From Candidatus Sumerlaeota bacterium (GTDB lineage Bacteria > Sumerlaeota > Sumerlaeia > JAFGJS01), in assembly GCA_016928995.1 (NCBI GenBank), contig JAFGJS010000137.1, positions 1 through 64,000 on the forward strand: 64,000 nt of DNA, given 5' to 3'. Positions within the stretch are counted from its first letter, which is position 1. Every line of letters begins with the position of its first letter. Below are positions 1 to 64,000 of this stretch, piece by piece. The position numbers and the translations under genes are program-made. The notes beneath the pieces were generated by a model. The model searched no databases, was not told where the DNA came from, and worked only from the letters and a program-made list of their open reading frames with translations.

Positions 1-92
1 ATCGCCGTTTCTTCATCCTGAGAACCCATCCTTTCCGTGGTATGGATTCTCTCATTTCCCATGGTACAGATTAAAGGGGCAAGTACCACGAC

Positions 93-998
93 CTATGATT
101 TGAAAATCTCATTCAATCCGTCCGTGAATTTGCGCGGGGCGAAGTTGAAGTCGCGTTGCGCGGCGCTGATGTCAACGTGCTTGACCGTGCTGATGCCCGT
201 CACGTTGTCCGGGGTGAGCGGCGGATTTTTCATCAGCAGGCTGAGCGTCCGGGCGAGCAGCATGGCGATGGGGATCGGCAGATGCACGCGCATTTTCTTT
301 TGGTCCAGCGCCTTAAGCAGCTCGCCGATGAAGTCCTTGAACGCCAGCACGTCGGCGCCGCCGATGTCGTAAATCTGGCCGATGGTCGCGTCGTGCGCGA
401 TGCAATCGAGCGATGCAATCGCCACGTCGTCCACATGCACCGGCCGCATCTCCTCCTTGCCGCTGCCGATGATCGGGATCGCGGGGAGCTTGCGGCAATG
501 CTGGACCATTTTGTGGAAGATGCCCTTTTCCTCCGGGCCGTAGATGATGCTGGGGCGCAGGATGGTCCAGTCAATGCCCTCCGAGGCTTGAACGACTTCG
601 TCCTGCTCGAGTTTTGTCTGACCGTACACACTGGGATTGTCGGGATGCGCGGATTGGCTGCTGATGTTGATCAACCGCCGCGCGCCATGCTTCCGCATCG
701 CTTCGATCAGCGCGCGCGTGCCTTCCACGTTGACCTTGCGGCTGATCTCCAGGTCGGGCGCGGAGGACGAGGTCGTGGCCGCGCAATGCACCACGGCATC
801 GACGTCCTGCAGCGCCGCATCGAGCGAGGCCGCGTCCGCCATGTCCGCCTGCACGATCTCGATGGATTCCTTCTGCGGCTCCAGCAGTTCCAGCGAACTC
901 GTCGCGCGCGTCATGGCTCGCACTTTCTGTCCGCGCCGTACGACTTCGCGCACAACCGCCGAACCTAAAAATCCCGGCGCTCCGGTGACTAACAGCAT
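93..998 (-). CDS. NAD(P)-dependent epimerase/dehydratase (SDR family)
   Basis: A 301-residue extended or atypical short-chain dehydrogenase. The N-terminus has the Rossmann nucleotide-binding pattern TGAPGFLGSAV (about residues 5-15), and the catalytic Y-x3-K pair lies in SVYGQTKLEQDE. Family knowledge: such proteins act on nucleotide sugars or, in the NDUFA9-like branch, on isoprenoid or quinone-related compounds. The substrate cannot be told from sequence. An AAAGGA ribosome-binding site lies about 8 bases before the ATG. It is the last gene of a minus-strand run with two glycosyltransferases upstream, so a role in surface glycan precursor chemistry is plausible but inferred. Confidence 0.88.
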   Translation of the reverse strand: MLLVTGAPGFLGSAVVREVVRRGQKVRAMTRATSSLELLEPQKESIEIVQADMADAASLDAALQDVDAVVHCAATTSSSAPDLEISRKVNVEGTRALIEAMRKHGARRLINISSQSAHPDNPSVYGQTKLEQDEVVQASEGIDWTILRPSIIYGPEEKGIFHKMVQHCRKLPAIPIIGSGKEEMRPVHVDDVAIASLDCIAHDATIGQIYDIGGADVLAFKDFIGELLKALDQKKMRVHLPIPIAMLLARTLSLLMKNPPLTPDNVTGISTVKHVDISAAQRDFNFAPRKFTDGLNEIFKS

Positions 999-1032
999 GA
1001 TGATGTCCTTTCCATTTCACGTGTAGAATGAA

Positions 1033-1575
1033 TCAATTTCGTCCGGCCAGCATACCGAGCAGCGCGCCGCCCAGGATGATCTTGAAGAGCGAACCGGCTA
1101 ACATGAGCAGTCCCACGACGAGAAAGACGCCGCCGAAGATCAGCATGAAATAAGTGGACTTAAATGCGCCGGGTTCAAGCACCGCTTCATTGGGGCGGTC
1201 AGGATCGTAGTGCACCGTGACTTGTTTATCCTTGGGGTATTTCCCCACGGTTTTCAGCGCTAATTTTTTACTGCTGGATTTGAAGTTGCCGCCATACCAC
1301 ACCGTGTCTCCGATGAGTTCCTGACCGTCGATCGTATAACGATATATAATATTCGCGCCATAGGTCGTTCCATCTTCGTCATGGCTTGTGACGACTTCCG
1401 AGGAAGTGACGACTCCATCGGTCGTCGGCCATTCCAGGCTGGCTTTGGCCTTATGCACAGTCGGCAAGCCGACAAAGATGATCAAGCCTCCGCCGATTGC
1501 GCTGAAGAGCACTCCCATGAATATTAAGATCACAAATCCCAAACAACCGCTGGATTGATGTTGAATACGCATCAT
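1033..1575 (-). CDS. DUF3592 membrane protein
   Basis: A 180-residue protein with an N-terminal membrane segment, a soluble middle containing the DUF3592 hallmarks (WPTTDGVV near the start, an IIYRYTIDGQEL strand, and VTVHYDPDRPNEAVLEPG), and a hydrophobic C-terminus. DUF3592 proteins are envelope proteins of unknown function. The start codon overlaps the stop of the upstream glycosyltransferase in an ATGA arrangement, so the two are translationally coupled and belong to one operon. Confidence 0.85.
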   Translation of the reverse strand: MMRIQHQSSGCLGFVILIFMGVLFSAIGGGLIIFVGLPTVHKAKASLEWPTTDGVVTSSEVVTSHDEDGTTYGANIIYRYTIDGQELIGDTVWYGGNFKSSSKKLALKTVGKYPKDKQVTVHYDPDRPNEAVLEPGAFKSTYFMLIFGGVFLVVGLLMLAGSLFKIILGGALLGMLAGRN

Positions 1576-2699
1576 GTCGCCTCCTTTGATTCGAGAATCA
1601 GGCGTTCCATTTCATCCACGATGGCGTCCCAGGAGAGTTTGCGGACGCCTGCGAAGAGGATTTCTGGATCGGGCGGATTCGCCGCCATCAGCAGGCATGC
1701 GTCGGCGAAACTTTCAGCGTTTTCCGCAATGGCGATGATGTCGCCGTACTGCGCGCGCACGTCCGGCAGGGAAGTGGAGACCACCGGCTTGCCGCCGGCC
1801 AGGTACTCCGGCGTTTTGGTTGGGCTGAGCCGCTCGGTCAGCGCGTTCAGCACGAATGGAATCAGGCAGACATCGAAGCCCTTCAGACAGCCGGGGAGTT
1901 CAGCGTAGGGCCGCGCGCCGGGAAGATGCAAACGCGGATGCTGAAAGGGCGGCTCCGTGCCGCCGACTTTCGGCCCCAGCAAGACAATTGAGCCGGTGTC
2001 GAGACGATCAGCCAAGGTGCGCAATGCGCGCCAGTCGATGCGCTCGTCAATGGCGCCGAAGTAGCCGAACACCGGTTTTTCCAGTGCGGCGATATCGGGC
2101 GGAACTTCGGTTTCCGGTTGCATGGCGCGGTGGAAGTGCTCCACGTCGATGCCGCTGGGAAAACAACTTGCGCATCGCGAGTTCAAGCGTTGCTTTTCAC
2201 GATGCATGCTTTCGCCGCCGATGAAAAAGCAATCCGCGAGTTTCGCCAGCGCGCTTTCGTTTTGTTCGATGGATCGTCCGGTTCGCCGGAAATGATCGAA
2301 CGGATCCATGCAGTCATACACAAGTTTGCCGTAATCCACTTGCGTCGCCACGGGATAATACTCCGGATAATAAATCCAGAGGATCGGCGAGTCGATCTCG
2401 AATTGACGCATAAGTTTCCCAATGCGCCGCACAAGCCAGTTGATTTTGATCGCCTTGAGCGGCTTCGGGTTTTGCGGCCCGATCATACCGGGCAACCGCC
2501 AATGCCAGAGGCGTTCGTCCGGATGACCGCATCGGGGCTGAGCTGGGAAGAGGTGCTCCTTGAGCGAGCACTGCGCGATGTAAAACACGCGATACCCGTT
2601 GTTGGCGAAACGAAGCATCAACTGCTGCGGGCGTTGGAACAGCGTATCGTCCCACGGCAGATGACTGAGACAGATGATGTCGCGCGAGACGTCGTTCAT
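1572..2699 (-). CDS. Glycosyltransferase, GT4-like (GT-B fold)
   Basis: A 375-residue putative glycosyltransferase. It begins with the typical LPWDDTLFQRPQQLM motif found in sugar transferases of extracellular polysaccharide loci. The C-terminal half carries GT-B features: the VFGYFGAIDERIDW stretch, then LIPFVLNALTERLSPTKTPEYLAGGKPVV, which includes the nucleotide-sugar binding E (in PTKTPEYLA). It starts four bases inside the end of the preceding GT2 gene (ATGA overlap) and its own stop overlaps the DUF3592 start. Acceptor and donor are unknown. Cytoplasmic or membrane-peripheral action in glycan assembly is inferred. Confidence 0.85.
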   Translation of the reverse strand: MNDVSRDIICLSHLPWDDTLFQRPQQLMLRFANNGYRVFYIAQCSLKEHLFPAQPRCGHPDERLWHWRLPGMIGPQNPKPLKAIKINWLVRRIGKLMRQFEIDSPILWIYYPEYYPVATQVDYGKLVYDCMDPFDHFRRTGRSIEQNESALAKLADCFFIGGESMHREKQRLNSRCASCFPSGIDVEHFHRAMQPETEVPPDIAALEKPVFGYFGAIDERIDWRALRTLADRLDTGSIVLLGPKVGGTEPPFQHPRLHLPGARPYAELPGCLKGFDVCLIPFVLNALTERLSPTKTPEYLAGGKPVVSTSLPDVRAQYGDIIAIAENAESFADACLLMAANPPDPEILFAGVRKLSWDAIVDEMERLILESKEAT

Positions 2700-3595
2700 A
2701 AGCAGACCACGCCCAGTTTAAGACTGTAACGCCATTTTGCCGCGAGATGCGCCGAGGCATGCACCCAATCGAGCCATGGTTTCCAGCGTTCATACTCGGA
2801 TTGCCCGGCGACGAGCGTATAGGGGAGTTTCAACGGCGAGGTGAGCCACATGCGGTACATTGGCCATGTCACCTGCGAGCGCAGGCCCAGCTTACCGCCG
2901 TGGCGCTTGAGCAGGAAAACCGTGCCCGCGCCGTAACTATAAAAGGCGCGCGCCATGCCTTGCAGCGATGCGCGGTGATGATGAATCACGGCCGCCTCGG
3001 GCGCATAGCGCAGCTCGTGTCCGGCCCATTGCACACGCCAGGCCAGGTCCGCGTCCTCCGCGTTGACATTGAACCACTCGTCGAATCCGCCGGTTTCGAG
3101 CAACACCTCGCGCCGGTAGGCCGCGTTGGCAGTGATAATGATCGGCAGGAAGAATTGTCCCTGCCGGATCAGAAACTCCTCCTGATCCAGGATTCGTTCC
3201 CGCTCGTTGTATTCCTCATAGATGTTTTCCGGCGACGCGCCGATGATGCGCCCGCCGACGCCGCCGACCTGCGGATCGGCGAACGGCCGGACCAATTCCC
3301 GCAGCCAGTTGGGCGCCGGCACGCAATCCGAGTCCGTGAAGACCACGATCTCATGTTTGGCCGCGCGGATGCCGCAATTGCGCGCCGCCGCGGCGCCTGG
3401 TTTCTTCTCGGTCAACGGCGCGAGCCCTTCGGCGCGCACGGCGTCCGGCGTTTCATCGCCCGAAGCGTTGTCCACCACGAGCACTTCCAGACGATCCGCG
3501 GGATAGTTCAACGCCTTCACTCCCTGCAGGCATCGCCGTATTTCCCGCGGGCGCCGGAAGACCGGAATAACCAAGCTGATTGTCGGAAGGTTCAT
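2696..3595 (-). CDS. Glycosyltransferase family 2
   Basis: A 299-residue GT-A enzyme. The N-terminus reads ISLVIPVFRRPREIRRCL. The metal-binding D-x-D is in VVFTDSDCVPAPNWL, and the catalytic-region ED is in NAEDADLAWRVQWAG. It is the first gene of the four-gene minus-strand operon running to position 93, with overlapping stop/start codons to the next gene. The C-terminus lacks a clear membrane pair, so a soluble or peripheral enzyme is likely. Donor and acceptor are not predictable; family members build surface polysaccharides. Confidence 0.9.
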   Translation of the reverse strand: MNLPTISLVIPVFRRPREIRRCLQGVKALNYPADRLEVLVVDNASGDETPDAVRAEGLAPLTEKKPGAAAARNCGIRAAKHEIVVFTDSDCVPAPNWLRELVRPFADPQVGGVGGRIIGASPENIYEEYNERERILDQEEFLIRQGQFFLPIIITANAAYRREVLLETGGFDEWFNVNAEDADLAWRVQWAGHELRYAPEAAVIHHHRASLQGMARAFYSYGAGTVFLLKRHGGKLGLRSQVTWPMYRMWLTSPLKLPYTLVAGQSEYERWKPWLDWVHASAHLAAKWRYSLKLGVVCL

Positions 3596-3771
3596 GGCGC
3601 GTAACGATGCTTGAAAAAGGCGCGCAAATCAAACGAAATCACGTGCGGGAGACATAATTTAGACAATTTGTTTGACAATCGGCGTCAGAAAAACCTAACT
3701 CTGTCCCTAATTTGCGGGAACAGCGTTTTAAAGTATCATCAGATCAAATCATAAAACCGGAGGAGCAACTC

Positions 3772-5064
3772 GTGAATTGGACTCAACGGAATAAGAGCGG
3801 CGGTCTGTGGATGAATCAAATCGGACTGCTCGTGCTCCTTTGCGCGGTTTTATGTGCAGCTGGCTGCGACCGGCGCACCCCGGAGGAGAAACTCCGCGAA
3901 GCGCAAGGCTATTTGCAGCAGCATGACTTTCAGAATTGCATCATTATTTGCGAGAACATTCTGGAGACCACCGCGCCGAACGATCCGTTGGCAAAAGAGG
4001 CCAATCTCATGCGAGCGCAGTGCTTGCTGTATTCCAATCCGGAACAGGCCCTGGAGATTATCAAGAAATTGATGGAAGACGAGGGCTATGCGCCTCCCCG
4101 AACCCTTCAATTGCTCGATATGATGATGAGAGCATACATGAGTCCGTCGTCGATGACGACAGAGCAGCCCGATCTGCATGAACAGGGCCGGCAAGCGTTG
4201 AATGCTCTCGATCAGTTTGAGGAGGAGCTGAAGACGCGCGGTCTTTTGGAGCATCCGCAATATATGACGCTTCCGTTTCTGCGCGCACAGGTGCTGCATC
4301 AGGCAGGCGATACGGATGCAGCGATTGAAATCTTCCGTACAGTGGCTTACGATGACAATACGACTCCGCTCGGCCCGGGGCAATTTGTTGAGCCGCAATC
4401 CGAGCACGAGATGAAAATGCAGGTTGTGCTCAATGCGGTTATGATCGCCTCGCGAGTATTGTTTGACGAAGGCCGCACGACCGAATCCCTTCAATATATG
4501 GAGGATTATCTGGCGCAGAAACAGGACTCGCCCGTGCGCCGGGATGTGACCTTGCAGCTTGCGTCGCTGTATCGCGGCACCGGAAACGTGGAAAAAAGCG
4601 ATGAACATCTGGACCGTGCGCTGGAGTTGTATGACCGGGATATTGACGCCGCCCTGGGCGCGGATTATAAGGTGTATTTGATGACGCTCAAAGCCAATGC
4701 CATGCGCGCGGTCGGCATGCGCTTTGAAGACGCGTTGGCTGTTTATGAAGGCATTTTGAAGGATTATCCCTCATCCAACCGTATTCCTGCGGTCAAGATG
4801 GCGATGGCCGAAACGATTTACGGAAAAGGCGATTTGGAGAACGCCCTGTCGATGTATCAGGCGCTTGTCGCTGAATATGAAGGCACGCAGGTCGGCGAAG
4901 CCGCTTCGCGCTGGGTTATGGGCATTCAAAATGAAATGGCATCGATGCAACAGGGCGCCAATGCCGATGAACTGACGACGGCCAGCGCGACCATGAATCT
5001 CGATGCGCAAACCACCGGCGGCGAAGCACTGGGCGATGACACGGGCACAACCACAGGACGCTAA
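3772..5064 (+). CDS. TPR-repeat lipoprotein
   Basis: I chose the GTG at 3772, which has a GGAGGAG ribosome-binding site seven bases upstream, over an in-frame upstream ATG at 3712 with no such site. The 430-residue product has a lipoprotein signal ending LCAAGC (Cys about residue 32), followed by tetratricopeptide-type helical repeats (for example PEEKLREAQGYLQQHDF, AIEIFRTVAYDD and ENALSMYQALVAEYEG) and a Thr/Gly-rich tail. TPR lipoproteins usually scaffold envelope complexes. No partner can be named. A GHL10-type hydrolase follows 31 bases downstream and is probably co-transcribed. Confidence 0.82.
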   Translation: MNWTQRNKSGGLWMNQIGLLVLLCAVLCAAGCDRRTPEEKLREAQGYLQQHDFQNCIIICENILETTAPNDPLAKEANLMRAQCLLYSNPEQALEIIKKLMEDEGYAPPRTLQLLDMMMRAYMSPSSMTTEQPDLHEQGRQALNALDQFEEELKTRGLLEHPQYMTLPFLRAQVLHQAGDTDAAIEIFRTVAYDDNTTPLGPGQFVEPQSEHEMKMQVVLNAVMIASRVLFDEGRTTESLQYMEDYLAQKQDSPVRRDVTLQLASLYRGTGNVEKSDEHLDRALELYDRDIDAALGADYKVYLMTLKANAMRAVGMRFEDALAVYEGILKDYPSSNRIPAVKMAMAETIYGKGDLENALSMYQALVAEYEGTQVGEAASRWVMGIQNEMASMQQGANADELTTASATMNLDAQTTGGEALGDDTGTTTGR

Positions 5065-5095
5065 CCCGCAAGCATTTCCGGGCCAGGGAAGGCGC

Positions 5096-6577
5096 ATGCC
5101 GCCATCGATCCGGCGATTCGTGCGATTCATCCGGCTATGTTGCATTATCGAGGCCGTGCTTGTGAACGCCCTTCACGCAAATTCCCAGTCCGAACAACCC
5201 GTTTCGCGCTATCAAGCGATCTGGGTGGACGCTTTCAATCCCGGTTCGGCCACGCCGGAGCAAACGGAGCGCATGGTCGCCATCGCGCGCAAGCATCATA
5301 TCAACACGATTTTCTTTCAGGTCTGTAAAACCGGCGACGCGCTGTATGAATCGAAACTTGCGCCGAAAGCCAAAGGCTTGCCGGCCGGATATGATCCGCT
5401 CAAGCATGTGCTCGCCTTGGCGCATGACACCACCGGTGGAAAGCAGCGCATCGAAGTTCATGCCTGGTTGACCTTGTTTCGCGTCTCCACATCAAGCGCG
5501 CTGCGAGCCGGAAACGCGCTGAAAAGCCATCCCGATTGGCGCATGATTTCCTACAGCGGCGCCAAGAGCTTCGATAATGGACAACTCTACATCGATCCCG
5601 GCGTGCCGGCGGTTCATGATCACTATGTTGAGATTGTGCGCGAATTGCTGCGCAACTATCCCGTGGACGGCGTGCATCTGGATCGCATCCGCTATCCCGC
5701 CGCGGACGCAGGCTATAACGCCGTGGCGCTGGAGCGCTTCATCCAGCAATACCGGCGCACGGACAAGCCCAAGCCGGACGATCCGCAATTCAGCGATTTC
5801 CGGCGCCGCCAGATCAGCGATCTCGTCCGCAGGCTTTACGCCGAATGCAAACGCTCCAGACCTCACGTGCGGATGTCCGCTTCGGTCGCCACGTTCGGCG
5901 CTTATTCGGATCAGTTCGAGGAAACGCCGTGCTATAAATTGTTTTACCAGGACTGGCCCCAATGGCTGCGGAACGGCTGGCTCGATATGTGCTGTCCGAT
6001 GATCTACAAGCGTTACTCCGTGAAGCAACAGCAACAGGACTACAAGGCTTGGCTGGCTTTCTGCGCCACGCAAGCGAATAAGCGTCATTTGATCGTGGGG
6101 CAAGGGGCCTATCTATGCGAACTTGCCGGTTCGCTGCATCAGATCGAACAGGCGCTGAAGACCAGCGGCGTGGACGGCGTTTCGATCTACAGCTACGCCA
6201 ATCCTTGCCGCAAAGGCGCCTGCGATGCGGATACGGCTCTTGCTCGCATCGTGAAAGCCGGGCTGTTCGATCCCGCCGGCGTTCCGCGGATGAGCTGGGT
6301 GGATCAGCCGAGTTATGGCATCATCACCGGAACGGCGATTTGCGACAAGCGTCCACTCGACGGGGCGCGCGTGTTGATCCGCCACGGTGAGCAGATCTGG
6401 ACCACACACACGGACGGCAATGGCTATTTTGCCGTGATGAATCGGATCCCCGGGGAATACCGGATCTCAATCGATGGTCTGGAAGGAAAAACGATCCGTC
6501 CCGCGACTGTGCGTTTGCTTCCCGGCCAGGTGCAATATATCTCCATGCCAGCGAAGACTCAAACCGTTCAACAATGA
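5096..6577 (+). CDS. Secreted GHL10-type glycoside hydrolase-like protein
   Basis: Start taken at the ATG at 5096 with a GGGAAGG site upstream; this gives a signal peptide (MPPSIRRFVRFIRLCC onward). An earlier in-frame start at 5003 would lie inside the preceding gene. The 493-residue protein has the GHL10 (DUF187) TIM-barrel hallmarks: YQAIWVDAFNPG at the first strand, HAWLTLFR, and DGVHLDRIRYP. The last ~80 residues (GIITGTAICDKRPLDGARV to the end) look like a carboxypeptidase-regulatory beta-sandwich. The family includes cell-wall or polysaccharide-acting enzymes. The exact substrate is unknown. Confidence 0.87.
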   Translation: MPPSIRRFVRFIRLCCIIEAVLVNALHANSQSEQPVSRYQAIWVDAFNPGSATPEQTERMVAIARKHHINTIFFQVCKTGDALYESKLAPKAKGLPAGYDPLKHVLALAHDTTGGKQRIEVHAWLTLFRVSTSSALRAGNALKSHPDWRMISYSGAKSFDNGQLYIDPGVPAVHDHYVEIVRELLRNYPVDGVHLDRIRYPAADAGYNAVALERFIQQYRRTDKPKPDDPQFSDFRRRQISDLVRRLYAECKRSRPHVRMSASVATFGAYSDQFEETPCYKLFYQDWPQWLRNGWLDMCCPMIYKRYSVKQQQQDYKAWLAFCATQANKRHLIVGQGAYLCELAGSLHQIEQALKTSGVDGVSIYSYANPCRKGACDADTALARIVKAGLFDPAGVPRMSWVDQPSYGIITGTAICDKRPLDGARVLIRHGEQIWTTHTDGNGYFAVMNRIPGEYRISIDGLEGKTIRPATVRLLPGQVQYISMPAKTQTVQQ

Positions 6578-6610
6578 AATCCGTTGCGTTGCCAGAACGA
6601 TAGATCAGGC

Positions 6611-7633
6611 TCAATTATATTGAGCCGCGCTGACGAGTCTTTCCACGACGCTTCTGGGCGCTTTCAGCACAACGCCTTGCGTTTGTCCCGAAACCGGTTG
6701 AATTTCATTAGTGCAATCGGTCCAGCTGCTAAAATCCCTGGTCTTGCGCGCTTTGCATCGGCCCGAATTATTCTCGATATAGTATAATATGTACTCATCG
6801 CCGACCTTGGCAAATGTCGAGCCTAGCAAAGTTCGCGAAGAGCTGGGAGCCACCGTGACGTTCATGCTTGCGTACGGCCCGACGAGAGAGAAGGATTGAG
6901 CCAATTTGATGCCATCGGGCCCCGAGTGGGCCATATAATATCGTCCGTTATGCTCGATGATGGTGGCGTCGATTGTCTCTTGTCCGGCGTCAAAGAGTAT
7001 CATCGGAGACGAGAAATTGAGAAAATCTCTGGTTGTGGAATAGTAAATGCGATCATATTTCCCGCTGCCCGATCCGATCGATGTGGCTGACGACCAGGTG
7101 ATGACATATTCACTGGTTTTCTGATTGTAGTAAATCTCAGGCGCCCAGCAATTCGTCGTTCCTGGCACGCTCGCCATCACCGGCAGGAATCGCTGTTCGG
7201 ACCAATTCACCAAGTCCCTTGAATTGGCATAGCCAATGCCGTAGTCGTTATAGCTGGTGGTCCAGACCATATGATAGACGCCATCCGGGCCATGGAGGAT
7301 GTAGGGATCGCGTAGTTTCTGTCCGCCGACTCGAGGCGCAAGATAGACTTGCTTCAAATCCGTCCAATACAGCCCATTTTCGCTGTCGGCGAAATGGAGC
7401 CCGTCGCCCTCGCTGCGGAAAGATGTGAAGAGATATACCTCTTCCGTCATCGTTGCGCGAGGGGTGTTGCTTTCCGGCGCTGATTGAACCGGGGGCAGGG
7501 TGTAAATATTTTTGGGAGGCGGATGATGGAAATCAGAAAGCAAATAGGAGGTCGGGGCAAGGATCGACAAGGCGGCTACGCCAAGAGTCATCCATTTATG
7601 CCCCACAATAAAATACAGGATATTGTTGGACAT
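6611..7633 (-). CDS. GH43-like five-bladed propeller protein, membrane-anchored
   Basis: Start set at the ATG at 7633, with GGGGAG about 8 bases upstream, rather than a distal in-frame ATG at 7762. The 340-residue product begins with a hydrophobic anchor (ILYFIVGHKWMTLGVAAL). The rest resembles GH43 family proteins: LRDPYILHGPDGVYHMVWT, IGYANSRDLVNWSEQ, and NCWAPEIYYNQKTSEYVITW, with a likely acid Glu in WAPEI. The RDPYI Asp is a plausible base or pKa modulator. The third acidic residue is not obvious, so activity is uncertain. GH43 enzymes cleave arabinans and xylans. Confidence 0.78.
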   Translation of the reverse strand: MSNNILYFIVGHKWMTLGVAALSILAPTSYLLSDFHHPPPKNIYTLPPVQSAPESNTPRATMTEEVYLFTSFRSEGDGLHFADSENGLYWTDLKQVYLAPRVGGQKLRDPYILHGPDGVYHMVWTTSYNDYGIGYANSRDLVNWSEQRFLPVMASVPGTTNCWAPEIYYNQKTSEYVITWSSATSIGSGSGKYDRIYYSTTRDFLNFSSPMILFDAGQETIDATIIEHNGRYYMAHSGPDGIKLAQSFSLVGPYASMNVTVAPSSSRTLLGSTFAKVGDEYILYYIENNSGRCKARKTRDFSSWTDCTNEIQPVSGQTQGVVLKAPRSVVERLVSAAQYN

Positions 7634-8412
7634 GATCGGCTCCCCACATGTGGACTTTTTTTTATCAAGCATCACTAATTTGTGATGGACATGAGCTTGT
7701 CTGGATAACCTTCTAATATTGTATCGACAGATATTGAAAAATGACAACACAAAAATGAGCAAAATTCAATATTGCTCCAACATGGGTCTATCACGCAATC
7801 AACGGAGAATATGACAGTTTGTACGACAAAGCATATAAAACATTGAAAAGTAAAAAGATACAATTATTAAGCCGATGAGAGAACGTTGGATTTCACCATT
7901 TTCACGAATGTGAGATTTGTGAGAAACTGTGGTCTAAATAGTGCAAATATTAATATTTAAGCATGAACGCACTATTATAATTCGAGGACCACTTCAGTGC
8001 ATGCGGTTTAATCATTCCGATATTCATCGCAATAGATAAAAGAAGAGCTTGATGAGATGCCTGGATTCATACGTTTTTTCCTCTTTCTTTCCTTCTTCTT
8101 ATTCAAACGCTTATTATGTTTGTTTGAGCTCAAACGGAATGAATCCATCCGATAAATTTTCCTTTGGTACGCGGGAGTTTTTTTTTATAAGTCCGTGCGG
8201 CGTATTTTCCTTTCGCAATCTCTGCCGGGATCGGGATCGTAATCGTCGTTGTCATTGTTTTTTTCGATACCGATTTCGATTGGATCGGAAGGGAATTTGG
8301 AAAGTACCTGCCTTGATACATCATGCTGATTTTATCATGTTGCATTGTCATGCATGCTTTGGTAAACCATGTTGCATCGCATGATTGCAACTTAATGAAT
8401 GGAGTGAATACA
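7634..8412. other. AT-rich intergenic stretch without a convincing gene
   Basis: About 780 bases, clearly richer in A+T than the flanks. Short reading frames exist on both strands (for example 8049-8384 plus and 8130-8468 minus), but their products are low-complexity, lack ribosome-binding sites and overlap one another, so I do not call them. A 14-base perfect palindrome (AAATATTAATATTT) lies at 7945-7958. The stretch separates two divergent genes and should hold promoters for both, but none stands out. Confidence 0.5.
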
Positions 8413-8805
8413 ATGAAAGATCGCCGCTTTGTGCTATTTATGTTGTTGGTGTTCATGGTGTATGCCAACGGCTGCGCCTATCTGATGGATGGCACACAAC
8501 AGACCGTGCGCATCAAAACGCAACCGCCCGGAAAAATGGTTTATTACCAGGGCGATCCCGTGAAGGATGGCCAGAGCATCACCGTGCGCAAACGGACCAA
8601 GCCGCCTGAAGTCAACGTCGGCACGCCGGAGAATCCGAGCATTGCATATATGGAATCCAATCCGAATGTCTGGCTTGCCGGAGACGCGGGGCTTTTAATC
8701 TTCTTTCTCATTCCCGGCGTCGTGGCGTTCATCGTGGACGTCAACACCGGCGCCTGGCATGACCTGGAAGAGACGCAGGTCATGTACGTGCAGAATAGGG
8801 ATTAA
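8413..8805 (+). CDS. Small lipoprotein with a PEGA-like segment
   Basis: A 130-residue protein. The ATG at 8413 has a GGAG site upstream. The signal ends MVYANGC (Cys 21), a lipobox. The middle (VRIKTQPPGKMVYYQGDPV, then KDGQSITVRKRTKPPEV) resembles PEGA-type surface domains. A hydrophobic segment (GDAGLLIFFLIPGVVAFIVDV) near the end, followed by GAWHDLEE, matches a common class of small bacterial lipoproteins of unknown function. A strong hairpin terminator follows at 8866-8910. Confidence 0.78.
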   Translation: MKDRRFVLFMLLVFMVYANGCAYLMDGTQQTVRIKTQPPGKMVYYQGDPVKDGQSITVRKRTKPPEVNVGTPENPSIAYMESNPNVWLAGDAGLLIFFLIPGVVAFIVDVNTGAWHDLEETQVMYVQNRD

Positions 8806-8865
8806 CGCTTTCTTTCGTTAGATGGTTTTTCAGTGAATCAGAAAAAATCATCGGCGATTAATATG

Positions 8866-8910
8866 AAACAGCCCCGTCTTGGTTTACATCGCCAAGCCGG
8901 GGCTGTTTTT
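8866..8910 (+). terminator. Rho-independent terminator
   Basis: Stem AACAGCCCCG / CGGGGCTGTT, extended by an inner CTTGG / CCAAG, with a loop around TTTACATCG, followed by TTTTT on the plus strand. It ends the small lipoprotein gene. Read on the minus strand it has a short T run and may also serve pckG, which converges on it. Confidence 0.85.
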
Positions 8911-8926
8911 ATTCTGCCTGAACGGT

Positions 8927-10732
8927 TCAAGCGTTGAGGCGTTGTTTCAGGGTTTCGAGTTGGGTAAGGAGCTCTTTTGGCAGGCGGTCGCCATACTCCT
9001 TGTAGTACTCCTCGACGCCGGCGATTTCCTGCTTCCAGCCTTCGAGATCTAAGGAGAGCAGGTGCTCCAGTTGCTCGCGGCTGATGCCGAGACCGTCGGT
9101 GTCGAGCGCTTCGGGCGTGGGCATATTGCCGATGGGGGTTTCGACAGCTTCCGCGTTTCCATCGACGCGTTCGCAGATCCATTTGAGCACGCGGCTGTTG
9201 TCGCCGAAACCGGGCCACATGAATTTGCCGTTCTCGTCTTTACGGAACCAGTTGACATAGAAGATTTTCGGCAGCTGAGCGCCGGGCGTTTGGCCCAGTT
9301 TGAGCCAATGGGCGAAGTAATCGCCCATGTTGTAGCCGCAGAAGGGGAGCATCGCGAACGGATCGTGGCGGATTTTGCCAATCTGGCCGAAAGCCGCGGC
9401 GGTCATCTCCGAACCCGTGCTGCTGCCCATGAACACGCCGTGTTCCCAGTTCAGGGCCTCGTTGACCAGCGGGATGATGCTGGCGCGGCGGCCGCCGAAG
9501 AGAAAGGCGTCGATCGGCACACCCATCGGGTCTTCCCAGGCTTCGTCGATGCAGGGGCATTGACCGGCTGGAGTCGTGAAGCGGCTGTTGGGATGCGCGG
9601 CTTTCTTGTCCGAATCCGGCGTCCAATCATTGCCCTGCCAGTCGATCAGGTGCTCCGGGGCGTCCACGCCCATGTCTTCCCACCAGATGCCGCCTTCGTC
9701 GGTGAGGGCGACATTGGTAAAGATGCTGTTGCCTTGGCGGGCAGTGGCCATGGCGTTCGGATTGGAGTGCTCGGACGTGCCGGGCGCGACGCCGAAGAAG
9801 CCGTACTCAGGATTGACGGCGTAGAAGCGGCCATCGTCGCCGATGCGGATCCAGGCGATGTCGTCGCCCACGGTAGTCACTTCCCAGCCCGGAATCGTGG
9901 GCTGCATCATGGCGAGGTTGGTCTTGCCGCAGGCGCTGGGGAAGGCGGCGCAGATGTGGTACTTCTTGCCCTCGGGCGATTTAAGGCCGAGGATCAGCAT
10001 ATGCTCGGCCAGCCAGCCTTCCTTGAGCGCTTCGGTGCTGGCGATGCGCAGCGCGAGGCATTTCTTGCCCAGCAGCGCGTTGCCGCCGTAGCCGGAGCCG
10101 TAAGACCAGATCGAGGGATCATCCGGAAAATGGCAGATGTATTTGCGGCTTGGATCTCCTTCGCAGGGCCAGGCCACGTCTTCCTCGCCAGGCTTGAGGG
10201 GAGCGCCGATGGAGTGCATGCAGGGGATGAAATTGCCATTTTTGCCGAGCTGATTGAGCACGGCCTGTCCCATGCGGGTCATGATGCGCATATTGGTGAC
10301 GACGTAAGCCGAGTCGGTGATTTCGATGCCGATTTTGGCGATTGGGGCGCCAAGCGGCCCCATGGAAAACGGAATCACATACATCGTGCGGCCTTGCATG
10401 CTGCCCTTGAACAGGCCCTTCAGCGTGTTTTTCATCTCCACGGGATCGGCCCAGTTGTTATTCGGACCGGCGTCTTCCTGCTTGGAGGTGCAGATATAGG
10501 TGCGGTCTTCCACACGCGCTACGTCGCTGGGATGGGAGCGGACGAGGTAACTGTTCGGCCAGAGCTCATCGTTGAGTTTGGTATACGCGCCGCCCTTCAC
10601 CATCTGGGCGCATAACCGGTTGTACTCTGCCTCGGAGCCGTCGCACCAATACACTTCATTGGGCTGGCACAGCGCCTCGGCCTCCTTAACAAATTCCAGC
10701 AACTTTTTGTTGTTGGTCGGGGCTTGTGTCAT
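8927..10732 (-). CDS. pckG: Phosphoenolpyruvate carboxykinase (GTP)
   Basis: A 601-residue GTP-dependent PEP carboxykinase, full length for the family. It catalyses oxaloacetate + GTP to PEP + GDP + CO2 in the cytoplasm, the first committed gluconeogenic step. Visible signatures include the P-loop-like [14 protein letters not shown] with the catalytic Cys, [12 protein letters not shown] with metal ligands, and [19 protein letters not shown] near the nucleotide site. AAGGAG lies properly before the ATG. It stands alone between a convergent lipoprotein gene and the kinase gene upstream. Confidence 0.98.
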
Positions 10733-10961
10733 CTCAAATCTCCTTGTAATGTATGATAGGATTGAAATTTCATCAATCGTGGCGGATGCCTTCAGTCCGC
10801 GTTCATTCAGATCGGGCGGGGTTTGCGATAAGGATGTCCGCGCCCATAAGCGAGGGCAAACTACACGCCCAATCTTGAAAGATCAAATGAAATCGGAAGG
10901 GAAAACGCATCACGCTACGAGGCGCGTCAGTTCAATGTTTGCGTGTGTTTTCCAGTCTCCA

Positions 10962-13796
10962 TCAATGCGAATAGTACCACTTTTCAGCCGCGGGAAGAAA
11001 GGCGCTGATGGATTGGTAGCGTTCGTCAGGATCGGCGATCGTGCAATAGTGGTAGAGTTTTTCGATGGCCTTGGGCGTCTCGGGGCGAATGTCGCTGAGC
11101 TGCGGTAGTTCGCCTTTGAGCTGGTATTCAAGGATCTCATGCTGTTTGCGTCTGTCCACGATGACGTTCGGCGGCTGGCCGATGAGCATGTAAAACAACG
11201 TGATGCCGAGGGCGTAGATGTCGCAACGGGGGAGCAAGTCGCCGCCGAGAATCTGTTCAGGCGCCATGTATCCGGGCGTCCCGGCGCATTTGAACATGGT
11301 CTGCCCTCCGGGTTCGTCCTCGTCGCGGGCGAGCTTGGCCAGACCGAAATCGACGATTTTCACCTCATGGCGCTGCGTGAGCAGCAGGTTGCCGGGTTTG
11401 ATGTCGCGATGCACTATGCCGCCTTCATGCGCGGCCTGGAGCCCGCGGGCGGCTTCGATGAACAAACGCATGGACTCCTTGATGGTCAGCCGGCCCTTCT
11501 CCTGCACATAGTCGTCCAGTGCGCCGCCGCGAATCAGTTCCATGGCGATATAATGACGCAGGTCAATGAGACCGATATCAAAGATCATCACAACATTGGG
11601 ATGCGACAGCCGGGCGATGGCGCGGGCTTCGAGCATGAATTGTTCTTTGATTAGCTCGGCCGAGCGTTCCTCGAGGATCAGTTTCAGCGCGATGCGGCGA
11701 TCAAGCAGGTTATCATGGGCTTCATAAATGGCGCCCATGCCGCCGCGGGCGATTTCCTGAATCACATCGTAGCGCTGAGCCATCGCGAATGGATCCTGCG
11801 CGCGCTTGATCTGCATCTCTGGAATTTCGTCCGGCGCGAGGATGCCGGCGGGATCGTTGCCGCTGTGTTTTTCGAAACCGGCAGGCACGCCGAAGATGGA
11901 GACGGCCTCGCCGCGATGGAGCATCCCCCCAGCGATTTCATCCGGCACGGCGAATTCGAAGGGTTCGAAGATCTGGGTGGCTCGCTGGACTTCGGCGGAC
12001 GGACCCTGTTCATCATCAGGACGCTGTCCGCCGTCGGAGCCGCTGAGCATTTGCGCCAGCAGACGCTCCATTTCATCGTTGGCGATGGAAGAGGCTTCGA
12101 GCACCGTGGCGCCTGCGGCAGCCGGGTGGTTGTCGAGCAGGTTTTCCAGCCGCAGCACCCGGTTGCGAATTTCATCGGAGTGCGCGCCGGCGTCGAGCAT
12201 CTGTTGATAGATTTCCAGGGCTTGCGCATAGCATTGGTTTTCTTCGAGCATGGCGGCGAACCGGAAGGAGATTTCCGCGTTATCTTTAGTGATGATGCCG
12301 CCCTTGAGCAGTTTTTCGTGCAGCAGGCGCATCGCCATGCGCAGTTTGCCCCAGCGCACGAGCATCTCGCCCAGCAGCACGCCAGCGTCGGGATCGACTT
12401 CTTCCTCGATGGCGGCGATCAGGGCTTCCATGGCGCGCTCGCGGTTTCCGGCGGCGAGTTGCATCATCGCGGCCTGCTGCGGACGCTGGGCGCGGCGGAG
12501 GCAGAGCGCGGCTTCATCGGTGCGGCCGATCTGGCGATAGACATCGGCTGCGGAGAGCAGGTCGCCGGAAAGCTCGTAGAATGCGGCGGCCATCATCCAG
12601 TCATTTGCGGCTTCGGCGTATTTCGCGGCCTCCGTGAATTTGCCCTCGCGCACCATTTTCGCGGCTGCCTCGAGCGATTTCAGGTCTGGCGGCGGCAGTT
12701 GCGCGCCAGCGAACACGGGGACGGGAGACATTTGGTTCAAGGGACGGAAAAGATGGGACGGCGGCGCATCGCGCGGAGCGGGCGGCATGCCGGAAACCGA
12801 GGAGTCGTCGATTTCGTCTTCTTCAACGTCCGGTTTTTCCGGCAGGTTCATGCGGGCCAATTCAGCCCGATCATCCTGGCCTCCGGCCTCGAAAGCGCGG
12901 GCCGCGCGCTCCCATTCCTGGTAGCGCTGAAAGACAATGCCGGCCTCGATCCAGCGTTCCGTTTCTCGATAAAGGAATCCGGCGCCAAGCAGGTCTCCCA
13001 TTTGCTCCAGGTCTTCCGGCTTGTTTTTTTTCCCGGCGCCGCTTTTCTCTTCGAGCGATGGGATGATTCCACGCCGCGCCTCGAAGGCGCGCAGGGCCTT
13101 GGACTGCTCATCCAGACGCCGCGCGTTTTCCTTGTCGCCGAGCAGATCGAAGCACTCCGAGCCATATTCCGGCTTTCCGCAGGCTTCATAATGGATTCCG
13201 GCCATTTCATAATCGCCGGCGCGATCGCGGCAGTCGGCGGCTTTGGATTTATTGTTTTTCTGTTCGTATTGAATGGCGGCTTCACGGTAGAGTTCGCGAG
13301 CGTGTTCGATCGCGCCGGTAAGCGTTGCGGCGCGCGCGGCTTCTTCGAATTCGCCGCATTGGATAAACAGTTTCTCGGCGCGATCATAGCGGCCGAGTTT
13401 GATCGAAATGCGCGCTTGCCCGAGGATGTCTTTGTGTTCTTGCGCGACGCGCAGAGCGGACATCAGCATGCCGGCGTCTTCATAGATGCGCATCGCCGCG
13501 CCGACCCGGCCTTCCTTGATCGCTTTTGCCGCGCGCTGCTCTGCGATTTTTTTCTTTTCTTCATCGGAGAGTTTGCGCTGTTCGATCTGCACCGGCGCGA
13601 TGATGTCGGCGATGCGGGATTGAGCCAGAAACAGCAGCAAAGCCAGAAAGAAGGTGCTGGTGTGGAGCACTGGAACCGCATAGGAGTGTTGGGAGTTTTT
13701 GGCCATTTCGATCAACCGGGGATAGGTGATGAAACCCAGGGCGATAATGCCAACCCACATGATCAGGCACAAGATGTGAAATAATTTGCGGTTCAA
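10962..13796 (-). CDS. Membrane Ser/Thr protein kinase with helical repeats
   Basis: A 944-residue protein. The start appears to be TTG at 13796, because AAGGAG lies nine bases upstream and no ATG is nearby. The N-terminus has two membrane segments (residues ~5-25 and ~40-65). These are followed by ~400 residues of TPR-like helical repeats rich in Ala/Glu, a linker, and a C-terminal Hanks-type kinase from about residue 676. Kinase motifs: ARGGMG glycine loop, Lys ~705 (IALKLIL), Glu ~723 (MLEARAIA), HRDIKPGN (~796), DFGLA (~816), APE. All catalytic residues are present. The substrate is unknown. The repeat region probably recruits partners, an inference from the family. Confidence 0.92.
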   Translation of the reverse strand: MNRKLFHILCLIMWVGIIALGFITYPRLIEMAKNSQHSYAVPVLHTSTFFLALLLFLAQSRIADIIAPVQIEQRKLSDEEKKKIAEQRAAKAIKEGRVGAAMRIYEDAGMLMSALRVAQEHKDILGQARISIKLGRYDRAEKLFIQCGEFEEAARAATLTGAIEHARELYREAAIQYEQKNNKSKAADCRDRAGDYEMAGIHYEACGKPEYGSECFDLLGDKENARRLDEQSKALRAFEARRGIIPSLEEKSGAGKKNKPEDLEQMGDLLGAGFLYRETERWIEAGIVFQRYQEWERAARAFEAGGQDDRAELARMNLPEKPDVEEDEIDDSSVSGMPPAPRDAPPSHLFRPLNQMSPVPVFAGAQLPPPDLKSLEAAAKMVREGKFTEAAKYAEAANDWMMAAAFYELSGDLLSAADVYRQIGRTDEAALCLRRAQRPQQAAMMQLAAGNRERAMEALIAAIEEEVDPDAGVLLGEMLVRWGKLRMAMRLLHEKLLKGGIITKDNAEISFRFAAMLEENQCYAQALEIYQQMLDAGAHSDEIRNRVLRLENLLDNHPAAAGATVLEASSIANDEMERLLAQMLSGSDGGQRPDDEQGPSAEVQRATQIFEPFEFAVPDEIAGGMLHRGEAVSIFGVPAGFEKHSGNDPAGILAPDEIPEMQIKRAQDPFAMAQRYDVIQEIARGGMGAIYEAHDNLLDRRIALKLILEERSAELIKEQFMLEARAIARLSHPNVVMIFDIGLIDLRHYIAMELIRGGALDDYVQEKGRLTIKESMRLFIEAARGLQAAHEGGIVHRDIKPGNLLLTQRHEVKIVDFGLAKLARDEDEPGGQTMFKCAGTPGYMAPEQILGGDLLPRCDIYALGITLFYMLIGQPPNVIVDRRKQHEILEYQLKGELPQLSDIRPETPKAIEKLYHYCTIADPDERYQSISAFLPAAEKWYYSH

Positions 13797-14304
13797 GGTC
13801 GATGCTCCTTGAATGCCGTGAGCGGCATTGCAATGGAATAGATCCAGCGCAGATCAGGCTCTGGACGGACTAGCGGCCTTGCCTGAGATTATCTTGATTT
13901 ATGAAGGAATGTTTCGCAGTTTTCCAGATAAAAAAACAATCTTGGGAAATTGATTGATTTGGCGTGGCGCTATCAGCGATATAATCAGAATTAGGAACAT
14001 CGTTGCTGCTGTGTTTTATTTTTTTGAAACATTACATGCCGTGCGCTGTCTAATGCGGTGGGTTCAATATTTATGCCACGGGCAAACTTTTGGATTTAAT
14101 CACATTTGGGGCAAACGGGCTCAGTTGCAAATGAGTCTCATTGTATGGCGCGAAGAATCAGAGATGAGAAATTTATTTTCACGCAAATAATCGGAATGCC
14201 GAATTGAGCCTGATGAAATCTGCTGCGTTCTGCTTCCGAAAACGCCATGAGTATGAATCTGAATGCCCGCCTGTCGAGGCGGAGAAAGCCGAGGTAGCGT
14301 CGTG
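13797..14304. other. Intergenic region between kinase and pseudopilin genes
   Basis: About 500 bases between divergent genes, AT-rich to about 14190. A 78-codon plus-strand frame (13954-14190) has no ribosome-binding site or recognisable product, and I leave it out. A short hairpin, CCGCCT / AGGCGG with loop GTCG (about 14268-14283), lies just before the pseudopilin start. A stretch at 14035-14052 resembles one at 25412-25429 (see findings). Confidence 0.45.
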
Positions 14305-14925
14305 ATGCGGATCAATCGCACAACACGGAGCGGATTTACATTAATTGAGCTGCTGATCGTAGTGCTGATTATTTCGATTTTAGCGGCGATTGCCACGCCT
14401 AATTTTCTCGAATTTCAGGTCCGGGCCAAGGTTTCGCGCGCAAAAGCCGACATGAAGGCGATGGAAACGGGCATCGAGGCTTACAACGTCGACAACGGGG
14501 CTTATCCGCCGGCGCATGATCCCAATTTAGGCGGCGGGACGAATGTGTTTCCGCTCAGGGAGCGCATCCATTGGATCACGACGCCGATCGCGTATCTTTC
14601 AACGCTTCCGCCGGATGTGTTTACGGTTAAGGGCGGGTGCTGGAATCCGCTGCCGGAATTTTACGACACGTATGACTATTACGATTCGGTGTCCGATGAG
14701 CTGGAGGACGGCAAAAGCATCAATTCGACGCGTGGAGCGTATTGGCGTCTGAGCAGCGCCGGTCCGGATTTATGGCATAGTTATAGCATTACCGCCCCGG
14801 ATGATCCGGGCTTTTGCGGGGGACGCAAGGGCGTGGAATATGATCCGACCAACGGCTCTGTCAGCGCAGGCGACATCACGCTGCTGGGGCCGCTTTACAT
14901 ACACGAAACCAGTTTTTTCTTCTAA
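14305..14925 (+). CDS. Type IV prepilin-like (pseudopilin) protein
   Basis: A 206-residue pseudopilin. Start chosen at ATG 14305 (GAGG ten bases upstream), which gives a short leader. An in-frame ATG at 14263 would lengthen it by 14 residues. The class III signal is RSGFTLIELLIVVLI, with cleavage expected between Gly and Phe and Glu at mature position 5. The globular part ends in a conserved SAGPD…YDPTNGSVSAGDI pattern common in stand-alone pseudopilins of PVC-like bacteria. It needs PilD-type peptidase, which is not in this window. Its role (type II secretion, pilus or uptake) is not determinable. Confidence 0.9.
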   Translation: MRINRTTRSGFTLIELLIVVLIISILAAIATPNFLEFQVRAKVSRAKADMKAMETGIEAYNVDNGAYPPAHDPNLGGGTNVFPLRERIHWITTPIAYLSTLPPDVFTVKGGCWNPLPEFYDTYDYYDSVSDELEDGKSINSTRGAYWRLSSAGPDLWHSYSITAPDDPGFCGGRKGVEYDPTNGSVSAGDITLLGPLYIHETSFFF

Positions 14926-15025
14926 GCCGATTATAAAAATCATCTCCAATCTCCATTCTTGCTTTGCAACGCCACGCGCGGCTGTGCCATAGTTCATCTC
15001 TTGAAGGATCTCGAGGAGGTTCTTT

Positions 15026-16819
15026 GTGATGATGGGTATTGTTGCGATTGAACATGGACGAAACCGGACGCCTCGGAGAGCGCCCCGGCGTTTGCATCGC
15101 CTGGGATTTCTTCTGGGCTGGTTCGCCGCGTTGATGATCAGCGCGGCGCGGCCCCAGGTTGCATCGGCGGAGTCGTACGAAGAGGCGATGGCGCAGGGCG
15201 ACGCGCTGTTTCAGCAAAAGAAGTACGCCGAGGCGGGCGAACGGTTTTTGGCGGCGTCGTGCTTGAAGCCGGACAGCGCGCGGAGCCTCCTGCGGACGGC
15301 TGACGCTTATCTCAAGCAGGAAAATCAGGCGCAGGCGCTGGAATATTACAAGCAAGCCTTTGCGCTCGATCATTCCGGCGAGTATCTGGCGCCGCTTTAT
15401 CGCTTGGGGAAGAAGTTTTACGATGCGCAGGAGTGGGACCAGGCGCTGGATGTATACCGCTTCATTTACGACAAGAAGAATCGTCATCCGAACTACGCGT
15501 TGAAAATCATCGATGTGCTTAATCATCAGAACGACGCGAAGGCTATCGTAGCGATATGCCGGGAGACCCTGGAGCAATTCGACTGGACTCAGCTCATGCA
15601 GAACCAGCGCGAGGCGTATCACGAACGCCTGGAACAGCGCTTGTCGCAGGCTTTGGCGGCGCTGGGCGAGTTGCGGCCGATGATTGAGGAGATGCTGGAA
15701 GCCTGGCGTGCGGATCCGAAGGGATACGCCAAACAGGAACGATTGCGGCAGCTGTGCATATTTGCCTTGGAGGGATCGTCGAAAGTGTCGCCGGAAGAGG
15801 TCAGATGGCACATCAACGCGCTGTTGGAACTGGATGGCGGAGCGGCGTCATCGCACTTGCAATTGGCGCGTGAGTTGCGACGGTTGGAATTGGATGATCA
15901 AGCGCTGGAATTGCTGCGTTTGGGACAGGAACGATTTAAGGATGACACCTCTTTTTGGATCGAGGAATCCGAAATTCGCGCAAATCGCATGGAGTTGGGC
16001 GAGGCCTTGCACGCGGCGGAACAAGCATACAAGATTGTGTTGAACCGCTTGGAGGCGGAACGGAAGGAATGGACACAGGCCCGCCAGGGGGGCGATCAAG
16101 CCGCGGAAACGGAGGCGCGCGCTCAATTGAACGCCGCCATCGCCGATGCCATTCCCGCTTTACGGTGTTATCTGGATGCGTTGTGCGGCATCAGCCAGTA
16201 TGAGCAGGCGCTCGATGAAATGGACCGCCTGGAGAAATCATTGAATGAGTTGGCTGACCTCCGCGTTGAGAAGGATCGGCTGCTGCTCGAACTGCGCAAT
16301 CGAAGCAGAAATTTGCGGATGAGCGGCGGGGTTTACGATGAAATTTTGCGGTCGGCGATGCAGGCGTGCGAGAATAATCCGGAGGATCCGCAACTGCTGG
16401 AGGCTTTGGCGGATCAGTATTTGCAGTTAGGCGAGCGCGAGGCGGCGGCGCAATATTTTTGGAAGGCTTGCCGTTATCATGAGCTGGGAACCGAACTGCT
16501 GCTGCGCAAGGCGGAGCAGGAGACGCGCAAGCGTAATTCGGAGAATGCACGATTCTTCTATGAGCAGTTCATCAGGAACTGCCCGGACGATGCGAGAATC
16601 ATCGAGGCGCTGGAAAAATACGAACGGCAGTGGCCGCAGCAGATCCAGGGAGCTCTGAAGCCGGAACATCGCGAGGCGCTGGAATTGATCGCTCAGACGG
16701 CGGAGCAGGCGGCGAAGAGTCATTCTGATCCGGCGGTTCGGGCGAAGGCCGCCGAGATCCATAAACGTTGCAGCGACATATTGGCTCCCTCACCGCCGTT
16801 CGGAAATGTGGAGCCTTAA
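15026..16819 (+). CDS. Secreted TPR-repeat protein
   Basis: A 597-residue protein starting at GTG 15026 or ATG 15029. AGGAGG at 15014-15019 suits either. A basic n-region and hydrophobic core (GFLLGWFAALMISA, ending VASAES) form a signal peptide. The remainder is tetratricopeptide-like helix pairs (AEAGERFLAASCLKPDSA; ALEYYKQAFALD; WDQALDVYRFIYDKKNR; then others toward residue 540). It is probably a periplasmic scaffold. No enzymatic domain is seen. The preceding pseudopilin ends 100 bases upstream on the same strand. Confidence 0.82.
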   Translation: MMMGIVAIEHGRNRTPRRAPRRLHRLGFLLGWFAALMISAARPQVASAESYEEAMAQGDALFQQKKYAEAGERFLAASCLKPDSARSLLRTADAYLKQENQAQALEYYKQAFALDHSGEYLAPLYRLGKKFYDAQEWDQALDVYRFIYDKKNRHPNYALKIIDVLNHQNDAKAIVAICRETLEQFDWTQLMQNQREAYHERLEQRLSQALAALGELRPMIEEMLEAWRADPKGYAKQERLRQLCIFALEGSSKVSPEEVRWHINALLELDGGAASSHLQLARELRRLELDDQALELLRLGQERFKDDTSFWIEESEIRANRMELGEALHAAEQAYKIVLNRLEAERKEWTQARQGGDQAAETEARAQLNAAIADAIPALRCYLDALCGISQYEQALDEMDRLEKSLNELADLRVEKDRLLLELRNRSRNLRMSGGVYDEILRSAMQACENNPEDPQLLEALADQYLQLGEREAAAQYFWKACRYHELGTELLLRKAEQETRKRNSENARFFYEQFIRNCPDDARIIEALEKYERQWPQQIQGALKPEHREALELIAQTAEQAAKSHSDPAVRAKAAEIHKRCSDILAPSPPFGNVEP

Positions 16820-16888
16820 GGACGAAACTGAGCCATATCGGTTTTCCTGGCGTGAAGCGAGACGCTAAAACATTATACGCGTTAATTT

Positions 16889-17764
16889 TTATGCGGTTTT
16901 GCTGGGATGGGAAGAGGAGTCGAAAATCGACAGAACTTCCTGGAACTCCTCCAGGATTTCGCTCAAGAGCCATTCGTACGTTGAGCGGTCGATTTGCAAT
17001 TCTCCCAGAACGGCTTCTTTCGTCTTATAATGCATGCCATCGCAACCAAGTCCAATTCCCAAGCTCATTGCGATGATGTCGGCTTGGTGAACGACATACA
17101 GCAGCGGGTCGAACGGGCTATCTTTCCCGGGATTATGATGATGGCGAATGCAATTGACCATGCACGCAGGCAATTGCCATTTCTCCGCGATGCGTGCGCC
17201 GATTTCCGGATGACTGACGCCAAAATGCTGTTGTTCGGCTTCTTCAAAAGAAATGCTCTCGTTTTTTACGAGCTTTGAAAGGTTGGGAAGTTCGGCTCCG
17301 ACGTAGTGATTCAGCGCAAGCTTGCCGATGTCCAGGAGCAACGCTGTGGTGAAAGCGAGGCCGGTCGAGATGCTGCACGACGAGTGTTGCGCCAGGAGTT
17401 GCGCGGCCAGCGCGACGCTGACGGAATGACGCCATAGGTCGCCGGGGCCAAGATCATAGCCGTCGATTTCGTTGTCGATGCAGCGGCGGGTGCTGTAGGC
17501 CATGGCGAGTTGAAAAACCTTCGCGGTGCCGAGCTTGACAACGGCATCCTTGACGGAATAAATCGGCTCCGAGAAACCGAAGTAAGCCGAATTGCATAGC
17601 CGAAGGAGATCGGCGGTGAGGGCTTGGTCGAATTGAATGAGCTGAGTGATTTGCTGAATGGACGCGTCCGAGTCATTCAACACCTGCGCCAGACGAACAG
17701 ATGTGTTGGGCATCGGCGGAATGCTCTCAGCGCTTTTAAGGATGTCTTCCAAGAAACAATCCAT
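16889..17764 (-). CDS. HDOD-domain signalling protein
   Basis: A 291-residue HDOD protein. The ATG at 17764 is preferred (GGAG six bases upstream) over a GTG at 17776. Hallmarks: SIPPMPNTSVRLAQVL at the N-terminus, ITQLIQFDQALTADLLRLCNSAYFG, then the HDOD core with LWRHSVSVAL and ALLLDIGKLAL, and HPEIGARIAEKW. HDOD domains are related to HD hydrolases but generally lack full metal ligands. They act in motility, competence and stress signalling. It is monocistronic and converges on the TPR gene. Confidence 0.92.
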   Translation of the reverse strand: MDCFLEDILKSAESIPPMPNTSVRLAQVLNDSDASIQQITQLIQFDQALTADLLRLCNSAYFGFSEPIYSVKDAVVKLGTAKVFQLAMAYSTRRCIDNEIDGYDLGPGDLWRHSVSVALAAQLLAQHSSCSISTGLAFTTALLLDIGKLALNHYVGAELPNLSKLVKNESISFEEAEQQHFGVSHPEIGARIAEKWQLPACMVNCIRHHHNPGKDSPFDPLLYVVHQADIIAMSLGIGLGCDGMHYKTKEAVLGELQIDRSTYEWLLSEILEEFQEVLSIFDSSSHPSKTA

Positions 17765-18108
17765 CTTTCTCTCCACCTGTGTACCGGTTTATGACATACA
17801 ATATACATACAAACAAGGACCGCTATCAACGAGTTCGCTCTGCTGTTTTTTTAAAGTTTAATTCAGCAGAATACACGCACTAGTTTTCCTACTTGACTCA
17901 GTGCGTTATTCTTATCGTCGATAACGACTAAAACATTAGCGGCGGGGCGTCAAAATTGCGTGACCGTGGAGAATTGTGGTGTATTGATGCCTGAAAATGA
18001 AGGAGATATTCATCAATTGCATTTGGCAAAATATTGACGATTGATGTTGGGCCGAGATACAAATAGTCTTTATATCATCAGCATTGATCTTAAAGGAGCG
18101 GCGAACGG
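17765..18108. other. Divergent intergenic region
   Basis: About 340 bases of AT-rich sequence between the HDOD gene (minus) and the SGNH hydrolase gene (plus). It presumably holds both promoters. I see no clear operator, repeat or RNA motif in it. Confidence 0.4.
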
Positions 18109-18726
18109 ATGGGGCGATATCGCAGTTATATAATCATTGGTGTTATTTGCATTGTGGCGCTGATCACCTGGCGCAGCTGCCGTGGGTGGCCTATTACGAA
18201 TTGGCCGCGCGAGATTAGAACCATCGTGGCATACGGCGATTCGATCACGCGCGGTTATGGCGGAAAGCGAGAAAAAGATTATCCAACGCAACTGGGCGAG
18301 CGGCTGGGACGGAAAATCATTAATAGGGGATTTGATGGAGCTAGGGTCGCCAGCGGTCTGGAGCGGCTTGAGCCGGATTGTCTGGCGCGCCAGCCGGATA
18401 TGGTGCTCTTGTGCCTGGGGGGGAATGACTTGCTGGATAAACGGCCGCGCAGCGATGTGGAGCCTGTGTTGCGCAGCATTATCGAACGCTTGCAGCAAAA
18501 TCAGGTTGTGGTGGTATTGATCGAAGTGGAAGGTCCGTTAGGCTTCGGCTATGGCGATATGTATAAAACGCTGGCGCGGGAGTATGGCTGTATTTATGTG
18601 CCGAACATTTTGAAGGGGGTGTTGGGCCGGCCGAAATTAATGCACGACCAGATCCATCCGAATACCGCGGGTTATTTTCAGGTCGCCTTGAAAGTCAAAG
18701 ATGTGATCGAGCCTTATCTGAATTGA
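18109..18726 (+). CDS. SGNH/GDSL-family hydrolase (arylesterase/TesA-like)
   Basis: A 205-residue esterase-like protein with an N-terminal membrane anchor or signal (YIIIGVICIVALITW). The catalytic blocks are present: GDSITRG (nucleophile Ser), GGND (block III Asn), and HDQIHPN (block V Asp/His). Block II Gly appears in FDGARVASGLERL. Family members hydrolyse acyl esters, thioesters or lysophospholipids in the periplasm. AAAGGAG lies nine bases before the start. It converges on the long helical-repeat gene. Confidence 0.9.
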   Translation: MGRYRSYIIIGVICIVALITWRSCRGWPITNWPREIRTIVAYGDSITRGYGGKREKDYPTQLGERLGRKIINRGFDGARVASGLERLEPDCLARQPDMVLLCLGGNDLLDKRPRSDVEPVLRSIIERLQQNQVVVVLIEVEGPLGFGYGDMYKTLAREYGCIYVPNILKGVLGRPKLMHDQIHPNTAGYFQVALKVKDVIEPYLN

Positions 18727-18767
18727 CGCCTGCCATCGCTTAGCGCGACAGCCATGACATGAAAGCG

Positions 18768-21596
18768 TCAATGCATCCCCGGCGGCGGTTCGGGCGGAGG
18801 ACCTTGCTTGCCGCCTTTGATCCAGGCGCGGCGGGCTTCCAGGTATCTTCGTTTGATGTGAATTTGTTCAACCTTCAAGCGTTTTTCATACGGGGTCATA
18901 TCGATGCCGGAGCGTTCGCCGGATTGTGTCGCATCATCGCCGGATTGAGAGGCTTCCTCGGTTATCGCGCGCCGCTTGCCGCGCTCCTGCACCTCGAAGA
19001 GATGACGCGCCAAGCCGCTTTCCGGATCGGAAGTGATCATGCGCATAATCATGGAGCGGAAGGGCTCGCGTTCCGGGTGCAAGCCGTCAAGCACGTTTTT
19101 GGCGTGTTCGATCTGCTTGCTGTTGCCACGTTCGATGCGTTCGATCAATGTCATGCCAAGGTTGCGGGTGACCTCGGTGGGGGTGCTGATATCCGCAAAA
19201 CGGCTGAGGGCGGTGAGGGCGGCGCCGCGCAACAGGGGATCTTTGTGCGCGGCGAGATCGATCAAGGGCTCCACGGCGGAAACGGCGAAGCATTCGCCAA
19301 GGCGCACGATGGCCGCGATGATTTTCTGCCGTTTGGCGGCGTTCATGAACAGACCGGGCTTGAGTTGCTTGATCAGTTCCGCGGTTTCCTTGGCGCTGAG
19401 TTTGGGCACGGAAGGCTTTTTGCGTTTAGCGGCGGCTTTGGATTGCGGAGCTGGTTTGGATTTTCCCGAAGGCGTCTTCGATCGCTGCGGAGCCTCTGAT
19501 TCTAAATCGGCTTCGGCTTCAGCCGCTTCAATATCAAGGACGTCGACCTGGGCTGGCGCCTCCTCTTCCAATGGGGCGCTTTCTGCTTCACGCGCGGCCT
19601 CGCCGGCTTGCTCTTCCAGTTCTTCAAGGATGTCATCAGGCGGAGGAGTCGCGACGGTATGGATGGACTCCTCGCGCGAGCGGGCCGTGCGGGCGTCGAG
19701 CAGGATCTTCATGGACTCGCGTCCAGGCTGCTCCAGTCTTCCTTCGCGGAACGCTTGGTATAGCGTTTCTTGCGCCTCGATGCTTTCTTCCGTGCGCATT
19801 TCGGTCAGCGCGAAGATCAGTTCGCTGACGATCATGTCTTCCGTAATGGGCTTTTCTTTGTTATCGGAAGGATCGATAACCATCTCCTGCCGGTATTTAT
19901 CGCGAAGTCCGGTCGTCATGGTTTGCGAGATCATGCGCACGATCAGATCGGCGAAAGTGTCGTCCTGATATTTCTGGAATATTTTCGCGCAGACCAGGAA
20001 GGGTATGCCGGGCTGACTGAGGTGCTCTTCGATGGTTTGACGCAGCAGGTCGGGATTGCTTTGCGCAAGCCGGGCCAGCGTATCAACGACGGCGAGGCGC
20101 GGATCTTGCGAGTTTTGGGCCGCGTCATTTGCGGCGTCAATGTGGGCTCTTTCTGTGCCGATCCAGAGGCCGTGCGCAAGTATGCGGATTGCGCGATCGA
20201 CCTGGGCTCGATCCCAGTTTTTCACGGAGCCGTGCATTAATTGCTGGACGCTGAAGACTTGCAGTCGAAGGTCTTCTTCCGGCAGCGCCTCGATGATTGC
20301 GGTGAAAATTTTCTGACGCTCTTCCGGCGTGGTTTTACGCGCTTGGGCGATTTTTCCGAGCGCGGTGATGGCATTATGCACCGCGCGGCGGTGCTGACCT
20401 TCGGTCAGTTTGCCGCGGCGCAGGCCCTTGCGCAGGTTTTCCTGCGCGATATGGATGATGTCGTTGACGGCGTAGGATGAGCCGATGTCGCCGAGCGCTA
20501 AGAGTCCGGTGTCGAGCAATTGTGGAATCAAGCGCATGCGCTCTTCGATATAGTACACGAAGACTTCGCTGCGCAGCATGCCCATCACCTGGATCATTTG
20601 CTCTTGGATCCGGACGTCGTTTATATCGATGCGTTTGGCGACATTGATGAAGGCGTCGGCGACGCCGGAAATCTGTCCCACGTCGTACATGGCTTTGGCC
20701 ACGATGCGCCGTTCGAGCGGCGTGATGGCCATATAGAGCCGTTCTTCCACGCCGGCGCGGGCTCCGGCGATGGATATCTGCTGGGGGCAGAATTCGAGCA
20801 GCACGACAAGCAGGTCGGCCCAGCGCGATGGATCGTTGGAGGCCATCGCTGTGCCGATGAGCATGCGGACCACATTGCGAAAGCGCTCCACGGTCTCCTC
20901 GGTCACCTGGTTTGCGGAGATTCGTTTTCCGGGGAGTTGGGCGCGAATGGCGAGCGTCATGTCGGTCAACGCGATTTTGAACGGGCGCAGCAGCTGCTCG
21001 GTGCCTTCCATGTACGCTGTTTTGCGGCGGTCTTCGATGGTCTCCTGGATGATTCGCAGCGTGTTTTCATCGAAGCCCATGCGCGCGGCGGATTGATCGA
21101 GCATCTTCAGCATATGGTCCACTTTGTCCTGATCGTTGATCAGCGTGCCGAGGATGACGCCCAGATAGCGCGCCTGTTTCTCGCGCTGCTCGATGTTTTG
21201 CTCTCTGGGCATCATGAGTTGAATCATGGAATTGGCTTTTTCATATTGCTTGTTGCGCACACAAGCCATCAGCGTATTGGCGCGGCGCTCGATCGAGATG
21301 GATTGCAGCATCTTGGCCCAACCCATGGTTTGCTGAATGTTGGGTTCAAGCAAAGTCTGGACGTCTTTGCCGATCAGGGGTACTTTTTCCGGCAGGAGCC
21401 GATAGAATTTATGTACGGCTGGAAAGTGGAGGTTGTGATAGGCGTCCATCACCGCTTGGGCGGCGTCTTTGGTCAGTTGTTTTCGATTCACATCATGGCG
21501 ATCGGATAATTCATGCAACGCCAGCAACGCGGCGATATATTTCTTTTGAGACAGTTGGTCGGTGATGTTTTTCAGTGCGACCGGTAAAGATTCCAT
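18768..21596 (-). CDS. Large helical (HEAT-like) repeat protein
   Basis: A 942-residue protein of unknown function, strongly predicted to be alpha-helical. The C-terminal half has HEAT/armadillo-like units (for example DPLLRGAALTALSRFADI and ALGKIAQARKTTPEE). Residues ~640-725 form a Glu/Ala/Pro/Lys-rich low-complexity linker. The tail is proline-rich (PPPEPPPGMH). No signal peptide or membrane segment is seen, so it is probably cytosolic. A GGAG site precedes the ATG. It lies 26 bases downstream of nothing obviously related except the mannosyltransferase on the same strand. Confidence 0.75.
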   Translation of the reverse strand: MESLPVALKNITDQLSQKKYIAALLALHELSDRHDVNRKQLTKDAAQAVMDAYHNLHFPAVHKFYRLLPEKVPLIGKDVQTLLEPNIQQTMGWAKMLQSISIERRANTLMACVRNKQYEKANSMIQLMMPREQNIEQREKQARYLGVILGTLINDQDKVDHMLKMLDQSAARMGFDENTLRIIQETIEDRRKTAYMEGTEQLLRPFKIALTDMTLAIRAQLPGKRISANQVTEETVERFRNVVRMLIGTAMASNDPSRWADLLVVLLEFCPQQISIAGARAGVEERLYMAITPLERRIVAKAMYDVGQISGVADAFINVAKRIDINDVRIQEQMIQVMGMLRSEVFVYYIEERMRLIPQLLDTGLLALGDIGSSYAVNDIIHIAQENLRKGLRRGKLTEGQHRRAVHNAITALGKIAQARKTTPEERQKIFTAIIEALPEEDLRLQVFSVQQLMHGSVKNWDRAQVDRAIRILAHGLWIGTERAHIDAANDAAQNSQDPRLAVVDTLARLAQSNPDLLRQTIEEHLSQPGIPFLVCAKIFQKYQDDTFADLIVRMISQTMTTGLRDKYRQEMVIDPSDNKEKPITEDMIVSELIFALTEMRTEESIEAQETLYQAFREGRLEQPGRESMKILLDARTARSREESIHTVATPPPDDILEELEEQAGEAAREAESAPLEEEAPAQVDVLDIEAAEAEADLESEAPQRSKTPSGKSKPAPQSKAAAKRKKPSVPKLSAKETAELIKQLKPGLFMNAAKRQKIIAAIVRLGECFAVSAVEPLIDLAAHKDPLLRGAALTALSRFADISTPTEVTRNLGMTLIERIERGNSKQIEHAKNVLDGLHPEREPFRSMIMRMITSDPESGLARHLFEVQERGKRRAITEEASQSGDDATQSGERSGIDMTPYEKRLKVEQIHIKRRYLEARRAWIKGGKQGPPPEPPPGMH

Positions 21597-21621
21597 TCGT
21601 TAACTCCATCGGCGCCGGATG

Positions 21622-22356
21622 TCATGCGTGATGAAAATACAAAGTCCAAAGCGTTTTCAGCGCTTTGAAGATTTCCGTCTTGCTGATTTTCGATACGCCG
21701 CCCTTGCGGTCGGTGAATAAAATCGGACTCTCAGCAATGCGCGCTTCAGCCTGGATGAATCTGTAAAGCAGATCAATGAGAAAAGAATAACCGTCCGATG
21801 TGATTTCATCAAGAGGGATTTTCCGCAGAAATTCGGCGCGGTAACAGCGATAGCCGGACGTGCAGTCGCGAGTCTTGATGCGGAGCACGGCGCGGGCCAT
21901 GCGATTGGCCGCGGCGCTGAGCAATTTGCGATGCATCGGCCAGTCGCGCAGGCCGCCCCCGGCGACGTAGCGCGAGCCGATCACCATGTCCGCGCCGCCG
22001 GTGCGAGAGAGAATTTCCGGGATGTGTTCGGGATTGTGCGACCAATCGGCGTCCATGGATAGAATCCATTCGCATCCGCGCTCCAGCGCCCGGCGATACC
22101 CGGCGATGTACGCCGTGCCCAAACCGAGTTTGCCGGCGCGCGTGATCAGATCGAGCCGGGATTCGGATTGCATTGCATCGCGCACGAGTTCCGCCGTGCC
22201 GTCGGGCGAGTTGTCATCCACCACGACGACCGTGAATTCACGGTCTGCGTCTTGCTGCAATACGGCTTCGATCAGCGGAATGATGTTTTCCGCCTCGTTG
22301 TATGTGGGGAGGATGACGGCCACTCGCGGCGAGGTGTCGGTTGTGTTTGTCGGCAT
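21622..22356 (-). CDS. Polyprenol-phosphate mannosyltransferase (DPM1-like)
   Basis: A 244-residue GT2 enzyme. ATG 22356 (GGAA close upstream) is preferred over a GTG at 22380. Motifs match polyprenol monophosphomannose synthases: VILPTYNEAENI, VVVDDNSPDGTAEL, SMDADWSHNPEHIPE (catalytic metal Asp pair), VIGSRYVAGGG, and DCTSGYRCYR. It would transfer mannose (or a related sugar) from a nucleotide donor to a lipid carrier at the inner membrane for later GT-C enzymes. No C-terminal membrane domain is present, as in DPM1-type proteins. Confidence 0.92.
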   Translation of the reverse strand: MPTNTTDTSPRVAVILPTYNEAENIIPLIEAVLQQDADREFTVVVVDDNSPDGTAELVRDAMQSESRLDLITRAGKLGLGTAYIAGYRRALERGCEWILSMDADWSHNPEHIPEILSRTGGADMVIGSRYVAGGGLRDWPMHRKLLSAAANRMARAVLRIKTRDCTSGYRCYRAEFLRKIPLDEITSDGYSFLIDLLYRFIQAEARIAESPILFTDRKGGVSKISKTEIFKALKTLWTLYFHHA

Positions 22357-22477
22357 GATTCCGGAACTTGCGTTCAGCACAGTGTGCGTTGATGTTATCG
22401 CAATTTTTGCGGGATTTTAGGCGGGTCTGTCCAGATGTTTTTGCAGTACGAAGATTGCGGCGGTTGAATGCAGCATG

Positions 22478-22514
22478 ACAAAAGACGATCCGGCCGCATG
22501 CGGACGGCCGGATC
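22478..22514 (-). terminator. Terminator-like hairpin after the first gspG copy
   Basis: A perfect 10-bp stem GATCCGGCCG / CGGCCGGATC with an 8-base loop. On the minus strand it is followed by GTCTTTTG. It lies about 80 bases past the stop of the pseudopilin gene at 22596 and fits a rho-independent terminator with a short T tract. Confidence 0.65.
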
Positions 22515-22595
22515 GCCGGGTTGCGCGCAGGGGAGACGCGCATGGATGAACGCTTGCTGCGAAGGACCAGGCGCTCTCATTCCTGAAGGTTCGAG

Positions 22596-23051
22596 TTAAG
22601 CGTTGGTAGTGGAATTTTGCCGCCAATTGCCGATGTCGTCGTCCGTGTCGTCGATGCCGTCTTCGCCGGCGGACCAGACGTCGAAGTCGGCGTTGCCGTG
22701 ATCGCTGGGTGTTTTATACCTGTATGCGCGACCCCAGGGATCGACGGGATCCTGATCAAGGTATGGACCGCCCCAGTTTTGCGGACTGGACTGTGGTTGC
22801 TTACACAACGCGTCAATTCCCTGGTCATTGCTGGGATACATCGCACAGTCGGCGTAGTACAGATCCAGCGCGCCTTTGAGTGTAGAGTTGACGAATGTCC
22901 GGGCGATTTTTTTGCGGCTGTCTTTGAGCTTATTAACGACAGATAACGTGCCGAGTGCGCCGATGAAGCCGATGATCACGACGACGACCATGATTTCAAT
23001 CAGCGTGAACGCGGTTTTTCGCCGCGAGCAGCGAATGGTTTGTGATAACAT
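22596..23051 (-). CDS. gspG: Type II secretion major pseudopilin GspG, copy 1
   Basis: A 151-residue GspG. The leader is followed by AFTLIEIMVVVVIIGFIG (Glu at mature +5). Typical GspG features follow: LDLYYADCAMYPSNDQGIDAL and YLDQDPVDPWGRAY, and an acidic calcium-site tail (DGIDDTDDDIGNW). AGGAGG stands nine bases before the ATG. A close paralogue lies directly upstream (23312). The rest of a Gsp operon is absent here. Function: pseudopilus piston for the type II secretion system in the inner membrane and periplasm. Confidence 0.94.
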   Translation of the reverse strand: MLSQTIRCSRRKTAFTLIEIMVVVVIIGFIGALGTLSVVNKLKDSRKKIARTFVNSTLKGALDLYYADCAMYPSNDQGIDALCKQPQSSPQNWGGPYLDQDPVDPWGRAYRYKTPSDHGNADFDVWSAGEDGIDDTDDDIGNWRQNSTTNA

Positions 23052-23206
23052 AATAGCGCCTCCTACGAGGAATCGTTTGGCGAGTGTGATGTCTCGCTCT
23101 GTTTCGCTATGCCTAGGGCAAAAGGCTTGCCAGTTTTGTAAGAAATGATGAGAGCTGTTTCAATGGCTAGTCTGATGACTGAGCGTGGGGATGTTAGGTG
23201 ATGCAA

Positions 23207-23246
23207 ACAAAAAAGAAAATCCGCGGATCGCAGTCCGCGGATTTCT
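23207..23246 (-). terminator. Terminator after the second gspG copy
   Basis: Stem AAGAAATCCGCGGA / TCCGCGGATTTTCTT (one bulged base) around a six-base loop, followed on the minus strand by TTTTTTG. It separates the dnaA-gspG unit from the second gspG copy. Confidence 0.8.
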
Positions 23247-23311
23247 TAATGGCTGAATGCCTGTCGCTTGATTTGTAATTTTGCGGTTGGCGAGTTGCGA
23301 TACGCCAAGTG

Positions 23312-23794
23312 TTATTTCCAGTTGCCGATGTCATCGTCCGAGCCGTCAATGCCGTCCGCTCCGATGGACCAGATGTCAAAGTCGGCGTTGCCGTGCTCGC
23401 TGGGAGTTTTATACACGTAAGGGCGTCCCCAGGGATCGACAGGCTCCTGATCAAGGTAAGGGCCGTCCCAGTTTTCCGGACCGGATTGGGGCTTTTTCAG
23501 CAATGCGTCGATCCCCTGGTCGTTGCTGGGATACATGGCGCAGTCGGCGTAGTACAGATCCAGCGCGCCTTTGAGGGTGGAGTTGACGAATGTTTTGGCG
23601 ATCTTGACGCGCGCGCTTTTCAGTTTATTCACGACGGCGAGCGTGCCGAGTGTGCCGATGAAGCCGATGATCACGACGACGACCATGATTTCGATCAGGG
23701 TGAAGGCTCTGCTTTGCCGTGCGGCGTTGCGTGCTTGCATGCTGTTGCGTGTCCTCTCTGGTTTCATTGCTTTCGTATCGAGCGAGTGCATCAT
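23312..23794 (-). CDS. gspG: Type II secretion major pseudopilin GspG, copy 2
   Basis: A GspG of up to 160 residues, nearly the same as its neighbour through the helix and core (FTLIEIMVVVVIIGFIG; LDLYYADCAMYPSNDQGIDAL; DPVDPWGRPYVYKTPSEHG; DGIDGSDDDIGNW). The longest frame starts at an ATG that overlaps the dnaA stop (ATGA), giving a 29-residue leader. ATG 23740 with a distant GAGAGG gives a more usual 11-residue leader, so the start is uncertain. Location directly after dnaA is unusual for a secretion gene. Confidence 0.9.
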   Translation of the reverse strand: MMHSLDTKAMKPERTRNSMQARNAARQSRAFTLIEIMVVVVIIGFIGTLGTLAVVNKLKSARVKIAKTFVNSTLKGALDLYYADCAMYPSNDQGIDALLKKPQSGPENWDGPYLDQEPVDPWGRPYVYKTPSEHGNADFDIWSIGADGIDGSDDDIGNWK

Positions 23795-25200
23795 ACGCTG
23801 TCGCGAATGTTTTTCATCAGGAAGCTGATGGTGTTTTGAAGATTGGAGTTCGTCTCCAGGTCTTTTTTCACTTTGCTCGTGGCGTAGATCACCGAGGTGT
23901 GATCGCGTCCGCCAAATTCAGCGGCGATCTCCTTGTAGGACATCTCGGTGAGGTCGCGCATCAGGTACATGGCGATGTGGCGCGGCGCGGTGAATTTTTT
24001 CTCGCGCACCTTGCCGACCAGGTCCTGGTGCTTCATCTGGAAGTATTCGCACACAGCCTCCTGGATCAGGTCCGAGTTGATGCGCCGTTCGACGCCGCCG
24101 TCGGCGAGCAAATGGCCCATGATCTCGCGCGTCAGGTCCAGGTTGATTTTCTTTTCCTGCAGGCGCGAGTAAACTTTCAGGCGATGCAGGGCGCCTTCGA
24201 GCTCGCGGATATTTTTCTGGATGCGCTCGGCGATGAAGAGCGCCACGTCGTCGGGCAGATCGACGTTTTCGAGGAACGCCTTCTTTTGCAGGATCGCGAT
24301 GCGCGTCTCGAGGTTCGGCGCCTGGATGTCCACTTGCAGGCCCCATTCGAAGCGGCTGCGCAGGCGCTCTTCCAGCGCGGCGAGTTCTTTCGGCGGACGG
24401 TCGCTGCTGATCACGATTTTTTTACCCGCGTTATGCAGGTCGTTGAAAGTGTGGAAGAATTCGATCTGGGTCTGCTCTTTGCCCGCGAGAAACTGGATGT
24501 CGTCGATTAGCAGAAGGTCCACCGTGCGGAAGAGATCGCGGAAATCGAACAGCCGTTTGCAGGTCAGGGAGTCGATGAACGAAGCCATGAACTGCTCGCT
24601 GGTGACGTAAAGAATTTTCAGCGCCGGATGGTTGCTTTTGAATTCGTGGCCGATGGCCTGCATCAAATGCGTCTTGCCCAGTCCGCTGTCGCCATAGATG
24701 AACAGGGGATTGTAAGCCTTGGATTCAGGATCGGCGACGGCGCGCGCCGCGGCGTAGGCGAAGCGGTTGTTGTCTCCGACGACGAACGTGTCGAAGACAT
24801 ATTGTTCTTTCAACTTGTTGCCCAGGTAGCGCAGATTGGGATGCGGAGGATTGGCTTGCGCGCTGGCGACTTCCTGCGGCGTGGGGGCGTACATCTCATC
24901 GGCGGCGGGCCGAGGATTCGAGCCGTTGCCGTCGCCATCGCCCGGTTCAACGGTGATATAGTTCAGCGCGATGTCGCGTTGCGCCAATTCCTGCAGAATC
25001 GGCAACAGATTCTGGGAATAATTAGAGGTAAGCCACTGTTCGAAAAACGTCTGAGGCACTGCGATGTTCAGCGTGTCGTCGTCGAATGAATGAAACTGAG
25101 TCGGCTTGAGCCACGTTTCGAAATTTTTCGGGTCAACCTGCGGACGAAAAAGCTCGAGCGCTTTCTGCCAGATGTTCGGATTTACTGCTGTTTCCATCAT
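23791..25200 (-). CDS. dnaA: Chromosomal replication initiator DnaA
   Basis: A 469-residue DnaA from ATG 25200 (AAGGGA upstream). A longer in-frame start at 25278 has no support. Domain I: IWQKALELFRPQVDPKNFETWLKP. Linker ~86-120. The AAA+ domain has Walker A GDSGLGKTH (170-178), Walker B LLLIDD (~229-234), and an arginine-finger region RLRSRFEWGL. The C-terminal DNA-binding helix-turn-helix contains the signature KEIAAEFGGRDHTSVIYA. It binds DnaA boxes at oriC and opens the origin. dnaN and recF are not adjacent; a gspG follows instead. Confidence 0.98.
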   Translation of the reverse strand: MMETAVNPNIWQKALELFRPQVDPKNFETWLKPTQFHSFDDDTLNIAVPQTFFEQWLTSNYSQNLLPILQELAQRDIALNYITVEPGDGDGNGSNPRPAADEMYAPTPQEVASAQANPPHPNLRYLGNKLKEQYVFDTFVVGDNNRFAYAAARAVADPESKAYNPLFIYGDSGLGKTHLMQAIGHEFKSNHPALKILYVTSEQFMASFIDSLTCKRLFDFRDLFRTVDLLLIDDIQFLAGKEQTQIEFFHTFNDLHNAGKKIVISSDRPPKELAALEERLRSRFEWGLQVDIQAPNLETRIAILQKKAFLENVDLPDDVALFIAERIQKNIRELEGALHRLKVYSRLQEKKINLDLTREIMGHLLADGGVERRINSDLIQEAVCEYFQMKHQDLVGKVREKKFTAPRHIAMYLMRDLTEMSYKEIAAEFGGRDHTSVIYATSKVKKDLETNSNLQNTISFLMKNIRDSV

Positions 25201-25503
25201 TACAGTCGTCCCTTTCCGCCTTACGATATTGATGGGCATGTTTTCACAATCAAACGAACAAGAGGCAGTCGTTCCCACGTTGACAGCGAGGCGGCAACGG
25301 TTAGAGCAGGAATGAGAGTGTGCGAATGGTCCGGCCTGGAAATCATAACATAAGATTTAGATTTTTTTATAATAAACAGGCCTTGGACTGCCGAAATTGC
25401 ATGACAGGTTTCATGCGGTGCGCTGCCTATCAGACTTCAAACGCCATTGGAAATTCAAGGATTTTATTCAAGATTTTTTTCGAGCGATTTACTCACGATT
25501 TAC
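25201..25503. other. dnaA upstream region, weak origin candidate
   Basis: About 300 AT-rich bases between the M28 peptidase stop and dnaA. It has T-rich tracts (around 25359-25371 and 25472-25480) and an 11-base tandem repeat, CGATTTACTCA, at 25485-25495 and 25496-25506. One relaxed DnaA-box match (TTTTTCACA, 25519-25527) lies just inside the neighbouring gene. No cluster of TTATCCACA boxes is visible, so an origin is only a weak possibility. The dnaA promoter must lie here. Confidence 0.3.
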
Positions 25504-26496
25504 TCACGGGTTCTCCACTTTTTCACACAGCTGCGGCAATGTTTGCATCACGTATTCGACGGTAATTTTGCCAATTCGCGACAGGCTTGCGGCGGAACAA
25601 GACGCGGGAATATCTTGAGTTGTGTGCCATGCGTCGTAATCAAAATCAATGACATCGAAGTAAGGAACGCCTTTTGCGAGAAACGGAGCGTGATCATCGA
25701 CAATCTCATTGATGGTTGCGTCGCTGAAACATTGCGGGTAATGTCGCTGACCGAGCCGCCAAAATGCGCGCGTCCATTTCCCGGCGAGTTCCAATGATTT
25801 TTTTTCATAGAGAAAACGCTGGTCTTTATCCCCGATCATGTCCAGATTGAAACCGCAAATAATCTGAAAATCATCGGGCATGTGCTTGGCAAAATACTGA
25901 GATCCAAGCGCCCATTCTTTCTTTTGGCGGTTGCGGCCGAGATCTTCAGCGTCAAAAAAAAGCAGATAGACGTCGAATGGCGGCGGATGATGTTTAAACA
26001 CACGCGCGGCTTCAAGCAGCACGGCGACGCCGGACGCGCCGTCATTGGCGCCGGAGATGGGCGTGTCGCGCAATGAGGGTATGCGATCATAATCGGCGAT
26101 GGGCCGCGTATCCCAATGGCAGCTGATCGCAACGGCTTGTGTGGATGGCGTGTCGATCTTGGCGATGATGTTGGTGAAGCGGCGTTCATCGTTGATCAGC
26201 GGGATGAATGCGCTAAACTCCTGCAGTTCCACTGTGCAACCGTTGCTTTTCAGCTGCTCTACGATGTAGTCGCGGCACAGGCGGTGGCCGCGTTCGCCGG
26301 CGACTCGCGGACCGAAGTTGCATTGCGTGATGAGATGCTCCCAGGCGCGTTTGGCGTCGAATGCATCGGCGGCAGGGGAGAAGGCAGGGACAGGTTCTTG
26401 CGCGCTGGCAACGCTGATGAATAGAAGCATCCAGGCGAATAGCAGCATGGCTAGAAACGGTCCGGGAGCAGAATATTGGGCAATGTTTTTACGCAA
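25504..26496 (-). CDS. Secreted M28-family metallopeptidase / glutaminyl cyclase-like
   Basis: A 330-residue protein. TTG 26496 is chosen as start because AAAGGA lies just upstream and it yields a signal peptide (FLAMLLFAWMLLFISVASAQ). A longer frame to 26589 lacks support. M28 zinc-site motifs: SCHWDTRP, SGANDGASG, FFDAEDLG, DMIGD and a late His in DAWHTTQD. The FDAED/DMIGD/W pattern is shared with glutaminyl-peptide cyclotransferases as well as aminopeptidases, so the reaction is not certain. Likely periplasmic or exported. Confidence 0.88.
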   Translation of the reverse strand: MRKNIAQYSAPGPFLAMLLFAWMLLFISVASAQEPVPAFSPAADAFDAKRAWEHLITQCNFGPRVAGERGHRLCRDYIVEQLKSNGCTVELQEFSAFIPLINDERRFTNIIAKIDTPSTQAVAISCHWDTRPIADYDRIPSLRDTPISGANDGASGVAVLLEAARVFKHHPPPFDVYLLFFDAEDLGRNRQKKEWALGSQYFAKHMPDDFQIICGFNLDMIGDKDQRFLYEKKSLELAGKWTRAFWRLGQRHYPQCFSDATINEIVDDHAPFLAKGVPYFDVIDFDYDAWHTTQDIPASCSAASLSRIGKITVEYVMQTLPQLCEKVENP

Positions 26497-26587
26497 GGGC
26501 TGAAATCCTTTGCAAAGAAGGAATATGACGTTTAACTTGATCACGCTAGATAAGGAAATCAACATTATTCTCCAAGTGGAGACTGCC

Positions 26588-27211
26588 ATGAATCTGCCGA
26601 ATCAATTGACGCTGAGCCGCATTGGCATGGTTCCGTTGATGGTTTTCGGGCTGCTGGCCTATAAGATCAGCGAAGCGCAGGGATGGGTGACGCTGAATCT
26701 GTGGCTGGCGCTGATTGTATTCATCATTGCGTCGATCACGGACGCAGTGGACGGGCATCTGGCGCGCAAGCACAATCTGGTCACGAATTTTGGACGGCTG
26801 ATGGATCCGCTGGCGGACAAACTGCTGGTGATTTCGGCGTTTGTCGGGCTGATGGAACTCAATGTGTTTTCTCCGTGGCTGGTGATCATTGTGCTTTGCC
26901 GCGAGTTTTTGGTGACCGGCCTGCGTACGCTGGGCGTCGCGCAGAACCGGGTGATTCAGGCGGATAAATGGGGGAAGAATAAAACGATCACGCAAATCAC
27001 GGCGATCATCACGGCGATGGTTTTATTGAGTTTTGAGAACACCTTCGTTTACTTTTCATTGTTTCAGTTTCAGGCCGGAGCGGCGCCCGCATGGTGGAAC
27101 TGGCTGCGCGAAATCACGCTTTATGCGCTCACGGCGGCGGTGCTGTTCACGACTTTGGTCAGCGGTTTTCTCTACATGAGCCAAAACCGCGACCTGCTTT
27201 CCGAAAATTAA
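26588..27211 (+). CDS. pgsA: CDP-diacylglycerol-glycerol-3-phosphate 3-phosphatidyltransferase
   Basis: A 207-residue integral membrane enzyme. ATG 26588 has a GGAG site seven bases upstream. The CDP-alcohol phosphotransferase signature D-G-x2-A-R-x8-G-x3-D-x3-D is complete (from DAVDGHLARKH through NFGRLMDPLADK). It makes phosphatidylglycerol phosphate from CDP-diacylglycerol and glycerol 3-phosphate in the inner membrane. N-terminal MNLPNQLTLSRIGMVPL is typical. It diverges from the M28 gene and converges with the response regulator gene six bases away. Confidence 0.94.
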   Translation: MNLPNQLTLSRIGMVPLMVFGLLAYKISEAQGWVTLNLWLALIVFIIASITDAVDGHLARKHNLVTNFGRLMDPLADKLLVISAFVGLMELNVFSPWLVIIVLCREFLVTGLRTLGVAQNRVIQADKWGKNKTITQITAIITAMVLLSFENTFVYFSLFQFQAGAAPAWWNWLREITLYALTAAVLFTTLVSGFLYMSQNRDLLSEN

Positions 27212-27217
27212 AAGCGA

Positions 27218-27583
27218 TTATTTCAATAGGCTATCGACGGTCGAGAGCAGATCGACAGGCGAGAAGGGTTTGCGCAGCACGGCGTTGACGCCGATTTGAT
27301 AGAGATCGTCATAGCGTTCGATGTCCTCCGCCGTGCAAACGATGACCGGCATATCCGTGTTTTCCAGTTCGCGGCGGAGTTTTTTCACGAGTTCCTGACC
27401 GCTCATTCCTGGCATTTCAAGGTCCGTGATAAGCAGGTCATAGCTGTTTTTCTGCAATGCCTCCCATGCATCGGCGCCATTCGCGGTTTCGGTCGTCTCG
27501 ATTCTCCTCACCGTGATGATGATCGACGCGATGATTTCACGAATGACTTTCGAATCGTCCGCGATGAGAGCTTTTTTCGCCAT
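27218..27583 (-). CDS. CheY-like single-domain response regulator
   Basis: A 121-residue receiver domain from ATG 27583 (AAGGA upstream). Acid pocket LIADDSK, phospho-acceptor Asp in LLITDLEMPGMSG, and the conserved Lys in LRKPF are all present. There is no output domain. It sits 37 bases downstream of the KaiC-like gene on the same strand, so the two are probably co-expressed and may work together. The cognate kinase is not in view. Confidence 0.93.
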   Translation of the reverse strand: MAKKALIADDSKVIREIIASIIITVRRIETTETANGADAWEALQKNSYDLLITDLEMPGMSGQELVKKLRRELENTDMPVIVCTAEDIERYDDLYQIGVNAVLRKPFSPVDLLSTVDSLLK

Positions 27584-27620
27584 GCCATCGTTCCTTAACA
27601 AAGACTCGGTGTCCGGTTCG

Positions 27621-29258
27621 TCACGGCTTTTCCACGTCGAAATATTTGCCCAGGTGATCAATCAATTTGCTGATTTCCCGGCTCATGCTTTGCGTCATTT
27701 CCTGACGCTGGGCGTCGTCGATGTCTGGAGAGGCCACCATGCTGAGGAAGTCGCGCACGAAGTACAATGGCTGAAAAACCTCTTCGATGGTCTTCTTGTA
27801 CTGGCCTTGCACGTTGCCGGAGAGGATGCCGCTGATGCCGTGAAATTTGTTTCGTATCTGCAAGCCTTGTGCGCCGCAGGTCAGCTCGCGCAAATCGGTC
27901 TGATACGCGGAGCCACGCATCTTCAGGATCGAGATGACCTTGTGCACTGAACTTTCGATTTCCACTGTCGCGGTGTAGATGATGCCGTCGAACAGCGCGG
28001 CGTATTCAATGTCGGTCAATGGCGCGCTGGAGGTGAAGCGGTCGAGTTTCTGGATGAAAAGCGACGTGGCGCCGCAATTGCGAAGCGCGACCAGGAAACG
28101 GGTCAGATAATCCTTGCATGCCGCCGGGTCTTCGATGCTGCGCTCGAGTTCATTGACGCCGTCAACCACCACTCGCGCTGTGCCGTTGCTCGCCAATTCC
28201 TGCTCGACCTGCTGCAGGAACTCTTCCATGTAGAAATGCTTGGGAAAGAAATGCAGAATCTTCAGTTTGCCCGTCTCGACTAACGGCTGCAGTTCGATGC
28301 CTTTGGCGTGCATGGTCTGCATGAGGAAGCGCGGATTTTCGTTGAGGCTGAGGATCAGGCTTGTCTCGTCCTGCTTGGCGCCGGCTGCGGCGAATTCCGC
28401 GCCTAGAGTGGTCTTGAAGGTTCCGGGCATGCCGGCCACGATGCTTGCCGTTCCCTTGGTAAAGCCGCCGCCGAGCATGTTATCCAAGCCATCGACGCCA
28501 CTTGGAATGCGAATCAATTCCGTCGAATCCTGTTGCTGCGCGCTGTCGTCTCGCAGGCGCGGTGCGATGTTGGGAAAAACTTCAATCCCTTTTTCGGAGA
28601 TGCGATAGGGATGCTTGCCGCGAATGTGGCCGTGGCCGCGTGTTTTTTGCACGCTGAGTTGCCGCATAATGAAAGATGTGTCGTGGGCGGCTTCGTTGCT
28701 GAGATGAATCACGCAGTCCGAAAGGAAATCTTCGTAGCCGGTATTCTTGTCGTTCGGGCTGCCTTCCGCCGTGAGGATCGGCGTGAGTCCGACGGACTTC
28801 AATGCGTTGAGGAATTTCAGATAGACTTCGCGCTCATTCGCATCCGAATCGAGGACTTTCAGAAAGTGGGTCATGCCGTCCACCAGGATCCGCCGCGCGC
28901 CAAGATTCGTCGCCGCGTCGATGATGTTTGAGATCAGCGGCGATTCCTCCATGTACGGCGTGGATAGCAGATCCGTGGCTGGCGGAAAGAGCACGATGAG
29001 TTTCTTCTGCTCTGTCATGCCCTTCACGTCCCAGTTGTACGACTCCAGATCGCGATGCAACTGCTGCGGAAATTGCTCGAACAGCACGATGATGCCCGGC
29101 TCGTTAAACAGCGCGGCGCCGTTATACACGATTTGTATACCGAGCGTGGTTTTACCGCAACCCGGCTGGCCTTTGATCAGGACGCTGTTGTGATACAGCA
29201 GTCCGCCTTCGAGGATGGCGTCCAGTCCGGGCACCGCGGTTTCGAGTCGCTTGGTCAT
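27621..29258 (-). CDS. KaiC-like ATPase with two RecA-type domains
   Basis: A 545-residue protein with tandem KaiC domains. Domain 1 has Walker A GQPGCGKTT (residues 30-38), and VLFEQFPQQLHRDLES matches the KaiC region after the P-loop. Domain 2 starts near 247 (IPSGVDGLDNMLGGG) with Walker A GMPGTFKTT (276-284) and SLNENPRFLMQTM. The C-terminus (from ~490) adds a helical tail of about 55 residues. No KaiA or KaiB is seen. Non-cyanobacterial KaiC-like proteins act in signalling or stress control. ATG 29258 is preferred (AGGAAAGAG upstream) over 29279. Confidence 0.9.
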   Translation of the reverse strand: MTKRLETAVPGLDAILEGGLLYHNSVLIKGQPGCGKTTLGIQIVYNGAALFNEPGIIVLFEQFPQQLHRDLESYNWDVKGMTEQKKLIVLFPPATDLLSTPYMEESPLISNIIDAATNLGARRILVDGMTHFLKVLDSDANEREVYLKFLNALKSVGLTPILTAEGSPNDKNTGYEDFLSDCVIHLSNEAAHDTSFIMRQLSVQKTRGHGHIRGKHPYRISEKGIEVFPNIAPRLRDDSAQQQDSTELIRIPSGVDGLDNMLGGGFTKGTASIVAGMPGTFKTTLGAEFAAAGAKQDETSLILSLNENPRFLMQTMHAKGIELQPLVETGKLKILHFFPKHFYMEEFLQQVEQELASNGTARVVVDGVNELERSIEDPAACKDYLTRFLVALRNCGATSLFIQKLDRFTSSAPLTDIEYAALFDGIIYTATVEIESSVHKVISILKMRGSAYQTDLRELTCGAQGLQIRNKFHGISGILSGNVQGQYKKTIEEVFQPLYFVRDFLSMVASPDIDDAQRQEMTQSMSREISKLIDHLGKYFDVEKP

Positions 29259-29280
29259 GGGCCGCTCTTTCCTATTCATG

Positions 29281-29365
29281 GAGTTCAGAGTTTAGAGTTC
29301 AGAAGCTGAAAGAAAAATCGGATGAAAATCAATTTTTTGAATTCTGAAATCTAAACTCTGAACTC
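29281..29365. repeat. 24-bp inverted repeat between pilT and the KaiC-like gene
   Basis: The left arm (29281-29304, beginning GAGTTCAGAGTTTAGA) and right arm (29342-29365) are reverse complements with one mismatch in 24, separated by 37 bases. The arms are built from an internal GAGTTCA/GAGTTTA-like repeat. It lies between pilT and the KaiC-like gene, which share a strand, so an RNA copy would form a long stem-loop in the intercistronic region. Confidence 0.85.
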
Positions 29366-29377
29366 TATACTCTTTAA

Positions 29378-30475
29378 TCATCCAAAGCCGCCGATGATTC
29401 CGCCGGCGTCAGTGGAGACCGCCACGCCCTTGACGTACCGGTCAAAGGCGAATTCATCCTTGGCGTAGCTGCGGGCTTCCAGCCGATCCACTTTTTTTGC
29501 GCGGACGACCTCGGCCAGCGCCTGGTCGAACACCTGCATGCCGTCGCTTTTCGAGCGCATCACCCCTGGAATGTCGTCAACGCGTTTTTCCAGGATCAAC
29601 TTCCGGATCGTTGGAGTGTTGATCATGATTTCCAGCACGGGGATGCGGCCTTTGCCGCCGATGCGCCGCAGCAGCGTCTGGGTCACGATGGCCCGCAGGT
29701 TCACTCCCAATTGTTCAATCAGCACCGCATGCTGGTTGGTGGGGAAGGTGCTGATGATGCGCTCGATGGTTTGCACAGCCGTCGTGGTGTGCAGCGTGCT
29801 GAAGAGCAAATGGCCGGTCTCGGCCGCACGGATCGCCGTCCCCATCGTCTCCATGTCGCGCATCTCGCCGACCAGGATCACATCCGGATCCTGCCGCATG
29901 GCCTGCACCAGGCCGTCGTTGAAATTCACCACATCTTCGCCGACCTCGCGCTGGGAAATGGTGCTTTTTATATTTTCATGTGTGAATTCGATCGGATCTT
30001 CGATCGTGATGATGCAGTATTTTTTCGTCGAATTGATCAGTCCGATCAGCGCGGCGAGCGTGGTCGATTTTCCGGAACCCGTGGGGCCGGTGACCAGGAT
30101 CATGCCGAAACGGAAATCCTTGAACATGCTCAGCGCGGGCGGAACCTCCAGCATTTCGAGCGTGGGCGCCGAGAGGGGAATCAAACGGACGACGACGCGG
30201 AGTTTCTGGCGTTCATAAAAGGCCACCAGACGGCAACGCGTTTTGTCCTCGTGTTGAAAACTGAAGTCCGCGGCCCGGCGTTGCTCCAAGGTTCCTTGAA
30301 GCCGCTGGGGCATGATTTCCTCCAGCATCCGCATCATCGCGTCGTGATCCATCGCCGCTTCCTGCAAGGGGATGATGTTGCCGTCAACCCGGAAATAGGG
30401 CGGCGATCCTTCCTGCAGATGGATGTCCGAGGCCTTGAATTTCAGCGCGCCTTCCACGAGTCGAATAAAGCTCAT
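29378..30475 (-). CDS. pilT: Type IV pilus retraction ATPase PilT
   Basis: A 365-residue secretion ATPase. N-terminal KASDIHLQEGSPPYFRVDG, Walker A GPTGSGKSTTLAALI, Asp box IITIEDPIEFTHE, Walker B-region ILVGEMRDMETM, and the His box HLLFSTLHTTTA are all present. The PilT hallmark AIRAAETGHL is clear. It powers pilus depolymerisation, hence twitching or DNA uptake, at the inner membrane. Together with several pseudopilins in the window it implies functional type IV-type machinery. The KaiC-like and CheY genes follow on the same strand. Confidence 0.96.
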   Translation of the reverse strand: MSFIRLVEGALKFKASDIHLQEGSPPYFRVDGNIIPLQEAAMDHDAMMRMLEEIMPQRLQGTLEQRRAADFSFQHEDKTRCRLVAFYERQKLRVVVRLIPLSAPTLEMLEVPPALSMFKDFRFGMILVTGPTGSGKSTTLAALIGLINSTKKYCIITIEDPIEFTHENIKSTISQREVGEDVVNFNDGLVQAMRQDPDVILVGEMRDMETMGTAIRAAETGHLLFSTLHTTTAVQTIERIISTFPTNQHAVLIEQLGVNLRAIVTQTLLRRIGGKGRIPVLEIMINTPTIRKLILEKRVDDIPGVMRSKSDGMQVFDQALAEVVRAKKVDRLEARSYAKDEFAFDRYVKGVAVSTDAGGIIGGFG

Positions 30476-30857
30476 TGCGTTCCATTCTCATCCGAAAGAA
30501 TCCACATGCTTGTTTGTTCTATATTGTTGAAACTTCGCGTATCCCTGATTCGGATGTGTTTTCATAGATTCTTGCCGGTTGGTTTCAGCCATTATAATTA
30601 TGCGCTATCCTTAACATATTTTATCAAATCGGCATTGCCCCGAAGTTGACATCATCCCGGATGTAGAATATTAGAGTGCGAAGGCTGAAAATAAACATGC
30701 CTCAATTCCGCATATTTCACTCATCGACAAATGATTTTACCGCATTAATGCGATTTTGCTGATTGTTATGATTTTTTTAACAATGAATTAAGGCATGATG
30801 AATCAAGGTTCACTGGAGCATAAATTGAAAAATTACCGTAAATAATCAGAAAAATGC

Positions 30858-30887
30858 TTGACACGTGCCTAATAAAGTAAGTATTTT
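30858..30887 (+). promoter_or_regulatory. Sigma70-like promoter candidate
   Basis: TTGACA (30858-30863), an 18-base spacer and TATTTT (30882-30887). It points toward a terminator about 180 bases downstream, with no gene between. Confidence 0.4.
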
Positions 30888-30893
30888 ATAGAT

Positions 30894-31106
30894 AGTTTTT
30901 GAATTGGATCTATCTGGATTCGAGCAGTTAGGATAAATCTATTGGTACGGCTGTAATCAGCGATCGCCGGTTCGAAATCCATGAGAATGACTCAAGATTC
31001 AAAAATAGTATAGGATCGAGGCGCCAACTGAAATGTAATAATCCCCTCCAAATTGGTTTTGGCATTAACCCGCAGTTCTCATCTTGATTGCGGGTTTTCT
31101 TTTTTT
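30894..31106 (+). ncRNA. Candidate small RNA between promoter and terminator
   Basis: About 210 bases bounded by the promoter-like TTGACA/TATTTT and the terminator at 31067-31106, without a credible reading frame on the plus strand. Internal pairing is possible (for example GCTG-TAAT-CAGC near 30950-30961). It does not match tmRNA, RNase P, SRP or 6S RNA consensus elements that I know. A T-arm-like string (GGTTCGAAATCC) is present but the rest of a tRNA is not. Confidence 0.25.
31067..31106 (+). terminator. Rho-independent terminator without an assigned gene
   Basis: Perfect 8-bp stem AACCCGCA / TGCGGGTT around a 14-base loop, followed by TTCTTTTTTT on the plus strand. No protein gene precedes it on this strand, so it probably ends a short non-coding transcript. 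Confidence 0.75.
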
Positions 31107-31334
31107 CAGTGAGTTCGGTAGCGATGGAATAACGAGAGTGCAGTTTTATATTAAACCAACCCGGACTGATCCGCCTGATGTGACAGCGTGTACAGGAATT
31201 AATTGAAAATAGTTTGAAGGTCATCAAGATTTTATAATGTATGTTCAAATAAGCAAGATTTTAAAATTCATGAATTCAATATTATAGAATTCGAGTTAGC
31301 TCTCTGATTCGAACATTTGAGCGCCATTTAATAT

Positions 31335-31346
31335 TTTACATGTAAA
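31335..31346. promoter_or_regulatory. 12-bp palindrome upstream of the rhamnogalacturonan cluster
   Basis: TTTACATGTAAA, 148 bases before the first gene of an operon that ends with a LacI-type regulator. A regulator operator is a reasonable guess. It lacks the CG centre usual for LacI sites. Confidence 0.3.
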
Positions 31347-31494
31347 TAACACTGGACTCTGATGAAACGTTTGAATATGATGCAATAAATGCAATTCACG
31401 AATTTTGCATTTGTATATTTTATACTATTTACCAATCAATTATGCCTGTTTTTTTATCTGATGGGCACAGCGACTTTAGGCGGTTAGTCTGAAT

Positions 31495-34146
31495 ATGCAC
31501 CCAACATCCGTAAAATCATCTGCTTCCAATAACACTCCGTTGCAATGGCTCGATGGAGCGACTCCAGCGCTCTCACCAGGGCTTGCCTGGGGCGTACCAT
31601 GGCCTGTTGGAGTTTATCAGCCCGAGCAAAGTTTCACCATGAAAACACCGGACGGCCGGACGGCGCCGGTGCAATCCTGGCCGTTGGCCTACTGGCCGGA
31701 TGGATCATTGAAATGGTCGGGACACGCATGCGGTGATCGTGAGGGACTTGAGGATCAATATCAGCTTATCCCTGGTGAGTCCCAGCCGCCTGAAAAGCCA
31801 GTAGCCGTGGCGGAATCCAGCGATTCCGTGATCGTGGATACAGGCGTCATTCAGTGCCGCATACCCAAGTCGGGATCGGCGCTGATCGAGTCGATCGAGC
31901 GCGGCGGCGCCGTAATCGCTCGCAATGGCCGATTGATCGCCCTGCGACAGGATCAGCCGGAAGCGAGCGAGAATGGCGCCACTGAGCGCGAGCAATTCCT
32001 GGGGCGAATTGAAAAGGTCGCCGTGGAGCAAAGCGGTCCGGTGCGCGTGGTGGTGAAAATCGACGGCATGCACGTGGGGTTGAAATCGCAAAGGGAGTGG
32101 CTGCCTTTCTCCGTGCGGCTTTATCTGTATGCCGGTAACGACGCCTTGCGCATCATGCATTCGTTTATATACGACGGCGTGGCGGAGGAAGATTTCATCT
32201 GCGGATTGGGCGTGCGTTTCGATCTGCCGATGCGAAACGAACTGCATAACCGGCACGTCCGTTTCGTCAGCGAAGACAAGGGCGTCTGGTTCGAGGCGGT
32301 GAGCGGCATGACCGGATTGCGCCGCGATCCGGGGCGTGATGTGCGCCAGGCGCAAGTGGAAGGACGGGAGACGCCGCCGGTTGCGGAATGGGATAAACGC
32401 GCGAGTTCGCGCATCGGTTTGATTCCCGCGTGGAATGACTATAAATTGACTCAGCTCTCCGCCGATGGCTGGGAGCTGCATAAGCGCACCAAACCCGGAC
32501 ATGCCTGGGTTCGTTCGACCGGCGGAACCCGCGCGGCAGGCGTGGCCTATCTGGGCGGACCGGACGGCGGACTGGCCATCGGGCAGCGTTATTTCTGGCA
32601 GCGGCATCCTGCGCAGATCGACATTCGCGGCGCCGCCACGGAAAATGCGGAGGCGACGCTTTGGCTCTGGTCGCCGGAAGCGCCGGCGATGGATCTGCGG
32701 TTTTATCATGACGGCATGGGCATGGAAACGCACGCTGATGAGATCGAAGGGCTGGAGATCACTTACGAGGATTACGAAAAAGGCTGGGGCGATCCGCAGG
32801 GCATTTCGCGGACCAATGAGATTTACCTTTGGGTCTTGCCGCATACGCCATCGAATGACGAGTTGCTGGCGATCACGGCAGCCGTGCAAACGCCGCCAAT
32901 GCTTGTCTGCCCTCCGCAACAATATCTCGCCGCCGAGGTTTTCGGCGGTTTATGGGATCTGCCGGACCGGTCCACGCCGGGCAAGGCGCGGATCGAAGAC
33001 CAGCTCGATTTTCTGTTCAGCGTGTATCAGCAACAGATTGAGGAAGAGCGTTGGTATGGATTCTGGGATCACGGCGACGTGATGCACACCTACGACGACG
33101 ACCGGCAGGTGTGGCGTTATGATGTCGGCGGTTACGCCTGGGATAACTCGGAACTCTCAACGGATTTATGGCTGTGGTACAGTTTCCTGCGCACTGGACG
33201 CGCGGACATCTTTCGCGTGGCCGAGGCGATGACGCGCCACACCGGCGAGGTGGATGTTTATCATCTTGGCCGTTTCAAAGGCTTAGGCACACGGCATAAC
33301 GTGCAACACTGGGGGTGTAGTTCCAAACAGCCGCGCATCAGCACCGCGGCCAACCGCCGGTTCTTATACTACATGACCGCGGATGAGCGGATCGGCGATT
33401 TGATGCGCGAATTGCTCGGTTCGGATCAGCGCCTGCGCGATGTGGACGTGACGCGCAAGGTGCGCAATGACGGCGATCGGCCTTATCCTTATCCGGTGTG
33501 CATGGGCTTCGGTACGGATTGGGATTCGCTCGCGGCCGCCTGGCTGACCGAATGGGAGCGGACGCAAAACACGGAATATCGCGACCGGCTGCTCAATGGA
33601 ATGCGCGACATTGGCGCGATGCCATACGGCTGGTTGAGCGGCGAGGCCGGATACGATCCAGCGAGCGGGAGATTCGTCGAAAAGCCGGACAGGATCCAAA
33701 TTTCGCATTTGAACGCCGTGTTCGGGGCGGTGGCGATCAATGCGGAACTGCTGCAATTGCTGGACGCGCCGGAATACGAAAAAACGTGGCTGCAATATTG
33801 CGAGCTTTACAACGCGCCGCCGGAAGTCCAGGAGAAGGCGCTCGGGCGGAGTTTGGGATTTCTGAATCTGAAAGAGGCGCACTCGCGCTTGACTGCCTAT
33901 GCGGCGTGGAAGGCGAACGATGCGGAATTGGCCCGCCGGGCCTGGGTCGAGTTTTATGGCGGTCAAAGCGGGCTGGGATCGCATGATAATTTTACCATGC
34001 AGAAAGACGGCTTCGGCCAATTGATCCTGAATCGTAATCGTGAGCAGGGCGGCTTCCATATCTCGACGAATGCAGTGGCTCAGTGGGGGCTGACCGCGAT
34101 TCAGAATCTCAAATTGATCGGCGATTTTATACCGGAAGAAAGCTAA
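31495..34146 (+). CDS. YetA / PL26-like exo-rhamnogalacturonan lyase family protein
   Basis: An 883-residue protein. The N-terminal RIFT-barrel-like domain shows the family signature: LQWLDGATPALSPGLAWGVP, then WPLAYWPDGSLKWSGHA. A large alpha/alpha-barrel follows (WYGFWDHGDVMHTYDDD; GYAWDNSELSTDLWLWY; HNVQHWGCSSKQPR) with candidate catalytic His/Tyr/Arg residues. Length fits B. subtilis YetA and the fungal PcRGLX type. No signal peptide is visible, which suggests intracellular cleavage of imported oligosaccharides. It is the first of three close plus-strand genes with YesU-like and LacI genes. Confidence 0.85.
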   Translation: MHPTSVKSSASNNTPLQWLDGATPALSPGLAWGVPWPVGVYQPEQSFTMKTPDGRTAPVQSWPLAYWPDGSLKWSGHACGDREGLEDQYQLIPGESQPPEKPVAVAESSDSVIVDTGVIQCRIPKSGSALIESIERGGAVIARNGRLIALRQDQPEASENGATEREQFLGRIEKVAVEQSGPVRVVVKIDGMHVGLKSQREWLPFSVRLYLYAGNDALRIMHSFIYDGVAEEDFICGLGVRFDLPMRNELHNRHVRFVSEDKGVWFEAVSGMTGLRRDPGRDVRQAQVEGRETPPVAEWDKRASSRIGLIPAWNDYKLTQLSADGWELHKRTKPGHAWVRSTGGTRAAGVAYLGGPDGGLAIGQRYFWQRHPAQIDIRGAATENAEATLWLWSPEAPAMDLRFYHDGMGMETHADEIEGLEITYEDYEKGWGDPQGISRTNEIYLWVLPHTPSNDELLAITAAVQTPPMLVCPPQQYLAAEVFGGLWDLPDRSTPGKARIEDQLDFLFSVYQQQIEEERWYGFWDHGDVMHTYDDDRQVWRYDVGGYAWDNSELSTDLWLWYSFLRTGRADIFRVAEAMTRHTGEVDVYHLGRFKGLGTRHNVQHWGCSSKQPRISTAANRRFLYYMTADERIGDLMRELLGSDQRLRDVDVTRKVRNDGDRPYPYPVCMGFGTDWDSLAAAWLTEWERTQNTEYRDRLLNGMRDIGAMPYGWLSGEAGYDPASGRFVEKPDRIQISHLNAVFGAVAINAELLQLLDAPEYEKTWLQYCELYNAPPEVQEKALGRSLGFLNLKEAHSRLTAYAAWKANDAELARRAWVEFYGGQSGLGSHDNFTMQKDGFGQLILNRNREQGGFHISTNAVAQWGLTAIQNLKLIGDFIPEES

Positions 34147-34150
34147 TGAA

Positions 34151-35098
34151 ATGCCGAACCACATTGAATTGACATCCCGGATGCGATTAGGTAGGAACGA
34201 TTCTCATGGCGCGGCGTTTTTGCCGTTGATTTGCGTGTTTTGCATTAGTTCCATTTCCGCGCAATGCCAGGTTGCCGCTGAGCAAGCAGTATCCACCAAG
34301 ACGCTGATTCAACAGGCCGATGCTGTACAACCAGGGGAGAAGGCTGCGATGACATCGCCATCCATGGATGAAATCAAAGAAGAATTCGAGACGCTTGAAC
34401 AGGCGGGCTGGCGCGATGTTTTTGATGATCCGTTCACGACAGACTGGCGCGATCAGTGGTTTCTCGATGGCGAGAAGGCCGTGATCACGCAGGACGAGAA
34501 CGGCATGGATTTCCAAGCCGGGCCGGATTATGGCGATGACAGCTGTCATGCCGTGCTGTGGACCAAGGAGTTGTTCGAGGGCGACCTGAAAATCGAGTAT
34601 GAATACACGAAGTTGGACGATCAATTCCGTTGCGTGACGATCATTTACATCCAGGCCACGGGCAGCGGAACGGAGCCCTACGTGAAAGACATCGCCGAGT
34701 GGAGCGAGTTGCGCCGCGTTCCGGCGATGCGCGAGTATTTCAATCACATGCATACGTATCACCTCAGTTACGCCGCGTGGGATCATTTTGAGACCGAGCC
34801 TGAGCACGATTATATCCGCGCACGGCGCTATATGCCTGAGGCAAACGGGCTGCAAGGGACGGACCTGGAGCCGGCCAGTTTCAGCACCGGCTTGTTTAAG
34901 CAGGACGTTCCGCATCAGATCACGATCATTAAAAAAGGCCCGCAGCTTTACCTTCGCATCAAAACTTCGGACCAGGAAAAGTATTGCCATTGGTCCGCCG
35001 AGGATTTTCCGCCAGTCACCGAGGGGCGGATCGGTTTGCGGCATATGTTCACGCGCTCTGCGCGCTATAAAAATTTCCGTGTTTCGGTCGCTGAATAA
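34151..35098 (+). CDS. YesU-like (DUF1961) secreted protein
   Basis: A 315-residue protein with a signal-like segment (AAFLPLICVFCISSISAQ), then a DUF1961 jelly-roll: DPFTTDWRDQWFLDGEKA, FEGDLKIEYEYTKLDD, CVTIIYIQATGSG, MHTYHLSYAAWD, and a closing EGRIGLRHMFTRSARYKNF. B. subtilis YesU is encoded in the rhamnogalacturonan utilisation cluster, which supports a pectin role here. It starts five bases after the lyase-like gene ends. Whether it binds or cuts sugar is unknown. Confidence 0.82.
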   Translation: MPNHIELTSRMRLGRNDSHGAAFLPLICVFCISSISAQCQVAAEQAVSTKTLIQQADAVQPGEKAAMTSPSMDEIKEEFETLEQAGWRDVFDDPFTTDWRDQWFLDGEKAVITQDENGMDFQAGPDYGDDSCHAVLWTKELFEGDLKIEYEYTKLDDQFRCVTIIYIQATGSGTEPYVKDIAEWSELRRVPAMREYFNHMHTYHLSYAAWDHFETEPEHDYIRARRYMPEANGLQGTDLEPASFSTGLFKQDVPHQITIIKKGPQLYLRIKTSDQEKYCHWSAEDFPPVTEGRIGLRHMFTRSARYKNFRVSVAE

Positions 35099-35118
35099 CC
35101 GGAGAAATGGGGAGATAA

Positions 35119-36171
35119 GTGTCGATCATCGAAATCGCCAAAAAAGCCGGAGTTTCATACGCGACGGTATCGCGCGTGATCAACGGCCGCTCCGGCGTTT
35201 CCAAGGAAACGCTGGCCAAAGTCAATCGGGTGCTGAATGACATCGGCTACACCCCTCCGCCTCGAGGACGGCGGCGCGGACCGTCGATCATGAATCCGCA
35301 AGGCATCCAGTACGGCGCCCTTGCGCTCCTTTGGACCTGCTCGCGCGCCGAGGCCATGTGCCCGGTGGCCAGTTCGCTGCTGCACGGCGCCAACGCGGCC
35401 GCGGTCAAGGAAGGCCTGAACCTGGTCGTCGATTGCATTTCCGAGACCGGGCTCTTTCCGCAGCTGGTCGAGGCGGGAAAAGTGGACGGCGTGCTGATCG
35501 TCGGGCCGGAGCCGTCCGCCGATCTGGCTGAGAAATTACGGCGCATGAACTGCGTCTGGCTGCTCTCGCGCGGCGCCACGTCATGGGGCGACCGCATCGA
35601 GTCCGATCACACCGCCACGGGGCGGATCGCGTTTGAGATTCTGCGCCGTCGCGGTCATCGGCGGCTGGCTTGCATTTACAACACCAGCGAACTGGCGCCG
35701 CCGGCCTTTAAGGAGCGCTCGGACAACTTCGTCGCCGCCGCGCGGCAAGCCGGTATGACCGCGCATGTGATCGAGCATGCGGAATCCAGCCAAACCAATG
35801 GCATTTACGACAATGAATTCGATGATCAAGTGCTGAAAGAGCTGATCGAACGATTGATCGCGATTGACGAACGCCCTACGGGCATCTTCGTCGCCAGCGA
35901 CATCATGGTGCCGCTGCATCATGAAATGATCCGGCGCCAGTTGCGTCCCGGCCGGGATTTTGAACTGGTTTGCTGCAACGTGGAAAACCTGAGATCGGTC
36001 GGCGTGCAGCCCTCGCCGCTGGTCATCAGCATCCAGCCGGAGCTGATTGGCCGGCTGGCGGTCGATCGCATCCTCTGGCGCGCGCAAAATCCGCAGGCTC
36101 GCGGCATCATCCGCACCCTGGTGCATCCCGTGCTGATGAACCCCGATGAGCCGTCGTTGTTTGAAGGATAG
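35119..36171 (+). CDS. LacI-family transcriptional regulator
   Basis: A 350-residue regulator starting at GTG 35119 (GGGGAG six bases upstream). The N-terminal helix-turn-helix reads IIEIAKKAGVSYATVSRVIN, followed by a hinge and a periplasmic-binding-like sugar domain (DHTATGRIAFEILRRRGHR; GIFVASDIMVPLHHEMIRR; the usual PxxLxx region is altered to VHPVLMN). Last gene of the cluster, it probably controls the operon in response to a pectin-derived sugar. Confidence 0.93.
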   Translation: MSIIEIAKKAGVSYATVSRVINGRSGVSKETLAKVNRVLNDIGYTPPPRGRRRGPSIMNPQGIQYGALALLWTCSRAEAMCPVASSLLHGANAAAVKEGLNLVVDCISETGLFPQLVEAGKVDGVLIVGPEPSADLAEKLRRMNCVWLLSRGATSWGDRIESDHTATGRIAFEILRRRGHRRLACIYNTSELAPPAFKERSDNFVAAARQAGMTAHVIEHAESSQTNGIYDNEFDDQVLKELIERLIAIDERPTGIFVASDIMVPLHHEMIRRQLRPGRDFELVCCNVENLRSVGVQPSPLVISIQPELIGRLAVDRILWRAQNPQARGIIRTLVHPVLMNPDEPSLFEG

Positions 36172-36195
36172 GGAGTAAAACATCATAAATAATGG

Positions 36196-36459
36196 TTATT
36201 TCGCATCAGGTACATCCATCAGTTCATCATTAGATTCTTTAAGTTCGGCCTGACCGTTTTTAATCTTGTAACGAACGTGCAAGTACCAAGGAAGACCTAC
36301 GATCCATATCAGTGCAATCGCTATGAACAATACAACTGGACCGTATGGGAGGCCCGATTTATACATTCTTAAGTTGATTTTTTTCGAATCAAACGCCGCC
36401 CATAAGGCGCTGCTAAAGATTACAAACCATGTAAGATCAAATCCCAAAACAATTGACAT
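36196..36459 (-). CDS. Small two-segment membrane protein
   Basis: An 87-residue protein with two hydrophobic segments (LTWFVIFSSALWAAFDS and PVVLFIAIALIWIVGLPWYL), followed by a charged C-terminus. The pattern WAAFDSKKI…PWYLHVRYKIKNG recurs in small conserved membrane proteins of unknown function. The ribosome-binding site is weak. It is convergent with the LacI gene. Confidence 0.65.
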   Translation of the reverse strand: MSIVLGFDLTWFVIFSSALWAAFDSKKINLRMYKSGLPYGPVVLFIAIALIWIVGLPWYLHVRYKIKNGQAELKESNDELMDVPDAK

Positions 36460-36612
36460 TGCAGAGCTGATAAAAAATGGTCATCACGCAAAAAGATAGA
36501 CCCAAATACCACTTCATCTGCTTTCCTCCGCGATAAGAACTGGGTATTAATCCTGATTTTCTATCCTATGTTTCCTAACAGATGCATGTAAAGCCAATTG
36601 CTATGTTTCTTC

Positions 36613-36774
36613 CTATCGTGTGCGCCAGAAGCTGGGGGCGAAGAGGACGATGATGCTGAAGAGTTCGAGGCGGCCGGCGGTCATCAGCAGCGATAGCCAG
36701 AGTTTAGAGAAGCCGTCGAAAAAGCCGTAATGGCTGTCGGCGTTCACCAGGCCGAGTCCGGGGCTGGTGACAAT
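36613..36774 (-). pseudogene. TrkH C-terminal remnant
   Basis: The minus strand encodes GLGLVNADSHYGFFDGFSK, then a helix, TAGRLELFSI and SFWRTR to a stop at 36613. This aligns block by block with the last ~50 residues of the intact TrkH at 38582 (GLARVGAVQNYYFFDPFSK; SGRLELYSV; EFWRNR). Nothing upstream in this frame continues the TrkH homology; the KtrB-like gene takes over at 36797. It is the stump of a deleted or recombined trkH copy. Confidence 0.8.
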
Positions 36775-36796
36775 GCGCTCCTCGCCAGCTTCGCCG

Positions 36797-38122
36797 TCAG
36801 ACAACGACGTCATTATCCTCGGCGGCGCTGGCTTTGGGATTGCGGAGGAACAGCGCGATGCCCATGGTCATCGGTCCCAAGCGCCCGGCAAACATGAGCA
36901 CGATAATCACAATTTTACCCAGATCGGTCAGCGAACTCGTGAGTCCCATGCTGAGTCCGACAGTTCCCAGCGCGGAGACCGCCTCGAATAGCATGTCTTG
37001 GAAAGAGGCGTCCTCGGTCAACGCCAGCAGGTAAAAACCTGTCAGCAAAAAGAACACATAAAAGCCAAGGTTGGCGAACGCAGCCCGCACGCGCTCGTCG
37101 GGAATCGGTTTGCGATGAAAGGTGATTCGCTTGCGGCCGCGCAGGTTGCTCATGATCGTCGCGTACACGATGGAAAGTGTGGTGGTCTTCACGCCGCCGC
37201 CGGTGCCCGAAGGGGACGCGCCGATGACCATCATCACGATCAGCAGGAGCGCCGAGGCGTGCGAAACCGCGTCGATGGGAATGGTGTTGAACCCGACCGT
37301 GGTGGAGGCCGTCATCGCCTGGAATATCGCTGCCAGCAGCCGCGTATCCCTCGGCAAGGCTTGAATCGACGGTTCGCCAATGAACAACAAGAATGAGCCG
37401 ATTGCGCCGATTGCAAGGGTGGAGCGCACGATGATCCTGCTGGTCAGCGTCACTTCTTCGATTTCCCCTCGAATCTTGCGCCAGTAATCCATGCAAACGA
37501 TGAAACCGATCCCGCCGGTATAGCTGATCAAGGCAAGGACGATGGTCAACCAAGGATCGTGCATCATTGATATGAAACTGCCATTGTACAAACTGAAGCC
37601 CGCCGTGCAAAACGCGGAGATGCTATGGAAAATCGCGCTCCACAGCGGATCGGCGACGCCATGCTTGCGGAAAATGAAGTACAACGCCACGGCGCCCAGA
37701 GTTTCCGCCACAGCGGTGAATGCAATCACGCCGCGCAAAAAGCGATCGAGTTGGAACGATTGCGGCAGGGCGAAGACGACCTTCGCAATCTCGGCGCGAT
37801 GATCGTCCAGCTGTTCGTGGCGGAACAGGAAAAAGCAGGACGTGATCGTCATGTATCCCATTCCGCCCATTTGAATGAGCAGCAACACCACCAATTGTCC
37901 CCAAAACGTGTAGTCGTCGCTGACCGATATAGTGACGAGTCCCGTGGTCGAGAGAGCGGATGCGGCAGTGAACAGATGATCCAGCGCGCTGGACGAAGTC
38001 GCGCGGCTGAACGGCAGCAACAGCAGCAGCCAACCCACAAAAATATAGAGGATGTATCCCCACAGCACCGCCTTCAACGGATGCGCACGTTTCAATGCGT
38101 TCCAAACACCGGTATTTTTCAT
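36797..38122 (-). CDS. KtrB/TrkH-type potassium uptake membrane subunit
   Basis: A 441-residue ion transporter from ATG 38122 (AAAGG upstream). Four selectivity-filter loops are visible: ALSTTGLVT, FCTAGFSL, ASTTVGFNT and ALGTVGLSM, each with the conserved glycine. The GASPSGTGGGVKTTT motif is typical of KtrB. The C-terminus (AGRLGPMTMGIALFLRNP) is intact. It forms the K+ channel-like pore of a Ktr/Trk system in the inner membrane and would use a TrkA/KtrA-type RCK subunit, here probably TrkA upstream. Confidence 0.93.
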   Translation of the reverse strand: MKNTGVWNALKRAHPLKAVLWGYILYIFVGWLLLLLPFSRATSSSALDHLFTAASALSTTGLVTISVSDDYTFWGQLVVLLLIQMGGMGYMTITSCFFLFRHEQLDDHRAEIAKVVFALPQSFQLDRFLRGVIAFTAVAETLGAVALYFIFRKHGVADPLWSAIFHSISAFCTAGFSLYNGSFISMMHDPWLTIVLALISYTGGIGFIVCMDYWRKIRGEIEEVTLTSRIIVRSTLAIGAIGSFLLFIGEPSIQALPRDTRLLAAIFQAMTASTTVGFNTIPIDAVSHASALLLIVMMVIGASPSGTGGGVKTTTLSIVYATIMSNLRGRKRITFHRKPIPDERVRAAFANLGFYVFFLLTGFYLLALTEDASFQDMLFEAVSALGTVGLSMGLTSSLTDLGKIVIIVLMFAGRLGPMTMGIALFLRNPKASAAEDNDVVV

Positions 38123-38581
38123 GGACATCCTTTCAACTCGCAGGCACAAGGAACGGATGTTGCGCACCATGCGTCTTTTGGAGTGCAGCGAAACGATTCA
38201 GCGAATCGTTTCGCAATGCGGTTGTCGGTTTGATCTCATGCCTGCGCCTTGTATGGCAATGGGGAATTCTCGACATCCCGGTTTGCGCACGAATGTTACG
38301 CAGGCTTGCCTCCATGCCAGTGGCGTCCGGGTTCCAACTTTTTCACTATTGCAATCCGGCCGCGGGGCAAGCCCCGCTCGAAAAGGCGGCGGCATGGCCG
38401 CCGCGCTCCAAGGCGACAGGCGTGCGTAACATCCACTTGCATCCCTAATTCTTTTACCCATGTAAGGGCGCGGATCGATCCATGCAACCCAAATTTTCAC
38501 GCTGACAGTGGGCGCAACTCTTTTCATCTACCGTGTGACGCCGTTCAATCAGCACCGCGATTATCAAGATGCGCCCGGCAA
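38123..38581. other. Intergenic region with GC-rich hairpins
   Basis: About 460 bases between the two potassium transporter genes. It holds no credible gene. A pair of GC-rich hairpins at 38362-38403 (listed separately) stands out. Reading frames across it on both strands are artefacts of this repeat. Confidence 0.5.
38362..38403. repeat. REP-like paired hairpins
   Basis: Two adjacent perfect stems: GCGGGGC-AA-GCCCCGC (38362-38377) and CGGCGGC-ATG-GCCGCCG (38387-38403), joined by TCGAAAAGG. Double GC-rich hairpins of this kind resemble dispersed REP-like elements of other genomes. Only one copy is in the window. Confidence 0.55.
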
Positions 38582-40075
38582 CTAACGGTTGCGCCAGAAC
38601 TCAGGATTGAGCATCACCAGCACGCTGTAAAGTTCCAACCGTCCTGAGATCATCACCAGCGTGAGCAGCAGTTTGCTGAAAGGATCAAAGAAATAATAAT
38701 TCTGCACGGCGCCAACACGCGCGAGTCCGGGGCCGACGTTTGAGATGTTGGCGAGCACTGCGGAAGTTGACGTGGCGATGTCATAGCCGCGCAACGCCAA
38801 GGCCAGCGACGCGCCCATGACGACCAGTAGAAACAGCAAAGTGAACATCAGCACGTTGTTGCGCAGATCATCGTTGATTGTCACTCCGTTAAATCGAACT
38901 TTGCGCACAATCCGAGGCTGAACCATATGCCGCAGGTGATCGGCAAGAATTTTGAATAAAATTGCGGCGCGCACAACTTTGATCCCGCCCGCCGTGCTGC
39001 CGGCGCAGCCGCCCATGATCATCAAGAGCACGAGCCAGTAGCGGCAAAAATCCGGCCAGCGGTCGAAATCCGCAGTGACGAAGCCCGTGCAGGTGCTGAT
39101 CGCGCAGACTTGAAACAGCGAGGCGCGGAAGGAGGCAAACAGCCCGCCTTCCAGACCGCTGTTGTAGACCAGAATCGTGAACACGAACACGCTGACCAGA
39201 AACAGGCCGGTGAAGCATTGCCATTCGCTGTCGGCGAAAACCTTGCGCCAATCCCGCTGGCGCAGCAGGATGAAGTGCAGGGAGAAACTCACCCCGCAAA
39301 GGTACATGAAAGCCACGATGGTCCACTCGATCCCCAGGCCGTTATAGCCCGGCGTCTGGAGATAATAGGCCACGCTGGCGTTCTTCGTGCTGAAGCCGCC
39401 GGTGGAAAGCGTGGCGCAGGTGTGGCAGAAGGCGTCGAAGAAGTCCATGCCGAACGTTATCAGCAGAATGGTTTCGGCGACGGTGAACAACAGGTAAATA
39501 TAGAGCAGGATCATGGCGGAGTCTTGGATGCGCGGCTTGAGTCCATCCTTCACCGGCCCTCCAACTTCGCTGCGAAAGAGCTGCTTGGCGATGGCGCCGA
39601 CTTGCGGCAGAACGGCGACAAAAAGCACAACGATGCCGAGTCCGCCAAGCCAGTGTGTCAGGCTGCGCCAGAGCAGAATGGCGCGGGGATATTTCTCGAT
39701 GTCTGTGAGAATGGTCGAGCCCGTGGTGGTGAAGCCTGAAGCGGATTCGTAAAGGCAGTTGATCAGTTCGCTGAACTCAGCGTCCGGATGCCGCAGACCG
39801 AAAAAAACATAGGGCAAGGCGCCCGTAAAGGTGGCCAAAAACCACCCCAGTCCGACGACGGTCATGGCTTCCCGGCGGTAGAGTTCTTGGGGCGCGCCGC
39901 GAAACGTCCAAGCGCCGGCGCCGCCCAACGCAAGGGTCAGCGTCATGGACAGCGCGAAACTGCACAACGCCTCCATCTCGCCATACCACCAGCCGCAAGC
40001 CAGCGCAGGCAATTGGCACAGCCCGAGAATCAGCAGCAATAGGCTCAGCAATTTGCCGATAATCCGGTGATTCAT
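38582..40075 (-). CDS. trkH: Trk system potassium uptake protein TrkH
   Basis: A 497-residue TrkH. Selectivity filters: SGFTTTGSTIL, TLSTGGFST, STCTGFVT, and NISNVGPGLA. The GGCAGSTAGGIKVVR motif and PEFWRNR C-terminus are characteristic. Start ATG overlaps the TrkA stop (ATGA), so trkA-trkH are translationally coupled. It conducts K+ across the inner membrane under TrkA control. Confidence 0.96.
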   Translation of the reverse strand: MNHRIIGKLLSLLLLILGLCQLPALACGWWYGEMEALCSFALSMTLTLALGGAGAWTFRGAPQELYRREAMTVVGLGWFLATFTGALPYVFFGLRHPDAEFSELINCLYESASGFTTTGSTILTDIEKYPRAILLWRSLTHWLGGLGIVVLFVAVLPQVGAIAKQLFRSEVGGPVKDGLKPRIQDSAMILLYIYLLFTVAETILLITFGMDFFDAFCHTCATLSTGGFSTKNASVAYYLQTPGYNGLGIEWTIVAFMYLCGVSFSLHFILLRQRDWRKVFADSEWQCFTGLFLVSVFVFTILVYNSGLEGGLFASFRASLFQVCAISTCTGFVTADFDRWPDFCRYWLVLLMIMGGCAGSTAGGIKVVRAAILFKILADHLRHMVQPRIVRKVRFNGVTINDDLRNNVLMFTLLFLLVVMGASLALALRGYDIATSTSAVLANISNVGPGLARVGAVQNYYFFDPFSKLLLTLVMISGRLELYSVLVMLNPEFWRNR

Positions 40076-41469
40076 GGCTCCCGCCTGTGACCGAAGAAGC
40101 GTTCCACCTGTTCAAAATTTTCCGCCAGCGTCAGCACGACCACCACGTCGTCGGGCTGAATGCGCGTGTCGCCTGTCGGCACCATCGGTTCGCCGTTGCG
40201 CAGCAGCGAGGCGATCAGCACGCCATGCGGCAATTTCAGTTCCTTGAGGGGCTGCTCGACGATTTTCGTGCGGCTCTGTGCCACGTATTCCATGATGGCC
40301 GCCCTGCCGTCCTCGAACAGCGACAGATGCCGCACTTCGCCGCGCTGCACCATCGCCCGCACGCGGTTGCCGATGATTTCGCGCGGACTCACGGCCAGGT
40401 CGATGCCGAACTGCTCAACCGTCGTCACGTAATCCGGCCGGTTCATGATCGTATAGAGCCGCTTCACGCCCAGCGACTTGGCTTGCAGGCAGCTCATCAG
40501 GTTTTGCTCGTCGTGGCCCGTGCTGCCGATGAACAAGTCCGCCTGTTGCACCCGCAGTTCCTTCAGCAGCGGCAGCCGCGTGCCGTCACCATGCATCACG
40601 GTCGTGCGCTGCAGGTGGTCGCTGAGAAAGTCGCAACGGTTGCGATCGACTTCGAGCAGCGTCACGTTGTACTGCTTATGTTGGTCAAGCATCTGCGCCA
40701 GCATGAAGCCTTTAACGCCGCCGCCCATGATGAAGATGCTTTTGATCGGCTCTTCCTGCTCTTCGGCGATGAAGGTTTCGCCGAATTTCTCCACGCTATC
40801 CGGAAAGCCCAGCGCCGTAACCCGGTCGCCCGCTTCCAGCGTCAGGCTGCCCCAGGGCACGATCAGCTCATCGCCGCGTCCGATCAGCACGATCAGCATG
40901 TCGTCCGGCAGATGCGGCCGCAACGCTGCCAGCGAAAGACCGGTGAAGGCATGATCGGCGTTCATGCAGAATTGCCGCATTTGCAGCCGGCCGCCGGCGA
41001 AGTTTTCAATCGCCACGGCCGCCGGCTGATTGATGTGCTGCACGATCTCCAGCGCCGCGAGCCATTCGGGGCTGACAATCATGTCGATCCCCAGCAGGCT
41101 GCGATACGGGATGCGCTTCGGCTGCGCCAGGTTGCTATGTGGATCGCGCGCCGGCCCTACGAGGTAATGCGGTTGCCGTACGCGCGCGATGGCCTTGCGT
41201 GCGCCGAGCTGGCGCGAGGTCATCGATGCGAGCAGGTTGGTCTCGTCGTGATCCGTCAGCCCCAGGAACAGCCGCGCCTCGCCGATGCCCGCCTTGCGCA
41301 GCACCTCCGGATTGGTCGCGGAGCCTTCGACGGTTTGAAGGTCGAGGTCGTCAAATTCCGACAGCCGTTCCGGGCTGAGTTCCACCACGGAAACGTCGTG
41401 CTGCTCCTGTTGCAGCAGCTCCGCCACATGCCGCCCGACCGTCCCGGCGCCTGCAATGATGATTTTCAT
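40072..41469 (-). CDS. trkA: Trk system potassium uptake protein TrkA
   Basis: A 465-residue cytosolic regulator with two RCK repeats. N-terminal Rossmann MKIIIAGAGTVGRHVAELL with LTDHDETNLLAS, then TrkA-C, then a second RCK beginning SIFIMGGGVKGFMLAQML with GSTGHDEQNLMSC and a final TrkA-C (IQPDDVVVVLTLAENFEQVERF). It binds NAD(H)/nucleotides and gates TrkH. ATG 41469 is taken because it begins the Rossmann strand. An in-frame ATG at 41493 is possible. Confidence 0.95.
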   Translation of the reverse strand: MKIIIAGAGTVGRHVAELLQQEQHDVSVVELSPERLSEFDDLDLQTVEGSATNPEVLRKAGIGEARLFLGLTDHDETNLLASMTSRQLGARKAIARVRQPHYLVGPARDPHSNLAQPKRIPYRSLLGIDMIVSPEWLAALEIVQHINQPAAVAIENFAGGRLQMRQFCMNADHAFTGLSLAALRPHLPDDMLIVLIGRGDELIVPWGSLTLEAGDRVTALGFPDSVEKFGETFIAEEQEEPIKSIFIMGGGVKGFMLAQMLDQHKQYNVTLLEVDRNRCDFLSDHLQRTTVMHGDGTRLPLLKELRVQQADLFIGSTGHDEQNLMSCLQAKSLGVKRLYTIMNRPDYVTTVEQFGIDLAVSPREIIGNRVRAMVQRGEVRHLSLFEDGRAAIMEYVAQSRTKIVEQPLKELKLPHGVLIASLLRNGEPMVPTGDTRIQPDDVVVVLTLAENFEQVERFFGHRREP

Positions 41470-41574
41470 AAGCGTTGCATTCCATTCATCCAATCTTGCA
41501 TATCACTGCGCTAACGAAACATGTTCCACGTTGGTTCTGCAAGCGGATTTTGCCGCAATGAGAAACGGTGTAAA

Positions 41575-42111
41575 TCAATTTCCATCAGAGATGCTATCCG
41601 ATTCAAGTTCCTCGCCGGGATCGATTTCGGCGCGTTCGAAGATGTATAGCATAAACGTTTCCCGGTCTTCCTCGGTTTTTAAACCCCAGGGGCCGTATTT
41701 TTCAAAATGAAAGAAGCGGTCGCCTCCCTCCACCTCTACCGGGATGATGCTGAGGTAGATGCGATCCACCAGCCGCTTTTGCAGCGCTAGATCATAGATT
41801 TGCTGGCCGCCGGTGATCATGATCTCCTCATCCGCGCCCGGACAACCCTCCGCTGTCTCCAGCGCCGACTCCAGATCGTGACAGACGATCACACCGTCAG
41901 GCGCGGCGTAATCCGATTGGCGCGTGATGACGATGTTCGTCCGTCCGGGCAGCGGCTGCTTCAGCGTTTCGAAAGTCGCGCGGCCCATGATCACGGGCTT
42001 GCCGCGCGTGGTCAGCATGAAATGGCGCAAGTCCTCCTTGCACTTCCAGGGGATTTCGGCGCCCTTGGCAATGCAGCCGTTCCGGTCCGTCGCCACGATG
42101 ATTGAATTCAT
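41575..42111 (-). CDS. folA: Dihydrofolate reductase
   Basis: A 178-residue DHFR, making tetrahydrofolate from dihydrofolate with NADPH. Motifs: IIVATDRNGCIAKGAEIPW, KEDLRHFMLTTRGKPVIMGR (catalytic Asp in KEDLRHF), LPGRTNIVITR, and the MITGGQQIY nucleotide-binding turn. The C-terminus adds an acidic tail (EIDPGEELESDS). A 9-bp stem-loop precedes the gene. Convergent or unlinked neighbours give no operon context. Confidence 0.95.
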   Translation of the reverse strand: MNSIIVATDRNGCIAKGAEIPWKCKEDLRHFMLTTRGKPVIMGRATFETLKQPLPGRTNIVITRQSDYAAPDGVIVCHDLESALETAEGCPGADEEIMITGGQQIYDLALQKRLVDRIYLSIIPVEVEGGDRFFHFEKYGPWGLKTEEDRETFMLYIFERAEIDPGEELESDSISDGN

Positions 42112-42134
42112 AACGCATCCACACCGATTCTATT

Positions 42135-42157
42135 CGATGATTCTCTTTGAATCATCG
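42135..42157. promoter_or_regulatory. Stem-loop upstream of folA
   Basis: Perfect 9-bp stem CGATGATTC / GAATCATCG with a five-base loop, 23 bases upstream of the folA start. It could affect the folA leader or be a divergent operator. No U tract follows on either side. Confidence 0.4.
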
Positions 42158-42325
42158 CCGCCTTGAAAGCGTCAAGTCAACAGAATCCGCATGCGCGATT
42201 GCATCGGAAACGTCCGCTGAATTTTGGATTGCAGGATTAAGTCTTGACGCTCTGCTGGAGCATGATTATCTCATTCCGGCAAGCAGCGCCGATTTATGTC
42301 GCAGACATGCTCGGGAGATCAGCCG

Positions 42326-42787
42326 ATGATCCGAATATTCCGTGAGAACGACGCCATTCCGCTCCATGAATTGATTTGTGACACCATCGATGTCTCTTAT
42401 TCAGGTCATTATCCGGCCCGAGCGATTCAATTTTTCAAGGATTACCATTCCGTCAGCAATATCATCGAACGCAGCAAGACCGGCGTTATACTGGTTTGCG
42501 AAAAAGACGGCGTTGTTGTGGCGACGGGCGCCTTGACCGGTGACGAAATACTCGGCGTTTTTGTTCGTCCGGAATGCCAGGGGCAAGGATTTGGCAGGAT
42601 GATCATGAACGAGCTGGAAAGCCGGGCGAAGGCGCATGGCATCCGAGAAACAATCCTGAGTGTATCATTGCCCTCCCGGAAATTCTACGAAAGCCTCGGT
42701 TATGCAGTGCAGGAAGAATGCTCGGTTGATGTCGGCGAAGGCCAATGCTTGATGTATTGGCTTGGGAAAAAAGAGCTGATTCAATGA
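42326..42787 (+). CDS. GNAT-family N-acetyltransferase
   Basis: A 153-residue acetyltransferase from ATG 42326 (GGGAGAT nine bases upstream). The acetyl-CoA site reads VFVRPECQGQGFGRMIMNEL, with R/Q-x-x-G-x-G/A in QGQGFGR. SRKFYESLGYAVQEE is the usual motif B. The acyl acceptor (an amine of a small molecule, antibiotic or protein) is unknown. Confidence 0.92.
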   Translation: MIRIFRENDAIPLHELICDTIDVSYSGHYPARAIQFFKDYHSVSNIIERSKTGVILVCEKDGVVVATGALTGDEILGVFVRPECQGQGFGRMIMNELESRAKAHGIRETILSVSLPSRKFYESLGYAVQEECSVDVGEGQCLMYWLGKKELIQ

Positions 42788-43177
42788 TATGTGCGACCAT
42801 GGCGCTGTGGGCTGTGCTCGCGTCCCAGAAGGCGCATAGGCCTGATAGTCATACCGCCGCCTGAGATATGCTTGAATTCAACCGGTTATTTCAAGAAAAG
42901 GTGATTTAAGCGCAGGATGGTCTTCGCACACCCAAATAGGCTCACAATACTATCCAGTCCATCCTGTTTATCCTGTAAAAAAACGAAAAGCGCAATGCCA
43001 ATTATTAAAAAATTATTTACATCCAACGAATGTTTGATGTAAATTCATCTGGCATTGCTGAAGAAAGAACGTCATCTTTTGTGGCACATTACAATGCCCC
43101 ATACAAAATCCAAGCGGTCATCCGGATCTTGTCTGTTTTTATATTGACCTCAAACCCACGTCAGGAGCCATGTCATC
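42788..43177. other. Intergenic region with structured repeat
   Basis: About 390 bases. It contains ATCCTGTTTATCCTGT (42961-42976 region), a short direct repeat often seen in other genomes, and a nested inverted repeat at 42992-43058 (listed separately). A plus-strand reading frame at 43030 runs into the next gene out of frame and is not credible. Confidence 0.5.
42992..43058. repeat. 67-base nested inverted repeat
   Basis: Outer arms GCAATGCCA (42992-43000) and TGGCATTGC (43050-43058) and inner arms ATTTACATC (43015-43023) and GATGTAAAT (43036-43044) are perfect reverse complements, so the whole element can fold as a long interrupted hairpin. It lies 120 bases upstream of the FG-GAP gene. 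A miniature mobile element or a leader RNA structure are both possible. Confidence 0.7.
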
Positions 43178-45850
43178 ATGAAAAAATCTCACTGGATCGC
43201 CTGCACCCTCATCCTCCTCCTGACAACCATCGCACAATCAGGGAGCGTGCCATTTTCCCCGCTCATTGAAATTACTACCTTCGAGACCCAAGATAATTCT
43301 ATATTTACTGTGGATGTAGATGGCGACGGAGATACGGATATACTCTCAATTAATGATAAAATCGCTTGGTATGAAAACCAGTTGAATCAGAAGGAGCAGG
43401 ATTTTGGATCGCGGGAATTGATTGGTACTTTTACAGGCTACAAAAGTTCAATCAATGCCATTGATCTAGATGGCGATGACGATGCGGACTTGCTTTACCT
43501 TGGTAGTCAACTTCAAACAACGGAAGCCTTAATTCGCTTTGATAGGATCCTTTGGCGTGAAAACCGGTTGAATCAGGCTGAAGAGGATTTCGGACCTGAA
43601 GAAACAATTTTTGAGCATATTACCTATTTCACTGCTCAATCTTATAATATGTATAATCTTGAATGTGAAGACCTTGACGGCGACGGCGACGCAGACATTA
43701 TTTATGGAACAGATGCTTCAAACGATAATATAAAATGGTGTGAAAACCGATTGAATCAGGCAGAGCAGGACTTCAGTATAACACAGTTGATTTCGGTTTT
43801 TTATCTTCCCCCAGAAATGCTCAATTATTTTTACCTCGCTGACCTGGACGGCGACGGTGATATGGATTTAATATCTTCGTTAATGAAATTGGATAACCTT
43901 GGACACTCTGATGTAAATACATACGCATGGCATGAAAACCGATTAAATCAGACACAGCATAATTTCGCTTCGAAGCAGATAAATCCAGATTTATGCGGAA
44001 TTAGGTATGACTTGGACAACGACTGCGATGCAGATAAGTATATTATTGAATCAATCGGAGGGGATGAACGTGAAATCTCGTGGTATGAAAATCGATTGAA
44101 TCAGATTGAAGAGGACATTGGTCCGAAACAAGCAATAATAACATTTGCTGCAGGTGAGTATTACTCGACATTTGTCGAAGACTTGGACCACGATAGTGAC
44201 AAGGATATATTACTTGTTTTATCCCCAGTATCAAATTCCAGTTCAAGTTGGAAGATGGTGTGGTATGAGAACCGGTTGACTCAGGATGAGCAGGATTTTG
44301 GTCCACAACAGGTGATCCTCAACGATGGATATCAGATCATCAATGTGGTCGATTTGGACAATGACAATGATAATGACATTGTATATACACATGAATCTGG
44401 ATACGTGCTCTCCTTCGCCTTGAATCACCTTGAACTGACTCAATTGACTGAAAATAAAGGTTCTACTCAGTGGCATTTTGCGGATGGGGATGTTCGGGAT
44501 GATACGCAGACGTATATCCTGGTCAACAACGTCAACACCGAAGCGACCACGCTGTCGCTGAAAGTGCTCTTTGAGGATCGCGAACCCGTGACAATCACCG
44601 CGACGGCTGGCGCTTTCTCGCGCTGCACGATTGCGCTGCATGACCGCCTGCCCGCGATGGGCGTCGAGCCGTGCGGCTTTGGATGCAGCCTGATCTCGAA
44701 CCTGCCGGTCTTCGCGGAGCGCGCGATGTACGCGCCGGAGCTCGCGCTGCGCGACGGAGCCCCGGTCACGACCTTCCGCACCCGCGCGACGGCGGCCATC
44801 GGCGCGCGCGAACCGTGCACGGAGTGGCTGCTCGCCGAAGGCGCGACGGGCGTTGGCGCGGGCGGCCAGCCGCGCGAGACGTTCATCTACATTGCCAATC
44901 CGAACGCGACCGACGCTGAAGTAGAGGTGGAGTTCCTGCGCGAGGGTGCGGCGCCAGTCACGCTGCCGTTGACCATCCCGGCGCAGCGCCGCGCGTCGAT
45001 CAACTGCGCCGAGGCGGCCGGGCTGGAACAGGCGAATTTCTCGACGCGGGTGTTCTCGACAAACGGCGTGGCGGTTGTGGCGGATCGCACGATGGTCGGA
45101 GCGGCGGACGGTCTGGCGCGGCAATGGGCGCACGCGTCGCTGGCCGCCGAGGGCGTATCGACCGCGTGGTATTTCGGCGACGGCTCGCTGGCCGACGGCT
45201 GCGAGACGTTCCTCACGCTGGCGAATCCGTCGAGCACGGCGGCGACGGTGAACCTGCGTTTCCTGCGCGAGAGCGAAGAGCCGTTCACGGCGCAGGTCGC
45301 GGTGGCGCCGCTCTCGCGCGAGACAGTGATCCTGAGCGATTATACGGAACTACTCGAGCGGCGCTTCTCTATTGAGGCGCTAGTGGAGGACGGCAGTCCG
45401 GGAATCGTGGCGGAGCGACCAATGTACTGGCGCGCGGCGGGTTATACGCAACGCTCGGGGGCGTCGGACACGGTGGGTGCGACGCACACGGCCGCGACGT
45501 GGTTCATGCCGGAGGGCGCGGTGTATGGGCAGTCGGATTTCGAGTGCGAGTTCGCCGTGGGCAATCCGAGCACGAGCGACACGCTGGTCGAAGTTGCGTT
45601 CATGCTGTCCAACGGCGAGGTCTTGCTGGTCGAGCGCGAGTTGGCGGCCGGCCGCCGCATCACGATCCCGGCGAACGACCATCTCGTGAACCCAGGCGGA
45701 ACGGTTTCATTCTCCACGCTGATCCGCACGACGAACGGCGTGCCGATCATCGCCGACCGCTCGATGTACGCGCGCAGTCTGCCCAGCGAAGGCGGCATCG
45801 CCCGTTTCAGCGGCCACGCCAGCCAGGCCATCTCGCTCGAGGATGAGTGA
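43178..45850 (+). CDS. Secreted FG-GAP propeller fused to DUF5719-type repeats
   Basis: An 890-residue secreted protein: signal peptide (HWIACTLILLLTTIAQS), then seven FG-GAP/VCBS-type calcium loops (VDVDGDGDTDIL, EDLDGDGDADII, ADLDGDGDMDLI and four degenerate ones), most followed by a W-x-E-N-R-L-N-Q-x-E-x-D-F-G repeat. From about residue 430 come four ~100-residue beta repeats of DUF5719 type (TFLTLANPS…VNLRFLRE…IVAERPMYW). A propeller plus repeat stalk suggests cell-surface display. DNA composition changes sharply near 44470, from AT-rich to GC-rich, suggesting a mosaic origin. No enzymatic motif is seen. Confidence 0.85.
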   Translation: MKKSHWIACTLILLLTTIAQSGSVPFSPLIEITTFETQDNSIFTVDVDGDGDTDILSINDKIAWYENQLNQKEQDFGSRELIGTFTGYKSSINAIDLDGDDDADLLYLGSQLQTTEALIRFDRILWRENRLNQAEEDFGPEETIFEHITYFTAQSYNMYNLECEDLDGDGDADIIYGTDASNDNIKWCENRLNQAEQDFSITQLISVFYLPPEMLNYFYLADLDGDGDMDLISSLMKLDNLGHSDVNTYAWHENRLNQTQHNFASKQINPDLCGIRYDLDNDCDADKYIIESIGGDEREISWYENRLNQIEEDIGPKQAIITFAAGEYYSTFVEDLDHDSDKDILLVLSPVSNSSSSWKMVWYENRLTQDEQDFGPQQVILNDGYQIINVVDLDNDNDNDIVYTHESGYVLSFALNHLELTQLTENKGSTQWHFADGDVRDDTQTYILVNNVNTEATTLSLKVLFEDREPVTITATAGAFSRCTIALHDRLPAMGVEPCGFGCSLISNLPVFAERAMYAPELALRDGAPVTTFRTRATAAIGAREPCTEWLLAEGATGVGAGGQPRETFIYIANPNATDAEVEVEFLREGAAPVTLPLTIPAQRRASINCAEAAGLEQANFSTRVFSTNGVAVVADRTMVGAADGLARQWAHASLAAEGVSTAWYFGDGSLADGCETFLTLANPSSTAATVNLRFLRESEEPFTAQVAVAPLSRETVILSDYTELLERRFSIEALVEDGSPGIVAERPMYWRAAGYTQRSGASDTVGATHTAATWFMPEGAVYGQSDFECEFAVGNPSTSDTLVEVAFMLSNGEVLLVERELAAGRRITIPANDHLVNPGGTVSFSTLIRTTNGVPIIADRSMYARSLPSEGGIARFSGHASQAISLEDE

Positions 45851-45931
45851 AATTCATCTTGGGAACCTGCGTAATTTGCAGACTGCATGACCATAAAGAT
45901 CGGGATAAAAAAGAAAACTGATTGAAAAATA

Positions 45932-45992
45932 GTGGCGCCAGCGAGTTGCCGGGATCAAAATCGGCAATGTCATCGCTGGCGTCGCTTTTTTT
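45932..45992 (+). terminator. Rho-independent terminator
   Basis: Stem CGCCAGCGA / TCGCTGGCG with inner TTGCCG / CGGCAA, followed by CTTTTTTT on the plus strand. It ends the FG-GAP/DUF5719 gene. Confidence 0.8.
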
Positions 45993-46030
45993 ATACAGTG
46001 ATGCGTATTTATAATTTTCGAAATGCGCTT

Positions 46031-47254
46031 ATGTTTCCAATTGAACATATTCAGTACGATTGCCGGTTTTATACGGGTTACAAGCCGTGCGGCAAAAATG
46101 AGACCTGCTTGAATTGTCCACAGCATCAAGCACGTGAGGCGGCGCATGGCGCGGATGAAATGTCGCGTTGGACGTTTAATGGCGGCGCGTTGCCGGAATC
46201 GGCAAAGACGGCGTTAATCGTGAAATACGCGGCGGCGGGCGACGTGCTGCGAACGGCGAGCATCTTGCCGGGACTGCGCAAGCGCTGGCCGGAATTGCGA
46301 GTCACGTGGGTTACGCTGCCTGGCGCGTATGCGTTGCTGCGGCGCCATCCGATGATTGATGAATTGCTGCTGGCGGACGACGCCGAGGCGGCGGGCGTGC
46401 TTGAACGCGAGTTCGATCTGTTGCTGAACTTTGAGAAAGAGACCGAGGCGTGTCTGCTGGCGAATCGCGCGCGAGCAAACTGTAAGAAGGGATTTTGCCT
46501 GACGCCGTTCAATACGCTGGCGGCGTTCGATGCGGACTCGAATGATGCGTTGCAGCTGGGGCTTGATGACGAGTTAAAATTTCGGTTAAATCGCAAGACT
46601 TATCCGGAAATCATTTATGAAATGGCCGGTCTGGAGTATGCGAGCGAGATGTATGTCATGCGGCTGGGCGATGAGGAGCGCGCGGCGCGCGAGCGTCTGC
46701 TGGAGCGGCATCCGCGCAAGCCGGGCGAGGTCTGGATCGGCGTGCACACCGGCTGCGGTCCGGTGTTCGCCACCAAGCAATGGACGCTGGACGGCTTCGT
46801 TGACGTATTCCATCATTTTCAGGATCGCGACAACGTGCGGCTAGTGCTGTTCGGCGGCGAGCGCGAGCGCGAGTTCAATCGGAGTTTAATCGAGCACGCC
46901 GGGCATGCGCGCGTGATCGACACAGGCTGCGACAATTCGCTTGCGGAGTTCGTCGGCATGGTGGACGCCTGCGACGTGTTGCTATCGGGCGACACGCTGG
47001 CGCTGCATGTAGGCGTGGCGCTGGGCAAGCGTGTCGTCACGTTCATCGGGCCGACCAGCGCATCAGAGCTCGATCTTTTCGGGCGAGGAGAGCAGCTTGT
47101 CACGGATTTTTCCTGCGCGCCGTGCTACAAGAAGCAATGTCCGCTGGACGTGTCGTGCATGCAGGCGCTCCCGGCGTCCACGGTGATCGCCGCGCTGGAA
47201 CGACAATTGAACGCCACGCGCGAGGAGTCGGACGCGATGGATGCGAAGCCATGA
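46031..47254 (+). CDS. Glycosyltransferase family 9 (heptosyltransferase-like)
   Basis: A 407-residue GT9 enzyme. A perfect TATAAT at 46010-46015 supports start at ATG 46031. An in-frame ATG at 46001 is the alternative. The N-terminus has a four-Cys cluster (DCRFYTGYKPC…CLNC). The GT9 core begins ALIVKYAAAGDVLRT, with WIGVHTGCGPVFATKQW and the donor site GDTLALHVGVALGKRVVTFIGPT (in two parts). GT9 enzymes add heptose or other sugars to lipid A cores or glycans. The Cys cluster may bind metal. The stop overlaps the next start (ATGA). Confidence 0.88.
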   Translation: MFPIEHIQYDCRFYTGYKPCGKNETCLNCPQHQAREAAHGADEMSRWTFNGGALPESAKTALIVKYAAAGDVLRTASILPGLRKRWPELRVTWVTLPGAYALLRRHPMIDELLLADDAEAAGVLEREFDLLLNFEKETEACLLANRARANCKKGFCLTPFNTLAAFDADSNDALQLGLDDELKFRLNRKTYPEIIYEMAGLEYASEMYVMRLGDEERAARERLLERHPRKPGEVWIGVHTGCGPVFATKQWTLDGFVDVFHHFQDRDNVRLVLFGGEREREFNRSLIEHAGHARVIDTGCDNSLAEFVGMVDACDVLLSGDTLALHVGVALGKRVVTFIGPTSASELDLFGRGEQLVTDFSCAPCYKKQCPLDVSCMQALPASTVIAALERQLNATREESDAMDAKP

Positions 47255-48915
47255 AACCTGAAACACGTGGGAATCTTGCGTCGAGGATTTTGTCCGGCTT
47301 GATGCTGGCGCCGTTGTTGCTGCTGGCGCCGGCGGCGCTGGAGGTGATCAGGTTTGCCGCGCAGTGCATTCAGTTTCCGTATCAGCTCGATCCCGAAGAG
47401 GGGGCGCTGCTGTTTCAGTCGATGATGCTGCGCCACGGCGAGTTGTTCTATCGTCCGTTATTGGATTATCCCTATATCGCCGGAACGTACGCGCCGTTGT
47501 ATCATGCGGCGAACGCGCTGATGTTGTTGTTCTTTGATCCGGGATTCGCGCCGGGGCGCGTGATGAGTCTGGCGGCGGTGATCGCCACGTTGCTGTGCGC
47601 CGCTGCGATCTTGTGGCGTCAGACGCGCTACCCATTCATCTCGCTGTGCTGCCCGTTGTTTTATCTCGTGTCGTATTCGATGGTGTACTGGATCGGATTT
47701 TATCGCGTGGATCTGACGGCGATCGCGCTGAATGCGGCGGGGCTGGCAGCGTTGTTCGCGGCGCAGGAGCGGCGCAACTGGCATGCCTGGCTGGCCGGGG
47801 CGATGTTTCTGCTGGCGGGTTACACCAAGCAAAGCCAACTGGCCGCGCCGCTGGCAGCGATGATTTATCTGCTCTGCACGGATCGCAAATCGGCGTGGCG
47901 CGTGGCGGCGGTCTGGATCGGCGGCGGTGTCTTGATTTTCGCGGCGCTGAACGTGATCACACGCGGTCAGTTTTATATTCACACCGTGCGGTTCAACGCC
48001 AATGAATTTGAGTGGCGGCAGCTGCCCGGCAATCTGCGGCACTTGCGCAACTTTAACCTGTGGTTTGCGCTGGGAGGGGCTTGGTCGGTTGTTTATCTCA
48101 TTTATGCCGCGATTCGCGACCGCATGTTTGCGAACGAAACGGATGTGGCATTGGCGGTTCAAGACCCACCCGACATGCTTGATCCGCGAAAAGGCGATTC
48201 GCTTTTTTTTGTGCTGTATGCCGCGCTGTGCATGCTCTATATCGTTGGTCTGGCGAAAAAGGGTTCTTCGTATAATTATGTGCTGGAGCCGCTGCTATCC
48301 ATGGGATTGCTGGTGGGCGTCGGCGCCGGACGCATGCTGGATGAACGGCTTGTGCATCCTGCGGAACGTCCGCGAAAGAAGCTGTGGATTTATAGCGGCT
48401 ATGCGGCATTCATCATATTGCTTGCGTTGTTGACGCTGCATAGTTGGCAGCTGACTTCTGGCGGCTTTCCGCGTCCGGAGAATCGTTTCCGCAAAGTGAT
48501 GTTCTGGCGCGAGAGGACCCATTTATCCAACGGCGCCCCATTGCAGGCGGGCAATCGCGCATTGACGGCGGTGCGGCAAGTTCCGGGCGAAGTCTATAGC
48601 GAACTGCCGATTTTCAGCATTCTCGCCGGCCGACAACCGCATTTTCAGCCATTCATCATGAGCCGCCTTGCGCGCGAGGGAAAGTGGGATCAAAGCGGCT
48701 TTGTGCGCGATTTGCGCGCAGGCCGATTCGCGCTGTTGATCCTGGCCGAGCCGATTGAAACCATGGATCCGCGCACGGGCACGAATCTTTACACCGCGGA
48801 GATGGCGGCGGCGATGCGCCATACGTACCGGCGAGCCGGCGCCGATGGCTGTCCGGGATGGTTCGATTTGTATTATTATACACCCAGAAGCAACGGCGTT
48901 CAAAAGAGCAGGTGA
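47251..48915 (+). CDS. GT-C-type membrane glycosyltransferase (GT39/83-like)
   Basis: A 554-residue polytopic membrane protein, translationally coupled to the GT9 gene by an ATGA overlap. The first periplasmic loop has acidic residues QLDPEEGALLF typical of GT-C catalytic loops, then PYIAGTYAPLYHAANAL and about ten hydrophobic helices, and a C-terminal soluble tail. GT-C enzymes use polyprenol-phosphate sugars as donors, which would fit the mannosyltransferase at 21.6 kb (inference). The last 16 bases overlap the convergent radical SAM gene. Confidence 0.82.
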   Translation: MKPETRGNLASRILSGLMLAPLLLLAPAALEVIRFAAQCIQFPYQLDPEEGALLFQSMMLRHGELFYRPLLDYPYIAGTYAPLYHAANALMLLFFDPGFAPGRVMSLAAVIATLLCAAAILWRQTRYPFISLCCPLFYLVSYSMVYWIGFYRVDLTAIALNAAGLAALFAAQERRNWHAWLAGAMFLLAGYTKQSQLAAPLAAMIYLLCTDRKSAWRVAAVWIGGGVLIFAALNVITRGQFYIHTVRFNANEFEWRQLPGNLRHLRNFNLWFALGGAWSVVYLIYAAIRDRMFANETDVALAVQDPPDMLDPRKGDSLFFVLYAALCMLYIVGLAKKGSSYNYVLEPLLSMGLLVGVGAGRMLDERLVHPAERPRKKLWIYSGYAAFIILLALLTLHSWQLTSGGFPRPENRFRKVMFWRERTHLSNGAPLQAGNRALTAVRQVPGEVYSELPIFSILAGRQPHFQPFIMSRLAREGKWDQSGFVRDLRAGRFALLILAEPIETMDPRTGTNLYTAEMAAAMRHTYRRAGADGCPGWFDLYYYTPRSNGVQKSR

Positions 48916-50477
48916 ATTTCCCGAATCACTAAGGCGAGTTCTCGCGTGTCCGGCGGAACGACCGCGCTGTTTTCCATTTCGAGTTCCAACGTCCATTGCC
49001 GCGCGTCCGCGTCATGTCGCACAGGGAAATGAATTTCATCGCAAGAATTGTCAAAAGGCTCCTCGCGTCCGCCGTTAACGCGGCAACGGCCGGGATTCAC
49101 GCGGTCATTTCGCGGACAAAGCGGAGTGATGCCAAGGCGGATGAAACGCGCGCCGGGCGCGGCAGGCAGCCGCAATTTACCCTTGCGGCTCATCCAGCAG
49201 TGCGAGATAGCGCCGGCGTCATCACGCTCGAGTTGATAAAATCCGTCCTCAAAACTGACGCCGGGCGCGTCGAGTGGAATCTCTCTGCGCTGAAACCGAC
49301 CGAAGAACTTATGATACTGTCTTCCATATCCGCCGTTGATGCCCGTGGGTAATCCGCAGAAACGGCAGACCGCATTGGGATTCCAGGAGTGAATGGTGCG
49401 GCGCAGATTGCGATAGGCCGGGCCGTTCCAGATTTCATCCCATGATTGATCATTCATGTCGCCGAGTTTGGCGTTCATAATGCAGCAAGGATACACTGTG
49501 CCGTCGGCGGCGAAGTACGTATCGTTCCATGGGAAGCCGCAATGATTGACATGTGCGCCGTCGCGATGACGTGGAGCGTTTAGATTGCTCGCTTTTTTCA
49601 GCGCGTGGCGCCAGCCGTTCTTGCGCACGGCGATAGGAAAGAGCCGGACCTTGCGCGACCAGCGCGCCAGTCTGCCTTGCAGACTGCGGCCGCGTTCCGG
49701 TCCGGTCAGGATCAACTCATGAAACGAGGGCGGCACGGTCAAGTTTACGCCTAATCGAGCAGCCTCTTTCATTGCTTTGAAGTATGCGGGCGACACCAAT
49801 TCCGGCGAGTTATGCAGCGATTGCCCCGCGATTTCGGGAAAAATGTCTGCATCCGATAAAGGGAGGACAAAGATGCAATCGGCGTTATATTTTGCGGCGA
49901 TCCGGACTAATTCGGGCAGGTCGCCGATGTTGTGTTTCATGGCGACGAAGTTGAAGCGCAATTCGAAACCGGCGGCTTGATCGCCAGCTTCATCGCGGCA
50001 GCGCTTGATCGTTTCGAGGATCTCCTGCATTTGTTCCCATTTGATCAGCGGCCGCACGAATTCAAAAGTCTCTTTACGCGCTCCATCGATAGAAAGCGCG
50101 ATCTGCATTTTGCCGCGCACGAATTTTGACGTGAGCTCTGGTTTGCGCAACAGGATGCCGTTCGAGGTGCAATGAACCTTGATTTTACGCCGTTGGCAAT
50201 CGTCGAACATGTGATGAAAACTGCCGCCGATGAACGGTTCGCCATAGCCGATCAACTCCACGGTCTCCACATGATCCAACAGGGCCGTGCGAATCTTCTC
50301 ATAAAGCGCCGGGGGCATGTCCTCGCCAAACTTGCGATAATAATGCGCGCAATGCCGGCAGCGCGTGTTGCAGCGGTTGGTCGGCTCGATCCAGATGTGG
50401 TTGGGTTGATGTCGCACATGGTCGGGCAAGCAGCGGCAGTCGGTTTTCTCATCGATATGCAGCGGGGAGTTTTGCAT
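48900..50477 (-). CDS. Radical SAM protein with SPASM cluster and extra C-terminal domain
   Basis: A 525-residue radical SAM enzyme. The C-x3-C-x2-C [4Fe-4S] motif is CNTRCRHC at the N-terminus. Then IGYGEPFIGG and LSIDGARKETFEFVRP. A SPASM-type auxiliary cluster is suggested by CGFPWNDTYFAADG, CC, and CRFCGLP. The last ~150 residues form an extra beta-rich domain with Cys residues. Closest types are peptide- or sugar-modifying enzymes and MoaA/NirJ-like maturases. The substrate is unknown. It starts six bases after the DUF58 gene on the same strand. Confidence 0.9.
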   Translation of the reverse strand: MQNSPLHIDEKTDCRCLPDHVRHQPNHIWIEPTNRCNTRCRHCAHYYRKFGEDMPPALYEKIRTALLDHVETVELIGYGEPFIGGSFHHMFDDCQRRKIKVHCTSNGILLRKPELTSKFVRGKMQIALSIDGARKETFEFVRPLIKWEQMQEILETIKRCRDEAGDQAAGFELRFNFVAMKHNIGDLPELVRIAAKYNADCIFVLPLSDADIFPEIAGQSLHNSPELVSPAYFKAMKEAARLGVNLTVPPSFHELILTGPERGRSLQGRLARWSRKVRLFPIAVRKNGWRHALKKASNLNAPRHRDGAHVNHCGFPWNDTYFAADGTVYPCCIMNAKLGDMNDQSWDEIWNGPAYRNLRRTIHSWNPNAVCRFCGLPTGINGGYGRQYHKFFGRFQRREIPLDAPGVSFEDGFYQLERDDAGAISHCWMSRKGKLRLPAAPGARFIRLGITPLCPRNDRVNPGRCRVNGGREEPFDNSCDEIHFPVRHDADARQWTLELEMENSAVVPPDTRELALVIREIHLLF

Positions 50478-50483
50478 GTGCGT

Positions 50484-51392
50484 TTACTTCAACATACCCT
50501 TTTCGCGTAGGTATTTCATGATCAGTTCGTCGAACGGCAGGTCGGTGCGGCTGAGCAGGTAGGTCATGCCGTAGCGCGTGCTGTAATCGCGGATTTGCGT
50601 GCAGTACGCCTCCACCGTGCGGCGGTATTGTTTGAGCAAGGCCGGTGTGACGCTGACTTCGGCCTTGTCGTCGAACTCGCAATCGATCAGCTCCATGTGG
50701 CCCTGCATCTCAGGCTCCATCTCCTCTTTGTCCAGCACGTGGATCACGAACACTTCGTAGTTGCCGTGAAGGAAATACTTCAATGCGTCTTCGTAGCCGT
50801 TTTGATCGAGGAAGTCGCTGATCAGCACGACGATGCCGCGCTGGCGGTTTTTCTGGACGAAGTTCTTGCAGGTCTCGCCGAGGCTGGTTTGGCCGTCCGG
50901 CTCGATCTGCTGGAGGAATTCGAGCATGCGCCAGACATAAGCGCGGCCGCGGGCGGGCTTCATTTCGTCCTTTACGCCATTGGCGAAGGCGCTGATCGCC
51001 ACCTTGTCCTGATGCGTAAGGCCGATGTAGGCCAGGGCGGCGGCGACTTTCTTGGCGTAAAGCAGCTTCTGCGGATCGCCGAACTCCATCGACTTGCTGG
51101 CGTCGAGGATGATGTAGAAGAAAAGGTCGAGCTCCTCCATGAAGAGCTTGAGGAAAAAGCGGTCGAGACGGCCGTAGATGTTCCAGTCGATGTGGCGCAG
51201 GTCGTCGCCGCGCACATAGTCGCGGTAATCGGCGAACTCGATGCTGACGCCGCGCCGCTTGCTGCGCCGCTCGCCGCGCATCCTGCCGCCGAAGACCTTC
51301 TTCGCGGTGATCTGGAGCTGCTCCAGTTTCTTCAGGAACTGCGGATCGAGCAATTCCTTCGCCGCCTGGGTTTGTGCGTTTGTTTCGGGCAT
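50484..51392 (-). CDS. DUF58 (vWA-like) protein
   Basis: A 302-residue DUF58 protein. Signatures: RRGVSIEFADYRDYVRGDDLRHIDWN split over two blocks, and the MIDAS-like ILDASKSM followed by LISDFLDQNG. DUF58 proteins usually sit next to a MoxR AAA+ ATPase and membrane vWA proteins. No MoxR is found in this window, so its partner must be elsewhere. Cytoplasmic or membrane-associated chaperone-like role is known of the family. Confidence 0.9.
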   Translation of the reverse strand: MPETNAQTQAAKELLDPQFLKKLEQLQITAKKVFGGRMRGERRSKRRGVSIEFADYRDYVRGDDLRHIDWNIYGRLDRFFLKLFMEELDLFFYIILDASKSMEFGDPQKLLYAKKVAAALAYIGLTHQDKVAISAFANGVKDEMKPARGRAYVWRMLEFLQQIEPDGQTSLGETCKNFVQKNRQRGIVVLISDFLDQNGYEDALKYFLHGNYEVFVIHVLDKEEMEPEMQGHMELIDCEFDDKAEVSVTPALLKQYRRTVEAYCTQIRDYSTRYGMTYLLSRTDLPFDELIMKYLREKGMLK

Positions 51393-51531
51393 GATCGTCT
51401 CTCGATGTTTCTATGATAGAAAACATCGCGCAAAAAAAGTTCCCGGTGAATTTAGCAGCCGCGAGGCGAGTCGCGCAATGGAAATTCGCCGGTCATACAG
51501 CGTTAAGATGGATTTGGTTGAAAATATTGAG

Positions 51532-52455
51532 TCAGGTCATATTTTGCGGAATAACCTTGCAAGGCGATACGATATATTGTTCCAGTCCGGAACTGGACAA
51601 CATTCCAACTGCGATGAGTTTGTTTTCCGGATTCAACAGAAAGCAATGATCTTCCGGGATCGTCACTTTCTGAGTCTGCCCGGCGTCCAGCATAACAGGA
51701 TTGCCGTGTTGAATGCTGTGCGCTTGTTCTTCGTTTAAACCGATAACGGGATAATGTAATTGGCGGACGAATGTATCCGGCGGAATGAGCGCCGTATGAA
51801 GCGCGTCTGGATTGTCCGGCGATAATGCATCGAGCGTCACGGCGCGATCCACACTGAACGGTCCGATGGTCGTGCGGCGGATCGACAGGCAGTATGCCGC
51901 GCTGCCCAGCGCTTCGCCCAGGTCTCGCACCAGCGAACGGATGTACGTCCCTGTGGAGACCTCGGCTTCCAGTTCGAACTCCGGCATTGCAAAGCGCAGC
52001 AGCTCCAACCGTTCCACGAACGTCCGGCGAATGGGCCGCTCGACCGGCTTGCCCTTGCGCGCCAGTTGATACAGCCGTTTGCCGCCGATCTGCACCGCGG
52101 AATATGCCGGGACGCGCTGCTCGATTTCACCACGGAACGCTTCTATCGCGCGCTCTATCTGTTCGCGTGAGACTTGCGGCGCGTCCGGGAGTTCCTGGAT
52201 TTCACCCTGCCGGTCGTCCGTGGTGGATGCCGCGCCCAAGCGCCCGGTGGTCCGGTATGTTTTTCGAAGGCCGTCCATGTATTCAAAAATTTTTGTGGCG
52301 AATCCCAAGCCGATGATCAGCAGACCGCTCGCCGCTGGATCGAGCGTGCCGGAATGTCCCACGCGTTTTTGCCGGGCGGCGCGCCGTACACGGGCAACGA
52401 CATCGTGGGATGTCGGGCCTTCGTGCTTGTCGATCAAAAGGAATCCGTGAATCAT
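51532..52455 (-). CDS. truB: tRNA pseudouridine(55) synthase TruB
   Basis: A 307-residue TruB. Catalytic Asp in GHSGTLDPAASGLL, FEYMDGLRKTYRTTGRLG, AYSAVQIGGKRLYQLARKG, and GTYIRSLVRDLGEALG. It converts U55 of tRNAs to pseudouridine in the cytoplasm. The C-terminal 50 residues form a PUA-like domain (LNEEQAHSIQHGNPV). It stands alone, without rbfA or rpsO. Confidence 0.96.
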   Translation of the reverse strand: MIHGFLLIDKHEGPTSHDVVARVRRAARQKRVGHSGTLDPAASGLLIIGLGFATKIFEYMDGLRKTYRTTGRLGAASTTDDRQGEIQELPDAPQVSREQIERAIEAFRGEIEQRVPAYSAVQIGGKRLYQLARKGKPVERPIRRTFVERLELLRFAMPEFELEAEVSTGTYIRSLVRDLGEALGSAAYCLSIRRTTIGPFSVDRAVTLDALSPDNPDALHTALIPPDTFVRQLHYPVIGLNEEQAHSIQHGNPVMLDAGQTQKVTIPEDHCFLLNPENKLIAVGMLSSSGLEQYIVSPCKVIPQNMT

Positions 52456-52537
52456 CGCGGTTGTCTCACCATCTATCGCGGTTTGCCATGCAAGAGCCGC
52501 TGTGATTTTTGAACGGAATATCGTCGGAAGAAAGTCG

Positions 52538-53596
52538 TTATTGATCCGGCAAATGGATGCGGTACACGGCGATCCCTGCGTCGTGATCCGAGACGAAAAC
52601 AGAGTCGCCTTCCCAGATCATGGTTTGAGCTCGTCGCCCGAAAGCCGCGCTTTCGATCAGCTGCGGATTCTGACGGTCGCGGATGTCGTAGAGCGCCAAT
52701 CCCGCCTTATGATACAGCACCAGCAACCAGTCGCCGTGAATCTGCATCGCCATTGAAGCATCGTCCGGTTTGTAAACCTGGCTGATGCTCTGCGGATTGG
52801 CAGGATCGGTCAGGTCGTATATGATCACTCCCAGTTCGCGGTTTTGATTGAACAAAAACGAACCTTGTACGACCGCATCATCGCAATAGCTGCTCGTCGT
52901 AAAATTGCGCAACGGATGCAGTTGATCACCGGTATAATGAAATACGCGCATTCCGCCATCGCGGCCGTCGGCGAGGTACAGATGCTCGCCGGCCCAATCC
53001 GCCTGCTTGGAATAATCCACGATGCTGAAACGAGTCTCCAGCTTTGGATGAGCGGGATTTTGCAGGCCGAATAACGAAACTCCGCCGCCGCCATGCGCCA
53101 ACAGCAGTTTGCCTTCGCGCAGACGCACGGCCGTCGCGATGCCGGGAACCTGCTCTTCATGCAGCAGTTTGGGGCGCATCGTCGTCTGAAGCTCCAGCGT
53201 CGTCAATCCACGAAACCGGTCCGCCGTATAAAGATATACGCCGTCATACTCCATCGATATTGGATTGAATTCGCCGTCGGTCCATGCCTGTTCCATTTGA
53301 ATAGAGTTCCCGATTTCCCAGCGATAGAGTTCCAAGCCGTTGAGCGAGCGCGCGACGTAAAGCCATGGCTCGATCCAGATCAGATCTTTGACGATGCCAT
53401 GAACTGGAGCGAGGTCCACCAGTTCGATGATCGAGCCTATCGGTTGAACGTGCGCGAGGCCGGTTTTCACAGGTTCGGGCTTGGGGCGTTCCGGCTGCGG
53501 CGTTATCCACAGGATCAGCCCCCATGCGGCGATTCCAACCGCCGGCGGAATCCACATCAAAGCGCGCCTTACGGCTCCTTGTTTGTTTCGAGCCAT
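52538..53596 (-). CDS. LVIVD-repeat beta-propeller protein, membrane-anchored
   Basis: A 352-residue protein starting at ATG 53596, or 53608 four codons upstream; neither has a strong ribosome site. A single N-terminal anchor (ALMWIPPAVGIAAWGLILWI) is followed by six or so LVIVD-type blades (GLELYRWEIGN; GVSLFGLQNPAHPKL; GVIIYDLTDPANPQSI; GLALYDIRDRQNPQLI; GIAVYRIHLPD). Function unknown; surface or periplasmic propeller. Confidence 0.82.
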   Translation of the reverse strand: MARNKQGAVRRALMWIPPAVGIAAWGLILWITPQPERPKPEPVKTGLAHVQPIGSIIELVDLAPVHGIVKDLIWIEPWLYVARSLNGLELYRWEIGNSIQMEQAWTDGEFNPISMEYDGVYLYTADRFRGLTTLELQTTMRPKLLHEEQVPGIATAVRLREGKLLLAHGGGGVSLFGLQNPAHPKLETRFSIVDYSKQADWAGEHLYLADGRDGGMRVFHYTGDQLHPLRNFTTSSYCDDAVVQGSFLFNQNRELGVIIYDLTDPANPQSISQVYKPDDASMAMQIHGDWLLVLYHKAGLALYDIRDRQNPQLIESAAFGRRAQTMIWEGDSVFVSDHDAGIAVYRIHLPDQ

Positions 53597-53736
53597 CTTT
53601 TCACCCATTTTTAAGATGCGACATACGGCGTCAGTTCTTCACCATGTTCTATTTGACAGCATAAAATCAAGGGATTAACATCCCCTGCGTTTGTTGCGGC
53701 GATTGCGTCGCGCGTCATTTTTCCTTCAGCACACGC

Positions 53737-54189
53737 ATGACAGAATCTAGTGATTGGTCGTTCGAGATGGAATCTTTATTGATTTGTGGCCTGAACTGGC
53801 TGGTTCCGGGGCTTGGTTTTTTTATCAAAGGCCGGAGAATACATGGAGTAGCGCTCTTTTTGGCGCTCAGCGTTTGCATTGCAATCGGCATTGCGCTGCA
53901 CGGCTCCATTGTGCTGCCGGAACTGGATCGCAGCAGCGATGGCTTCAACTGGGTCAATATCTTGAGTTACGTCGGTCAACTCGGTTATGGCGGGGCGGGA
54001 CTCATCCTTTCGTTGCTGGATAAGCTGGGGAAAAATTTCTGGTATGACGCTGCGCACCCGCTGTCCGATCTGGCCTCGTTGTATTTCCTGGTCGCGGGCG
54101 CGATGAATTATTTCGCCACCTGCAACTTGTACGACCGCTACTACGGCGCCCATGCCGGCGAATTATCCGCCGCGCATGGGAAAAAATAA
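53737..54189 (+). CDS. DUF6677-type membrane protein
   Basis: A 150-residue membrane protein. The pattern NWLVPGLGFFIKGRRIHGVAL near the N-terminus, FNWVNILSYVGQLGYGG, and a C-terminal LVAGAMNYFATCNLYDRYYG match DUF6677 proteins. Four membrane segments. Function unknown. A small membrane gene follows 20 bases later. Confidence 0.78.
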   Translation: MTESSDWSFEMESLLICGLNWLVPGLGFFIKGRRIHGVALFLALSVCIAIGIALHGSIVLPELDRSSDGFNWVNILSYVGQLGYGGAGLILSLLDKLGKNFWYDAAHPLSDLASLYFLVAGAMNYFATCNLYDRYYGAHAGELSAAHGKK

Positions 54190-54209
54190 TCGCGAAAGAG
54201 AGCCTCTGC

Positions 54210-54398
54210 ATGCTCGCTAAAGGCCTGATCCACGTTTTTTCCTTCCTGATGCTCTCCTTTGTCGTGTGCCTGGTGCTGGGATTGAATGAATCGGACGAGT
54301 GGCGCGTGGTCGCTGGCTCCGTGCTGCGCCGCTGGGCCAAATTCACGCTGGCCATGGTCCTGATCTCCGTCGCCGTCATCCTCCTCGGCGGCTTCTGA
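54210..54398 (+). CDS. Small membrane protein after DUF6677
   Basis: A 62-residue protein with two hydrophobic segments (HVFSFLMLSFVVCLVLGL and FTLAMVLISVAVILLGG) separated by a basic turn (VLRRWAKF). AAAGAGAG stands eight bases before the ATG. Its tight spacing to the DUF6677 gene suggests joint function. Function unknown. Confidence 0.68.
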   Translation: MLAKGLIHVFSFLMLSFVVCLVLGLNESDEWRVVAGSVLRRWAKFTLAMVLISVAVILLGGF

Positions 54399-54529
54399 TG
54401 CTTACCCGCATCGAGAAGATGCCCTTCGGCAATTTTCAGAAACAAATCAATCATAACGCTGTCATATACTTGAGTTGAACGGATGGGCATGATTGATGGT
54501 TCCATTCTTTACGATGGAGTTGTTTTGCT

Positions 54530-55984
54530 ATGATCCTTAAGCAATCATCCAAGGCGTTGGGAACGATTGTGCTGACCGCGTTGGGAGCGGTTTGCTATGC
54601 CTTGGCGTTTCCGCCGATGGAATGGGCGTCGTTGGGCTGGCTGGCGTTTTTATGCTGGATGCTGGCTATCGGAAGGCGTTCGGAGCGATGGCAGTTGTAT
54701 GGCATGCTTGCCGGAGGATACATTGTCGCGGCGTTGGGACTGTGGTGGTTGACAGCGATCTTTGATGTGTATGCGGCGTGTCTCTGGATTATTTTCGCGG
54801 CCTATTTCGCGATATGGGGCGGATTGCTGCATATGACGGAAAAGCAATCCATGTGGCTTCGCTTGCTGTGGCCGGCCGTGGCTTGGTGTGCATTGGAGTA
54901 TGTCAAAGGCGAATTGAATCCCTTGCGTTTTTCATGGCTCTCCTTGGGGTATTCGCAGATCAATTGGCTTGGTTTTACGCTGGCGTCCTGGATCGGAGTG
55001 TACGGCGTTTCGTTTCTCATGGTGCTCTGGGCGACGCTGACGATGGAACTCCTGCATACTTTTCATCGTGATCGTTTGCGCAAACAGGGCGTGGCATTGG
55101 CGGCGCTGGCGGCGATTCCGCTGCTGGCGTGCATACCGGCAGGGGAGTGGTCGGGACCGGCGATTGGCACAGCGCGGTTGCAGCAATACAGCGATGATCA
55201 AGGAGCAGCGGGGATTCGCACATCGAATTATGGTCATGAGAAGGCGGTCGATTTGGTCGTCTGGCCGGAATACTGTTTTAATGACAATCCATCCAAGCCA
55301 AACGCCGCTTGTTTGCGGGTGATCCAACGAGCAGCGCAGGTTTCTCACTGGGGCATTATCGTAGGGGCGATCCAGGAAGCCGAAGACGGAGCGGATTTTT
55401 ACAACACTGCGTTTTTCATCGATCCATCAGGCGCAATCATCGGGAGCGCGGTGAAGAATCAGCCGATTCAGTTGATGAAGGACGGGCTGCCGGCGAAGGA
55501 AGTGACAGTGATCGAGCATGCCGTCGCCGATGGCGCAACCACGCGCACATTGCGCTTTGGCGTTGGCATATGCTATGACGGAAGCTACCAGCAGTACGTT
55601 CGGCGAATGGCGCAACGTGACGCGGAAACATTGATCTTTCCTGCGCTGAATTTGGAGCCCTGGGGCGCCATGCAACACACGCAGCATCAACGGCTATTTC
55701 AGTTTCGCGCAGCAGAGACGCATCTCCCAGTCTTAGTCGCGGCGTTCAGCGGTCCGACGTTCGTCGCGATGCCGAACGGAGCGTCCGGACCGCTTCTGCC
55801 TTATCATCAAACGGCGGAACTTGACGTGGAAATACCCGCGAGAGGCGGGCGTACGCTATTCATCCTTGGCGGCTGGTTGGTCGCCCCCCTTTGTTTAATG
55901 CTAGCCATTGGCGCGCTGGCGTTCATGCTGTTGCATCGGCGCATCAAGCCGCAGGCTGATCAGTCCCAAGAGGATGGCGCATAA
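54530..55984 (+). CDS. lnt: Apolipoprotein N-acyltransferase
   Basis: A 484-residue Lnt: six to seven N-terminal membrane segments, then a nitrilase-like domain. The catalytic triad is Glu in VVWPEYCF (~247), Lys in SAVKNQP (~309), and Cys in VGICYDGSY (~348). It completes lipoprotein maturation in the inner membrane by N-acylating the diacylglyceryl Cys, which agrees with the several lipobox proteins in this window and marks a double-membrane cell. The local sequence around the Lys departs from the usual LVPFGEY pattern. Confidence 0.9.
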   Translation: MILKQSSKALGTIVLTALGAVCYALAFPPMEWASLGWLAFLCWMLAIGRRSERWQLYGMLAGGYIVAALGLWWLTAIFDVYAACLWIIFAAYFAIWGGLLHMTEKQSMWLRLLWPAVAWCALEYVKGELNPLRFSWLSLGYSQINWLGFTLASWIGVYGVSFLMVLWATLTMELLHTFHRDRLRKQGVALAALAAIPLLACIPAGEWSGPAIGTARLQQYSDDQGAAGIRTSNYGHEKAVDLVVWPEYCFNDNPSKPNAACLRVIQRAAQVSHWGIIVGAIQEAEDGADFYNTAFFIDPSGAIIGSAVKNQPIQLMKDGLPAKEVTVIEHAVADGATTRTLRFGVGICYDGSYQQYVRRMAQRDAETLIFPALNLEPWGAMQHTQHQRLFQFRAAETHLPVLVAAFSGPTFVAMPNGASGPLLPYHQTAELDVEIPARGGRTLFILGGWLVAPLCLMLAIGALAFMLLHRRIKPQADQSQEDGA

Positions 55985-55994
55985 TCCGATGCCT

Positions 55995-57542
55995 TCAGTC
56001 CAAAGAATGCGGCGGCGCCCAGTTCGGCGCTTTATGGCTGCATTCGGGATACTGACCGATAGGATTGAGCGTGTATTTGCCTCCAGATGGACACTTCGGC
56101 GCTGTGCGCAGATAATTGTTGGGGCCGACCAGCGTCGCGATGCCGCCGGGGATTTCATCGCCTTCGTTCAGGTTGTTGTCCAGCGCGTATTGCCACTTTG
56201 CGCCGTCGAGTTTGGAAAGGTTCTCCTGACAGGCGCGGCCCCTGGCTGTTTCGCGCGCGCGGATGAACGAGGGAATCGCGATGGCCGTGAGGATTCCACC
56301 CGCGGCCGGGCCGTTCATCGTCATCATTAGGGCTTGCGGGCTTAGGCGGTTGGGCGATCGTGCGATCCACCATGCGCCGTCCGGGAGATTGACGCGGATC
56401 ATGACATTGGGCGCGGGTTTTTCTCCGGCTTGAGTCGCGCCGTCCAGCAGCATTTGCGACATGACCTGCATCCCGATTTTTTGCTGTTCCTCGGTTGCGT
56501 TTTCCATGCCGGCCAGAAACATGCCGGCGATCACTTGACGCAACCGCCCATTGGAATAATGCATGCCGTTGCCTTCCGCAGGCAGCCCCATAAACATGCG
56601 CTGGAATTCGGGATTGCTTCCGAGATTTTCGGAGGAGGCGTGGGCGCCGATGATTTGGCCGAGATATTCCTGGCTGCTGGCGAGGATCAGGATGTTTTCA
56701 TGCTGACCGACAGCCGGGGAAAATGGAACATCGGGGGGCGTGCTGATGACTTTGACCGGTATGCCTTCGACTTCATATTCGCCCATGGGAAACGGCGATA
56801 GCTCGAATTTTCCAGTGAGGTAACGCAGCGGCGCGTCGTTCTTCACGCGAACCAACAGTGCGACGTCAACGAATGGGATTTTCATCCCGGCAGGCTGGCT
56901 CGGAAAGAACTCCTCTTCATCAAAATCGAGCAGCAAGGCGTATTCATCGCCCAAGCCCTCGAGCAGTGTGTCGAGATTTGTAGCCAGTTGCATTTGGAGC
57001 ATCATCAAAACGCCTTCCAACTGCGACTGCTGCTTTTGCGTGCCGTGTTGCGCGAACGTCTCGCGCAGCCCTTTAACGAGTTGACCGAAATTCAGATCCT
57101 CACAATGGAAGAGCTCGGTTTGCGCCGGAGCGTAGCGCAGCAAGTCAAAGGCGTGCGGCTCTCCGCCGAGGGATTCGAGCAATCCCTTGCGTCGCTCGGA
57201 CGGGATGTGCAGGAAAATTTTATTCAAATAGTGATCTTCTTCGCGAATGCTGCTGGCGCCGACATCTTCGATGCCGTAGAGTCCCGAGGCGATGCTCAGT
57301 AATTTTATGATGGATACGACTTCTTCGGCTTTGGGATCGTGAAGGGTGGAGCTCATCAGCTCCGTCAATGTCTCAACCTGGCTTTGCATCACATCTTCGA
57401 TGTCCATGTAGACATAGAGCACGCCGCCCCGGTCGAGGCGCTGTTCCACTTTCTGGAAATCGCTGGATGGTTCCTGGGCGAAAGCGATGTTCGCCAGCAC
57501 CATCCCCATCATGATCAGCCACGTGTGTCGTTTGGTTGACAT
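55995..57542 (-). CDS. Large secreted protein with a C-terminal pseudopilin-like segment
   Basis: A 515-residue protein with a signal peptide (WLIMMGMVLANIAFAQEP). Residues ~30-400 are a globular region of unknown function, resembling large secreted DUF3352-like proteins. At ~410 begins GGILTAIAIPSFIRARETAR, then CQENLSKLDGAKWQYALDN and PKCPSGGKYTLNPIG, which match the C-terminal globular part of small pseudopilins. The long N-terminal pilin helix is missing. A fusion or a remodelled pilin-derived domain is likely. Confidence 0.75.
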   Translation of the reverse strand: MSTKRHTWLIMMGMVLANIAFAQEPSSDFQKVEQRLDRGGVLYVYMDIEDVMQSQVETLTELMSSTLHDPKAEEVVSIIKLLSIASGLYGIEDVGASSIREEDHYLNKIFLHIPSERRKGLLESLGGEPHAFDLLRYAPAQTELFHCEDLNFGQLVKGLRETFAQHGTQKQQSQLEGVLMMLQMQLATNLDTLLEGLGDEYALLLDFDEEEFFPSQPAGMKIPFVDVALLVRVKNDAPLRYLTGKFELSPFPMGEYEVEGIPVKVISTPPDVPFSPAVGQHENILILASSQEYLGQIIGAHASSENLGSNPEFQRMFMGLPAEGNGMHYSNGRLRQVIAGMFLAGMENATEEQQKIGMQVMSQMLLDGATQAGEKPAPNVMIRVNLPDGAWWIARSPNRLSPQALMMTMNGPAAGGILTAIAIPSFIRARETARGRACQENLSKLDGAKWQYALDNNLNEGDEIPGGIATLVGPNNYLRTAPKCPSGGKYTLNPIGQYPECSHKAPNWAPPHSLD

Positions 57543-57728
57543 AGCCGGTGCTCCCTTTGCTTTGGATTTCGTTTATAAAATCATGAGTCGTTCGTTGCGG
57601 TGGGACGCCTTGAATTTCTGATACTTATTACGTTTCTATTGTTACTGGCGGCTTATATCGCTGTCAACTCTTCTTGACAACCGGCCTGCACGGTTCGTAG
57701 GGTTCTTTTTTGTTATCAACGCTTTTCG

Positions 57729-57734
57729 TATGAT
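57729..57734 (+). promoter_or_regulatory. -10 box for the riboswitch transcript
   Basis: TATGAT lies 15 bases before the riboswitch P1 stem, so a start near 57741 fits. A matching -35 is weak. A TTGACA at 57674 is too far away to pair with it. Confidence 0.4.
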
Positions 57735-57743
57735 CCGTTGATT

Positions 57744-57930
57744 GCAGCAGGTGTCTCAAATCCCGGATGCGCGTGCTTCGGGGGGAGAGAGTAAAAGGGA
57801 AGTCCGTGTGAATCGGACGCGATCCCGTCACTGTAATTGGCGACGGCGACCCCATCACGCCACTGGCCCGGTTGGGCTGGGAAGGCGGGGAACGCCGGAT
57901 GACCCATGAGCCAGGAAACCTGCCTGCTGC
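57744..57930 (+). ncRNA. Cobalamin riboswitch
   Basis: Consensus elements appear in order: 5' P1 strand GCAGCAGG (57744-57751), the AAAAGGGAAGTCCGTGTGAA region (57793-57812), GATCCCGTCACTGTAA (57821-57836), GGCGGGGAACGCC, and the B12 box GAGCCAGGAAACCTGCC (57908-57924), closed by CTGC…GCTGC pairing with the 5' strand. It senses adenosylcobalamin or related corrinoids and lowers expression when B12 is plentiful. The leader continues to the first gene at 58150. A weak hairpin plus a T-rich tract at 58017-58026 could serve as an attenuator. Confidence 0.96.
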
Positions 57931-58067
57931 CCGACCGTGACTCGACCTTTTTCGAGGATGAAAAGGCGGGGCGAACCGTGGCCAGCTTAAACCGCATATT
58001 CTGTATCCCTCGCGGGCTTTTTCTTTTCGCTGTGTCATTCTGTTTAATCGCTTCCCTTTTTGCATAG

Positions 58068-58083
58068 GACCGTCCGGACGGTC
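58068..58083. promoter_or_regulatory. 16-bp perfect palindrome in the riboswitch leader
   Basis: GACCGTCCGGACGGTC lies between the riboswitch and the first gene (67 bases before its start). It may be a protein operator, or as RNA a stem that hides the ribosome site. No second copy is seen in the window. Confidence 0.5.
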
Positions 58084-58149
58084 TGAATGCTATTCCTTTG
58101 ATTCGGTGAGATCCACGGCGGAATGACTCAGGCACGAGGAGATGCCGCC

Positions 58150-59616
58150 ATGAAACGTTTGGTTTTTTCGCTCTACGCCGCGCTGGCGTTGAGCGCTGTG
58201 GGGAGCATGCAAGCCGCAACGCAAGATCCGCGTGTGGCTTTGGAAGGGAAGGTTGTCGAGTGGGCCGGGAGCGGCCCCAACACTGCATTCGTCGTGATTG
58301 ATTTCGACGCTTCCACCACCGGTTCCGCCGAATTCGCCTTCGGCGTACAGTTCACCAGCCCAACGATCACCGGAATAGAGGCGCTGGAAATCCTGGCCGA
58401 CGCCACGAGCGTGGAATTGACCAGCACAGTGTACAGTTTCGGAACATCAATTGACGCCATCGAATACACCCGCGACGGCGAGACCTACTATCGCACTTAC
58501 GCCTATGATTACAGCGAGTTCTGGAATTACTACGCCAGCGCGGATTCCGGCGTCACGTGGGAAATGTGCAGCATCGGCGCCTCCGACCGCATCCTGAGCG
58601 ATGGCGATGTGGATGGATGGCATTATGACGCATGGGGCGCGTCGCCACCGAATGGACCGCGCGTCTTACCCGCGTCCACGCTGCCCTTGGAGCGCGAGGT
58701 GGTGGAATGGGCCGGCTGCGGCGAGCGTTCGGCGTTCGTCGTGGTCGATTTTGATTTATCCACCACGGATTCGGTTGAGTTCGTCTTTGGCGTGAATTTC
58801 ACCAGCCCGACGATCACCGGCGCCGAGGCGCTGCACATCCTGCACGCGGAAACCAGTTTGCGCGTGACAGGCACCTCTTATGGCTATGATACGTTCGTTG
58901 ATTCCATCGAATACACGCACAACGGCGAAACGTACGTCAGCACAGGGACATTGGCGGATGAGACGTACTGGGCGATCAACAACATGCGCGGAGCGGATGA
59001 GTGGGCTTATGCCAGCACCGGCATCGAGGGACGCACGTTGCATCATGGCGATGTGGATGGCTATCAATTCCTGGGGTGGTACGACTTTTCCACCGGACCG
59101 AACGGACCTGTGACCGGCGATCCGCCGCAAGACATACTTGTCACTGATGCCATCGACTGGGTGGGCGCGGGCGAGCGCGTGGGTTACGTGGTCATTGACT
59201 TCGACAAGTCCACAACCGACTCGCGCGAATTTGTGTTTGGCGTGCGTTTCGATTGTCCGACGATCACGGGCGAGGATGCGCTGCAGTTGTTGATGGATGA
59301 AGCCGGACTGGAGATCACCAGCACGACCTATTCATTCGGCACATTCATCGACAGCGTCACTTACGAATACGAAGGCGAGACATACACGGCGACCGGCAGC
59401 TTCGCGACATCGACGTATTGGTCGGCCTGGATTAGCCGCGATTATGGCGCGGCATGGGATTACGGTTTGGTCGGCATCAGCGACCGGATGTTCCATCATG
59501 CGGATGTAGATGGGTATCAATTCCTGGGCTACTCCGACTTCACATCCGGTCCGAACGGTCCGCGTCAGCTGCCGCCAGTCGTAACACGAGCCAGGATCTG
59601 GCGCTGGTATGAATAG
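58150..59616 (+). CDS. Secreted protein with three transcobalamin-C-terminal-like (DUF4430-like) repeats
   Basis: A 488-residue exported protein. ATG 58150 has GAGGAG eight bases upstream; a signal peptide is followed by three ~137-residue repeats (35-171, 184-320, 334-471). Each repeat has VVEWAG-type start, FAFGVQFTSPTITG, EAL, YSFGT-x-IDAIEY, then GASDRILSDGDVDGW and a final SGPNGP. The order (ITG-x-EAL, Y-x-FGTxIDxI, short W/Y strand, G-x-x-R-x-L-x-DGD) resembles the C-terminal domain of transcobalamin and intrinsic factor. With the cobalamin riboswitch upstream it is a strong candidate corrinoid-binding protein. Binding itself is inferred. Confidence 0.82.
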   Translation: MKRLVFSLYAALALSAVGSMQAATQDPRVALEGKVVEWAGSGPNTAFVVIDFDASTTGSAEFAFGVQFTSPTITGIEALEILADATSVELTSTVYSFGTSIDAIEYTRDGETYYRTYAYDYSEFWNYYASADSGVTWEMCSIGASDRILSDGDVDGWHYDAWGASPPNGPRVLPASTLPLEREVVEWAGCGERSAFVVVDFDLSTTDSVEFVFGVNFTSPTITGAEALHILHAETSLRVTGTSYGYDTFVDSIEYTHNGETYVSTGTLADETYWAINNMRGADEWAYASTGIEGRTLHHGDVDGYQFLGWYDFSTGPNGPVTGDPPQDILVTDAIDWVGAGERVGYVVIDFDKSTTDSREFVFGVRFDCPTITGEDALQLLMDEAGLEITSTTYSFGTFIDSVTYEYEGETYTATGSFATSTYWSAWISRDYGAAWDYGLVGISDRMFHHADVDGYQFLGYSDFTSGPNGPRQLPPVVTRARIWRWYE

Positions 59617-59659
59617 CCAGCTTGAGCGAAGTGTGTTGTAAGACACGATCCTTCTTCCG

Positions 59660-59697
59660 GGCAATTGTCAATTGTCCATTGGCAATTGACAATTGTC
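59660..59697. repeat. Inverted repeat between first and second riboswitch-operon genes
   Basis: Perfect 13-bp stem CAATTGTCAATTG / CAATTGACAATTG with an eight-base loop (up to 17 pairs with wobbles), 45 bases after the first stop and 30 before the second start. It may protect or tune the intercistronic RNA. Similar CAATTGT-rich elements occur in other genomes. Confidence 0.85.
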
Positions 59698-59727
59698 GCG
59701 GATGAAGACTGCAAGCGAGGAGTTCAA

Positions 59728-61098
59728 ATGATGTTATATGGGAACTACAGAATGAAGCGGCAGATAATCGGTCTTGTTTTGGCGGCGCTTGCACAGTTGA
59801 TGTTCTGCATGCTTTCCGCGCGTGGTGACTATGAATTCATTATGCCACAACGCCTGACTGATGCATCCGAGAATTACCAACTCTCGCGTTGCGCCAACGG
59901 CCAGTTGGGATTCGACACCAGCGGCACGCTGCACATGACCTACTGGTCCGGCGGCGCCAGCGCGTCGGAAGCCGATCCATCCTACGTTTATTATCGCTCG
60001 ATGGACGCGAACGGCGAACTGAGCGTGGCGGAAAGCATTGCCGGTTCGGGCGGCGGCACGTACATCGGCGGCCGCCAGCCGTCGCTCGCGCTCGACGCGG
60101 ACGGCGGCGTGTGGATCGTCTGGCACGATCATCGCCACACGTCTTCGGCCACGGGCGACAACAACATCAACAACATCGAAATTTACGCGGACCATAAACC
60201 AGCGGGCGGCTCGTTTCTTGCGGATGATCTGCGGTTGACGAATTCGAGCGCTTCACACTCCGGCGACAACGGCTATGCGCCGCGCATTGTTGCACATCCC
60301 TCCGGCGCGCTTAGCGTCGCGTGGTATGATTTCAATTTCAGCGCGACGGGCGAAGTATCGGATCTGTGCTTAAAGACAGGAATGGCGGCGGACGGATTCG
60401 ATCTCAGCGAGACTATGAGCGAGATGCGGTTGACGAACTTCAATGATCGTGACGGCGATCCATCGTATACCGTGCCGGATCTTTGCGTGACGCCAGACGG
60501 CTCGCGGCATCTGGTCTGGGGCAGTGATTTTCTGGCCGGTGGCGATCTGTATTACGGCGTCGCGACTTCCGGCTCCATGACCTTGAGCGAAACAGTGCTG
60601 GCAACCGGTGCGTGGGATTTTTTTGATCCGGCGCACATCGCCGCTGCGCCCAATGGCGATGTGTGGATCGCATACGGCGATCAGACGGCCAATGGTGGAG
60701 CGGCGGAGAACGTCGTGTTGTTGCGCAAACGGGCCGGGGAGGCGTCCTTCGATCCGCCGGTCACACTGTTTGCCGCTTCCGCCCGGCAGTACGCGCCGGA
60801 CATCGAGATCGACGCGGACGGCATCGCGCACGTGGTATGGATCGACCGGCGCGACGGACGTGATGTGTATTACGCCCGGCTCGACACGGCGACGAATGAG
60901 ATTCTATCGGCGCGAGCGCTGACTACCTATGACGGCAATTGGGAACGTCCTAGCATCGCGCTGGACGCCGCCGGAAGTCCGGCAGTGTTGTACGAGGAAA
61001 ACATCGACCTGGATCACGGTGACATCTGGCTGGTTCGCGTCAAGGCGTCCGTCCAAATGACCGGCGCGGATTCACGCTTATGGGAATGCTATGAATAA
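59728..61098 (+). CDS. Secreted beta-propeller protein (riboswitch operon)
   Basis: A 456-residue exported protein. ATG 59728 or 59731 has GAGGAG close upstream. The n-region and core (MKRQIIGLVLAALAQLMFCM) form a signal. The rest has repeated blade motifs with x-x-Dx-DGxxHxVWxD (ALDADGGVWIVWHD; TPDGSRHLVWGSD; IDADGIAHVVWIDRRDGRD), typical of sialidase/BNR-like propellers. It ends SRLWECYE, similar to the tail of the preceding gene (IWRWYE). Bacteroides BtuG, a high-affinity corrinoid binder, is also a propeller, but no close relation can be claimed. Stop overlaps the next start. Confidence 0.78.
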   Translation: MMLYGNYRMKRQIIGLVLAALAQLMFCMLSARGDYEFIMPQRLTDASENYQLSRCANGQLGFDTSGTLHMTYWSGGASASEADPSYVYYRSMDANGELSVAESIAGSGGGTYIGGRQPSLALDADGGVWIVWHDHRHTSSATGDNNINNIEIYADHKPAGGSFLADDLRLTNSSASHSGDNGYAPRIVAHPSGALSVAWYDFNFSATGEVSDLCLKTGMAADGFDLSETMSEMRLTNFNDRDGDPSYTVPDLCVTPDGSRHLVWGSDFLAGGDLYYGVATSGSMTLSETVLATGAWDFFDPAHIAAAPNGDVWIAYGDQTANGGAAENVVLLRKRAGEASFDPPVTLFAASARQYAPDIEIDADGIAHVVWIDRRDGRDVYYARLDTATNEILSARALTTYDGNWERPSIALDAAGSPAVLYEENIDLDHGDIWLVRVKASVQMTGADSRLWECYE

Positions 61099-61771
61099 CT
61101 CGCGCGCACATGGCTTCACTTTGCTCGAACTGCTGGTGGTCGTGCTGATCATCGGCATCCTGGCGCTGATCATTTCGTTCAACATGCGCGTGGCGGTCGA
61201 GCGCGCCTGGAAGGCGTCCGACGCGGCGAACCTGCACACGCTCGCCGCGGCTTTGCAGACGTATTACATGGATCACGGCGAGCTGCCGCTGGGCGATCAC
61301 GAAGCCGGACCGTTCATGTCGCACACGCCGGATTTCGACCAGGTGGGCAACGGTCCGGCGGGCGGCGGATCGTGGGACGGCGTGCCGTGGCTGCTGTATG
61401 AATACGGCTACGTGAGCAGCTGGACGGTTTTCTTCAACCCGAAGTATCTGCGCCGGCTGGATTGTCCACAGACGATTCGCGGCGGCTATCCGCGCTTCCA
61501 TAATTTCCGCTACGCATACAACAGCGCCAACGCCTCGGCCGGGGGGCATGCGGGCGGTTCGGGCGACATCATGAGCGGCGAAACCTGGCTCTTGCGCGAC
61601 ATCTGGATCGGTCCGCGCGACGGTTTTTACGCCGCCAATTATCCCGGCTATCCCGCCGACTACGAATACCCCTGGGGCGAAGGCGAATACGAAAACAAGC
61701 TCGAGCACGCCGTCTATGCCGACCTCGCCGTCCGCCTCGTCATCGGCGGCACTGACGAACGCGTGGAGTGA
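61091..61771 (+). CDS. Pseudopilin in the riboswitch operon
   Basis: A 226-residue pseudopilin with the signal HGFTLLELLVVVLIIGILAL (Glu at +5). Its start codon lies within the end of the propeller gene (8 bases overlap), so the two are translationally coupled. The globular part is rich in Gly/Trp/Tyr (YLRRLDCPQTIRGGYPRFHN; GPRDGFYAANYPGYPADYE), and ends in a beta strand region. Role presumably in surface display or export of the preceding proteins. Confidence 0.9.
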   Translation: MNNSRAHGFTLLELLVVVLIIGILALIISFNMRVAVERAWKASDAANLHTLAAALQTYYMDHGELPLGDHEAGPFMSHTPDFDQVGNGPAGGGSWDGVPWLLYEYGYVSSWTVFFNPKYLRRLDCPQTIRGGYPRFHNFRYAYNSANASAGGHAGGSGDIMSGETWLLRDIWIGPRDGFYAANYPGYPADYEYPWGEGEYENKLEHAVYADLAVRLVIGGTDERVE

Positions 61772-61797
61772 ATATCTGAGATTGATTTGCAGATGTA

Positions 61798-62631
61798 CTA
61801 TTTTTTGGATGCGCCTTCCTGAATTTTCACCGGCATGGGCTCCGTGGCGGAGCCGGCGTAGAGCGAGAGGTGCGGGAAGGGAATTTCGATGCCTTCCTGG
61901 TCGAAGCGTTCCTTGATGGCGATGATCATTTCGTTCTTGGTGTTCAGCCAGTTCTCCTTGGCCGTCCAGACAGTCAGCAGCATGTCGATGGACGAGGAGC
62001 CGTAGCCCGTGAAGATGACTTGCGGCGCAGGCTCTTCGAGCGATTGCGGGAAGTGATGCGCCACTTCCAGCAAAACGTCACGCACGCGGCGCAGATCTTC
62101 CTTGTATGCCACGCCGACGTTGATGTCCACGCGGCGAATGGGAAACCTGGTGGCTGTGGTGACTTGAGTTTTGAGAATGGTTTCGTTCGGAATGCGCACG
62201 AACTTGTTGTCAAATTGGCGCAATTTAACCGAGAGCGCGTCGATGGAAAGCACGACGCCGGTGACGCCGTCGACAGTGATGACATCGCCCACGACAAAGG
62301 GCTTTTCCACGACGAGAAACAGGCCGCTGATCAGGTTGCTCAGCGTGGTCTGAGCGGCGAAGCCGATGGCGACTCCGGCGATGCCCGCCGCGCCGAGGAT
62401 GTGCACGAGCTCGAAGCCTAATTCTCCCAGCACGGAGATGCCGATCAGCGCCATGCCGCCATAGACGATCAATTTATTGACGATCAGGCCGTGCTGAGGG
62501 GAGTAATGCTTGGAGCAGTAGCGCTGCGAAAATTGTCCCAACCAGATGATCAGCGGGATGCCCAGCAGGATCCACGAGGCGATTCGCAGCACATGCGCGT
62601 TTTGGATTGCCATTTCTTTCAAGATGTCCAT
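61798..62631 (-). CDS. Small-conductance mechanosensitive channel (MscS family)
   Basis: A 277-residue MscS. TM helices 1-2 are followed by TM3 with GAAGIAGVAIGFAAQTTLSN, then the beta domain (VEKPFVVGDVITVDGVTG; RIPNETIL) and C-terminal alpha/beta domain. Gates ion efflux upon membrane stretch in the inner membrane. AAAGG eight bases before ATG. A DUF432 gene lies directly upstream on the same strand. Confidence 0.96.
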   Translation of the reverse strand: MDILKEMAIQNAHVLRIASWILLGIPLIIWLGQFSQRYCSKHYSPQHGLIVNKLIVYGGMALIGISVLGELGFELVHILGAAGIAGVAIGFAAQTTLSNLISGLFLVVEKPFVVGDVITVDGVTGVVLSIDALSVKLRQFDNKFVRIPNETILKTQVTTATRFPIRRVDINVGVAYKEDLRRVRDVLLEVAHHFPQSLEEPAPQVIFTGYGSSSIDMLLTVWTAKENWLNTKNEMIIAIKERFDQEGIEIPFPHLSLYAGSATEPMPVKIQEGASKK

Positions 62632-62654
62632 GTCAAAACCTTTGGCGGTCTGTC

Positions 62655-63479
62655 TTAATCAAATCCAGTGATCTGGCGCATGGAATCAACCGCGCGGACA
62701 AAGAGGTTGCTGCGGCTGGGATCGCGCGGACCGCAGATTTTTATGGCTTTTGGCGCGGCGGCAGGAGGTTTGCCCGCGGCGGTGATTTGGCTCGATCCAT
62801 CGCTGCTTTGCAGCCGCACTGTCGTCTCGTCGGACCAGAGTTGATTTTCCATTTGATATAGCGAAAGTCCGCGCACGCGCAAACAGATTTTTTCCACGGT
62901 CAGCTCGGCGTCGGTTTCGTTGATGATTTTCACCGGGCAGATGGCCAGGTGCGTCTTGTTTGGATTGATCTCGCATTCTGTCCGTGCGCTGGAACTGATC
63001 CAGAAGCATAACTCGCCGTGGAAGAAGTCGCCGAACCAGGTGTCGGAAAGTATGACCGTGGCGATTTCGACGATCTTTTTCTCGCCGGGCGATACGGCCG
63101 CCAGGCAAATCCAAACCGGGCAGCGGACATAAACCTGCGACTGCGCGCCGGCCGGTAGAATAAAAGCGTGCTCCGGTTTGACGACGACAGGCCGATCCGG
63201 AAAGTGCGGAGAAAAACGAAGGGCTTTGAATGCATTCGTGCGCCAGCGTTTCCATTCCGCATCGTCCTTGCCGACGACTGCATTTGAACCGGGCGGCAAA
63301 GATTTGCCGGAATTGTCGAGTGGATCGTGTTCGTACCAATGGCGAAGCCAGAAGTCGTCGCCGTCCCTGCGGCATTCCAGCCGCAGGTCGCCGCATTGCC
63401 AAGATTGCGTCACGTTATCATCCAGCGCAATGTCGCTCCAGGGACCGATGTCCAACGATTCTTTCGGTTTTAATTTCAT
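62655..63479 (-). CDS. DUF432-like protein
   Basis: A 274-residue soluble protein of unknown function. The middle (VKPEHAFILPAGAQSQVYV; CPVWICLAAV; ILSDTWFGDFFHGELCFW) matches the DUF432 pattern, whose members often lie next to MscS genes. The MscS gene follows 24 bases downstream, suggesting an operon and a role with the channel. No membrane segment or catalytic motif is clear. Confidence 0.72.
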   Translation of the reverse strand: MKLKPKESLDIGPWSDIALDDNVTQSWQCGDLRLECRRDGDDFWLRHWYEHDPLDNSGKSLPPGSNAVVGKDDAEWKRWRTNAFKALRFSPHFPDRPVVVKPEHAFILPAGAQSQVYVRCPVWICLAAVSPGEKKIVEIATVILSDTWFGDFFHGELCFWISSSARTECEINPNKTHLAICPVKIINETDAELTVEKICLRVRGLSLYQMENQLWSDETTVRLQSSDGSSQITAAGKPPAAAPKAIKICGPRDPSRSNLFVRAVDSMRQITGFD

Positions 63480-63705
63480 GTTTTATCAGTCCGACTTATA
63501 TCGCGTTTTTCAGCATTTCAATGCCAATAAACTATATGTCATCCGGGAGATGGAATTTCATAAAAAAAATACAGAAAGCTAATGCATATGGCCAATGTCA
63601 ATATCACCAATAGTGTTGTGACGAAGACTTCTGTTTTTCTTCGTTTTTTTTCGCGAAGCAACCGATGATCGATTGGAGATTCCACAGCGCTTCTCCATTT
63701 GAATA

Positions 63706-64000
63706 TCATTCCAGCATTTTTACCATGGCCTGGATCGCGCTGGCGATGCTTGCGTTGAGTTCAACGAGATTTTTCGCCAGCATGTAAGCCGGCGTGGTGA
63801 CGATTTTGTTTTTCGCGTCGATATGCACATCGGCTGCGCTGTTTTTCAAGATATGCTTCGCGCCTACGCTTTCGATCACTTCGGCCGCTCCGCCTTCGTT
63901 GCCGATGGTGACTTCAGGCGACGCGGAGGCAAGCGCCTTGGCCACGACGACCGGCGCGATGCAGAGCGCGCAAATCGGCTTGCCGGCCGCGTGCATGGCT
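63706..64000 (-). CDS. elbB: ElbB-type DJ-1/PfpI glyoxalase (partial)
   Basis: The C-terminal ~98 codons of an isoprenoid-biosynthesis-associated ElbB-like protein; its start lies past the window edge. Visible: GKPICALCIAPVVVAKAL, VTIGNEGGAAEVIESVGAKH, and KIVTTPAYMLAKNLVELN. The family belongs to the DJ-1/PfpI superfamily with weak glyoxalase activity. Position suggests an unlinked housekeeping gene. Confidence 0.88.
   Translation of the reverse strand, partial: AMHAAGKPICALCIAPVVVAKALASASPEVTIGNEGGAAEVIESVGAKHILKNSAADVHIDAKNKIVTTPAYMLAKNLVELNASIASAIQAMVKMLE

Follow-up and report, generated by a model that had tools for sequence, protein, structure and literature searches.

Introduction

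To our knowledge, every well-described bacterial route for vitamin B12 across the outer membrane uses a TonB-dependent receptor. The cobamide uptake loci known from Bacteroides encode BtuB, BtuG and BtuH or BtuJ (PMC8941943, PMC10404256, PMC12751083), and BtuH2 (PDB 7BIZ) binds B12 (PMC8941943). Binding of B12 has also been demonstrated experimentally for DUF4465 proteins, which are of the BtuJ type, and a survey of DUF4465 gene neighborhoods reports TonB receptors, propellers and ABC transporters without mentioning pilins (PMC13398666). Our literature search found no paper that joins cobalamin riboswitches with pilins of the kind described below.

Here, we analyze a riboswitch-led operon in a 64-kb window, by which we mean the whole stretch of DNA studied, from a 4.55-Mb genome (G000). 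The first-pass annotation had read its genes as a B12 scavenging device that captures corrinoids and is delivered through a pilus or the type II apparatus. Like the Bacteroides Btu loci, operons of this type are led by a cobalamin riboswitch and encode secreted or surface proteins, including propellers and a jelly-roll family, which are candidate corrinoid binders that would feed BtuFCD. Unlike those loci, the operon lacks a gene for a TonB-dependent BtuB, its candidate binders carry a C-terminal tag or PEP-CTERM signal whereas the Bacteroides binders are lipoproteins, and a dedicated pilin occupies a fixed place in the gene order.

Results

A cobalamin riboswitch precedes three genes for secreted proteins and a pilin. 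The aptamer (RF00174, 57732..57941, plus strand) is full length, as the first-pass annotation had claimed: its cmscan score is 115.7 bits (E 2.6e-28) against a gathering score of 31.5 bits, and the match spans model positions 1-189. It is the sole Rfam match within the window. The leader between aptamer and ORF1, corresponding to the expression platform (57942..58149, plus strand), carries CCCTCGCGGG and a T-rich run near 58000-58025. A plus-strand terminator scan listed no site in this leader, in which we found neither a clear terminator nor a masked ribosome site, the RNA fold not being decisive. ORF1, ORF2 and ORF3 follow in that order on the plus strand, with a gap of 48 or 111 bases between ORF1 and ORF2, depending on which of two possible starts ORF2 uses, and with the start of ORF3 lying inside the end of ORF2 (an overlap of 8 bases). 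This layout, including the overlapping last two genes, agrees with the initial reading, as does the absence of btuB, btuF and cob genes from the operon. The btuFCD genes of the host genome are on a different contig, C30. One further RF00174 site is present in the genome, preceding nrdD, which encodes the class III ribonucleotide reductase. NrdD is B12-independent and a standard target of switches that B12 turns off. Divergent from the operon, at 55995-57542 on the minus strand, is a gene for a DUF3352-like protein with a pilin-like C-terminal stretch (GILTAIAIPSFIRARETARGRACQENLSKL...) and a weak match to the pilin profile used below.

ORF1 (58150..59616, plus strand) starts at an ATG behind GAGGAG, the longest frame beginning at 58123, and ends in ...RARIWRWYE. 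It consists only of a signal peptide, three repeats and a tag. The repeat alignment places the repeats at 58246..58671, 58693..59124 and 59143..59574 on the plus strand, the second and third sharing 50% and 47% identity with the first, which upholds the earlier description of a triple-repeat secreted protein. Repeat 3 was modeled with AlphaFold2 from an input of the three repeats and one distant homolog, at moderate confidence (pLDDT 61, pTM 0.60). The best six Foldseek matches to this model are all transcobalamin or intrinsic factor chains, among them 7qbe_C (E 3.6e-3, prob 1.00), and 5np4, an isolated beta domain with cobalamin, matches at E 0.012. In a VIA comparison, transcobalamin, intrinsic factor and haptocorrin account for all of the first 14 entries (Z 8.1-9.2), the next entry falls to Z 6.4, and the alignments lie on the C-terminal beta domain of these proteins. 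The transcobalamin-like fold proposed from the sequence was thus recovered by structure prediction, and each ORF1 repeat is predicted, from this moderate-confidence fold, to be a transcobalamin-type beta domain. Unlike transcobalamin, ORF1 has no alpha6/alpha6 barrel, carries three beta domains in tandem, and is bacterial and tagged.

Kinship between ORF1 and transcobalamin was also sought at the sequence level, and Pfam, sequence-profile and PDB sequence searches gave nothing significant. In the Pfam search, PF14478 (DUF4430) matched neither ORF1 nor any other protein of the genome, leaving that profile blind to these domains. A weak NCBIfam match to the SCO2322 family (E 7.8e-6) is below the cut-off of that family. 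Among 61 genomes searched around G000, the ORF1 domain occurs in G000 only, which counts against a capture role. Taking the predicted fold together with the genes that accompany it, corrinoid binding by ORF1 is likely.

ORF2 (59728..61098, plus strand; longest frame from 59665) ends in ...SRLWECYE. A single-sequence model (pLDDT 50.6) matches seven-bladed beta-propellers in VIA with Z scores up to 22.6, including YncE at 18.6. PLL-family propeller lectins are among its best structural neighbors, and propellers of many functions score similarly. The likeness to BtuG suggested in the first-pass annotation therefore holds for the propeller fold and fails in other respects, since ORF2 has no family-level match to BtuG, no canonical lipobox was seen in it, and a BtuB partner is missing. 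The family to which ORF2 belongs, C2, has 16 members behind riboswitches. In sister operons ORF2 is replaced by members of two distinct families, C1, a second propeller family, and C5, which is PQQ-like.

ORF3 (61091..61771, plus strand) has the prepilin motif GFTLLELL, and its N-methylation motif scores 32.5 bits with PF07963 (cut-off 21.2), in keeping with the pseudopilin originally proposed. Its N-terminus is nearest to the GspG, ComGC and PilA families, and its score against the GspG equivalog TIGR01710 (43.3 bits) is below the cut-off of 88.85. Like type IV minor pilins and type II pseudopilins, ORF3 combines a prepilin cleavage motif with an N-terminal helix; unlike them, it has a head domain of its own, occurs once per genome and stands behind a B12 riboswitch. 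The head is highly conserved, with the signature GNGPAxGGSWDGVPWLL.

We searched 40 genomes of the host's phylum with a profile built from riboswitch-linked pilins. Exactly one full-length ORF3 ortholog was found in 36 of them, at 190-335 bits, and all other pilins in those genomes scored no higher than 93.6 bits and matched mainly in the N-terminal part. Twenty-eight of the 36 orthologs are on the same strand as, and within 4 kb downstream of, an RF00174 site, together with secreted proteins, so that the conserved association with the riboswitch anticipated by the first-pass annotation is found in relatives. The chance of such adjacency is about one in a thousand per genome, which gives a rough overall estimate below 1e-70. 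Among the remaining orthologs, those of G001, G002 and G011 stand behind capture-type genes close to the end of a contig, and that of G005 is itself at a contig edge. Those of G009, G016, G024 and G032 are isolated, with no adjacent riboswitch or capture gene, and count against the capture reading. At one locus (L137:600-646, minus strand), an Acido-Lenti-1 sRNA match of 44.4 bits lies on the strand opposite a pilin gene.

All 53 riboswitch loci of the phylum were fetched and read. The usual order is a riboswitch, one or two secreted proteins and a pilin. The secreted proteins between riboswitch and pilin have unrelated folds (families C1, C2, C3, C5 and C10), the ORF1 type being confined to G000. 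In several members of the phylum, btuF, btuD and btuC continue after the pilin operon, and this link to B12 import genes supports the scavenging reading. In three related genomes (loci L041, L061 and L087), the B12 pilin operon is directly followed by larB- and larC-like genes, presumably for the nickel-pincer cofactor.

The C3 family is absent from the window. The only PDB match of its profile, among matches to E 10, is the B12-binding BtuH2 structure 7BIZ, at a weak E of 0.11, and a single C3 protein searched against the PDB gave no match. One C3 protein (L050:4429-5196, minus strand) matches the model of the Leptospira lipoprotein LIC_13355 at E 4.4e-17, below the cut-off of that model; because of this match, LIC_13355 may also be B12-related.

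None of the 40 genomes has CbiC, which marks de novo corrin synthesis. A strong FecCD match, of the BtuC type, is present in 37 of the 40. The TonB plug domain PF07715 is absent from 36 of the 40 in a search that detected its controls, and this search found no alternative outer-membrane B12 receptor in the phylum. The four genomes that have the plug, G000 among them, contain one or two copies each. Since CbiC is absent, BtuC is kept and the plug is mostly missing, we suggest that most of the phylum probably must import corrinoids, with an inner-membrane importer and without a recognized outer-membrane receptor. The only TonB plug protein of G000, of about 1005 amino acids, is encoded on contig C24 (L146), away from any riboswitch; its presence counts against the capture reading. 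Two genes away is a protein with the tag-like ending ATWNQYQ.

A second phylum has the same combination of riboswitch, secreted proteins and pilin, there with PEP-CTERM sorting. Among named genome contigs, a single relative of the ORF1 domain was found, at L035 (labeled Ca. Kuenenia), where a riboswitch is followed by a single-domain PEP-CTERM protein, a C3-like protein and a pilin. Within the phylum of L035, 12 of 294 genomes have an ORF1-like domain. Of 12 further loci that were fetched, 10 have an RF00174 site on the same strand upstream and 10 contain a pilin, one of the exceptions being cut by a contig end; C3-like proteins occur in five of these loci as well as in L035. A separate riboswitch survey of this phylum added four pilin loci (L221, L223, L241 and L249) and other loci with TonB receptors. 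L221 has the order riboswitch, DUF4465 protein (E 2.3e-56), C3-like protein, pilin and BtuF; DUF4465, present in this equivalent operon, is absent from that of G000. Several of the pilin-type genomes of the second phylum also have TonB receptors, which counts against the capture reading, and TonB counts in pilin-type versus other operons do not constitute a test here, the comparison genomes having been partly picked for TonB in the operon. In another phylum, a riboswitch operon (L094) encodes a TonB-receptor-like protein, a propeller-like protein and a DUF4430 protein (PF14478, E 2.7e-17).

ORF1 and ORF2 share a C-terminal tag: WRWYE plus stop in ORF1 (59599..59616, plus strand) and WECYE plus stop in ORF2 (61081..61098, plus strand), the latter overlapping the start of ORF3. 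In loci picked by riboswitch and not by tag, the consensus [SA]-x-V-x-D-W-x-L-Y-E describes 52 of 55 riboswitch-linked secreted proteins (35 of 55 by a stricter rule), and the 68 other ORFs of these loci all lack it. A 400-kb sample from another genome yielded the tag on 3 of 289 ORFs, or 3 of 38 that are secreted-like. A strict count of W-x-x-Y-E in the genome (9 matches versus 9 in the control) is uninformative alone. The tag was considered as a B12-specific signal, and this was ruled out by its occurrence on a few other secreted proteins without a B12 link, in G000 a large secreted protein with repeated domains and an SGNH-hydrolase-like protein (L101/L147 and L103/L148). Because it is found on such proteins too, the tag seems to be a general signal that is heavily used in B12 operons, and it probably directs the export or surface attachment of ORF1 and ORF2.

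Discussion

There is good support for regulation of this operon by B12 and for its part in acquiring the vitamin. We consider it probable that the operon is a B12-repressed corrinoid-capture system, in which tagged secreted proteins and a dedicated pilin carry out the step across a presumed outer membrane before BtuFCD; corrinoid binding, the function of the tag, the mechanism of the pilin and the passage across the outer membrane are the inferred parts of this model. When cellular B12 is low, the riboswitch would permit expression of the capture proteins ORF1 and ORF2, and the W-x-x-Y-E tag would lead to their export or surface attachment. ORF3 would act as a dedicated minor pilin, taking its place in the type IV pilus or the type II secretion apparatus of the cell, and may either display or secrete the capture proteins or return their cargo through the secretin. 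BtuFCD, whose genes lie elsewhere in G000 and belong to the operon itself in some relatives, would then import the vitamin. The gene set would substitute for the TonB-dependent receptor BtuB, missing from most members of the phylum. In its most specific form, this model is a TonB-independent route in which a retractable minor pilin carries corrinoid-loaded tagged proteins, or their cargo, through the pilus or type II secretin to BtuFCD, a proposal that we put forward tentatively.

Other explanations would assign the pilin a different part. A pseudopilin could push out the capture proteins or fix them at the surface via the type II system, with the corrinoid re-entering through some unrelated porin or receptor, in the way known from hemophores, and the pilin staying outside uptake. 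The resemblance of the tag to a general sorting signal, given its use outside B12 operons, and the nearness of the ORF3 N-terminus to GspG, ComGC and PilA are consistent with such a role. However, a conserved single-copy head, preceded by a B12 riboswitch in 28 of the 36 genomes, exceeds the need of a general exporter, and the TonB plug search of the phylum yielded no alternative outer-membrane receptor through which B12 could return; we regard this explanation as unlikely, if still a serious one. A role in attachment is more doubtful still. A B12-starved cell might make a pilus with lectin-like propellers that sticks to B12 producers or detritus, its proteins binding glycans and not corrinoids, as the PLL-family lectins among the best neighbors of ORF2 could suggest. 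Propellers of many other functions score much like these lectins, however, ORF1 matches transcobalamin-type domains above all else, and the equivalent operon L221 contains a B12-binding DUF4465 protein and BtuF. The stretch between ORF1 and ORF2 would allow the riboswitch to govern ORF1 alone, with ORF2 and the pilin as chance neighbors; this seems highly improbable, as ORF2 and ORF3 overlap and riboswitches are repeatedly followed by members of their protein families across many families of the phylum.

A corrinoid-capture system of the kind preferred here would bear on several unannotated protein families. The analysis suggests what a number of secreted families, the C-terminal tag and the pilin family may do. 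It also indicates that bacteria encode tandem domains with a predicted transcobalamin-like fold. A phylum whose 40 searched genomes all lack CbiC, mostly lack TonB receptors and nearly always have the B12-operon pilin provides a concrete, testable case for another route of B12 across the outer membrane. If the pilin route is real, it would take the place of BtuB in an entire phylum of B12 auxotrophs and, with PEP-CTERM proteins, in some members of a second phylum.
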